Part shown: positions 1 through 35,104 of the stretch, in pieces
How the letters are laid out: every line of letters starts with the position of its first letter
How positions within the stretch are numbered: the first letter of the stretch is position 1
Assembly (NCBI GenBank): GCA_902788995.1
Contig: CADAMO010000023.1
Coordinates: 1-35,104 of the forward strand
DNA length: 35,104 nt
Reading direction: 5' to 3'
From: Oscillospiraceae bacterium
GTDB lineage: Bacteria; Bacillota; Clostridia; Oscillospirales; Acutalibacteraceae
Notes under the pieces: generated by a model
What the model was told of the DNA's origin: nothing
The model's database searches: none
The model's input: the letters and a program-made list of their open reading frames with translations, nothing else
Program-made: the position numbers and the translations under genes

Positions 1-2
1 CG

Positions 3-374
3 GGGGCGGAGGCGGGCTGCCAGGCGGAGGTGGGCTCCGCCTGCGCCATGGCGGCGGGGGCGCTGGCCGCGCTGCACGGCAGATCCCTTGCAGAGATCGA
101 GGCCGCCGCGGAGATGGCTATGGAGCACTGCCTTGGCATGACCTGCGACCCGGTGGACGGGCTGGTGCAGATCCCCTGCATCGAACGCAACGCCGTGGCC
201 GCCATGAAGGCCTATAACGCCGCTTCGCTGGCGGAGGTGGTCAGCGACAACCGGAAGATCTCCTTCGATATGGTGGTGCAGACCATGTATGAGACGGGCC
301 GGGATCTCTCCGCCCGCTACCGCGAGACCGCCGACGGAGGCCTTGCGAAGCTGTATGCAAAATATTTTGAATGA
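3..374 (+). CDS. sdaAA: L-serine dehydratase, iron-sulfur-dependent, alpha subunit (C-terminal part)
   Basis: This is the C-terminal ~123 residues of the [4Fe-4S] L-serine deaminase catalytic subunit, which converts serine to pyruvate and ammonia in the cytoplasm. The reading frame is open to the window edge, so the gene starts upstream. Visible family signatures are [10 protein letters not shown] near the edge, the [20 protein letters not shown] segment and the following ERNA. The two cysteines of [10 protein letters not shown] and the one in QIPC match the conserved cysteines of the family; some are cluster ligands. The beta domain or subunit would be expected upstream, outside the window. 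An ATG inside the open frame is not the true start. Function is confident from the motifs; the subunit layout cannot be seen. Confidence 0.9.
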
Positions 375-386
375 GAGGATACGATC

Positions 387-1265
387 ATGACGATGTTGAA
401 AAAGACGGTTTCTCTGGCGCTCAGCGCCTTATTGCTGCTTTGCGCGCTGCTGCCGACCGCCCAGGCGGCGCCGATTCCCGGCGACGTGGACGGCGACGGA
501 AGCGTCAAACCCGGCGACGCACGGCTGGCGCTGCGGGCGTCGGTGCGGCTGGAATCCTATGAATTCGGTTCCCCCGCGTTTCTGGCAGCGGACGCCAACG
601 GCGACGGAGAGATCAAACCGGAGGACGCCAGAAGCATCCTTCGCGCCTCCGTGGGGCTGGAGACCCTGCCGGAGATCCGCCCGGCGGCGGATGAATGCGC
701 CTTTCTGCGCGGCGGCAGCTTCTATCTGCGGGGCACGGTGACGGATGGGGACGGGCAGTCCTCTCCGCTGGCGCTGGCGGTCTCTCCCGAGGGCGTTTAC
801 ACCCTCTCATCCATTGACGGCGAGCCGGTGGGCGTGCTGATGAAGGACGGCAATACCTTCCTGATCAGCCCCCGCCGTCAGGCGTATCTGACACTGTCCG
901 ACGCCATGCTGGACGCCATCGGCGCGGGGGATCTGTCCAACGTCCCCACCGCGGCGGATTTTGCCTGCGATCCCGCTCTGGCAGACCGAACCGAAACCGT
1001 CACGGTGAACGGCGTCGCCTGCAACGAATACGTGTTTGAGACCGCCGACGGCGGCGTCAGGCGCATTGTCACGGATGAAGGCCGCCTGCTGCGCATCAGC
1101 GTTGAGACCGCCGACGGCAGGACGGAAACCGTGCAGGAGATCGAATACGTCACCGACCGCGTGCCTGCCGCGCTGCTGACCGTGCCGGAGAGCTATGAGG
1201 AATACCGGGGCCTGACGGGCCTGTTCGCCTTCGCGCAGCTGCTGGGCGTCCCGCAGGAGGGCTGA
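387..1265 (+). CDS. Secreted protein with N-terminal dockerin-like EF-hand pair
   Basis: A 292-residue protein starting 12 bases after sdaAA, with AGAGGA before the ATG. Residues 1-27 form a signal peptide: a KK start, a long Leu/Ala core and an AQAA cleavage region. Residues ~30-95 hold two calcium-loop modules, PGDVDGDGSVKPGDARLALR and AADANGDGEIKPEDARSILR, each followed by RASV. This is the duplicated type-I dockerin pattern. The remaining ~195 residues contain short beta-type segments and no family I recognise. Dockerins usually sit at the C-terminus or between domains, so a position directly after the signal peptide is odd. The protein is probably exported and either cell-wall associated or bound to a cohesin. 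No cohesin or scaffoldin is in the window. The LRR protein at the other end carries a closely similar module. Confidence 0.75.
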   Translation: MTMLKKTVSLALSALLLLCALLPTAQAAPIPGDVDGDGSVKPGDARLALRASVRLESYEFGSPAFLAADANGDGEIKPEDARSILRASVGLETLPEIRPAADECAFLRGGSFYLRGTVTDGDGQSSPLALAVSPEGVYTLSSIDGEPVGVLMKDGNTFLISPRRQAYLTLSDAMLDAIGAGDLSNVPTAADFACDPALADRTETVTVNGVACNEYVFETADGGVRRIVTDEGRLLRISVETADGRTETVQEIEYVTDRVPAALLTVPESYEEYRGLTGLFAFAQLLGVPQEG

Positions 1266-1312
1266 CGGCCGCCCTTTGAGGCAAATGACCCTCAAAATGA
1301 CAATATGAAAGC

Positions 1313-1342
1313 AACCACCCGGACCGTCCCGTCCGGGTGGTT
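1313..1342. terminator. Bidirectional intrinsic terminator between convergent genes
   Basis: A perfect 12-bp stem (AACCACCCGGAC with GTCCGGGTGGTT) closes a six-base loop. It lies between the dockerin gene, which reads in from the left, and the activase gene, which reads in from the right. A T-rich stretch follows on the plus strand. The placement suits termination in both directions. Confidence 0.8.
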
Positions 1343-1355
1343 GTATTCCTTTCTA

Positions 1356-2192
1356 TCACGGCTCGTAGATCGCGCCGGTCTCTTCCGCCAGGGCGGTCAT
1401 AAAGGCCCTTTCCGGCGCGGCGGCAGCGGCGGCGGGGTAATCGCGGCCCAGCGCCGCGTATTTGCCTGCGCCCGTGTCGTGGTAGGGCATCAGCTGCAGG
1501 GGCGAACCTTCCGTGAACGCCCGCACCGCCGCCAGCTCCCCGTCGTTAAAGCCGGGGATATAGGGCATGCGGAACACCACGTTTGCGCCGCTCTGTTTCA
1601 GCCGCTCGGCGTTGGCGAGAATGACCTCGTTGGAAACGCCGGTGTTCCGCCGGTGCAGCGCCGGGTCGATCCCCTTGATATCGTAATACACGTGATCCAG
1701 CAGGGGCAGCAGTCCTTCCAGCGCCTCCCACGGGGCGAAGCCGCTGGTCTCAACGGCGGTGTTCACGCCCTGCTCCCGGCAAAGCCGCAGCAGTTCACGG
1801 GCGAAATCCGGCTGGGCGAGGGGCTCGCCGCCGGTCAGCGTCATGCCGCCGCCGGAGGTCTCATAAAACGCCCTGTCCCGCAGCACGGTCCGCAGCGCCT
1901 CCTCCAGGGTGATTTCATAGCCGCTGATCTCCCGCGCACCGGACCGACACACGTCGGCGCAGCGGCCGCACCCCGTACAGGCAGCGGTGTGGGTGTTGGG
2001 GCACACGCCGGCGCAGCGGCCGCAGCCGGTGCACTTATGGGCGTAGAACATCAATTGGGGGCGGGGGCTCTGGGATTCCGGATTGTGGCACCAGGCGCAG
2101 CGCAGCGGGCAGCCCTTGAAGAAGACCGCCGTGCGGATGCCGGGGCCGTCGTGGATGGAAAACCGCTGAATGTCAAAGATTCGCCCTGTCAT
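1356..2192 (-). CDS. Glycyl-radical enzyme activating protein (pyruvate formate-lyase activase family)
   Basis: A radical-SAM protein of 278 residues. The CxxxCxxC motif (C28, C32, C35, in FKGCPLRCAWCHNPES) binds the 4Fe-4S cluster that cleaves SAM. A ferredoxin-like insert follows at ~50-80, with two CTGCGRC motifs; the second cluster lacks the usual final CP (it reads CRSGA). GGGMTLTGGEPL and the YYDIKGIDP segment are typical of the family. The insert marks the class that activates glycyl-radical enzymes other than classic PFL, such as diol or glycerol dehydratases. The gene begins six bases after the aldo/keto reductase stop, so the two are co-transcribed. No glycyl-radical enzyme lies nearby, so the substrate is unknown. 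It ends near the shared terminator at 1313-1342. Confidence 0.9.
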   Translation of the reverse strand: MTGRIFDIQRFSIHDGPGIRTAVFFKGCPLRCAWCHNPESQSPRPQLMFYAHKCTGCGRCAGVCPNTHTAACTGCGRCADVCRSGAREISGYEITLEEALRTVLRDRAFYETSGGGMTLTGGEPLAQPDFARELLRLCREQGVNTAVETSGFAPWEALEGLLPLLDHVYYDIKGIDPALHRRNTGVSNEVILANAERLKQSGANVVFRMPYIPGFNDGELAAVRAFTEGSPLQLMPYHDTGAGKYAALGRDYPAAAAAAPERAFMTALAEETGAIYEP

Positions 2193-2198
2193 GGCTTC

Positions 2199-3065
2199 TT
2201 ACGCGATGGCGTCCGCGGGGGCGTCCTCCGGCAGAAAACCGCTGAAGCCCAGCTGCGGCATGGCCAGCAGCGTCTTCATGTCCTCGTCGGAGATGGCAAA
2301 GTCGAATACGTCCGCGTTGGCGGAGATGCGTTCCGGCCTGGTGGATTTGGGCAGGGGCAGCACGTCGCACTGCAGGGCGAAGCGCACGCAAAGCTGGGCG
2401 GCGGTCTTGCCGTATTTTGCCGCCATTTCGTTCAGGGCGGGGTCGGAAAGCACCGCGCCGCTGCCCAGGGGCGACCAGGCCTCCGCCAGCAGGCCGCAGC
2501 TCTGGGAATAGCGGATGTTGTCGATCTGCGGATAGCCCGGGTGGAATTCCAGCTGGTTCACCATGGGCTTGATCTCGCTCATGGCGATCAGCGCGTCCAG
2601 ATGCGCCGGGAAAAAGTTGCTCACGCCGATGGCCCGGATCTTGCCGTCCCGGTACATCTTCTCCATCCCGCGCCAGGTGTCGGCGTTGATCTCCTTCCAG
2701 TCGGGGGAAATCTTTGCGACGCAGGGCCAGTGGATCAGGTACAGGTCCACGTAGTCAAGGCCCAGCAGCTTCAGAGAGGTTTCCACGGCGTTCACGGTTT
2801 TGGCATAGCCGCGCTCCGTGACCCAGTGCTTGGTGGTGACGAAGATCTCGCTTCTGGCCACGCCCGACCGGCGGATGCCCTCGCCCACGCTTTTTTCATT
2901 GCCGTAGGCAAAGGCGGTGTCAATGTGGCGGTAACCCAGCTCCAGCGCCGCCCGCACGCAGTCGGCGGTGGTTTCGCCATCAGGCGTCTGCCACGTGCCG
3001 TAGCCGATGCAGGGGATATTCACGCCGTTGGCAAGGGTAAAGCATTCCGTTTTTGCAGTAAACAT
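2199..3065 (-). CDS. Aldo/keto reductase
   Basis: An NAD(P)H-dependent carbonyl reductase of 288 residues with a TIM-barrel fold. Visible family motifs are GYGTWQTP, HIDTAFAYGNE (catalytic Asp and Tyr), FVTTKHW (catalytic Lys) and LYLIHWP (catalytic His), plus IGVSNF and LPLPKSTRPERI near the cofactor site. The frame allows a start eight codons upstream. ATG at 3065 is chosen because GGAGG lies nine bases before it; the upstream ATG has no such site. It heads a two-gene operon with the activase. The physiological substrate cannot be read from sequence; the family covers 2,5-diketogluconate, methylglyoxal and similar carbonyls. Confidence 0.9.
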   Translation of the reverse strand: MFTAKTECFTLANGVNIPCIGYGTWQTPDGETTADCVRAALELGYRHIDTAFAYGNEKSVGEGIRRSGVARSEIFVTTKHWVTERGYAKTVNAVETSLKLLGLDYVDLYLIHWPCVAKISPDWKEINADTWRGMEKMYRDGKIRAIGVSNFFPAHLDALIAMSEIKPMVNQLEFHPGYPQIDNIRYSQSCGLLAEAWSPLGSGAVLSDPALNEMAAKYGKTAAQLCVRFALQCDVLPLPKSTRPERISANADVFDFAISDEDMKTLLAMPQLGFSGFLPEDAPADAIA

Positions 3066-3104
3066 ATCAGATCGCCTCCGGTAAATCATAATCAGGATAT
3101 TATT

Positions 3105-3133
3105 ATAATAAACGCAAAAATTTTTCCTGTCAA
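3105..3133 (-). promoter_or_regulatory. Sigma-A promoter for the aldo/keto reductase operon
   Basis: On the minus strand a consensus TTGACA (3133-3128) is followed after 17 bases by TATTAT (3110-3105). An AT-rich stretch follows, then the ribosome site of the reductase. A TATAAT three bases further on would give a 20-base spacer and is less likely. Confidence 0.6.
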
Positions 3134-3232
3134 CCCGTTTGTGACAGAGAAAGGGGAGGAGACGTAGAGAGCGGAGAGCGGAGAGAGGTCGGTTGTCGGG
3201 AAGAATCCCGCGAAAAGATTTTCCCCGTCCTC

Positions 3233-3261
3233 TTGCATACGGCGAAAAAACGTGCTATAAT
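3233..3261 (+). promoter_or_regulatory. Sigma-A promoter of the speA leader
   Basis: TTGCAT (3233-3238) and TATAAT (3256-3261) are separated by exactly 17 bases. The start of transcription would fall near 3268, leaving a ~420-base untranslated region before arginine decarboxylase. Confidence 0.75.
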
Positions 3262-3267
3262 ATCTCC

Positions 3268-3672
3268 GTTCATTAAAGAACGTGAGGACAAGACGGCGGC
3301 TGCGGCTGCCGCGGAGTCTGGCGATTACTTCGGACCACTCTCCCCGCCGCTTTACGGGGCGGAGTCAAGGCCATACGGACAGCCGGGTCCACTGCCGAAG
3401 GGCGGCGTTTGCCGCGTTATTGATTGAGTTGAAAGCTCAGTTTTATAAGTTGGTTGCTTAAAAACCGAAATGCGTTGCCGCGCAGACTTGTGAAATGGTC
3501 AATAAAGAGTAGTAAAAGTATTCTTGCTGTATAGACTCTGAGTGCCCTTTATCTCCTTTGTCAATACCGGAAAGCATCGGTGCGATCCTTCCGCCGATGG
3601 GCCCGTTTGCGGGCGAACGATTTGTCAGGGTAAAACGCAGGTTGTGTGAAAACGGCTTGCGTTTTTTGTTTT
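3268..3672 (+). ncRNA. Long structured leader or small RNA upstream of arginine decarboxylase
   Basis: No convincing gene occupies 3066-3688. The transcript from 3268 folds well at its 5' end. A basal helix pairs 3302-3311 (GCGGCTGCCG) with 3403-3415. Inside it, 3328-3336 (CTTCGGACC) pairs with GGTCC at 3386-3390 and GAAG at 3397-3400. A strong hairpin lies at 3337-3365 (ACTCTCCCCG with CGGGGCGGAGT). An intrinsic terminator stands just before the start codon, at 3632-3667. Two readings fit: a leader that senses a ligand and attenuates the polyamine operon, or a separate small RNA of ~180 nt followed by a plain leader. I did not recognise a known riboswitch, T-box, 6S, SRP or RNase P signature. 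The structure is seen by eye; the function is inference. Confidence 0.4.
3632..3667 (+). terminator. Intrinsic terminator directly before the speA start
   Basis: AAAACGCA (3632-3639) pairs with TGCGTTTT (3658-3665), and the T-run continues as TTTTTTGTTTTTT. The speA start codon is only ~20 bases further, with GAGGTG between. A terminator in this position normally ends a conditional leader. Confidence 0.6.
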
Positions 3673-3688
3673 TTCTGCGAGGTGTGAA

Positions 3689-5127
3689 ATGGAAGAAGAG
3701 AAAAAGCTGGATCAGAACCGCGCCCCCATTTATGAGGCGCTGCAGACCTTCCGTCAGATGCGGGTGGTCCCCTTTGACGTGCCGGGCCATAAGCACGGCC
3801 GGGGCAATCCGGAGCTGACCGCCTTTTTAGGCGAAAAGTGCGTTGGCATCGACGTAAACAGCATGAAACCGCTGGACAACCTCTGCCATCCCATCTCCGT
3901 GATCCGCGAGGCGGAGGATCTGGCGGCGGACGCCTTCGGGGCGGCCCACGCGTTCCTCATGGTGGGCGGCACCACCAGCGCCGTGCAGAGCATGGTGCTT
4001 TCCACCTGCAAGCGGGGCGACAAGATCATCCTGCCCCGCAACGTACACCGCAGCGTGATCAACGCGCTGGTGCTCTGCGGCGCAGTGCCGGTTTACGTCA
4101 ATCCCGAGGTGGATCACCGTCTCGGCATTTCGCTGGGCATGCGGCGTGAGCAGGTGGCAAAGGCCATCCGCGAAAACCCCGACGCGGTGGCGGTGCTGGT
4201 CAACAACCCCACCTATTACGGCGTGTGCAGCGACCTGCGGGCCATCGTCACCATGGCCCACGACGCGGGCATGTACTGCCTGGCGGACGAGGCCCACGGC
4301 ACCCACTTCTATTTCGGCGACAATATGCCCGTTTCCGCCATGGCGGCGGGGGCGGATATGTCCGCCGTCTCCATGCATAAAAGCGGCGGCAGCCTGACCC
4401 AGTCGAGCCTGCTGCTCACCGGCCCCGGCGTCAGCGAGGGCCACGTGCGGCAGATCATCAACCTGACCCAGACCACCTCCGGCAGCTATCTGCTCATGTC
4501 CAGCCTTGATATCAGCCGCCGCAACCTGGCCCAGCGGGGCCGTCAGGTCTTTGCCAAGGTCATTGAAATGGCGGATTACGCAAGGGAAGAGATCAACGCC
4601 GTGGGCGGCTATTACGCCTTCGGCCGGGAGCTGATCGACGGCAACGCCATTTACGATTTCGACCCCACCAAGCTTAGCGTCCACACCCGGGATATCGGCC
4701 TTGCCGGCATCGAGGTCTACGATATCCTGCGGGATGAATACGACATCCAGATCGAGTTCGGCGATATCGGCAACATCCTCGCCTACCTCTCCATCGGCGA
4801 CCGGCCCCAGGAGCTGGAACGGCTGGTCAGCGCCCTGGCGGAGATCCGCCGCCGCTACCACACCGACAGCAGCGGCTCGACCCCGAGGTGGTCACCAGCC
4901 CGCAGGAGGCCTTCTACGCCGAAAAGCGCAGCGTGCCCCTGAAGGAGAGCGCGGGCCTTGTGTGCAGCGAATTCGTCATGTGCTACCCGCCGGGTATCCC
5001 GATCCTGGCCCCCGGCGAACGCATCACGCAGGAGATCCTGGATTATATCGAATACGCCAAGGTGAAGGGCTGTTCCATGACCGGCCCCGAGGACCCGGAT
5101 ATTCTCAACATCAACGTTCTGAAATAA
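3689..5127 (+). CDS. speA: Arginine decarboxylase (Orn/Lys/Arg class, PLP fold I), with an internal frameshift
   Basis: This PLP enzyme makes agmatine from arginine, the first step of the polyamine pathway. The first frame runs from ATG 3689 (GAGGTG before it) and contains PFDVPGHKHGRGNPE, DVNSMKPLDNLCHP, NNPTYYGVCSD, DEAHG and SMHKSGG, where K231 should carry PLP. Near 4876 the frame changes. The C-terminal domain (TSPQEAFYAEKRSVPL, CYPPGIPILAPGE, GPEDPDILNI) continues in the -1 frame to the stop at 5125-5127. Joining the frames at 4876 (…SSG/LDPEVV…) gives ~479 residues, normal for a SpeA of this class. Unrepaired, the first frame would run on to 4942 with unrelated residues. One missing base, real or from assembly, explains it; I see no slippery heptamer. 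The arginine specificity is inferred from the adjacent agmatinase; lysine decarboxylase is the alternative by sequence. Confidence 0.85.
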
Positions 5128-5142
5128 AGGAGGCCGACGGAA

Positions 5143-5994
5143 GTGGAGTTATGGTTCAGTGAGTTCCACGCCCCGGACGTGAAGCACAGCATCCGGGTCA
5201 ACCGGCATCTGTATTCCCATAAGAGCGAATACCAGCAGATCGATATTTTCGATACCCCCGAGTTCGGCCGCGTGCTGGCGCTGGACGGCAGCGTGATGCT
5301 GACCGAGCGGGACGAGTTCATCTACGACGAAATGATCACCCACGTGCCCCTGTCGGTCCACCCCGGCGTGAAGGACGTGCTGGTCATCGGCGCGGGGGAC
5401 GGCGGCGTGGTCAAGGAGCTGACCCGCTACGACAGCGTCAACCGCATCGACCTGGTGGAGATGGACCCGCAGGTGATCGAGGCCTGCCGCGCCTACCTGC
5501 CCGAAAACGCCATCCGGCTGGACGACAGCCGTGTGCATATCTACTACGACAACGCCCTGCGGTTCATCCGCCGGTGCACCGACGAATACGACCTGATCAT
5601 CGTGGACTCCACCGATCCCTTCGGCCCCTCGGAGGGCTATTTCACCAGGGAGTTCTACGGCATCTGCTACAACGCTTTGCACGAGGACGGCATCATGGTC
5701 AACCAGCAGGGCAGTCCCTTCTATAAACACGACGCCGACGCCATGCAGCGCAGCCACAAGCGCATCGTCAACACCTTCCCCATCAGCCGGGTGTATCAGG
5801 CCCACATCCCCACCTACGCGGCGGGCTACTGGCTGTTCGGCTTTGCCAGCAAAAAGTACCACCCCATCGACGACTTCGATGAGAACCGCTGGAAGGCGCT
5901 GAACCTGGGCACCAAATACTATACGACGAAACTCCACATCGGGGCCTTCTATCTGCCCGCGTATCTGGAGAAAATGCTGGAGGAGGTGGAATAA
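5143..5994 (+). CDS. speE: Spermidine synthase (polyamine aminopropyltransferase)
   Basis: A 283-residue enzyme that transfers an aminopropyl group from decarboxylated SAM to a diamine. It starts with GTG at 5143, set by AAAGGAGG nine bases upstream. Residues 1-55 form the N-terminal beta domain. The Rossmann domain has VLVIGAGDGGVVKEL, the acidic VEMDPQVIEAC segment that binds the donor, and DSTDPFGPSEGYF with the catalytic Asp. It sits between arginine decarboxylase and agmatinase, and its stop abuts the speB ATG. The acceptor may be putrescine, or agmatine as in the Thermus-type route. No SAM decarboxylase (speD) lies in the window, so the donor must be made elsewhere. Confidence 0.92.
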   Translation: MELWFSEFHAPDVKHSIRVNRHLYSHKSEYQQIDIFDTPEFGRVLALDGSVMLTERDEFIYDEMITHVPLSVHPGVKDVLVIGAGDGGVVKELTRYDSVNRIDLVEMDPQVIEACRAYLPENAIRLDDSRVHIYYDNALRFIRRCTDEYDLIIVDSTDPFGPSEGYFTREFYGICYNALHEDGIMVNQQGSPFYKHDADAMQRSHKRIVNTFPISRVYQAHIPTYAAGYWLFGFASKKYHPIDDFDENRWKALNLGTKYYTTKLHIGAFYLPAYLEKMLEEVE

Positions 5995-6846
5995 ATGCGG
6001 CAAAACGTTGAAACCTTCATCGGGTGCGACGCCCCCTATGAGGTTGCGAAGATCGTCCTCTACGGCGCGCCCTTCGATTCCACCACCAGCTTCCGCCCCG
6101 GGGCCCGGTTCGGCCCCGCCGCCATGCGCCACGAGAGCTTCGGCATCGAGACCTGGAGCCCCTACCAGCAAAAGGAGCTGACAGAATACGCCGTCTTCGA
6201 CAGCGGCGACATGGAGCTGTGCTTCGGCAGCGCCGAGAGCGCCCTCGCCGACATTGAGGCCCGGGCGGAGGAGATTCTGACCGACGGCAAATTCCCGCTG
6301 CTGCTGGGGGGCGAGCATCTGGTCACCCTGGGGGCGGTGCGGGCCGTCGCCAAGCGGTACCCGGACCTGCAGATCATCCATTTCGACGCCCACGCGGACC
6401 TGCGGGACGACTACCTCGGCGCGCGCCTCAGCCACGCCTGCGTGATCCGCCGGTGCCACGATATTCTCGGCGACGGGCGCATCCACCAGTTCTGCATCCG
6501 CAGCGGCGACCGGGAGGAATTCCGCTTTGCCGATACCCATACGGAGCTGCACCCCTTTGATTTCACCGGGCTGGAGGAGACCGTGGCCGCGCTGAAAGCG
6601 AGCGGCGCGCCGGTCTATTTCACCATCGACCTTGACTGCCTCGACCCCGCCGTGTTCCCGGGCACGGGCACGCCGGAGGCGGGCGGCGTCACCTTTCCCC
6701 AACTACTGGGGGCGATTCTGCAGGTCGCCGGGGTCAACGTGGTGGGCGCGGACGTGAACGAGCTGGCCCCGATGCTGGACGCCAGCGGCGTTTCCACCGC
6801 CGCCGCCTGCAAAGTCCTGCGCGAGCTGCTGCTGGCGCTGGGATGA
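5995..6846 (+). CDS. speB: Agmatinase (ureohydrolase family)
   Basis: A 283-residue binuclear manganese enzyme that hydrolyses agmatine to putrescine and urea. The metal ligands are visible in GGEH, FDAHADLRDDY with SHA soon after, and IDLDCLDPAVFPGTGTPE. The start codon follows the speE stop directly (TAAATG), so the two are translationally coupled; GGAGGAGG lies upstream. With the decarboxylase and SpeE it makes a complete arginine-to-spermidine set if decarboxylated SAM is supplied. Agmatinase and N1-aminopropylagmatinase cannot be told apart by sequence alone, so the order of the SpeB and SpeE steps is open. Confidence 0.92.
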   Translation: MRQNVETFIGCDAPYEVAKIVLYGAPFDSTTSFRPGARFGPAAMRHESFGIETWSPYQQKELTEYAVFDSGDMELCFGSAESALADIEARAEEILTDGKFPLLLGGEHLVTLGAVRAVAKRYPDLQIIHFDAHADLRDDYLGARLSHACVIRRCHDILGDGRIHQFCIRSGDREEFRFADTHTELHPFDFTGLEETVAALKASGAPVYFTIDLDCLDPAVFPGTGTPEAGGVTFPQLLGAILQVAGVNVVGADVNELAPMLDASGVSTAAACKVLRELLLALG

Positions 6847-6865
6847 ATAATCCTTTAATGTAGTG

Positions 6866-7464
6866 CGCGGAGCGAATAAAGTTTTCGGTCCAGCCTTTTT
6901 CAAAAGGCTGGCGGGTTCTCAGGGCAGCGCCCTGAGGCGTTCGCCGCAGCGAACGCAATTCCTGCGCTTCACAGGCGCAGGAGGTTGTTAAGGAACCCTC
7001 GCCGGGGGTTCCTTAAGCGCGAAGCGCAATTGCCTGCGAAAGCGGTAACACGCAGCACGGCGTATCACGCCGTCCGGCGCTTCCCCATGAGGACAACTTC
7101 CCGTCTGTAAAAAACCTACCCCATATCACGTAGCACGGCGTATCACGCCGTCCGGCGCTTCCCCATGAGGAACCGCAGCACGCTGCCTCAGCAGCGTAAT
7201 AAACGGACGTTGAAACGGAGCTGAGGTTCCGTTCTGCCGCCTTTACGTTAATGAACATGGCGTGGTCAAAATGCGCTTCGCGCCGGGGGACCCCCGGCGA
7301 GGGTCCCCCACAGTAAAACAGTCCGGCGGACTGTTTTACTTCCCCTCCTGCGCTTGCTGAAGCGATAAGCGTTTCGCCCGCTGCGGCGGGCGACCAAAGG
7401 CGCCGCCTTTGGATACCGCAAGCCTTTTGAAAAAGGCTTGACCGAAAACTTTCATTGCTTCGCG
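6866..7464. repeat. 599-bp inverted-repeat element built of successive perfect hairpins
   Basis: This fills most of the gap after speB. The ends are 48-base inverted repeats with six mismatches (6866-6913 against 7417-7464). Going inward, each arm is a string of perfect hairpins. Left arm: 6890-6911, 6918-6936, 6937-6956, 6961-6981, 6988-7016, 7017-7027. Right arm, in mirror order: 7420-7439, 7394-7412, 7374-7393, 7351-7364, 7285-7309, 7273-7283, with an additional 29-base palindrome at 7312-7340. Corresponding hairpins differ in stem sequence by compensated changes, while several loops are unchanged. The centre holds a 45-bp direct repeat. No convincing gene lies inside. The first hairpin may also terminate the speA-speE-speB message. 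Confidence 0.8.
7049..7171 (+). repeat. 45-bp direct repeat with GTAG/GCAG-headed hairpins
   Basis: Two copies, 7049-7093 and 7127-7171, differ at one base. Each contains the hairpin ACGGCG-TATCA-CGCCGT and ends in TTCCCCATGAGGA. The second copy starts with GTAGCACGGC, the same head as the other intergenic repeats. A related short hairpin (CGCTGC-CTCA-GCAGCG, 7181-7196) follows. Confidence 0.8.
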
Positions 7465-7477
7465 AAAACCGTGTGGA

Positions 7478-7507
7478 TTACATATTTCATTTATGTAAAA
7501 ATAATAT
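7478..7507 (+). promoter_or_regulatory. Possible promoter with overlapping palindrome for the carboxynorspermidine genes
   Basis: TTACAT (7478-7483) and TAATAT (7502-7507) are 18 bases apart. The first hexamer is part of a perfect inverted repeat, TTACATA (7478-7484) and TATGTAA (7492-7498), which looks like an operator. The AT-rich patch contrasts with the GC-rich element before it. A strong AAAGGAGC ribosome site and the ATG at 7543 follow. Confidence 0.4.
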
Positions 7508-7542
7508 CATCTGACGATATCTGAAAAAAAGGAGCTAAGAAC

Positions 7543-8802
7543 ATGAGCAGAGTTTTAGTCATCGGCTGCGGCGGCGTCGCGAACGTCGCCATCAGAAAGT
7601 GCTGTCAGGTCAGCGAGGTCTTCACCGAGCTGTGCATCGCCAGCAGAACCAAATCCAAATGCGACGCGCTGGCCGCCGCGCTTTCCGGCAAAACCGCCAC
7701 GAAGATCACCACCGCTCAGGTGGACGCGGACGACGTGAACCAGTTGATTGATCTCATCAACGGCTACAAGCCCGATCTCGTCATGAACATCGCCCTGCCC
7801 TATCAGGACCTGACCATCATGGACGCCTGCCTTGCCTGCGGCGTCAACTATATGGATACCGCCAACTATGAGCCGGAGGACACCGACGACCCGGCCTGGC
7901 GCGCCGTCTATGAAAAGAGATGCAAAGAGGCGGGCTTTTCCGCCTACTTCGATTACAGCTGGCAGTGGGCCTACCGTGAAAAATTCCAGCAGGCCGGCCT
8001 TACCGCGCTGCTGGGCTGCGGCTTCGACCCCGGCGTGACCCAGGCCTACTGCGCCTACGCCAAAAAGCACGAGTTCGACGCCATCGACACCATCGACATC
8101 CTCGACTGTAACGGCGGCGACCACGGCTATGCCTTCGCCACCAACTTCAACCCCGAGGTGAACCTGCGGGAGGTCTCCGCCCCCGGCAGCTATTGGGAGG
8201 ACGGCCACTGGGTGGAGATCCCCGCCATGTCCATCAAGCGGGAATACAACTTCGATCAGGTGGGCGAAAAGGATATGTACCTGCTGCACCATGAGGAGAT
8301 CGAATCCCTGGCCCGGAACATCCCGGAGGTGAAGCGCATCCGCTTCTTCATGACCTTCGGCCAGAGCTACCTTACCCACATGAAGTGCCTTGAAAACGTG
8401 GGTATGCTTTCCACCACCCCCATCAACTTTGAGGGGCATGAGATCGTCCCCATCAAGTTCCTCAAGGCCCTGCTGCCGGATCCCGCCAGCCTCGGCCCCC
8501 GCACCCACGGCAAGACCAACATCGGCTGCATCTTCACCGGCAAAAAAGACGGCAAGGACAAGACCTACTATATCTATAACGTCTGCGACCATCAGGCCTG
8601 CTACCGCGAGGTGGAAAGCCAGGCCATCAGCTACACCACGGGCGTGCCCGCCATGTGCGGCGCGCTGATGCTGCTGACGGGCAAATGGACCGAAAAGGGC
8701 GTTCACACCGTGGAGGAATTCGATCCCGATCCCTTCCTTGACGCGCTGGATAAATACGGCCTGCCCCGCAGCGAGAGCCATTCTCCGGCGCTGGTGGACT
8801 GA
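7543..8802 (+). CDS. Carboxynorspermidine/carboxyspermidine dehydrogenase (saccharopine dehydrogenase family)
   Basis: A 419-residue NADPH enzyme that condenses a diamine with aspartate semialdehyde to give the carboxy-polyamine. The Rossmann motif GCGGVANVA lies at residues 8-16, followed by IASRTKSKCDAL. NYEPEDTDDPAW, YSWQWAYREKFQQAGLTALLGCGFDPGVTQAY and DGGDHG-type segments are characteristic of the CASDH group rather than lysine-pathway saccharopine dehydrogenases. The stop overlaps the start of the decarboxylase gene. It lies in the same direction as speA-speE-speB but behind the repeat element and its own promoter-like site. The gene gives a second, SAM-independent way to spermidine from putrescine. 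Confidence 0.92.
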   Translation: MSRVLVIGCGGVANVAIRKCCQVSEVFTELCIASRTKSKCDALAAALSGKTATKITTAQVDADDVNQLIDLINGYKPDLVMNIALPYQDLTIMDACLACGVNYMDTANYEPEDTDDPAWRAVYEKRCKEAGFSAYFDYSWQWAYREKFQQAGLTALLGCGFDPGVTQAYCAYAKKHEFDAIDTIDILDCNGGDHGYAFATNFNPEVNLREVSAPGSYWEDGHWVEIPAMSIKREYNFDQVGEKDMYLLHHEEIESLARNIPEVKRIRFFMTFGQSYLTHMKCLENVGMLSTTPINFEGHEIVPIKFLKALLPDPASLGPRTHGKTNIGCIFTGKKDGKDKTYYIYNVCDHQACYREVESQAISYTTGVPAMCGALMLLTGKWTEKGVHTVEEFDPDPFLDALDKYGLPRSESHSPALVD

Positions 8803-10022
8803 TGGACCGGACGGAGACCCGCCCCGTGTTCCGCAGCCTGAACGGAGGGCTGCCGGAGGACCTGTTCGGCGGGCTGAAAACCCCCTGCTATATCGTGGAC
8901 GAGGCGGCCCTGCGGCGCAACGGGGAGATCCTTTCCGGCGTGGCAAAGCGCACCGGCTGCCGTGTCCTGCTGGCGCAGAAGGCCTTTTCCAACTACGATT
9001 TTTATCCGCTGCTGGCGCCCTTCCTCGCCGGTACGGAGGCCAGCGGCCTTTATGAAGCGCGCCTCGGCAAAGAGGAGATGCCCGGGGGGGAGGTGCACGT
9101 CTTCTGCGCCGCCTACCGGGACGATGAGTTCGACGAGCTGCTGCAATACGCCGACCACATCGTGTTTAACTCCCCGGCCCAGCTCAGGCGCTTCGGCCCC
9201 GTGGCGAAGGCGCGGGGCAAAAGCCTCGGCCTGCGGATCAATCCGGAGCACTCTACTCAGGAGGGCCACGCCATCTACGACCCCTGCGCCCCCGGCAGCC
9301 GCCTGGGGACTACCCGCGCCGCCTGGGACGCGGCCATGACGCCGGAACTGACCGACCTGCTGGACGGCCTCCACTTCCACACCCTCTGCGAGCAGGATTC
9401 CGCCCCGCTGGCGGAAACGCTGCAGGCGGCGGAAGCCAAATTCGGCGATATCCTGCCCCGCATGAAATGGCTGAACATGGGGGGCGGCCACCATATCACC
9501 CGCGACGGCTACGACCTGCCGCTGCTGGAACGGACGATCCTGTATGCCCGCGGAAAGTGGGGCGTGACCGTCTATCTGGAGCCTGGGGAGGCCGTCGCCC
9601 TCAACGCGGGGTACCTGGCGACGCGGGTGCTGGATCTGGTGACCAACGGCGATACCCGCACGGCCATCCTCGACGTGAGCGCCGCCTGCCACATGCCGGA
9701 CGTGATCGAAATGCCCTACACCCCGCCGCTGTACGGCGCGGGGGAGGAAGGGGAGGTCCCTTATCGGCTGGCCGGCCCCACCTGCCTGGCCGGGGACGTG
9801 ATCGGCGAGTACCGTTTCCCGTCGGAACTGCGGACCGGCGACCTGCTCCTCTTCGGCGATATGGCCATCTATTCCACCTGCAAGAACAACACCTTCAACG
9901 GCATGCCGCTGCCGGATCTCTGGCGGCGGGGCGAAGACGGCCGTCTCACCCGGCTCACCGGCTTCGGCTACCGGGATTTCAAATACCGGCTGGGCTCTTC
10001 CGCCGAAAAGGAAAAACCATGA
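8802..10022 (+). CDS. nspC: Carboxynorspermidine/carboxyspermidine decarboxylase
   Basis: A 406-residue PLP enzyme of the fold-III decarboxylase class, which removes the carboxyl group from carboxyspermidine or carboxynorspermidine. K60 in LLAQKAFSNY is the expected PLP lysine. HFHTLCEQ, NMGGGHHIT and LEPGEAV bind the cofactor phosphate, and GPTCLAGDVI holds the conserved active-site Cys. The ATG overlaps the dehydrogenase stop by one base, so translation is coupled. Length and motifs match NspC/CASDC rather than the longer diaminopimelate decarboxylases. The operon ends at the terminator 10134-10167. Confidence 0.93.
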   Translation: MDRTETRPVFRSLNGGLPEDLFGGLKTPCYIVDEAALRRNGEILSGVAKRTGCRVLLAQKAFSNYDFYPLLAPFLAGTEASGLYEARLGKEEMPGGEVHVFCAAYRDDEFDELLQYADHIVFNSPAQLRRFGPVAKARGKSLGLRINPEHSTQEGHAIYDPCAPGSRLGTTRAAWDAAMTPELTDLLDGLHFHTLCEQDSAPLAETLQAAEAKFGDILPRMKWLNMGGGHHITRDGYDLPLLERTILYARGKWGVTVYLEPGEAVALNAGYLATRVLDLVTNGDTRTAILDVSAACHMPDVIEMPYTPPLYGAGEEGEVPYRLAGPTCLAGDVIGEYRFPSELRTGDLLLFGDMAIYSTCKNNTFNGMPLPDLWRRGEDGRLTRLTGFGYRDFKYRLGSSAEKEKP

Positions 10023-10133
10023 ACGCGTAATGCGGAAGGAAGAGACGGCTGCGGCGTTTGACGCCGCCCTTTCGGTGCGGTCGTTGCCCGGATTCCGCTC
10101 CCGTTCCGCATCCTTTCTCCAATATTAGTCATC

Positions 10134-10167
10134 AAACAATCCCCGGCCGTTCGGTCGGGGATTGTTT
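10134..10167 (+). terminator. Intrinsic terminator after nspC
   Basis: AAACAATCCCC (10134-10144) pairs with GGGGATTGTTT (10157-10167). A GTTTTTT run follows at ~10170. The stretch 10023-10133 shows no gene. Confidence 0.8.
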
Positions 10168-10241
10168 AGCGTTTTTTGGGTTCATCACGGAAAATTGTGG
10201 GATACAGCAATTAGAATTTGCCGAAGCAATGAAATTTCCCG

Positions 10242-10346
10242 GTAGCGCGGCACCTCAGTGCCGCTATTTACAAAAGCTACATTCAGCAACATGAAAAATC
10301 CGTTGATCCGTTTTGTTCAGACAATACCTTCTTTTCGCCGCGCTAC
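10242..10346. repeat. REPIN-like inverted pair, copy A (105 bp)
   Basis: The left end is a 24-base GTAG-headed hairpin (10242-10265: GTAGC, then GCGGCAC-CTCA-GTGCCGC). The right end (10337-10346) is GCCGCGCTAC, the reverse complement of the left head. The ~70 bases between resemble the interior of the copy at 22226 (a TATTTACAAAAGCTACATTC-like stretch). The rest of 10168-10438 contains no gene I can support; a perfect 8-bp hairpin at 10417-10443 spans the stop of the next gene. Confidence 0.75.
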
Positions 10347-10438
10347 CGAAAATCACATAACCGCACACTTATTTGAATCCCAATCCCACAATTATCCGTG
10401 ATGATCCGTTTTTTTTGCTGAACAGGTCCGGGCGGTGT

Positions 10439-11503
10439 TCAGCGCTCCAGCGGGAAGGTAATCTCCCAGTCGCCCACAAGGGGGCCGTTGTTGGCGGTGG
10501 TGAAATCGCCGTGGACGGCGTATTCCGCCAGCGCTTCTTCCGGGAGCTCAAAGAGGTACTCTTCGATGCTGTCGTTGTTGCCCGTGCCGTTGTTCAGATG
10601 GCCGGGGGCCCAGAAGCTTTCGGAAAGCACGGGCTCGATCCTGTCCCCGTCCGCGTTTTCCAGCCACAAAAAGCCGTGGTTATCCGTGGAAAGGATATCC
10701 GCATAGCGGATCTGCACCCGCAGATGGCCGTCCGTGTAACCCGCCGCGGTCAGGGTCACGCCCTCCGTCAGCGTTTGCTCCTGCGCCGGGTCTGCGGAAA
10801 GCACGCTGCCCAGCTGGCGCATGGTGTGTTCGGAGAGGCGTTCCTCGATGCCGGGCATATCCGCGTAGCTGCCGCCCCGGTAGTCGTCGTCGGAGAGCGT
10901 TTTCATCTCCGGCGTTCTCGTCACGGAAGCAAGCGACAGCGGCAGGGTCAGGTCGTCATAGTTCCGTTTGTTCAGCAGCAGCTCGTGAACGGAGAAGGTG
11001 GCCTTGTCGCCCTTGTAGGCCTTGCCGCCCATGTTCTGCTGTATCACCGTGTAGACCGCCACGCCCGTCGCGGGATCGTAGCTTTCCATGCGGCAGGTGC
11101 CGGAGGTGTCGTAGGGGGTGCGGAGCATGAAGCTATCGTACAGGTCCGTGGTGGCGTCGATGCGGTCGCCCTCCAGGTCCTTGAAGGCCACCAAAATCTC
11201 TGCCGTGTCGCCCTTGATCTCGGCGGAGACCACCTCCATCTGAATGCCCTCCTTTACGTCGGAACGCTGCACCGGCTTCATCTTCTGGGCCAGCGACGGG
11301 GCGATGGAATACAGCAGCTCATAGGCCGGCTTTGAAACCGGCGTTGCCGCCACCGGAAAGACGCACAGCAGCAGCACGGCCACGGCGGCCGCCAGCGCCA
11401 CCACGCGCTTCGGGGTCATTTTCACCCGGCGGCCGTTTTTGGCCGCGTCTATTTCACGTTCGTCCGCCTCGTTCAGGGCGAACAGCAGGTCTTCGGTTTT
11501 CAT
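10439..11503 (-). CDS. Membrane-anchored anti-sigma-like protein (DUF4179-type)
   Basis: A 354-residue protein encoded directly after an ECF sigma factor, with a four-base ATGA overlap. Residues 1-30 are a charged cytoplasmic segment (MKTEDLLFALNEADEREIDAA). Residues ~33-53 form one membrane helix (VVALAAAVAVLLLCVFPVAA). The remaining ~300 residues would lie outside the cell. This is the layout of clostridial DUF4179 anti-sigma partners: the N-terminus holds the sigma factor and the outer part senses a signal. I see no zinc-binding HxxxCxxC motif, so it is not a classical ZAS protein. The anti-sigma role is inferred from layout and neighbour; the signal is unknown. Confidence 0.7.
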   Translation of the reverse strand: MKTEDLLFALNEADEREIDAAKNGRRVKMTPKRVVALAAAVAVLLLCVFPVAATPVSKPAYELLYSIAPSLAQKMKPVQRSDVKEGIQMEVVSAEIKGDTAEILVAFKDLEGDRIDATTDLYDSFMLRTPYDTSGTCRMESYDPATGVAVYTVIQQNMGGKAYKGDKATFSVHELLLNKRNYDDLTLPLSLASVTRTPEMKTLSDDDYRGGSYADMPGIEERLSEHTMRQLGSVLSADPAQEQTLTEGVTLTAAGYTDGHLRVQIRYADILSTDNHGFLWLENADGDRIEPVLSESFWAPGHLNNGTGNNDSIEEYLFELPEEALAEYAVHGDFTTANNGPLVGDWEITFPLER

Positions 11504-12060
11504 CCGTCAAATCCTCCTTCGGTCAATTCCTCTTTCAGTTTGCCGCGCAGCCGGAACAGGAGCGAGGTCACCTTCGCGGCGCTGAACCCCGTGGCCTGGG
11601 CAATCTCGGGCACGGATTCAAAATACCAGTATCGCAGCAGGAACACCCGGCGCTTGGCCGGGGGCAGCCGGTGTACGAAATCCCGCAGCAGCTCCCGCAG
11701 CGCGTCGGCGTCGGCGGCGCTTTCTGCCGTTTCCCCGGCGGGCAGGCATTCGCTCAGCTCGTCAAACACGGCGGCGCTTTCGCCCCCGCCCCGCTTTTGC
11801 GCGGTGTCGAACCGCACCCGCTTCAGGGCCAGATTGCGCGTCAGCTTGCCCAGATACGCCCGCAGCGACCGGGGCTGCGCCGACGGGATCGCGTTCCACG
11901 CCGCGGCAAGCGCGTCGTTGACGATCTCCTCCGCGTCCTCCCGCGAGCCGAGGATGTGGTAGGCAACGGCATGGCAATAGCCGCCGTAGGCGGTTTCCAG
12001 CGCGGTCAGCGCGGTAGCGTCCCGCGCCTGCAGCCCGCGCAGCAGTTCCCTGTCGTCCAA
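11500..12060 (-). CDS. ECF-type RNA polymerase sigma factor
   Basis: About 186 residues with the two ECF regions. Region 2 is ALETAYGGYCHAVAYHILGSREDAEEIVNDALAAAWNAIPS, followed by RAYLGKLTRNLALKR. Region 4 is LPPAKRRVFLLRYWYFESVPEIAQATGFSAAKVTSLLFRLRGKLK, with the helix-turn-helix near its end. The frame is open upstream to a GTG at 12090. I choose TTG at 12060 because AAAGGAG stands eight bases before it, while the GTG has no site. It directs RNA polymerase to a stress or envelope regulon and is probably held inactive by the overlapping membrane protein. A possible autoregulated promoter (TGTAAG…CGCGG on the minus strand, ~12137-12110) is too weak to call. Confidence 0.85.
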   Translation of the reverse strand: MDDRELLRGLQARDATALTALETAYGGYCHAVAYHILGSREDAEEIVNDALAAAWNAIPSAQPRSLRAYLGKLTRNLALKRVRFDTAQKRGGGESAAVFDELSECLPAGETAESAADADALRELLRDFVHRLPPAKRRVFLLRYWYFESVPEIAQATGFSAAKVTSLLFRLRGKLKEELTEGGFDG

Positions 12061-12194
12061 TCCGTCCGCTCCTTTCAAAAGGCCTTTCACCCATACAGTA
12101 CCCTTCCGCGAGGCATCTCTTTCACATTACCTTACAATTTTTTTGCCGAAAAATCAACCTATCAATTCAGTATGTAAAAAATTTCGCAAAGGGG

Positions 12195-12223
12195 TTGACA
12201 AACCGCCGCGACGGTGGTATGAT
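12195..12223 (+). promoter_or_regulatory. Sigma-A promoter of the methionine leader and metQ operon
   Basis: TTGACA (12195-12200) and TATGAT (12218-12223) have a 17-base spacer. Transcription should start near 12230, immediately before the leader-peptide ribosome site. Confidence 0.8.
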
Positions 12224-12253
12224 TTGATAAAAATTGACAGGAGGATACCGCAA

Positions 12254-12343
12254 ATGACACGCACCGCGACCAACAGAACAATGTGCATGTGCATGATGAA
12301 GCCGAACGGAAATCGCTTGATCATTCGGTATCCCACGCGCTGA
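12254..12343 (+). CDS. Met/Cys-rich leader peptide (29 residues)
   Basis: A short open frame with an excellent ribosome site (AGGAGG at 12239-12244, nine bases before ATG 12254). It begins about 24 bases after the predicted transcription start. Codons 10-15, at 12281-12298, read ATG-TGC-ATG-TGC-ATG-ATG, that is MCMCMM. The peptide ends at TGA 12341-12343, 28 bases before a strong terminator, and the next gene is the methionine-binding protein. A run of the regulatory amino acid in a short peptide before a terminator is the classical sign of ribosome-mediated attenuation. The peptide is likely a sensor rather than a working protein. A small metal-binding peptide is a less likely alternative. 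Confidence 0.75.
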   Translation: MTRTATNRTMCMCMMKPNGNRLIIRYPTR

Positions 12344-12402
12344 TTTTTTCGGGACGATGAAACGCGATTTCCGGAGGCTTGCCGTCAAGTCTCCGGTTTT
12401 TT
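12307..12402 (+). promoter_or_regulatory. Transcription attenuator of the metQ-N-I operon
   Basis: CGGAAATCGC (12307-12316, inside the leader peptide) is perfectly complementary to GCGATTTCCG (12364-12373). This helix shares bases 12371-12373 with the 5' arm of the terminator (12371-12391-plus), so the two compete. If the ribosome stalls on the MCMCMM codons, the first segment is left free and antitermination can form. If it moves on, it disrupts that pairing and the terminator forms. The pairings are read from the sequence; the mechanism is inferred from known amino-acid attenuators. No SAM riboswitch or T-box is seen here. Confidence 0.65.
12371..12402 (+). terminator. Leader terminator before metQ
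   Basis: CCGGAGGCTTG pairs over 11 positions (one G-U) with CAAGTCTCCGG around a CCGT loop. The tail is TTTTTTGTTTTT. It lies about 100 bases before the metQ start and would block the operon unless prevented. Confidence 0.85.
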
Positions 12403-12501
12403 GTTTTTCTGTTCCCGGATCACGTTTTCTCTTGAAATTTGCTCTATATTGGTATAAGATAGAGTTAAATTTAAATAATTCCGAAAAAGGAGAATGAAAC
12501 C

Positions 12502-13380
12502 ATGAAAAAGACAATTGCCCTTCTGCTTGCGCTGGTGCTGACGGTCGGCCTGCTGGCCTCCTGCGCCAAGAAACCCGGCGATGAAGCCACCGCCACCTCG
12601 GCCGGCTCCATCCAGATCGCCATTCCCAACGACACCACCAACGAAGCCCGCGCGCTGATCCTGCTGGAAAACCTCGGCGTGATCAAACTGAAAGAGGGCG
12701 CCGGCGTCACCGCCACCGTGCTTGACATCGAAGAGAATCCCTTCAACGTGGATTTCAAAGAGGTGGAAGCCGCGCAGCTTCCCGGCGTGCTGCAGGACGT
12801 TGACTACGCCGTGATCAACTCCAACTACGCTATCGCCGCCAATCTCGTTCCCGCCACCGACGCGCTGGCGCTGGAAGGCGCCTACTCCGCCTACGGTAAC
12901 ATCGTGGCCGTGAAGGAAGGCAACGAAGAGACCGCCAAGACCAAGGCGCTGGTGGCCGCGCTGGAGAGCAAGCAGGTGGCCGACTTCATCAACGAGAAGT
13001 ACAGCGGCAGCGTCATCAGCGTGGTGGAGAACCCCGGCGACGGCTTTGCCGCCGACGTGGACTATGACGCCCTGGCGGGCGAAACCATTACGGTGGGCGC
13101 TTCCCCCGCGCCTCACGCGGAGATTCTGGCCGTCGCCAAAGAGATTTTGGCCGAAAAGAACGTGAATCTGGAAGTCGTGGAGTTCACGGATTACGTCCAG
13201 CCCAACACCGCGGTGGATTCCGGCGAGATCGACGCCAACTACTTCCAGCACAACCCCTATCTGCTGGACTTCAACGAGAACAATGGCACCCACGTCAACG
13301 CCGTCTCCTACATCCACGTGGAGCCCCTCGGCATCTACGGCGGCAAGCAGACCAGCCTTGACGCCGTCACGGCAAAGTAA
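12502..13380 (+). CDS. metQ: Methionine-binding lipoprotein MetQ, circularly permuted
   Basis: The substrate-binding protein of the D/L-methionine ABC importer, anchored outside the membrane by a lipid on C21 (LASC lipobox after a 20-residue signal). AAGGAG precedes the ATG. All conserved MetQ blocks are present but in swapped order. Residues ~36-180 match what is normally the C-terminal half (IAIPNDTTNEARAL, LGVIKLKEGAG, VEAAQLPGVLQDVDYAVINSNYA). A linker follows at ~181-194. Residues ~195-292 then match the normal N-terminal half (VGASPAPHAEIL, VEFTDYVQPN, GEIDANYFQHNPYL) and end in SLDAVTAK. In ordinary MetQ, SLDEL runs straight into the GxxIAIPND block, so the cut lies exactly at that junction. 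It is followed by metN and metI. The assignment is firm; the permutation is read directly. Confidence 0.92.
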   Translation: MKKTIALLLALVLTVGLLASCAKKPGDEATATSAGSIQIAIPNDTTNEARALILLENLGVIKLKEGAGVTATVLDIEENPFNVDFKEVEAAQLPGVLQDVDYAVINSNYAIAANLVPATDALALEGAYSAYGNIVAVKEGNEETAKTKALVAALESKQVADFINEKYSGSVISVVENPGDGFAADVDYDALAGETITVGASPAPHAEILAVAKEILAEKNVNLEVVEFTDYVQPNTAVDSGEIDANYFQHNPYLLDFNENNGTHVNAVSYIHVEPLGIYGGKQTSLDAVTAK

Positions 13381-13406
13381 TACCGGTCGGCTTCGCCTTC
13401 CGGTAT

Positions 13407-13437
13407 CAGTCGCCAGTCGCCAGTCGTGAGTCGCCAG
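13407..13437 (+). repeat. Short tandem repeat in the metQ-metN gap
   Basis: The motif CAGTCGC is repeated (CAGTCGCCAGTCGCCAGTCG, then TGAGTCGCCAG). It follows a small hairpin (TACCGG…CCGGTA, 13381-13405) right after the metQ stop and precedes a TTTTTT run. Together these may slow or partly terminate transcription between metQ and metN. Confidence 0.5.
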
Positions 13438-13555
13438 CCTTTTTTGGGGAGCGACAGAAAAGACTTCTCCGCTTTCCCATGCGGAGGACGTTTGTTCTGA
13501 CGATCGGCTGCTGGCGGCTGATTCTTTTAAATTATATTACGGAGATATGGTTATC

Positions 13556-13696
13556 ATGAGCTTGGGAACCTATGATGATCTGGTCAACACGGCAGCCGTT
13601 GACGCTGCGATTGCGGCGGCGGAAGCGGATATTCAACAGGGCGGGAAACTGCATTCTGCGGAAGACGTTCTTGCGGCTTTGAGGAGGAAGCATTAA
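13556..13696 (+). CDS. Small protein (46 residues), possibly antitoxin-like, between metQ and metN
   Basis: ATG 13556 lies 11 bases after GGAG; an in-frame ATG at 13547 would add three residues but is too close to that site. The peptide is acidic and Ala-rich and ends in HSAEDVLAALRRKH. The stretch VDAAIAAAEADIQQGGKLHSAEDVLAALRR resembles the C-terminal part of RelB/Phd-type antitoxins, but no toxin gene accompanies it. The reading frame ends seven bases before the metN ATG, and its last codons (GAGGAGG) contain what looks like the metN ribosome site. It may therefore couple metN translation, be a relic, or be a true small protein. The function is unknown. Confidence 0.5.
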   Translation: MSLGTYDDLVNTAAVDAAIAAAEADIQQGGKLHSAEDVLAALRRKH

Positions 13697-13703
13697 AAAA
13701 GCG

Positions 13704-14702
13704 ATGATTGAATTAAAACACCTGACAAAAACCTTCCACACCGCCGACGGGGACGTGACGGCGCTGTCCGACGTGACCCTGACGGTGGCGGACGGCGATA
13801 TCTACGGCATCATCGGCATGTCCGGCGCGGGCAAAAGCACGCTGGTGCGCTGCATCAACATGCTGGAACGCCCCACCGACGGGCAGGTGCTGATCAACGG
13901 CAGGGATATCGGCTCCCTCTCCAAAAAAGAGCTGCGCAGCGAGCGGCGGGATATCACCATGATTTTCCAGAGCTTCAACCTGCTGATGCAGCGCACCTGC
14001 CTGAAAAACGTCTGCTTCCCGCTGGAACTGGCGGGGGTGAAAAAGGCGGAGGCGAAAAAGCGCGCCATGGAACTGCTGGAGATCGTCGGTCTGCCGGACA
14101 AGGCGAACGCCTACCCGGCGCAGCTTTCCGGCGGGCAGCAGCAGCGCATCGCCATTGCAAGGGCCCTTGCCAGCGACCCCAAGGTGCTGCTGTGCGACGA
14201 GGCCACCAGCGCGCTGGACCCCAAGACCACCCATTCGATCCTGGAGCTGATCCGGGAGATCAACGCAAAAATGGGCATCACGGTGATCGTGATCACCCAC
14301 CAGATGAGCGTGGTGGAGGATATCTGCCGTCACGTGGCCATTCTGGACGGCGGCCGGGTGGTGGAGGAGGGGAGCGTCAGCGACGTGTTCGCCTCTCCCA
14401 AATCCGATGCCGCCAGACGGCTGGTGTTCCCGGAGGGCTACACCCCCTCCCTCTTCGACGAAAATCCCGACGTGCATAAGATCCGCGTGCTGTTCAACGG
14501 CGACGACACCGCCACCGAGCCGGTCATCGCCAAAATGGCGGTGGAGCTGGGGGTCTACGCCAACATCATGGCGGCCTCCACCAAGACGGTGGAGGGCAAG
14601 GCTTTCGGCACCATGCTGCTGGGGGTCGACAGCACGGAGGACGCGCTGCGGCTGATCGCCTATCTGAAACAGTACGGCGTGTATGCGGAGGAGGTGCACT
14701 GA
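13704..14702 (+). CDS. metN: Methionine ABC transporter ATP-binding protein
   Basis: A 332-residue ATPase that powers methionine import from the cytoplasmic face. Walker A is GMSGAGKST (~38-46), the Q-loop is MIFQSFNLL, the signature is LSGGQQQR, Walker B is VLLCDEATSALDP and the switch His is in VITHQ. Residues ~255-332 form the NIL (ferredoxin-like) domain, which in MetN binds methionine and inhibits transport when the pool is high. Its stop overlaps the metI start (TGATG). The set of MetN with a NIL domain, MetI and MetQ identifies the methionine system among similar importers. Confidence 0.95.
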   Translation: MIELKHLTKTFHTADGDVTALSDVTLTVADGDIYGIIGMSGAGKSTLVRCINMLERPTDGQVLINGRDIGSLSKKELRSERRDITMIFQSFNLLMQRTCLKNVCFPLELAGVKKAEAKKRAMELLEIVGLPDKANAYPAQLSGGQQQRIAIARALASDPKVLLCDEATSALDPKTTHSILELIREINAKMGITVIVITHQMSVVEDICRHVAILDGGRVVEEGSVSDVFASPKSDAARRLVFPEGYTPSLFDENPDVHKIRVLFNGDDTATEPVIAKMAVELGVYANIMAASTKTVEGKAFGTMLLGVDSTEDALRLIAYLKQYGVYAEEVH

Positions 14703-15409
14703 TGTTCAGTAACGTATTTACCCCTGAAACCTGGGCGGAGGCCGTCTCCGTCGTCAAATCGGAATTTCTCTTCGCCATCTGGGAGACCTTCTACGTCACC
14801 GTGGTGGCCACCTTCTTCGCGCTGCTGCTGGGGCTGCCTTTGGGCGTGCTGCTGGTGGCGGGCGACAAGGACGGCGTGCTGCCCCTGCCCCGCCCCGTGA
14901 TGCAGGCGCTGAACGTGATTATCAACCTGCTGCGGTCCATCCCGTTCCTGATCCTGATGATCATGGCCTTCCCCATCGCGCGGCTTCTGATCGGCACCAC
15001 CATCGGCACCAAGGCCAGCATCGTACCGCTGGTCATCGCGGCGTTCCCCTTTGTGGCCCGGCTGGTGGAATCCAGCCTGCGGGAGGTCAACCCCAACGTC
15101 ATCGAGGCGGCCCAGAGCATGGGCGCGTCGCCCCTGCAGATCATCTGCAAGGTGATGATCCCGGAGAGCGTCCCCTCGCTGATCTCCAACGCCACCATCG
15201 CCATCACTACCATTCTGGGCTATTCCGCCATGAGCGGTATCATCGGCGGCGGAGGCCTCGGCAAGATCGCCATCAACTACGGCTATTACCGCTATAAGTA
15301 CCTCATCATGTACGCGGCGGTGATCCTGCTGGTGCTGCTGGTGCAGCTGTTCCAGACCGTCGGCACGCGCCTGGCCGTAAAGACCGACAAGCGGCTGAAA
15401 AACAACTGA
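14702..15409 (+). CDS. metI: Methionine ABC transporter permease
   Basis: A 235-residue membrane protein forming the translocation channel as a homodimer. Hydrophobic helices are visible at ~20-45, ~60-80, ~88-110, ~150-170 and ~195-215. The cytoplasmic coupling loop that contacts MetN is EAAQSMGASPLQIICKVMIPES, the EAA motif of importer permeases. It starts on the metN stop codon and is followed by a terminator at 15423, so metQ, the small ORF, metN and metI form one unit. Confidence 0.95.
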   Translation: MFSNVFTPETWAEAVSVVKSEFLFAIWETFYVTVVATFFALLLGLPLGVLLVAGDKDGVLPLPRPVMQALNVIINLLRSIPFLILMIMAFPIARLLIGTTIGTKASIVPLVIAAFPFVARLVESSLREVNPNVIEAAQSMGASPLQIICKVMIPESVPSLISNATIAITTILGYSAMSGIIGGGGLGKIAINYGYYRYKYLIMYAAVILLVLLVQLFQTVGTRLAVKTDKRLKNN

Positions 15410-15422
15410 ATCAAAACGAACG

Positions 15423-15447
15423 ATGCCGACCGCCCGTCGGCATTTTT
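15423..15447 (+). terminator. Intrinsic terminator of the met transporter operon
   Basis: ATGCCGAC pairs with GTCGGCAT around CGCCC, followed by TTTTT. It lies 13 bases after the metI stop. Confidence 0.85.
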
Positions 15448-15594
15448 CGGTTGAAAAAAAGGGATTTGTCGGGGCAAAACCGCCGAATCGCCGCCAGTGG
15501 CGGAAAAAGCGAGGCGGTTTTGGTGAGCAAACACAGAGCGGTGCGAGCGCTCCAAGCGAAGCAACGCGACAATGTTTGCGAGGGGCAATATGAT

Positions 15595-15857
15595 GTAGCG
15601 CGGCTCCGTGAGCCGGTCTCGCCTGCCGGCTCGGTCGGTGCTTCTGCCTGCGGCAGAGGTCTCCACTGGAGACCCGCACCCCGCCGAAGGCGGTTTCTAA
15701 CGTAAACAACTTTAAAATCCAACATATAATAAAAACCTACCGCTCAAAAATCGGAATCGCGTTGCGTCGCGGGTGTCCGGTGGACACCTCTGTGGCGCAG
15801 CCACAGAAGCGATGCCTGAGCCGGCAGGCGCGATTGCGGCTCACGGAGCCGCGCTAC
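15595..15857. repeat. REPIN-like inverted pair with multi-hairpin arms, copy D (263 bp)
   Basis: Both ends are GTAGC-headed hairpins facing each other (15595-15617; 15836-15857). Each ~85-base arm carries further hairpins in mirror order: GCCTGCCGGCTC (15621-15632, with its inverse at 15818-15829), then 15643-15657 against 15789-15807, and 15658-15674 against 15772-15788. The last pair reads GGTCTCC-ACT-GGAGACC on one side and GGTGTCC-GGT-GGACACC on the other, a compensated change. The arms are thus diverged inverted copies that kept their folding. The region 15448-15594 contains only weaker inverted repeats (AAAACCGCC…GGCGGTTTT, ~15476-15525). No gene is supported in 15410-15938. Confidence 0.75.
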
Positions 15858-15938
15858 GATTATAGCGGCGCTTCACACCGCGTGTATCATCCAAAGACCT
15901 CGACAAACCCCAATTTACCATCTGTCAAAGGAGCTACT

Positions 15939-17033
15939 ATGAAACTGATCCTGTGCGGGGATATCTGCCCCACGGAACTGACGCGGCCGGCGTTTGACGC
16001 CGGGGACGTTGCCGCGCTGCTGGGCGGCGCGGAAGACATCATCAAAAGCGGCGATTTCGCCCTGGCCAATCTGGAATGCGCCCTGACCGACGGAGATAAG
16101 GCCATCCGCAAGCTGGGGGCGCTGCTGAAGGGCCGCCCGCAGGACGCGGCGGTGCTGGCCGGGTGCGGCTTTACCCACATGGGCCTGAGCAACAACCACA
16201 CGCTGGATTACGGCGTGGCGGGCATGCGCGACACGGTCCGCTCGGTGCAGGAGGCGGGTATGATCCCCTTCGGCTTCGGCGAAAACGATCAGGATTCCCG
16301 CAAAACGCTGTTTCTGGAAAAGGACGGCCTGCGGGTGGGGATCGTGGCCGTGTGCGAGCACGAATACACCTACGCCTTGCGGGACCAGTTCGGGGCCAAT
16401 CCCTTCGACCCCTTCGACACCATGGAGGATATCGCGCTGGCAAAGGCGCAGGCCGACCGGGTGATCGTCATGTACCACGGCGGCAAGGAGCACAGCGTGT
16501 ACCCCTCCCCCCGGCTGCGCAAGGCCTGCCGGGCCATGATCCGGGCGGGGGCGGACGTGGTGCTCACCCAGCACAGCCATTGTATCGGCTGCCGCGAGAC
16601 CTACCGGGGCGGCGAGATCCTCTACGGGCAGGGCAACTTCCTGTTTCTGGACGCCCTTGACAACCCCCAGTGGCGCAGCGGCCTGATCGCCGTGGCGGAG
16701 ATCAATGAAGCCGTGACCGTGGAATACGTCCCCGTGGTGGTGACGGAAACCGGCGTCCGACCGGCGCAGGGCGGGGAAAAGGACGCGCTGCTGAATCAGC
16801 TGGCCCGGTGCAGCGAAGTGCTGCAGGACGAGGACGCCTGGCTGGCGGAGTGGGAAGCCTTCTGCCGCGCCATCCCGGATTACGTCAACGCGGTGAAATA
16901 CGCCTATCAGGACGTAGAGGAGGGCGAGCGGTGCAGTCAGGTGTTCCCCCACTATCTGGACTGCGAGGCCCACACGGACGTGTGGCACACCGTCTACCCC
17001 AGCTGGCACGGCGAGAAGACTTCCGGCGCGTGA
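15939..17033 (+). CDS. CapA-family protein (metallophosphatase-like PGA_cap domain)
   Basis: A 364-residue protein of the CapA / poly-gamma-glutamate synthesis family, which has a calcineurin-like fold. Conserved pieces are CGDICPT at the N-terminus, ANLECALTDGD, GLSNNHTLDYG, YHGGKEH, DVVLTQHSHCIG and YGQGNFLF; the His and Asp residues would bind metal. No signal peptide or membrane helix is seen, unlike many surface CapA proteins, so a cytoplasmic role is likely. The frame is open far upstream into the repeat array. ATG 15939 is chosen because AAAGGAGC precedes it and similarity begins there. No capB or capC lies nearby, so capsule synthesis should not be assumed. Confidence 0.8.
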   Translation: MKLILCGDICPTELTRPAFDAGDVAALLGGAEDIIKSGDFALANLECALTDGDKAIRKLGALLKGRPQDAAVLAGCGFTHMGLSNNHTLDYGVAGMRDTVRSVQEAGMIPFGFGENDQDSRKTLFLEKDGLRVGIVAVCEHEYTYALRDQFGANPFDPFDTMEDIALAKAQADRVIVMYHGGKEHSVYPSPRLRKACRAMIRAGADVVLTQHSHCIGCRETYRGGEILYGQGNFLFLDALDNPQWRSGLIAVAEINEAVTVEYVPVVVTETGVRPAQGGEKDALLNQLARCSEVLQDEDAWLAEWEAFCRAIPDYVNAVKYAYQDVEEGERCSQVFPHYLDCEAHTDVWHTVYPSWHGEKTSGA

Positions 17034-17100
17034 GCGGCTCCAAACCGTGATGGATTTGTTGCGTTTTTTTGAATTATTTGAATGAAGCAAAAAAATAAGG

Positions 17101-17129
17101 TTGACAAAAAAAGAAAGGAAACATATAAT
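17101..17129 (+). promoter_or_regulatory. Sigma-A promoter of the asnS T-box leader
   Basis: Consensus TTGACA (17101-17106) and TATAAT (17124-17129) with a 17-base spacer give a start near 17136. The preceding 17034-17100 is AT-rich and shows no gene. Confidence 0.85.
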
Positions 17130-17135
17130 CTTAGA

Positions 17136-17484
17136 ATAAGAGGCGTTGAGGAAGAAAAGTAGCGCGAAAGAGTGTTTTCAGAGAGCGTGGGACGGTGGAA
17201 ACCGCGCAGCGGCGTTCGTGTGAAGAACCCTTCTTAGCTTTGACCTGAACGAATAATCGTAGCACGCCGTCTCACGGCGTTCGCAACGCGATTCCGATTT
17301 TTTCAGTAGGTGATACGGTCGTCGCCCGTTACCGCGACAGGCTTTGTGATACCAACGTGGTATTCAGAAGCCGTAAAGAGAGGCCCTTATCGGGCAAAAT
17401 AGGTGGTACCGCGGGTTACAGTTGCTCGTCCTATGAAACGCTCTGGCAGACGTCGGAACGGGGACAGTCAACTGTATTTTTTAT
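17136..17484 (+). promoter_or_regulatory. T-box leader specific for tRNA-Asn
   Basis: The leader senses uncharged tRNA-Asn and controls transcription into asnS. Stem I elements are present: GAAGAAAAGTAG near the start, TCAGAGAGCG, and the specifier region GAAGAACCCTTC, where AAC at 17226-17228 is an Asn codon. The T-box AGGTGGTACCGCG is at 17401-17413; AATAGG just before it can pair with CCTATG after it to form the antiterminator. The competing terminator joins ACAGTTG (17418-17424) and GTCC to GGAC and CAACTGT (17469-17475), followed by ATTTTTT. A GTAG-headed repeat sits between stem I and the T-box. Matching specifier and downstream gene make the call firm. Confidence 0.93.
17259..17302 (+). 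repeat. GTAG-headed hairpin repeat inside the T-box leader
   Basis: GTAGCACGCCGTCTCACGGCG starts a hairpin (ACGCCGT with ACGGCGT) like those of the other intergenic repeats. The following 21 bases (17282-17302) are the exact reverse complement of 15746-15766 in the repeat array before capA. This shared tail argues for an inserted repeat rather than a normal T-box stem. Confidence 0.6.
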
Positions 17485-17504
17485 TACCATAGGAGTGAAC
17501 GAAC

Positions 17505-18881
17505 ATGAAACACACCGACATCAGCAAGATCATGAAAGACGCTTCCCTCATCGGGCAGCGGCTGACCGTCTGCGGCTGGGTCCGCACGGCGCGGGATTCC
17601 AAAAACGTGGCCTTCCTGGCCCTCAACGACGGCACCACCCTGAACCACCTGCAGATCGTCATTGATAAAACCGGCGACGTGGTCCTGCCGGAGGAGGCCG
17701 CCAAGCTGGGCGCGTCCCTCAAGGTGGTGGGCACCGCCGTAAAGAACGAGCGCAACGACACCACCGAGATCAACGCGGAGGAGATCACCGTGCTGGGCGT
17801 GTGCCCGCCGGACTACCCCCTGCAGAAGAAATTCCAGAAGCTGGAGACCCTGCGGGAGATCCCCCATATCCGTGTGAGAACCAACACCTTCAACGCCGTG
17901 TTCCGCGTGCGTTCCGTCATGGCGGCGGCCATCCACCGCTTCTTCCAGGAGCGGGGCTTCGTCTACGTGAACACGCCCCTGATCACCGGCTCCGACTGCG
18001 AGGGCGCGGGCGAGATGTTCAAGGTCACCACCATCGGCTATTCGGATAAGTACAAGAACGCCGAGGAATACTACGCCGACGACTTTTTCGGCAAAAAGGC
18101 GGGACTGAGCGTCTCCGGCCAGCTGGAGGGTGAAGTGGCCGCCATGGCCATGGGCAAGATCTACACCTTCGGCCCCTCCTTCCGGGCGGAAAAGAGCAAC
18201 ACCCTGCGCCACGTGGCGGAGTTCTGGCACGTGGAGCCGGAGATTGCCTTCTGCGAGCTGCCCGACCTGATCGAGTTCGCCGAGGAGATGATCAAATATA
18301 TCATCAAGGACTTCATGGAGAAATGCCCCGACGAGCTGAAATTCTTTGAGGACCGCTTTGAAAAGGGCCTGACGGAAAAGCTGCTGAACGTGGTGAACAA
18401 CGACTTCGCCGTGGTGGACTACACCGACGCCATCAAGCTTCTGGAAGAGGCCAAGGTGGAGTTCGAATACCCCGTCTACTGGGGCTGCGACCTGCAGAGC
18501 GAGCACGAGCGGTATATCACCGAGCAGGTCTACAACAAGCCGGTGTTCCTGATCAACTATCCCAAGGAGATCAAGTCCTTCTATATGAAGCAGAACCCCG
18601 ACGGCAAGACCGTGGCCGCCACGGACCTGCTGGTGCCGGGCGTGGGCGAGATCATCGGCGGCAGCGAGAGAGAGGCCGATTACGACAAGCTGGTGGCCGC
18701 CATGCAGGCCAAGGGCATGAGTATGGACGACTATGCGGATTACCTTGACCTGCGCAAGTACGGCACCGTGCCTCACAGCGGCTTCGGCCTGGGCTTCGAG
18801 CGCATCATCATGTACTGCACCGGCATGAGCAACATCCGCGACGTGATCTTCTATCCCCGCACCGTCGGAAACATCAGATAA
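17505..18881 (+). CDS. asnS: Asparaginyl-tRNA synthetase
   Basis: A 458-residue class IIb synthetase that charges tRNA-Asn. The N-terminal OB-fold (residues ~15-110, LTVCGWVRTARDSKNVAFLALNDG) binds the anticodon. The catalytic domain carries motif 2 (FRAEKSNTLRHVAEFWHVEPE) and motif 3 (GFGLGFERIIMY). It is distinguished from aspartyl-tRNA synthetase by the AsnRS-type PLITGSDCEGAGEMF and the T-box for Asn. It is followed by repeat copy B and then by ammonia-dependent asparagine synthetase, so the T-box may control both making and charging of asparagine. The start follows AGGAGTG. Confidence 0.97.
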   Translation: MKHTDISKIMKDASLIGQRLTVCGWVRTARDSKNVAFLALNDGTTLNHLQIVIDKTGDVVLPEEAAKLGASLKVVGTAVKNERNDTTEINAEEITVLGVCPPDYPLQKKFQKLETLREIPHIRVRTNTFNAVFRVRSVMAAAIHRFFQERGFVYVNTPLITGSDCEGAGEMFKVTTIGYSDKYKNAEEYYADDFFGKKAGLSVSGQLEGEVAAMAMGKIYTFGPSFRAEKSNTLRHVAEFWHVEPEIAFCELPDLIEFAEEMIKYIIKDFMEKCPDELKFFEDRFEKGLTEKLLNVVNNDFAVVDYTDAIKLLEEAKVEFEYPVYWGCDLQSEHERYITEQVYNKPVFLINYPKEIKSFYMKQNPDGKTVAATDLLVPGVGEIIGGSEREADYDKLVAAMQAKGMSMDDYADYLDLRKYGTVPHSGFGLGFERIIMYCTGMSNIRDVIFYPRTVGNIR

Positions 18882-18885
18882 CCCC

Positions 18886-19062
18886 GTAGCGCGGCGCCGT
18901 GCGCCGTTAGCAATGTAGCGCGGCACCTCAGTGCCGCTCGGAACAAATGTTACTTTCCTTTGTAAGATATCAATTGCCGGTTGCATCAGCCCCCGCAGCT
19001 GAAATCAAATGCGGATGCAAGCAGTTGTTTCCGTCAGGAGCGGCACTGAGGTGCCGCGCTAC
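18886..19062. repeat. REPIN-like inverted pair, copy B, plus one extra GTAG hairpin
   Basis: A single GTAG-headed hairpin (18886-18908) is followed by a pair with perfect 24-base inverted ends, 18915-18938 and 19039-19062 (148 bp in all). The left end is identical to the left ends of copies A and C. The 100 bases inside contain no gene and weakly resemble the interiors of the other copies. The unit lies between asnS and asnA and could fold into a long hairpin in the shared message. Confidence 0.85.
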
Positions 19063-19137
19063 CCCTTTTGATTTTTGACCTGCGTGGAATCACATCACGG
19101 CAATCATTCTTTTGCAGCAAAAGAGGTGTTATTGATT

Positions 19138-20145
19138 ATGAAAAACATGGTCTACCCCGAAGGTTACCGCTCTGCGCTGTCCCAAAGGGATACCCAGCGG
19201 GCGATCAAAATCATCAAGGATACGTTCCAGCAGGCGCTCTCTGAGGCGCTGAATCTGGACCGGGTCACCGCCCCCGTGATGGTGACGAGGGATTCCGGCA
19301 TCAACGACGATCTGAACGGCGTGGAACGGAAGGTCCATTTCACCATGAAAGAGATCGAGGGCGTCGCGGAGGTGGTGCAGAGTTTGGCCAAGTGGAAGCG
19401 CCTGGCGCTGTACCGCTACGGCTACGCCCCGGGCGAGGGCATCTACACCGATATGAACGCCATCCGCCGGGACGACGACTGCGACAACCTCCACTCCCTC
19501 TTCGTGGACCAGTGGGACTGGGAAAAGGTGATCCGCCGGGAGGACCGGACCACGGACTACCTGAAGGATACCGTCAAAAAGATCGTGGCGGCGCTGGTTG
19601 CCACCAACGAGGCGGTCAAGGCGAAATATCCCGTCCTTTCCTGCGAGATCAACCCCGACGTGACCTTCATCACCACCCAAGAGCTGGAGGACCGCTATCC
19701 CGACTGCTCCCCCAAGGAGCGGGAGAACCGCATCGTCAAAGAGCACGGCACCGTTTTTCTCATGCAGATCGGCGACGTGCTGAAGGGCGGCGCGAAGCAC
19801 GACGGCCGCGCCCCGGACTACGACGACTGGCAGCTCAACGGCGATATCCTCATCTGGAACGCGGTGCTGGGCTGCGCCTTTGAGATCTCCTCCATGGGCA
19901 TCCGGGTGGATGCGGATTCGCTGAAAGCCCAGCTGAAAAAAGCCAATGCCACGGAGCGGGAGCGCTTCCCCTACCATCAGGGCATCCTGACGGGCACGCT
20001 GCCCCTGACCATCGGCGGCGGGCTGGGCCAGTCCCGCATCTGCATGCTGCTGCTGCAAAAGGCCCACATCGGCGAGGTGCAGGTTTCCATCTGGCCGGAG
20101 GACATGCGCAAAACCTGTGCGGAACACAACATCATTCTGCTGTAA
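19138..20145 (+). CDS. asnA: Aspartate-ammonia ligase (asparagine synthetase A)
   Basis: A 335-residue ATP enzyme that makes asparagine from aspartate and ammonia; its fold resembles class II tRNA synthetases. Visible conserved pieces are the N-terminal YRSALSQRDTQRAIKIIKDTF, the segment VTAPVMVTRDSGINDDLNGVERKV, HFTMKE, AEVVQSLAKWKRLAL, DWQLNGDILIWN, the SMGIRVDADSL region and the C-terminal IGGGLGQSRICMLLLQKAHIGEVQVSIWP. The frame is open upstream, but ATG 19138 follows AGAGGTG and matches the family start. No separate T-box precedes it, so it probably shares the asnS leader. Confidence 0.96.
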   Translation: MKNMVYPEGYRSALSQRDTQRAIKIIKDTFQQALSEALNLDRVTAPVMVTRDSGINDDLNGVERKVHFTMKEIEGVAEVVQSLAKWKRLALYRYGYAPGEGIYTDMNAIRRDDDCDNLHSLFVDQWDWEKVIRREDRTTDYLKDTVKKIVAALVATNEAVKAKYPVLSCEINPDVTFITTQELEDRYPDCSPKERENRIVKEHGTVFLMQIGDVLKGGAKHDGRAPDYDDWQLNGDILIWNAVLGCAFEISSMGIRVDADSLKAQLKKANATERERFPYHQGILTGTLPLTIGGGLGQSRICMLLLQKAHIGEVQVSIWPEDMRKTCAEHNIILL

Positions 20146-20164
20146 GCCGAACGGAGGACCTCTG

Positions 20165-20647
20165 ATGCGTAATGCCGACTATCAGACCCTGCTGGGGCAG
20201 GCGGACGCCCTGACGGCGGACGTGCCCTACCCGGTGGCGAACCTCGCCAATCTTTCCGCGCTGCTGTATGCTTCGCTGGAGGAGATCAACTGGGCGGGCT
20301 TCTATCTGCGGCAGGGGCAGACGCTGGTGCTGGGGCCCTTTCAGGGCAACCCGGCCTGCGTGACCATCCCCTGGGGCAGAGGCGTGTGCGGTACCGCCGC
20401 CGCAAAGGACGAGACCCAGCTGGTGCCGGACGTGCATCAATTTCCCGGCCATATCGCCTGCGACAGCGCCTCCCGTTCGGAAATAGTGGTGCCGCTGCAC
20501 CGCGGCGGTGAGGTCGTGGGGGTACTGGATATCGACAGCCCGGTCCCCGGGCGGTTCACTCCGACGGACAGGGAAGGCCTTGAAGCGCTGGCTTTGCTGA
20601 TGGAAGGCTGGCCTGACCGGTTTTTCCCGGCGGAAATATCCCTATGA
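20165..20647 (+). CDS. msrC: Free methionine-(R)-sulfoxide reductase (GAF-domain fRMsr)
   Basis: A 160-residue single GAF domain that reduces free methionine-R-sulfoxide back to methionine. Three cysteines, C65, C75 (GRGVCGTA) and C99 (GHIACD), have the same 10- and 24-residue spacing as the catalytic set of the E. coli enzyme. ASRSEIVVPL and GVLDIDSPVPGRF also match. ATG 20165 follows GGAGGACC; the frame extends upstream into asnA but that is not needed. It begins 19 bases after asnA and is followed 12 bases later by engB. The neighbouring methionine genes (metF, metH, metQNI) agree with a role in methionine recovery. Confidence 0.9.
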   Translation: MRNADYQTLLGQADALTADVPYPVANLANLSALLYASLEEINWAGFYLRQGQTLVLGPFQGNPACVTIPWGRGVCGTAAAKDETQLVPDVHQFPGHIACDSASRSEIVVPLHRGGEVVGVLDIDSPVPGRFTPTDREGLEALALLMEGWPDRFFPAEISL

Positions 20648-20659
20648 CAAGGAGACGTT

Positions 20660-21250
20660 ATGAATATCCATCACGTGACCTTTGAGGCGTCTTACGGCAC
20701 GTCGAAGCAGCTGCCGGTCTCCGATCTGCCGGAGATCGTGTTCGCGGGCAAATCGAACGTGGGCAAGTCGTCCCTCATCAATAAATTTTTCAACCGCAAA
20801 AATCTGGCGCGGGTCAGCGGCGTGCCGGGCAAGACCACCACGGTGAATTTTTTCCGGGTGGACGGGGTCCGCTTCGCCGACCTGCCCGGCTACGGCTACG
20901 CCAGACGCTCCGACGCCGAACGGCGCCGCTGGGGCGAGCTGATGGAGGGCTATTTCGCCTCCCGGCGGGATATCCGCCTGATCATGCAGCTGCTGGATAT
21001 GCGCCACGAGCCCACCGCGGACGACGTGACCATGCTGCGCTTTCTGACGGAGAGCGGCTATCCCTTTATCTGCGTGCTGACCAAGTGTGATAAGCTGAAC
21101 AAGACCGAGCGTCTTGCCCGGCGGGAGGCCTTTGCGGGCAACCCGGAGCTGCGGGCCGCCCGGGGCGTGATCGAGGCCTCCGCCGTCAACGGCGAGGGGA
21201 TCGAAGCGCTGAAAGCCGCCGTGGAGGCGGCGCTGGGAGAGCAGGCGTAA
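20660..21250 (+). CDS. engB: Ribosome-assembly GTPase EngB/YsxC
   Basis: A 196-residue TRAFAC GTPase needed for large-subunit maturation. G1 is GKSNVGKSS (30-38), G2 lies in PGKTTTVNFF, G3 is DLPGYGYA, G4 is TKCDK and G5 is in SAVNGEG. The length is typical for YsxC. ATG follows AAGGAG. It is placed between a Met sulfoxide reductase and metF in the same direction with short gaps, so it is likely co-transcribed; a functional link with methionine is not implied. Confidence 0.95.
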   Translation: MNIHHVTFEASYGTSKQLPVSDLPEIVFAGKSNVGKSSLINKFFNRKNLARVSGVPGKTTTVNFFRVDGVRFADLPGYGYARRSDAERRRWGELMEGYFASRRDIRLIMQLLDMRHEPTADDVTMLRFLTESGYPFICVLTKCDKLNKTERLARREAFAGNPELRAARGVIEASAVNGEGIEALKAAVEAALGEQA

Positions 21251-21322
21251 GCGCGGCGCACCCAGCAAACGGCAACGACAAAAGCGTTTTCCATCATTAT
21301 CAAAAAAAGGGGTTCGATCCTT

Positions 21323-22198
21323 ATGAAGATCACCGAGGTCCTGCGGCAGGAAAAGCTCCTGCTTTCGTTTGAGGTGTTCCCGCCCAAGACGGACACCGCC
21401 TTTGCGTCGGTCAAAAGCGCCACAGAGGAGATGGCCAAGCTGAAGCCCTCCTTCATGAGCGTCACTTACGGCGCGGGGGGCGGCACCAGCCGCTACACGC
21501 TGGAGATCGCGAAGAATATCAAGGACCGCTACGGCGTGCCCACGCTGGCGCACCTCACCTGCGTTTCCTCCTCCAAAGATACCGTTCACGCCCGTATCCG
21601 TGAGATCATCGACGCGGGCATCGAAAACGTGATGGCGCTGCGGGGCGACCTGACGCCGGAGCTGGAAAACGCCGACCGCTCCGCGTGGGATTACCGCCAC
21701 GCGGTGGATCTGGTGCGGGAGCTGAAGGAGAGCGGCGCGGACCTGTGCATCGGCGGCGCCTGCTATCCCGAGATCCACCCGGAAAGCGCCAACCAGCAGG
21801 AGGATATCCGCCACCTGAAAGAAAAGGTAGACGCGGGCTGCGAGTTCCTGACCACCCAGATGTTCTTCGACAACAACCTGCTGTATAACTTTTTGTATAA
21901 GATCCGCGAGGCGGGGATCACCGTCCCCGTGATCCCGGGCGTCATGCCCATCACCAACGCCAATCAGGTGGCAAGGGCCGTCAAGCTGTCCGGTTCCTTC
22001 ATGCCGGTGCGGTTCAAGAGCCTGGTGGATAAGTTCGGCACCTCTCCCGCCGCCATGAAGCAGGCGGGCATCGCCTACGCCACGGATCAGATCATCGACC
22101 TCTACGCCAATGGGATCAAGAACGTCCACGTCTATTCCATGAACAAGCCGGACGTGGCCGAAGCGATCCGGCGGAATCTGTCGGATATGATCGGATAA
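21323..22198 (+). CDS. metF: 5,10-methylenetetrahydrofolate reductase
   Basis: A 291-residue FAD enzyme with a TIM barrel that makes 5-methyl-THF, the methyl donor for methionine synthase. Conserved pieces are LSFEVFPPKTD (catalytic Glu), SVTYGAGGGTS, LAHLTCVSSSKD, NVMALRGDLTPE, CYPEIHPES and LTTQMFFDN, with PGVMPITNANQV near the C-terminus. AAAAAAGGGG lies before the ATG. It is followed by repeat copy C and then metH, so the methyl-transfer pair lies together. No SAM riboswitch is evident upstream. Confidence 0.95.
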   Translation: MKITEVLRQEKLLLSFEVFPPKTDTAFASVKSATEEMAKLKPSFMSVTYGAGGGTSRYTLEIAKNIKDRYGVPTLAHLTCVSSSKDTVHARIREIIDAGIENVMALRGDLTPELENADRSAWDYRHAVDLVRELKESGADLCIGGACYPEIHPESANQQEDIRHLKEKVDAGCEFLTTQMFFDNNLLYNFLYKIREAGITVPVIPGVMPITNANQVARAVKLSGSFMPVRFKSLVDKFGTSPAAMKQAGIAYATDQIIDLYANGIKNVHVYSMNKPDVAEAIRRNLSDMIG

Positions 22199-22225
22199 GC
22201 GTGAAGACGCAGTCGGAAGTAAGAA

Positions 22226-22379
22226 GTAGCGCGGCACCTCAGTGCCGCTATTGACGAAAGTTGCATTCCGGAAAGCTGAAAGTAATCCGGCAAGACGGTT
22301 TGAATGTTGAAAAAACAGTCGGTTTTCAGGTTTCAGAATAGTTGTTGACGTCATGAGCGGCGCGGCGGTGCCGCGCTGC
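22226..22379. repeat. REPIN-like inverted pair, copy C (154 bp)
   Basis: The left end (22226-22249) is identical to the left ends of copies A and B. The right end (22356-22379) is a diverged inverse whose own hairpin is only partly kept. The interior resembles copy A just inside the left end (CTATTGACGAAAGTTGCATT against CTATTTACAAAAGCTACATT). It fills the metF-metH gap. Confidence 0.8.
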
Positions 22380-22406
22380 CGTCGACTTTATAAAGAGGGA
22401 AACAAA

Positions 22407-24821
22407 ATGTCATTTCAAACGCTGCTGCAAAAAGGACCGGTGCTGCTGGACGGCGGCATGGGCACGGTGCTGTGTTCCATGGGGCTGCGCCCCGGCGAGC
22501 ACACGGAGAGCTGGAACCTGACCCACCCGGACCGGGTGGCCTCCGTCCACCGCGCCTATATGGATGCGGGCAGCCAAATCGTCTGTGCCAACACCTTTGG
22601 GGTGAACACGCAGGCCTACACGTCGCAGGAGGCGGACGCGCTGATCGGCGCGGCCTTTGACTGCCTTCGCCGGGCAAAGGCGGAGACCGCCGGGACGCAG
22701 GAGGTTCTGTTTGCGCTGGATATCGGCCCGCTGGGGCGGCTGCTGGCTCCCTTCGGCGATCTGGATTTTGAGGACGCCGTCACGGTGTTTGCCGACGTGG
22801 TGCGGCTCGGTGTGAAGCATGGCGCTCAGGCCGTCGTGATCGAGACCTTTACCGATCTCTATGAAACAAAGGCGGCGCTGCTGGCGGCGAAGGAAAACTG
22901 CCGCCTGCCGGTGATCGTCTCCAACGCCTACAGCAAGGACGGCCGTCTGCTGACCGGCGCGCTGCCGGAGGCGGTGATCGCCGTGCTGGAGGGCATGGGG
23001 GCGGACGTGATCGGCGTCAACTGCTCCTTCGGCCCCAAGGCGCTGCTGCCCATCGTGAAAACCTATCTGGAGCGGGCCTCCGTGCCGGTGATCTTCCAGC
23101 CCAACGCAGGGCTGCCGGAGACCACGCCGGAGGGCGTGCGCTATAACGTGGGCCCGGCGGAATTTGCCGCGGACGTGACGGAAAGCCTGCGCCTCGGCGT
23201 GCGGCTGGCGGGGGGGTGCTGCGGCACCACGCCGGCGTATATCGCCGCCCTGCGAAAGGCGGCCGAAAACGTCGCGCCGGTTCCGGTCGTGAACAAGGGC
23301 CGCACCGTGGTCGCTTCCCGCGTGTATGCGGCAGAGCTGGATGAAAAACCGGTGATCATCGGCGAACGCATCAATCCCACGGGCAAGAAAAAACTGAAAC
23401 AGGCCATTCTCGATGGCAATTGGGACTATCTGATGGGCGAGGCCGAGGCCCAGGAGGCGGCAGGCGCGCAGATCCTGGACGTGAACGTGGGCGTGCCCGG
23501 CACGGACGAGCCCGCCAATCTGCGGCGCGTCGTGGAAGAGCTGCAGGCGGAATTCACCCTGCCCCTGCAGATCGACACCTCCGATCCCGCCGCCATGGAG
23601 GCCGCCCTGCGCCGCTACAACGGCAAGGCCATGATCAACTCGGTCAACGGCAAGAAAGGGAGCATGGAGACGGTCTTCCCGCTGCTGAAAAAATACGGCG
23701 GTGTGGCGGTGGCGCTGACGCTGGATGAAAACGGCATCCCGGAAACGGCGGAGGGCCGCGTTGCCATCGCGGAGCGCATCCTTACGGAAGCCGAAAAGTA
23801 CGGCGTCGACAAAAAGGATATCGTCTTCGATCCGCTGTGCCTCACCGTCAGCGCGGACGGCGCTGCGGCGGCGACCACCCTTTCGGCGGTGAAGACCATC
23901 CGGGAACGCTTGGGCTGCCATACGGTGCTGGGGGTCTCCAACGTGTCCTTCGGCCTGCCGGAGCGGCCGAATATCAACAGCGCCTTCCTGACGCTGGCCT
24001 TTGAAAACGGCCTTTCCGCCGCCATCATGAATCCCTGCTCTTACGACATGATGCGCGCTTATTACGCGTTTAACGCTCTCAGGGGCTTCGACCCCAACTG
24101 TGGGGAATATATCGCCTTCTGTCAGAAATACGGCGGCGCGGCCGCTCCTGCCATGACCGCCGCCCCGGCGGCCGGAACCCCCGCCGGAGAACAGAAAGAA
24201 GCGGGTCTGAAGGCCGCGGTGGTCAGGGGGATGCGGGATAAATCCGCCGCCCTGGCGAAGGAGCTGCTGCAAAGCAGACCTCCCTTGGAAATCGTCACCG
24301 GCGAGATCATGCCCGCGCTGGAGAAGGTGGGCGCCGATTTCGAGCAGGGCAAGGTCTATCTGCCCGGCCTGCTTATGAGCGCCGAGGCGGCCAAGGCAGC
24401 CTTTGAGGTGATCAAAGCCGCCATGCCCCAACAGGACGCGGCGGCGGAAAAGAAATGCCCCTTCGTGCTGGCCACGGTCAAGGGGGACGTACACGACATC
24501 GGGAAAAATATCGTGAAGCTTCTGCTGGAGAATTACGGCTTTGAGGTGATCGACCTGGGTAAAGACGTGCCGCCGGAAACCGTCGCCGAGGCGGTGGCGG
24601 CGCACAGCGCCCCCTTCGCGGGCCTCAGCGCCCTGATGACCACTACCGTCCCCGCCATGGAGGAGACCATCCGCCTGCTGCGGCAGACCGCCCCCGCCTG
24701 TAAGATCGTGGTGGGCGGCGCGGTGCTCAGCGAAGCCTACGCCGCCAGAATCGGCGCGGATAAATACGCCCCGGACGCCATGGCCACCGTGCGCTACGCC
24801 AACGAGGTGCTGGGGAAGTGA
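22407..24821 (+). CDS. metH: Cobalamin-dependent methionine synthase (without reactivation domain)
   Basis: An 804-residue enzyme that transfers methyl from 5-methyl-THF through B12 to homocysteine. Residues 1-~290 are the homocysteine domain, with zinc cysteines in GVNCSFGP and GGCCGTTP. Residues ~310-570 are the folate (pterin) domain, with IIGERINPTGKKKL. An Ala/Pro linker (~575-600) leads to the helical cap and then the B12 Rossmann domain, where GDVHDIGKNIV holds D694, H696 (cobalt ligand) and G699. The C-terminal SAM-binding reactivation domain of the E. coli enzyme is absent, as in other ~800-residue forms, so a separate reactivase is needed and none is seen here. The start at 22407 follows AGAGGGA; the longer frame begins inside the repeat. 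Confidence 0.95.
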   Translation: MSFQTLLQKGPVLLDGGMGTVLCSMGLRPGEHTESWNLTHPDRVASVHRAYMDAGSQIVCANTFGVNTQAYTSQEADALIGAAFDCLRRAKAETAGTQEVLFALDIGPLGRLLAPFGDLDFEDAVTVFADVVRLGVKHGAQAVVIETFTDLYETKAALLAAKENCRLPVIVSNAYSKDGRLLTGALPEAVIAVLEGMGADVIGVNCSFGPKALLPIVKTYLERASVPVIFQPNAGLPETTPEGVRYNVGPAEFAADVTESLRLGVRLAGGCCGTTPAYIAALRKAAENVAPVPVVNKGRTVVASRVYAAELDEKPVIIGERINPTGKKKLKQAILDGNWDYLMGEAEAQEAAGAQILDVNVGVPGTDEPANLRRVVEELQAEFTLPLQIDTSDPAAMEAALRRYNGKAMINSVNGKKGSMETVFPLLKKYGGVAVALTLDENGIPETAEGRVAIAERILTEAEKYGVDKKDIVFDPLCLTVSADGAAAATTLSAVKTIRERLGCHTVLGVSNVSFGLPERPNINSAFLTLAFENGLSAAIMNPCSYDMMRAYYAFNALRGFDPNCGEYIAFCQKYGGAAAPAMTAAPAAGTPAGEQKEAGLKAAVVRGMRDKSAALAKELLQSRPPLEIVTGEIMPALEKVGADFEQGKVYLPGLLMSAEAAKAAFEVIKAAMPQQDAAAEKKCPFVLATVKGDVHDIGKNIVKLLLENYGFEVIDLGKDVPPETVAEAVAAHSAPFAGLSALMTTTVPAMEETIRLLRQTAPACKIVVGGAVLSEAYAARIGADKYAPDAMATVRYANEVLGK

Positions 24822-24864
24822 CCGCCCGCCGGGGCGAAGCGTCCCGATCCCCATAGACAGCAAA

Positions 24865-24895
24865 CAAGGATCTCTGAATCAATCAGGGATCCTTG
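24865..24895 (+). terminator. Intrinsic terminator after metH
   Basis: CAAGGATCTCTGA pairs with TCAGGGATCCTTG (one G-U) around a five-base loop and is followed by ATTTTTTATATT. It separates metH from the convergent sugar operon and may act on both. Confidence 0.85.
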
Positions 24896-24917
24896 ATTTT
24901 TTATATTGATCCATGCG

Positions 24918-25811
24918 TCAGGTCTGTCTTTCCTTCAAAAACGCCTCGGTCTGCGCCCGGTCGGGGATGGTCTCCGCCGCGCCTTTTTTCGTCACGGCGA
25001 TGGCGGCGGCAGCGGCGGCGTCGCGCAGCGCCTCCTGCGGCGATTTGCCGCTGAGCAGCGCGAAAAGGCTGTAACCGGTGAAGGTGTCTCCCGCGCCGGT
25101 GGTGTCCACCGCGTTCACGGCAAAGGCCGGGGTTTTTACCGTGTTTTCGCCGTCGTAATACAGTGCGCCGCGGCTCCCCAGCGTCAGGATGATCCGGCTG
25201 CCGCCCAGGGCAAACAGCGCCCGGGCGACGGCGTCGTCCTCCGTCTCCCCGGTGATGCGCCGCCCTTCATCCTCGTTCAGGATCAGCCAGTCGATGCAGT
25301 GATAGGGCAGGTCCTTGACCGCGTCCACATAGGGGGAGGGGTTCACCGCCGTGGTTATGCCCTGTTCATGGGCGCGGCGCAGCATATATTCCACGCAGGC
25401 GGTCTCATACTGGGTCAGCAGCAGGTCCGCGTCCCCGTGCCTGGCGAGCACCGCGTCGCAATACGGTTCGGTGATGGCCCGGTTGGCCCCGCCGAAAATA
25501 ATCATCTGATTGCGGCCCTGCGGGTCAATGCCGATAATGGCATGTCCCGTCGGCACGGCCGCTGTGCCGATCTCCTCGGCGCAAACGCCGCTGCGGGTCA
25601 GATAGTCCGTCAGAAACGCGCCGTCCTTTCCCACCATGCCGGCGACCACCACGTCCGCCCCGGCTTTTTTCAGCGCCAGCGCCTGATTGAGCCCCTTGCC
25701 CCCCACGTGGGTTTCCAGCTCCTCGCAGCCCAGCATTTCGCCCTTGTCGGGCAGATGGGGCAGGGAATAGACCTTGTCAATGTTCAGCGAACCGAACACA
25801 AGTATTTTCAA
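24918..25811 (-). CDS. Ribokinase-like sugar kinase (PfkB family)
   Basis: A 297-residue PfkB kinase. The N-terminal substrate motif is GGKGLNQALALKKAGA and the C-terminal motif is NAVDTTGAGDTFTGY, with the catalytic Asp and the anion hole. FGSLNIDKVYSLPHLPDKGEM begins it as in ribokinases. GAGGTGG precedes the ATG. It is the last gene of the minus-strand sugar operon and phosphorylates a sugar released or imported by the genes before it. Ribose is the family default, but the adjacent epimerase leaves other pentoses or ketohexoses open. The 123-base gap upstream holds short CCGCTCT repeats but no gene. Confidence 0.85.
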   Translation of the reverse strand: MKILVFGSLNIDKVYSLPHLPDKGEMLGCEELETHVGGKGLNQALALKKAGADVVVAGMVGKDGAFLTDYLTRSGVCAEEIGTAAVPTGHAIIGIDPQGRNQMIIFGGANRAITEPYCDAVLARHGDADLLLTQYETACVEYMLRRAHEQGITTAVNPSPYVDAVKDLPYHCIDWLILNEDEGRRITGETEDDAVARALFALGGSRIILTLGSRGALYYDGENTVKTPAFAVNAVDTTGAGDTFTGYSLFALLSGKSPQEALRDAAAAAAIAVTKKGAAETIPDRAQTEAFLKERQT

Positions 25812-25934
25812 ACTTATCCACCTCTGTCTCTGAAATCACGTCAGGCGGTATGCTCCGGCAGAACGCAGCCTCAACTGCCGTCCGGCGATCCCGCCGTCCC
25901 GCTCTTATCTCCGAATTCCGCTCTCCGCTCTCAC

Positions 25935-26606
25935 TCACGCTTCCGCCAGCAGCCGCCGCATCCGGCGGATGTTGCCGTTCAGGTCGCCGGGACCCAGCAC
26001 GCTGGAGGTGCCCACCACGAAGATATCCGCCCCGGCCCTGCGCATCAGCGGGGCCTTTTCATAGTTGACGTTGCCGTCCACCTCGATCCGGCAGTCAGGC
26101 CTTCCGGCCTCGTCCAGCAGACGGCGGGTGCGGGTGATCTTTTCAAGGGACCCCTCCACCATCTTTTGTCCCGCAAAGCCGGGGTAGACGGTCATCAGCA
26201 GCACGCCGCCCAGCAGCGGCAGGTAGGGGAGGACCACCGTCTCCGGCGTGTCGGGATTGATGGCGAGAAAGGCCGCTGCCCCCCGTTCCCGCACGGCGTT
26301 CAGCGCGCCGGTCACGTCCGCCGTGCTCTCGTAGTGGACGGAGACGAAGTCGCCCGGCCCGAAGGGGAAGGCCTTCAGCTTTTCTTCCGGCTCCGTCACC
26401 ATCAGGTGGATATCCAGCGGAATGGACGCGCCCGCTTTCATCCGGCGGCAGTAGTCGGTGCCGAGGCAGAAGTTCGGCACGAACTGCCCGTCCATCACGT
26501 CGATATGCAAATACTCGATCCCGTTGGCCTCAAAAACGTCGATGATCTCTCTCAATCTGAAAATATCCGCGCACATCAGCGACGGGGAAATGGCAGGTTG
26601 CAGCAT
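25935..26606 (-). CDS. Ribulose-phosphate 3-epimerase family protein
   Basis: A 223-residue TIM-barrel epimerase. Metal and catalytic motifs are SPSLMCADIF, LHIDVMDGQFVPN, LDIHLMVTEPEE, VHYES, LMTVYPGFAGQ and EVDGNVN (catalytic Asp), followed by GADIFVVGTSSVL at the phosphate site. AAGGAG precedes the ATG. Its place in a sugar operon, rather than among housekeeping pentose-phosphate genes, suggests a substrate-specific member such as an allulose-6-phosphate 3-epimerase, which resembles Rpe closely. Sequence alone does not decide. Confidence 0.85.
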   Translation of the reverse strand: MLQPAISPSLMCADIFRLREIIDVFEANGIEYLHIDVMDGQFVPNFCLGTDYCRRMKAGASIPLDIHLMVTEPEEKLKAFPFGPGDFVSVHYESTADVTGALNAVRERGAAAFLAINPDTPETVVLPYLPLLGGVLLMTVYPGFAGQKMVEGSLEKITRTRRLLDEAGRPDCRIEVDGNVNYEKAPLMRRAGADIFVVGTSSVLGPGDLNGNIRRMRRLLAEA

Positions 26607-26655
26607 TTGTTTTTCTCCTTGTTATTGTCGGGCGTCCCCCGGCGGTTTCTGACGG

Positions 26656-28530
26656 TTATTGCAGCAGTGCCAGCGCGAAGCCGTAGGGCGGAATATCGCT
26701 CAGCGTCACCGTGTCGCCCTGTATTGCCGCCTCGCACCGGAAGCCCTCCGCTTTCGTAAACGCGCCGTCCACCGTCACCGTCGGCGCGTAAATGGGGTCC
26801 GGAAAGGCGTTCCACAGGCCCACCGCCAGCTTATTTCCGTCGGCCTTTGCCAGCAGGTACAGCTCCGGGTGGCCGGGGCAGAAGGCGGGCAGCCGTTTGC
26901 CGCAGCGTTCAATGAAGGCCGCGATCTGCGGTCCGCGGACGTACTGGCGGAACCAGTCCTGTTCGCTGAAATACCCCTCAAAGGCGTAGATCAGGAACTG
27001 TTGTCCCGCTTGATTCTGATATTCATAGGAAAGGGGCCGTCGTTCGCCCGTCTCCGTCTCCGTCCATGACAGCACCCGGGCCTCCGGCGCAAGGGTCAGC
27101 GTCCGGGCGTCGGCGGCGTTGGGAATGGCCACGGCGCAGCCGTCCCGATACGTCTCTTCGCTCGCCTTGAACAGCGCCCCGAAGGAGACGACGCCCACGT
27201 CCACGCCCCGCTCCGCCAGCCGCGCGGCGGCGGAAACGTCCAAAATCATGCCGCCCTGCAGCGCCTCCTCCGGCACGCAAAGCACGTCGTCGCCGAAGGC
27301 CGCGCCGATCACGCCGTCGCCCTCGTAAACGGTGGGGATGCTGTTGGCCGCCAGAAAGCGTGAGGTGGCGGAAAAGGCCAGCTCCTGCACCTTTCCCGTT
27401 CCGGCAATGCGCGCCGGGATGGGGTACGTGCGGTATTTGTCCGCCTTGTCCCAGCAGCGCACCCCCGCGCAGGGCAGCCCGCCGAAAAACCGGTCGATGA
27501 CCTGATACGCTTCCGCGTTGCGCTTCGCCGCTTCCAGATATCCGGTCTCATAGTCCGCTGTGGCGGTGTAATCCAGCATATATTTCAGGATCCCGTCCGT
27601 GCAGCCGGCGGCCCGCAGGGCAGTGTCAAAAATCTCCAGAAACGCGGCGGGCGTCTTATAACGGGGGCGGGGGTAGGTGTCGCCCTCGCTGAATATCTCG
27701 GTCGCGCCGTCCTGCCGGCGGGCGCTTTCGCTGCGCTCCAGCTCGATCACGTCGCACAGCCGGTTGCCCCAGGCGCGCATGGCCGCCCAGTAGGGCGCGC
27801 CGATCAGCCGGTAAAAGGGACGGGTCCGCCCCGCCATGACGGCGCTGAGGCGGTCCGGTGTGGTCCCGTCCAGATCCCACGAGGTGATGCAGCTGCAAAA
27901 GCCCAGCCGCACGGTGGGGTCGACCCTGTCCACGTGGGCGCGCATGGCGGCTGCAAAGGCCTCCAGCGCTTCGCCGTTTGCCCGCACAAAGGCGGTCCGT
28001 ACGTCGCTCTCCCCGCCGGAGAGCAGCTTTTCTTTCAGTTCCTCCGGGGAAACCTTCCGGCCCAGCAGCGCGTTGATCCGGCGGCGGTGGTTGGGGCAGG
28101 TGCAGCCGAAGCCCATCTCCTGAAAGCCGTAGCGGAAGTCGTCGTCGAACTGGATCAGATCCACGCCGCAGCGGGCGATCTCCTCCAGAAAGCCCCCCAT
28201 GGCGTCGGTGTAGGCCGCGTCCGTGGGGCAGACGGTCATGGCGGAGACCTTGCCGTCCGGCGCTTCCATGCGGGTATAGCCTCGGTCGGGCTTCAGCAGA
28301 AAGGTCCACAGCCACGCGCCGGTCTCAAAACCGGCGCTTTTCAGAAAGGCGCAGTTGTCCCGCAGCGCCGCCAGCTCCTCTTCCCGCCCCGGGGAGAGCA
28401 GACTGCTTTCCTTCAGCGCCAGAAAGACGCGCCTGACCCCCGCTTCCCGCAGGCGCCGGGCGATCTGTTCCCGCAGGGACTGCCGGAACAGGCGGTTCGT
28501 CACCGGTACGGCCACGTCGTATGATCTCAT
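26656..28530 (-). CDS. Uncharacterised TIM-barrel (glycosidase-like) protein, 624 residues
   Basis: No signal peptide or membrane helix, so it is cytoplasmic. The first ~330 residues alternate helices and strands as in a TIM barrel, with candidate catalytic acids in the strand DLIQFDDDFRYGF and later DVIELERSES and EIFSEGDTYPRPR. A CTCPNH motif follows the first acid cluster. Residues ~400-500 look like a Rossmann-type domain (ILDVSAAARLAERGVDVGVVSFG), similar in position to the amidotransferase-like domain of GH42 enzymes. The end is a small beta domain. The layout suggests a glycoside hydrolase of an unassigned family. It lies between a glycoside permease and an epimerase, which supports action on an imported sugar derivative. 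The exact reaction is unknown. Confidence 0.6.
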   Translation of the reverse strand: MRSYDVAVPVTNRLFRQSLREQIARRLREAGVRRVFLALKESSLLSPGREEELAALRDNCAFLKSAGFETGAWLWTFLLKPDRGYTRMEAPDGKVSAMTVCPTDAAYTDAMGGFLEEIARCGVDLIQFDDDFRYGFQEMGFGCTCPNHRRRINALLGRKVSPEELKEKLLSGGESDVRTAFVRANGEALEAFAAAMRAHVDRVDPTVRLGFCSCITSWDLDGTTPDRLSAVMAGRTRPFYRLIGAPYWAAMRAWGNRLCDVIELERSESARRQDGATEIFSEGDTYPRPRYKTPAAFLEIFDTALRAAGCTDGILKYMLDYTATADYETGYLEAAKRNAEAYQVIDRFFGGLPCAGVRCWDKADKYRTYPIPARIAGTGKVQELAFSATSRFLAANSIPTVYEGDGVIGAAFGDDVLCVPEEALQGGMILDVSAAARLAERGVDVGVVSFGALFKASEETYRDGCAVAIPNAADARTLTLAPEARVLSWTETETGERRPLSYEYQNQAGQQFLIYAFEGYFSEQDWFRQYVRGPQIAAFIERCGKRLPAFCPGHPELYLLAKADGNKLAVGLWNAFPDPIYAPTVTVDGAFTKAEGFRCEAAIQGDTVTLSDIPPYGFALALLQ

Positions 28531-28552
28531 GAGGGCTTCTCCTTTCTCGTCG

Positions 28553-30718
28553 TTACGTGTTTGCGGTTTTTCCTCCGGCCCGGTGCAGCATCCGGGCGGC
28601 CTCCTCCGCCGCCGCGTCCCGGCGGGCCTTGGCCGCGGGGTAATCTTCCATAAAGCTGTCGATATCGGAATAGGCCTCGCTCAACTGCACGTGGCGCACG
28701 GCCCACAGATAGGGCTTCATCGTTCTGCCGTAGGAACGGCGGTCCCGGTTGCCCGCCCTGATGGCGACGTTCTTGGCCTTCTTTTCTTCTTTTGTGTCCT
28801 CCGGCAGGTCGTAGAGGGCTTCATATTCCGCCGGAGAGAAGGACGTGACGGCGCCGCGGGGAAGGGTGGCCTGCCGTTTCGCGGCGCGGGCCATGCGGAT
28901 CATATCGCCCCGCAGCTGCTTTTCTTCTTTCGTCTCCGCTGGGGGCAGATGCACCGCTTTTTCTTCCAGGCGGCTGTTGTCCTGCCCGGGGGCGGCGTTT
29001 GCCAGTTCGCGGCACAGCGCCAGCGCCGCTTTGCCGAAGGGTGTGGTATAGCGGGTCAGCTCGCTGTGGACGAACCGGGCGATGGTGATCTCTTCGTTCT
29101 CTGCCTTGATCTGCTTGTTCGCGCGGCGGCGTTCCCGCTTGTCTTCGCCGCTCTTGCGCAGCGCCAGCGGGGTCTTTTCCAGATGCTCCCGCATGGCAAA
29201 GACCGCTTCGCAGGCCTCGCAGTAGATATCGTCCGCCGCTACGCCCGCGTTTCTGTCCTCCACGGCGCTGCGGATGCGGATCACCCGCAGCACGGATTTC
29301 TGATCCGTATCGGTCAGGTCGTAGAAAAACCAGGGGATCACGTCCACGGCCGCGCCGATCAGCGAGAATTTCAGCAGTTCGTCCAGCAGGGGATAGAGCA
29401 GGTTGTCAGGCTTGTAATTGCCCTTTTCGTCATAGACGTTCAGCACGGAATAGTCGGTGCCGTCAAAGCCGTTGCGTTTGTAGACCCAGGGCACGAACAG
29501 GTTGGTCAGCGCCCCGACGGCGCCGCCCACGTAGGTGTCGATCACGCCGAAGGAGCCGTCGATCCGCTCGCCGCTGAGGTACTGCTGGTAGTCGCGGATA
29601 TCCGATTCGATGGACCGGTCGATGACCTCCGTCGTTTCCCAGAACCGGTTGAGGAAAAAGAAGATGAAGATGAACGCAAGGCTCTTTTTATAGGTCAGCG
29701 CCAGCCCCAGCGTGATGAACACCTGGGAGATATTTTTTACCAGCTTGAAGCCCCGCTTGCCGAATGTTCCGATCATCCAGGGGGAAAAGATCATGGCCCA
29801 CATGGAGGAGTTGTAGGAGACGGTATCCATGATACCGTAGGTGGTCATGGAGCCCATCTTGCCGTAGTAGAACACCCACTGCATCAGCACGTTTTTGCAG
29901 TCCTCCATGAAGTTGTTCCAGTTGTCGGAGCATTTGATCCAGAAGAGCTTGTTCTTGGCCACCTCCCGCAGGGCGTCCCGCAGGCTCACGCCCGCCGCCC
30001 GGGAGCGGGGCTCCACGATACGCTCGCTGACGCCGTAATAGGCCGTCAGGCTCATGGCCACGCCCACCACGATGATGCCGGGGTAGACCAGCCGGTAGGT
30101 CTTCATGCTGAACAGATCCCCGCCGGCCACCACGTCGCTCATCACCGGGATCAGCAGCCCCGTGATGGTGGGGGCCAGATTGTGGATCAGGGAGGAGACG
30201 GTCATGATCTTGACCCGCTCGGCGGAGTTGGGGGAGATCACGTACACCAGATTGCTCACGCCGGTCATATACCAGTTCTGGATATAGCCCTGAATCTGGC
30301 TGAGCACGAAGAGGGAGACCACCATGGGGTAGTAGGAGAGTTTTTCATAGGGATAGAACAGCGCCAGCAGCGACAGCAGGCCGCTGGGCACCGCCAGCTT
30401 CACGAACACCCGGTATTTGCCCGCCCGTGAACGGAGGTTGTCGATGATCCATGCGTTCAGCGGGGCGAGGGCGTAGCCGATGGCGGTGCAGATATAGCCG
30501 AGGATCAGCAGGTCCCGGTGGGTCATGTGCAGCGTCATGGCGGTAAAGGGGTTGTTGACGGTAAAGCTGATGCCGAAGGTGGTGGCCAGCCGCATGCCCA
30601 TCCACCCCACTGACAGCATGAGGTATTCCTTATACGCCACGTATTCGCCTTTGGCGGGGATCTTCCAGTAGGCGACCACGTCGCCGATCAGGGTCTTCGC
30701 TTTGTCGATCAGTACCAT
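28553..30718 (-). CDS. GPH/MFS-type glycoside permease with a long cytoplasmic tail
   Basis: A 721-residue transporter. The first ~460 residues contain about eleven or twelve hydrophobic helices with the layout of glycoside-pentoside-hexuronide:cation symporters. The N-terminal loop LNAWIIDNLRSRAGKYR has the conserved charged motif. After the last helix (~470), about 250 residues are hydrophilic and rich in Lys, Arg and Glu (DKRERRRANKQIKAENEE, ETKEEKQLR, DTKEEKKAKN). Usual members end near 450-500 residues, so the tail is exceptional. The ATG lies two bases after the GH30 stop, with GAGGA inside that gene's end. It probably imports the glycoside cleaved by the neighbouring enzymes. Confidence 0.8.
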   Translation of the reverse strand: MVLIDKAKTLIGDVVAYWKIPAKGEYVAYKEYLMLSVGWMGMRLATTFGISFTVNNPFTAMTLHMTHRDLLILGYICTAIGYALAPLNAWIIDNLRSRAGKYRVFVKLAVPSGLLSLLALFYPYEKLSYYPMVVSLFVLSQIQGYIQNWYMTGVSNLVYVISPNSAERVKIMTVSSLIHNLAPTITGLLIPVMSDVVAGGDLFSMKTYRLVYPGIIVVGVAMSLTAYYGVSERIVEPRSRAAGVSLRDALREVAKNKLFWIKCSDNWNNFMEDCKNVLMQWVFYYGKMGSMTTYGIMDTVSYNSSMWAMIFSPWMIGTFGKRGFKLVKNISQVFITLGLALTYKKSLAFIFIFFFLNRFWETTEVIDRSIESDIRDYQQYLSGERIDGSFGVIDTYVGGAVGALTNLFVPWVYKRNGFDGTDYSVLNVYDEKGNYKPDNLLYPLLDELLKFSLIGAAVDVIPWFFYDLTDTDQKSVLRVIRIRSAVEDRNAGVAADDIYCEACEAVFAMREHLEKTPLALRKSGEDKRERRRANKQIKAENEEITIARFVHSELTRYTTPFGKAALALCRELANAAPGQDNSRLEEKAVHLPPAETKEEKQLRGDMIRMARAAKRQATLPRGAVTSFSPAEYEALYDLPEDTKEEKKAKNVAIRAGNRDRRSYGRTMKPYLWAVRHVQLSEAYSDIDSFMEDYPAAKARRDAAAEEAARMLHRAGGKTANT

Positions 30719-30720
30719 CG

Positions 30721-32082
30721 TCAGTCCTCAAAAATGAGCGTGATAACGCTTTTTGCGGGCAGAAAGAAGAGCCGCTCCGCGTCCGTTTCCGAAAGATCGT
30801 GTGTCGGGTCGGTGAGATAGACCGCTTTCGGGGCGGTTGGCAGCAGGATATGCCGCCCCGCGCCGGGGTTGGCGACCACCGCGACGGTCCTGCCGTTCTT
30901 CATGAACGCCGCGCAGGAAAGGCCGTTCCCCGCGTCGGCTTTGATGCGTACGCTTCCCGGCTCGATGAACTTCGTGAAATTGCCGAAGGCGTAATAGCGC
31001 TTGGTGGTCTCAAAGGTGCGGCTGTCGTCGTTTTCATAGAGCAGCCCGTCGCAGTAATCCACGTTGGAAACCGCGATCCACAGCTGCCACGCGGTCACGT
31101 TCAGCAGCGTCAGGTCCTCGAGAATGACCTTCGTCTGTTCCAGCGCGGAATCCATGCCGTAGTCCCTGCCGCCCTTCATGTGGGTCCATTCGCTGGTGCG
31201 CACGGCCACGCCCGGGTAACACAGGTCCATAAACGCCCGGTAGCGTCTGAGAAAGGAGGCGCGGGAGGGCATGAGCTTCGCCGCCAGCGGGATGTTCGGC
31301 GTGAGGAAGTAGGAATGCACGTCCACCGCGTCCACCCGGCGGCGGACGGCCTTGTCGTGCAGCATCACCGCGGAATAGGTCTTGTTGAACCAGCGGACGT
31401 CGCCGTTCTCCGCGCCGGAGAGTTTCAGCTCCTTCAGGGCGGGGCGTTTGTCCATCTCCCGGGCGAAGACCTTCATCAGTTCATACACCTGATGGGGGCG
31501 GTAGTGACAGCCCTCCTGTCCGCCGGTCCACACCCACACGGGCTCGTTGACCGGCGAGACGGACTTCACCGGCACCCCCTCCGCCAGGAAGTGCTCAGCG
31601 CAGTCGAGGCAGTAGCGGGCGAAGTCGCCGTAGTGCGCCCGGGACAGATTGGTGCGCCCGGCCTTTTCCAGATGGGCCATGCCGTTGCGGGTCCAGCGCT
31701 CCGGCGGGGAGTTGACAAAGAGGATCACCTCGTCCGCGCCGCGCTTCACGGCCTCCTTCATCATCCACACGGCGTTGGCGTCCCGGCCCCAGTCGTAGTC
31801 CGTTTCGCTCACGTCGAAGCTCTCCGCCCGGCGGCATTCATGGTCGTAGCGGCCCTTGCCGCTCTGCATGGAGCCGGCGCCGAGGTTATAGCGATAGCAG
31901 CGCACGCCGATGCCCTTGGCCGGGTCGAACAGCAGCTGAGCCACCCGTTCGCGTTTTGGCAGGCCGCTGGCTTCGTCGGTCTCCTCCCAGCCGCCCACCA
32001 CCTGCGCCCACCAGGCGCCGCTGACGCCGAAGCGGTCAAAGGTCTGATAGGTTTTCTTCCTGTCGAGGATCAGTCGGTTCAT
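30721..32082 (-). CDS. Glycoside hydrolase family 30-like enzyme (intracellular)
   Basis: About 453 residues with a (beta/alpha)8 barrel and a C-terminal beta domain. The likely acid/base Glu is in SPVNEPVWVW (about residue 180) and the nucleophile Glu in VRTSEWTHMKGG (about residue 300). QTFDRFGVSGAWW, YRYNLGAGS and NSPPERWTRNG are typical of GH30. No signal peptide is present, so the substrate must be imported, presumably by the permease encoded next. ATG 32082 is preferred over a TTG seven codons upstream because AAGAAGG precedes it. It is the first gene of the operon. The sugar (xylosyl, fucosyl, glucosyl or galactosyl) cannot be fixed by eye. Confidence 0.85.
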   Translation of the reverse strand: MNRLILDRKKTYQTFDRFGVSGAWWAQVVGGWEETDEASGLPKRERVAQLLFDPAKGIGVRCYRYNLGAGSMQSGKGRYDHECRRAESFDVSETDYDWGRDANAVWMMKEAVKRGADEVILFVNSPPERWTRNGMAHLEKAGRTNLSRAHYGDFARYCLDCAEHFLAEGVPVKSVSPVNEPVWVWTGGQEGCHYRPHQVYELMKVFAREMDKRPALKELKLSGAENGDVRWFNKTYSAVMLHDKAVRRRVDAVDVHSYFLTPNIPLAAKLMPSRASFLRRYRAFMDLCYPGVAVRTSEWTHMKGGRDYGMDSALEQTKVILEDLTLLNVTAWQLWIAVSNVDYCDGLLYENDDSRTFETTKRYYAFGNFTKFIEPGSVRIKADAGNGLSCAAFMKNGRTVAVVANPGAGRHILLPTAPKAVYLTDPTHDLSETDAERLFFLPAKSVITLIFED

Positions 32083-32174
32083 ATCATGCCTTCTTTCCGG
32101 CAACCGCCGCCCGGCGTTTGCCTGTCATGGGGAACTGCATGGGTCGCCTCAGTCTGAGAACGCTGTTTAAGCTT

Positions 32175-32203
32175 ATCATAACAAACCCGCGCGGAAAAGG
32201 CAA
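32175..32203 (-). promoter_or_regulatory. Promoter of the sugar operon
   Basis: On the minus strand TTGCCT (32203-32198) and TATGAT (32180-32175) are 17 bases apart, about 95 bases before the GH30 start. The promoter overlaps the hairpin at 32183-32230. No other gene is seen in 32083-32262. Confidence 0.6.
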
Positions 32204-32230
32204 GGATAAACCGCTTTTCCGCACGGGTTT
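32183..32230. terminator. Large hairpin after the LRR protein gene
   Basis: Two 17-base arms (32183-32199 and 32214-32230) pair with a single mismatch and are flanked by A/T runs on both sides. It ends the LRR gene on the minus strand, 33 bases after its stop. The same bases carry the -35 region and spacer of the sugar-operon promoter. Confidence 0.65.
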
Positions 32231-32262
32231 TCAGATTCACAAAATCCTGTTCTTGTGTTGTT

Positions 32263-35104
32263 TTATGGTTTCCACTTTTCGGGATCTTCCAATCCCACGC
32301 TGGCGCGGAGGATCAGCCGCGCGTCGGCGGAGGTGACCTTGCCGTCGCGGTCCACGTCGCAGGCGAGATACCCGGCGGAATCCTTCGCCACGTCGCCCTT
32401 TTCCGTCAGCCCGACGGAAGCCCGCAGCGCCAGCCGCGCGTCGGCGGCGGTGATGCTGCCGTCCCCGTCCACGTCGCCGGGGGCTTGCGTCGGGGCGACG
32501 GTAGTGACCATCACCGGATCGGATTTCTCCGCAGTCAGGGTCTTTTCCGCGGTCACGGCGGCGGCCTCCACCGCCAGCGCGTAGGCGGTCGCGGGCGTTA
32601 GCCCCGTGACCTCACAGGGAGCCTGTGTGACCGTGGCCAGCAGCTCATAGGTCTGCGTCTCCGCACTCATGCCGTACACCCGGTATTCCGTGGCGCCCTT
32701 GGCCGGTTTCCATTGCAGTGTGACGGAACGGTCGCCGGTTTTGACGACCTCCACGCCGGTCACCGTCTGCGGGGTCAGCATCGCGCCGAAGTGTTTGCGC
32801 GCGCCGGTAAGGGCTTCGTTTCCGGTCTTTACGCCGATGGAAGCCCATTCGTCCGCCGTGCCGTTAAAAAACACGTCGTTAAGTCCCGCGCAGCCGGAAA
32901 ACGCGTTTTCCTCGATCATGCCCATATCGTTGGACATGGTGACCGTAGCTAAAGAAGCGCAGCCGGAGAAAGTATGTTTGCCGATGCGGTCCACGCCGTA
33001 GGGGATCGTCACCGCCGTCAAAGCATGACAATCCATAAACATCCGTTCCGGAAGCGCCACCGCGCCCCCGCCGCAGACTGCAGTTGTCAGATTGTTGCAG
33101 CGAACAAAGCACTCCTCGCCCAGTGAATTGATGCGGCTGGGAATGCGGATCTCCGTCAGATTCTGATTGTCGGCAAAGGCTTCGTCCGCAATTGCCGTGA
33201 CGGTCTCCGGGAAGGCGAACGTTGTTCCTTCCTTCGCAAAGGGGTATTTGATCAGTTCTGTTTTCTCTTTGTTGTACAAAACGCCGTCTTCGGAGGAATA
33301 GAAAGAATTGTTCTCTGTAACGGTGTATGAGGTAAGAGCGCTGCAATTGTCAAAAGCAGACGCTTTAATGCTCGTCGCCCCGTCTGTGATCACAACCGTT
33401 TTCAAGCTTTTCTTCGGTATGGTCATCCCGGAAACGGTAAACAGTTCGATCGGTTTTCCTATCGTCATCGTTTCGATCTCGCAGTCGTAAAACGCGCCTC
33501 TCCCGATGCTCGTCACGCCGTTTCCGATCTTCACCGAGGTCAGCCCCGTGCAGCCGTAAAACGCGGAATTCCCGATGCTCGTCACGCTGTCCGGGATGGT
33601 CACCGAGGTCAGCCCCGTGCAGTATTCAAACGCGCGATACCCGATGCTTGTTACGCTGTCCGGGATCGTCACCGAGGTCAGCCCCGTGCAGCCGGAAAAC
33701 GCGCCACCTCCGATGCTCGTCACGCTGTTTCCGATCGTCACCGAGGTCAGCCCCGTGCAGCCGTAAAACGCGGAATTCCCGATGCTCGTTACGCTGTCCG
33801 GTATCGTTATTGACATCAGCCCCGTGCAGCCGGAAAATGCGGATCCTCCAATTCTCGTCACGCTGTCCGGGATGACAAGATTGATTACTTCGTTTCCGTT
33901 CAGGAACAGATGATGTGCATAAGAAAGCGGATTGGATCCAAATGAGATATGACACCAAGATTCTAAACTGTTGATGTTTACACGTTGCAGTCCTGTGCAG
34001 CCGTAAAACGCGTAATCCCCGATGCTCGTCACGCTGTCCGGGATTGTCACCGACGTCAGCCCCGTGCAGCCGTAAAACGCGTCTTTCCCGATGCTCGTCA
34101 CACCGTTCCCGATCGTCACCGATGTCAGCCCCGTGCAGCCGCGAAACGCGGAATCCCCGATGCTTGTTACGCTGTCCGGGATCGTCACCGACGTGAGTTT
34201 TGTGCAGCCGGAAAACGCTTCATACCCGATGCTCGTCACGCCGTCCGGGATAACCAGCTTTGTCACTTCTTTGCCGTTCAGATACAGATGATGGGCATAA
34301 GACAGCGGATTGGAATCATAATCGCTGAAAGAAATCCCGCACCATGCTTTTATGCTTTTGATATGGACCTGTTTCAGCTCCTTGCAGCCGTAAAACGCGT
34401 CTTCCCCGATGCTCGTCACGCTGTCCGGGATCGTCACCGACGTCAGCCCCGTGCAGCCGGAAAACGCGTATGCATTGATGCTCGTCACCCCGTCTGTGAT
34501 TACAACTGTTTTCAGGTTATCTTTTGGTATGGCCATCTTGGAAACGGTAAACTGTTCGATCGGCTTTCCGACCGTCAGCGTTTCAATGGCAGTGCAGCCT
34601 TCAAACGCGTAACCCCCGATGCTCATCACGCTGTCCGGGATCGTCACCGACGTCAGCCCCTTGCAGCCGGAAAACGCGCGATACCCGATGCTCGTCACGC
34701 TGTCCGGGATCGTTACCGACGTCAGCCCCGTGCAGCCGGAAAACGCGCCACCTCCGATGCTCGTTACGCTGTCCGGTATCGTTATTGACATCAGCCCCGT
34801 GCAGCCGGAAAACGCGGAACTACCGATGCTCGTTACGCTGTCCGGCATCGTCACCGACGTCAGCCTCGTGCAGCCGTAAAACGCGTCTTCCCCGATGCTC
34901 GTCACGCTGTTTCCGATCGTCACCGACGTGAGTTTTGTGCAGCCGGAAAACGCGGAATTCCCGATGCTCGTCACGCCGTTCCCGATCGTCACCGACGTCA
35001 GCCCCGTGCAGCCGGAAAATAAGTATTCCCCGATTCTCGTCACGCTGTCCGGGATGGTAACCTGCTTGATTTTGGTATCATAGACGGTTTGAATCATTGT
35101 TTTT
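32263..35104 (-). CDS. BspA-type leucine-rich-repeat surface protein with Fn3 and dockerin-like modules (5' end outside the window)
   Basis: At least 946 residues; the frame is open to the window edge, so the ATG at 35097 is probably internal and the signal peptide lies beyond. Residues ~10-745 are more than twenty LRR_5 repeats of ~23 residues with the pattern IPDSVTSIGxxAFxGCTGLTSVT. Two larger inserts recur: WCxISF…NPLSYAHHLxLNG and KPIExFTVSxMxIPKxxLKTVVITDG. A fibronectin type III domain follows (VTGVEVVKTGDRSVTLQWKPAKGATEYRVYG…), then a dockerin-like pair, GDVDGDGSITAADARLALRA and CDVDRDGKVTSADARLILRA. It is likely exposed at the surface and binds host or polymer ligands. The repeats are near-identical in DNA, so copy number may vary. 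Confidence 0.9.
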   Translation of the reverse strand, partial: KTMIQTVYDTKIKQVTIPDSVTRIGEYLFSGCTGLTSVTIGNGVTSIGNSAFSGCTKLTSVTIGNSVTSIGEDAFYGCTRLTSVTMPDSVTSIGSSAFSGCTGLMSITIPDSVTSIGGGAFSGCTGLTSVTIPDSVTSIGYRAFSGCKGLTSVTIPDSVMSIGGYAFEGCTAIETLTVGKPIEQFTVSKMAIPKDNLKTVVITDGVTSINAYAFSGCTGLTSVTIPDSVTSIGEDAFYGCKELKQVHIKSIKAWCGISFSDYDSNPLSYAHHLYLNGKEVTKLVIPDGVTSIGYEAFSGCTKLTSVTIPDSVTSIGDSAFRGCTGLTSVTIGNGVTSIGKDAFYGCTGLTSVTIPDSVTSIGDYAFYGCTGLQRVNINSLESWCHISFGSNPLSYAHHLFLNGNEVINLVIPDSVTRIGGSAFSGCTGLMSITIPDSVTSIGNSAFYGCTGLTSVTIGNSVTSIGGGAFSGCTGLTSVTIPDSVTSIGYRAFEYCTGLTSVTIPDSVTSIGNSAFYGCTGLTSVKIGNGVTSIGRGAFYDCEIETMTIGKPIELFTVSGMTIPKKSLKTVVITDGATSIKASAFDNCSALTSYTVTENNSFYSSEDGVLYNKEKTELIKYPFAKEGTTFAFPETVTAIADEAFADNQNLTEIRIPSRINSLGEECFVRCNNLTTAVCGGGAVALPERMFMDCHALTAVTIPYGVDRIGKHTFSGCASLATVTMSNDMGMIEENAFSGCAGLNDVFFNGTADEWASIGVKTGNEALTGARKHFGAMLTPQTVTGVEVVKTGDRSVTLQWKPAKGATEYRVYGMSAETQTYELLATVTQAPCEVTGLTPATAYALAVEAAAVTAEKTLTAEKSDPVMVTTVAPTQAPGDVDGDGSITAADARLALRASVGLTEKGDVAKDSAGYLACDVDRDGKVTSADARLILRASVGLEDPEKWKP

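Follow-up and report, generated by a model that had tools for sequence, protein, structure and literature searches.

A Met/Cys leader peptide as a probable attenuator of methionine uptake genes in a clostridium

The sensing of methionine in Firmicutes is generally ascribed to SAM riboswitches or Met T-boxes. The locus described here, which belongs to an Oscillospiraceae bacterium and lies in a window of 35,104 nucleotides (the whole stretch of DNA that was analysed), raises the question of whether a clostridial methionine transporter operon can be governed instead by the translation of a short upstream peptide. The features of the leader lie on the forward strand. The promoter P1 (12195-12223) consists of TTGACA (12195-12200) and, after 17 nucleotides, TATGAT (12218-12223), with 11 of 12 consensus matches, and is followed by a leader Shine-Dalgarno (SD) site, AGGAGG, at 12239-12244. 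From an ATG at 12254, an open reading frame of 29 codons (12254-12343, with the stop TGA at 12341-12343) encodes the peptide MTRTATNRTMCMCMMKPNGNRLIIRYPTR, which has similar leaders in relatives. Within this frame, the sequence ATGTGCATGTGCATGATG (12281-12298) specifies Met-Cys-Met-Cys-Met-Met, a run that is proposed as the sensor on the basis of the sequence and of the relatives. The 5′ arm of the putative antiterminator (12299-12316) comes next and comprises CGGAAATCGC at 12307-12316, which forms 10 bp with 12364-12373, and an extension at 12299-12303, which can pair with 12376-12380. The 3′ arm, GCGATTTCCG (12364-12373), is the perfect complement of 12307-12316, and its last three bases (12371-12373) are shared with an intrinsic terminator (12371-12402) made of an 11-bp stem (12371-12381 with 12386-12396, including one G-U), a loop of 4 and six T. 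The first-pass annotation had described a promoter, an SD site, a 29-codon peptide and a Met/Cys run, all of which were found again at or within one base of where it had put them, as were the perfect 10-bp helix and the 11-bp terminator before metQ. On the 3′ side of the terminator, a promoter-like site named P2 (TTGAAA-17-TAAGAT, 12432-12460) has 9 of 12 matches and is weaker than P1; this site could bypass the attenuator and supply transcription of metQ. Neither P2 nor the three-base overlap of helix and terminator figured in the first-pass annotation.

The downstream genes had been taken to be metQNI, and their domains agree with this. The first, metQ (12502-13380), codes for a substrate-binding lipoprotein (PF03180, NlpA lipoprotein, E=1.2e-78), metN (13704-14702) for an ATPase with a NIL domain (PF00005 and PF09383), and metI (14702-15409) for a permease (PF00528), all on the forward strand. 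The closest NCBIfam models for these proteins are those of MetQ, MetN (TIGR02314) and MetI (PRK10782), all with scores under the curated cut-offs, that of MetI just below. An ECF-type sigma gene (11500-12090) lies on the opposite strand and is transcribed away from the leader, so that P1 begins its own transcription unit. The MetQ of the window is, to judge from the order of its halves, circularly permuted: residues 193-290 align to the first half and residues 38-172 to the second half of ordinary MetQ-type structures, for example 4ib2, in the 2 of 22 matches whose alignments were viewed. MetQ relatives that match it unbroken from end to end should have the permuted order too, and a literature search for a permuted MetQ found nothing.

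The leader of this operon very probably regulates methionine uptake by ribosome-mediated transcription attenuation of the trpL type. RNA synthesis from P1 would yield the leader, whose peptide would be translated at once. When charged Met-tRNA (and, as we infer, Cys-tRNA) is plentiful, the ribosome would pass the run and cover or clear the 5′ arm of the antiterminator; with the arm covered or cleared, the terminator would form and metQNI would not be transcribed from P1. A ribosome stalled in the run would leave free the arm just ahead of it (12299-12316), which would pair with 12364-12380 once this is transcribed and open the foot of the terminator, and the polymerase would then read through to metQNI. 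Leader RNA that is left untranslated would, by its computed fold, take the terminator form.

The recurrence of such leaders was examined at metQ loci of relatives. A match was present in 32 of 200 family genomes, 17 of 26 genus genomes and 31 of 394 order genomes, and a species genome collection contributed the best 80 of its 323 relatives; the merging of loci with an identical 150-nt upstream stretch reduced 152 loci to 143. Counts were made on the 68 metQ loci, window included, whose match scores 300 bits or more and whose upstream sequence is no shorter than 400 nt; a leader was recorded where an SD-led ORF of 10-60 codons has 5 or more Met/Cys within 10 consecutive codons. Leaders of this kind precede 22 of the 68 loci, which are not 22 independent events since close relatives (L123-L125, L067/L068, L145/L148 and L051/L052) were kept unthinned; 19 loci have at least 6 Met/Cys in 10, and 46 are below the leader threshold. 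The reverse strand of the same loci gave no leader, and neither did any of 20 dinucleotide-shuffle rounds. Across genera the peptides are nearly unalike (for example MKQICAATKNMMGMRMCTMCMFCCATFSD..., MKHSVAMMMYEMCMGMSMRMLRC... and MYVRVRHSDMMMCMCMMKLSEKCFVNGIA) save for their Met/Cys richness, which is the residue expected from selection on codons and not on a protein. An exact copy of ATGTGYATGTGYATG occurs once in the genome (92.7% complete), in the window, and a copy with one mismatch lies elsewhere (L157).

Within the genus, the leader is present at 6 of 17 metQ loci (L001, L112 and L122-L125), with a weaker run of 4 in 10 in L112. The other 11 are without such a leader; among them, L003 has just 265 nt upstream, and L113 and L114, two of the three nearest MetQ relatives (86 and 82% identical), have a different upstream sequence. 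For the signals that accompany the peptide, a set of 27 leaders (window included) was taken from the 29 that pass at least 4 Met/Cys in 10. L134, which has a type II leader (see below), and L046, which resembles a chance ORF, were left out of this set; two Gemmiger loci (L067 and L068), with an ordinary unpermuted MetQ and a low score, were retained, and the latter shows that a named strain, Gemmiger gallinarum DSM 109015, has a Met/Cys leader. A promoter that matches the consensus at 10 or more of 12 positions lies within the 110 nt upstream of 23 of the 27 leaders (0.5 expected from shuffles); an SD site of at least five bases accompanies 24, and a terminator 3′ of the leader stop 26, by terminator finding in each sequence. 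The first-pass annotation had named, as the finding that would speak against it, relatives that keep the terminator without the peptide or its Met/Cys codons; the opposite was found, with Met/Cys, SD, promoter and terminator staying in place as the peptides diverge. Five more possible Met/Cys leaders, whose SD is weak or absent (L007, L045, L009, L137 and L017), are outside these counts.

With regard to the pairings, the complementarity of the antiterminator has a p of 0.004 against shuffles in the window and of at most 0.004 in L001, L123, L124 and L125. Over 26 leaders, p<0.05 is reached singly in 5, and the pooled p of 3e-6 comes from four leaders of the genus, of which three are near-copies; in distant leaders the pairing evidence is weak. 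Covariation was studied in an alignment of five same-genus leaders (the window, L112, L123, L124 and L125), a small sample with three close members, in which 98% of the cells of the helix 12307-12316/12364-12373 are paired. Changes on both sides affect 3 of the 10 pairs, G-C, U-A and C-G of the window being A-U, A-U and U-A in L123-L125. The cells with such changes number 6 against 2.5 in shuffles, a value reached by none of 500. The helix has a covariation score of 0.41; shuffles give 0.20, again with none of 500 attaining the observed value, and sliding the partners gives 0.12 at most. By two further measures the antiterminator does not stand above shuffles: 3 pairs have both-sided changes against 2.2, a number that 196 of 500 shuffles attain, and the further pair types amount to 5 against 5.1. 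The terminator helix shows no covariation in this alignment, where terminator loops are misaligned, and terminators were sought sequence by sequence instead. The folding z-scores of the whole region are mixed, with 10 of 26 below -1. Another pairing, which the full-length leader adopts in its minimum-energy fold, joins CGGTATCC (12326-12333) to its complement GGATACCG in the SD region (12243-12250). It keeps 7 of 8 pairs in all five aligned leaders, and covariation is uninformative about it because CGGTATCC is nearly invariant across them; in an untranslated leader this helix could mask the SD, as a possible closed state of the free leader.

The effect of ribosome position was computed by folding the RNA ahead of the ribosome codon by codon, the front edge being assumed to lie 12 nt beyond the first base of the A-site codon. 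In the window, with the A site at 12281-12293, the antiterminator has a probability of 0.88-0.98 and the terminator foot one of 0.05-0.36; with the A site at Met 12296 the state is intermediate, the foot being formed at 0.79, and all six positions computed between Lys 12299 and the stop give the foot a probability of at least 0.997. Since the foot opens in the run and is intact from Lys 12299, the computed switch point falls where the Met/Cys run ends. The free leader is computed to form the terminator at 0.97 and the antiterminator at 0.02. The model thus has antiterminator and terminator as mutually exclusive states set by the position of the ribosome, with an exclusion that in the window would concern the foot: the 10-bp helix displaces 3 of 11 terminator pairs, and an 8-bp hairpin remains with a probability of 0.99. 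In L123-L125, the nascent fold captures the entire 5′ arm of the terminator (8 of 8). Of 26 leaders (window included), 23 have a higher probability of the nascent antiterminator when the ribosome is in the run than when it is at the stop, a trend that is partly trivial because more exposed RNA favours the antiterminator in any sequence; in the exceptions (L122, L133 and L052) it does not drop from run to stop. Free leaders favour the terminator in 25 of 26 cases (0.66-0.99), and L136 has a value of 0.00. Together, the leader class with its empty controls, the covariation of the antiterminator in five leaders and the computed switch at the end of the run lend support to the attenuator that had been suggested from the letters alone.

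The amino acid that this attenuator would read has to be considered separately. Among the 856 internal residues of the 27 leaders, Met occurs 171 times and Cys 70 times. We lean towards a joint sensing of both. A serious, though lesser, possibility is that the leader reads Met only and that its Cys codons are a by-product of the RNA (for example of TGCATG repeats) and not a second sensor. Such a leader would be in accordance with the excess of Met, with the use of TGC for 59 of the 70 Cys codons and with the runs of L051 and L052, which are mostly Met. When 12 alternative residue sets were applied to the 68 loci at 5 in 10, ten gave none, Cys alone among them, and Met alone gave 15, as did Met plus Trp. 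However, the count goes from 15 to 22 of the 68 loci once Cys is added, Cys recurs within the run of most leaders despite their otherwise unrelated peptides, and the proposed metY leader of the same genome (see below) has MCCRM.

The existence of P2 gives some ground for a different arrangement, in which leader and terminator would constitute a separate small transcript, for a small protein or an RNA, and metQNI would be driven by P2 (12432-12460, 9/12). Promoter-like sequence can also be seen by eye just upstream of metQ in the leaderless relatives L034 (= L114) and L035. This arrangement is nevertheless improbable: a P2-like site just upstream of metQ accompanies just 3 of the 27 leaders, the window among them, all 27 precede metQ though their peptides differ almost wholly between genera, the changes on both sides preserve an antiterminator that a plain terminator would not need, and the same kind of leader is also present before metY. 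Less probable still is that the peptide product matters and its codons do not, the peptide being, for example, a small metal-binding protein rich in Met/Cys. Copper can be bound by Met/Cys runs, but beyond Met/Cys the sequence is unconserved between genera, a terminator follows it (and, in the genus, an antiterminator right behind the run), and its location is before methionine genes. Finally, it is hardly credible that a known SAM riboswitch or Met T-box does the regulation and that the ORF is incidental, for although the genome has two SAM riboswitches and the window a T-box, no Rfam riboswitch or T-box, nor any other Rfam family with the exception of two tRNAs, attains its gathering score, whether at the leader or at 60 related metQ loci.

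The two SAM riboswitches are located elsewhere in the genome (L154, G000:C78, and L155, G000:C92), the first preceding metK as read by eye. The T-box leader of the window (17137-17436) lies, also by eye, before the asparaginyl-tRNA synthetase gene (asnS) and AsnA, and looks ordinary. The cell has the usual riboswitch and T-box tools, yet methionine uptake seems tied to the translation of Met/Cys codons. The window also contains, at 3332-3398, a match above the Rfam threshold to SpF59, a Streptococcus sRNA family, in this clostridial genome.

A link with other methionine genes was obtained by searching the leader-core pattern ATGATGGARATGTGYATG in the 394 genomes of the order with at most one mismatch, which gave 18 matches in 16 genomes, against 1 for the reversed pattern. 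The exact matches all lie in SD-led leaders (6 of 6), three before metQ and three before metY; the metQ ones are the source leaders of the pattern and were known beforehand, and the metY ones are new. One of these MetY proteins is an O-acetylhomoserine aminocarboxypropyltransferase by TIGR01326, and the others are 93-96% identical to it. The 12 matches with one mismatch comprise two leaders (L161 before metQ, which is the known L148, and L162 before metN), nine located elsewhere and one unread (L166). In the genome of the window, metY itself (L206, G000:C112:3800-4600) is preceded by an SD-led leader, MFTQRTVNNWMCCRMLHSRACD..., with MCCRM, which at 4 Met/Cys in 10 is below the threshold. Behind it lies CTCCCGGGCA, which is exactly complementary to TGCCCGGGAG in the terminator and so makes a perfect 10-bp antiterminator. 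The folding model gives an antiterminated probability of 0.62 with the A site at Met, 0.10 at the first Cys and 0.27 at the second, and would place the switch around the Met-Cys-Cys codons. Related leaders, in which CGA-ATG is kept too, occur at L196, L215, L216, L220 and L222.

Another kind of leader peptide, called type II, carries NFRxGRM and was observed in 20 of the 51 metY upstream regions examined (within L179-L225), the motif being followed by Cys or a stop in 19 of the 20 and by Tyr in L207. It is also present at several metQ loci (L132, L136, L006, L011 and others), sometimes behind a Met/Cys leader. A pattern that permitted other Arg codons before the ATG gave 21 matches in 147 genomes, in every one of which that codon is CGA (control, 0), and the genes that follow were read by eye as metY in 12, metQ in 6, another binding protein in 1 and unclear in 2. 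The genome of the window has no match to this pattern, and a search for sequestration of the metQ SD behind the second uORF revealed no consistent hairpin. From these leaders a broader proposal can be made, to which we give an even chance: that Clostridia of this order run sulfur amino acid genes, namely metQNI and metY, by translated leaders in place of riboswitches and T-boxes. Type I would be the Met/Cys-run attenuators, as in the window; type II, the NFRxGRM leaders (mostly then Cys or stop, and sometimes in tandem behind type I), whose CGA-AUG pair may be a built-in stalling site that senses Met-tRNA or another signal via the nascent chain; and type III, the MCCRM leaders before metY, including that of the window genome.

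The biological significance of this organization would be a division of labour within one genome, which appears to control metK by a SAM riboswitch but uptake and homocysteine synthesis by translated Met/Cys leaders; the SAM signal and the charged-tRNA signal would thereby be kept apart. As a sensor codon, methionine is awkward because every protein starts with Met, and a conserved Met-run attenuator makes a separate reading of the charging of elongator Met-tRNA testable.

Several known systems can be compared with this leader. In the proteobacterial attenuators of the trp/his type, an SD-led ORF contains codons of the amino acid of the operon, and an antiterminator and a terminator exclude each other. 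The window leader shares these three traits; it differs in its Met/Cys codons, in its occurrence in Clostridia and in that the classical 1:2 pause hairpin is not established; the SD pairing may close the free leader instead. SAM (S-box) riboswitches and Met T-boxes likewise control methionine genes of Firmicutes by premature termination, although none reaches its Rfam gathering score at this locus, which has a putative translated sensor in their place. In bacilli, a histidine leader peptide that replaces a T-box has been predicted before hisS paralogues (PMC2965389), and it is likewise a regular leader-peptide attenuator of Firmicutes, for another amino acid and gene. Cysteine leader ORFs have been described in cys operons of Mycobacterium and Propionibacterium and before cbs of Bifidobacterium (PMC1262725). 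As in the window, they place codons of a sulfur amino acid in a short upstream ORF; unlike in the window, that work places the Cys runs near the stop codon with no conserved terminator hairpin, and its authors saw no conserved RNA structure before methionine operons.

The closest known case is in Streptomyces. The first-pass annotation had considered a translated Met/Cys sensor for metQNI in a clostridium not to be a described class, a claim that has to be corrected, since a Met/Cys-rich leader before metNIQ has been reported in Streptomyces lividans (PMC8079986). The metL of strain TK24, MSTTSDRTPATEATTTPGARCMCRRMCAF, is listed in Table 4 of that paper and has 29 residues with a Met/Cys-rich C-terminal part (...ARCMCRRMCAF). 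Its authors term it an attenuator and describe it as leaderless and as lacking a typical intrinsic terminator; the residues they name are methionines and threonines, with cysteine not mentioned. A literature search for Met/Cys leaders in Clostridia, whose reach excluded subscription papers, found none; the letters of the run, of the type II motif and of MetL led to the Streptomyces paper alone, and no NCBIfam leader-peptide model is matched at E≤1 by any of five peptides (four Met/Cys leaders and one type II). The precedent means that this kind of leader is already known and that the clostridial form is a variant of it. Both are Met/Cys-rich peptides of 29 residues before the same transporter operon. 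In contrast to the leaderless actinobacterial metL, the window leader has an SD site (12239-12244), a terminator (12371-12402) and a covarying antiterminator, and its kind also precedes metY in clostridial relatives. In this SD-led and terminator-bearing form, the clostridial Met/Cys leader appears to be new, and the comparative support for it is good.
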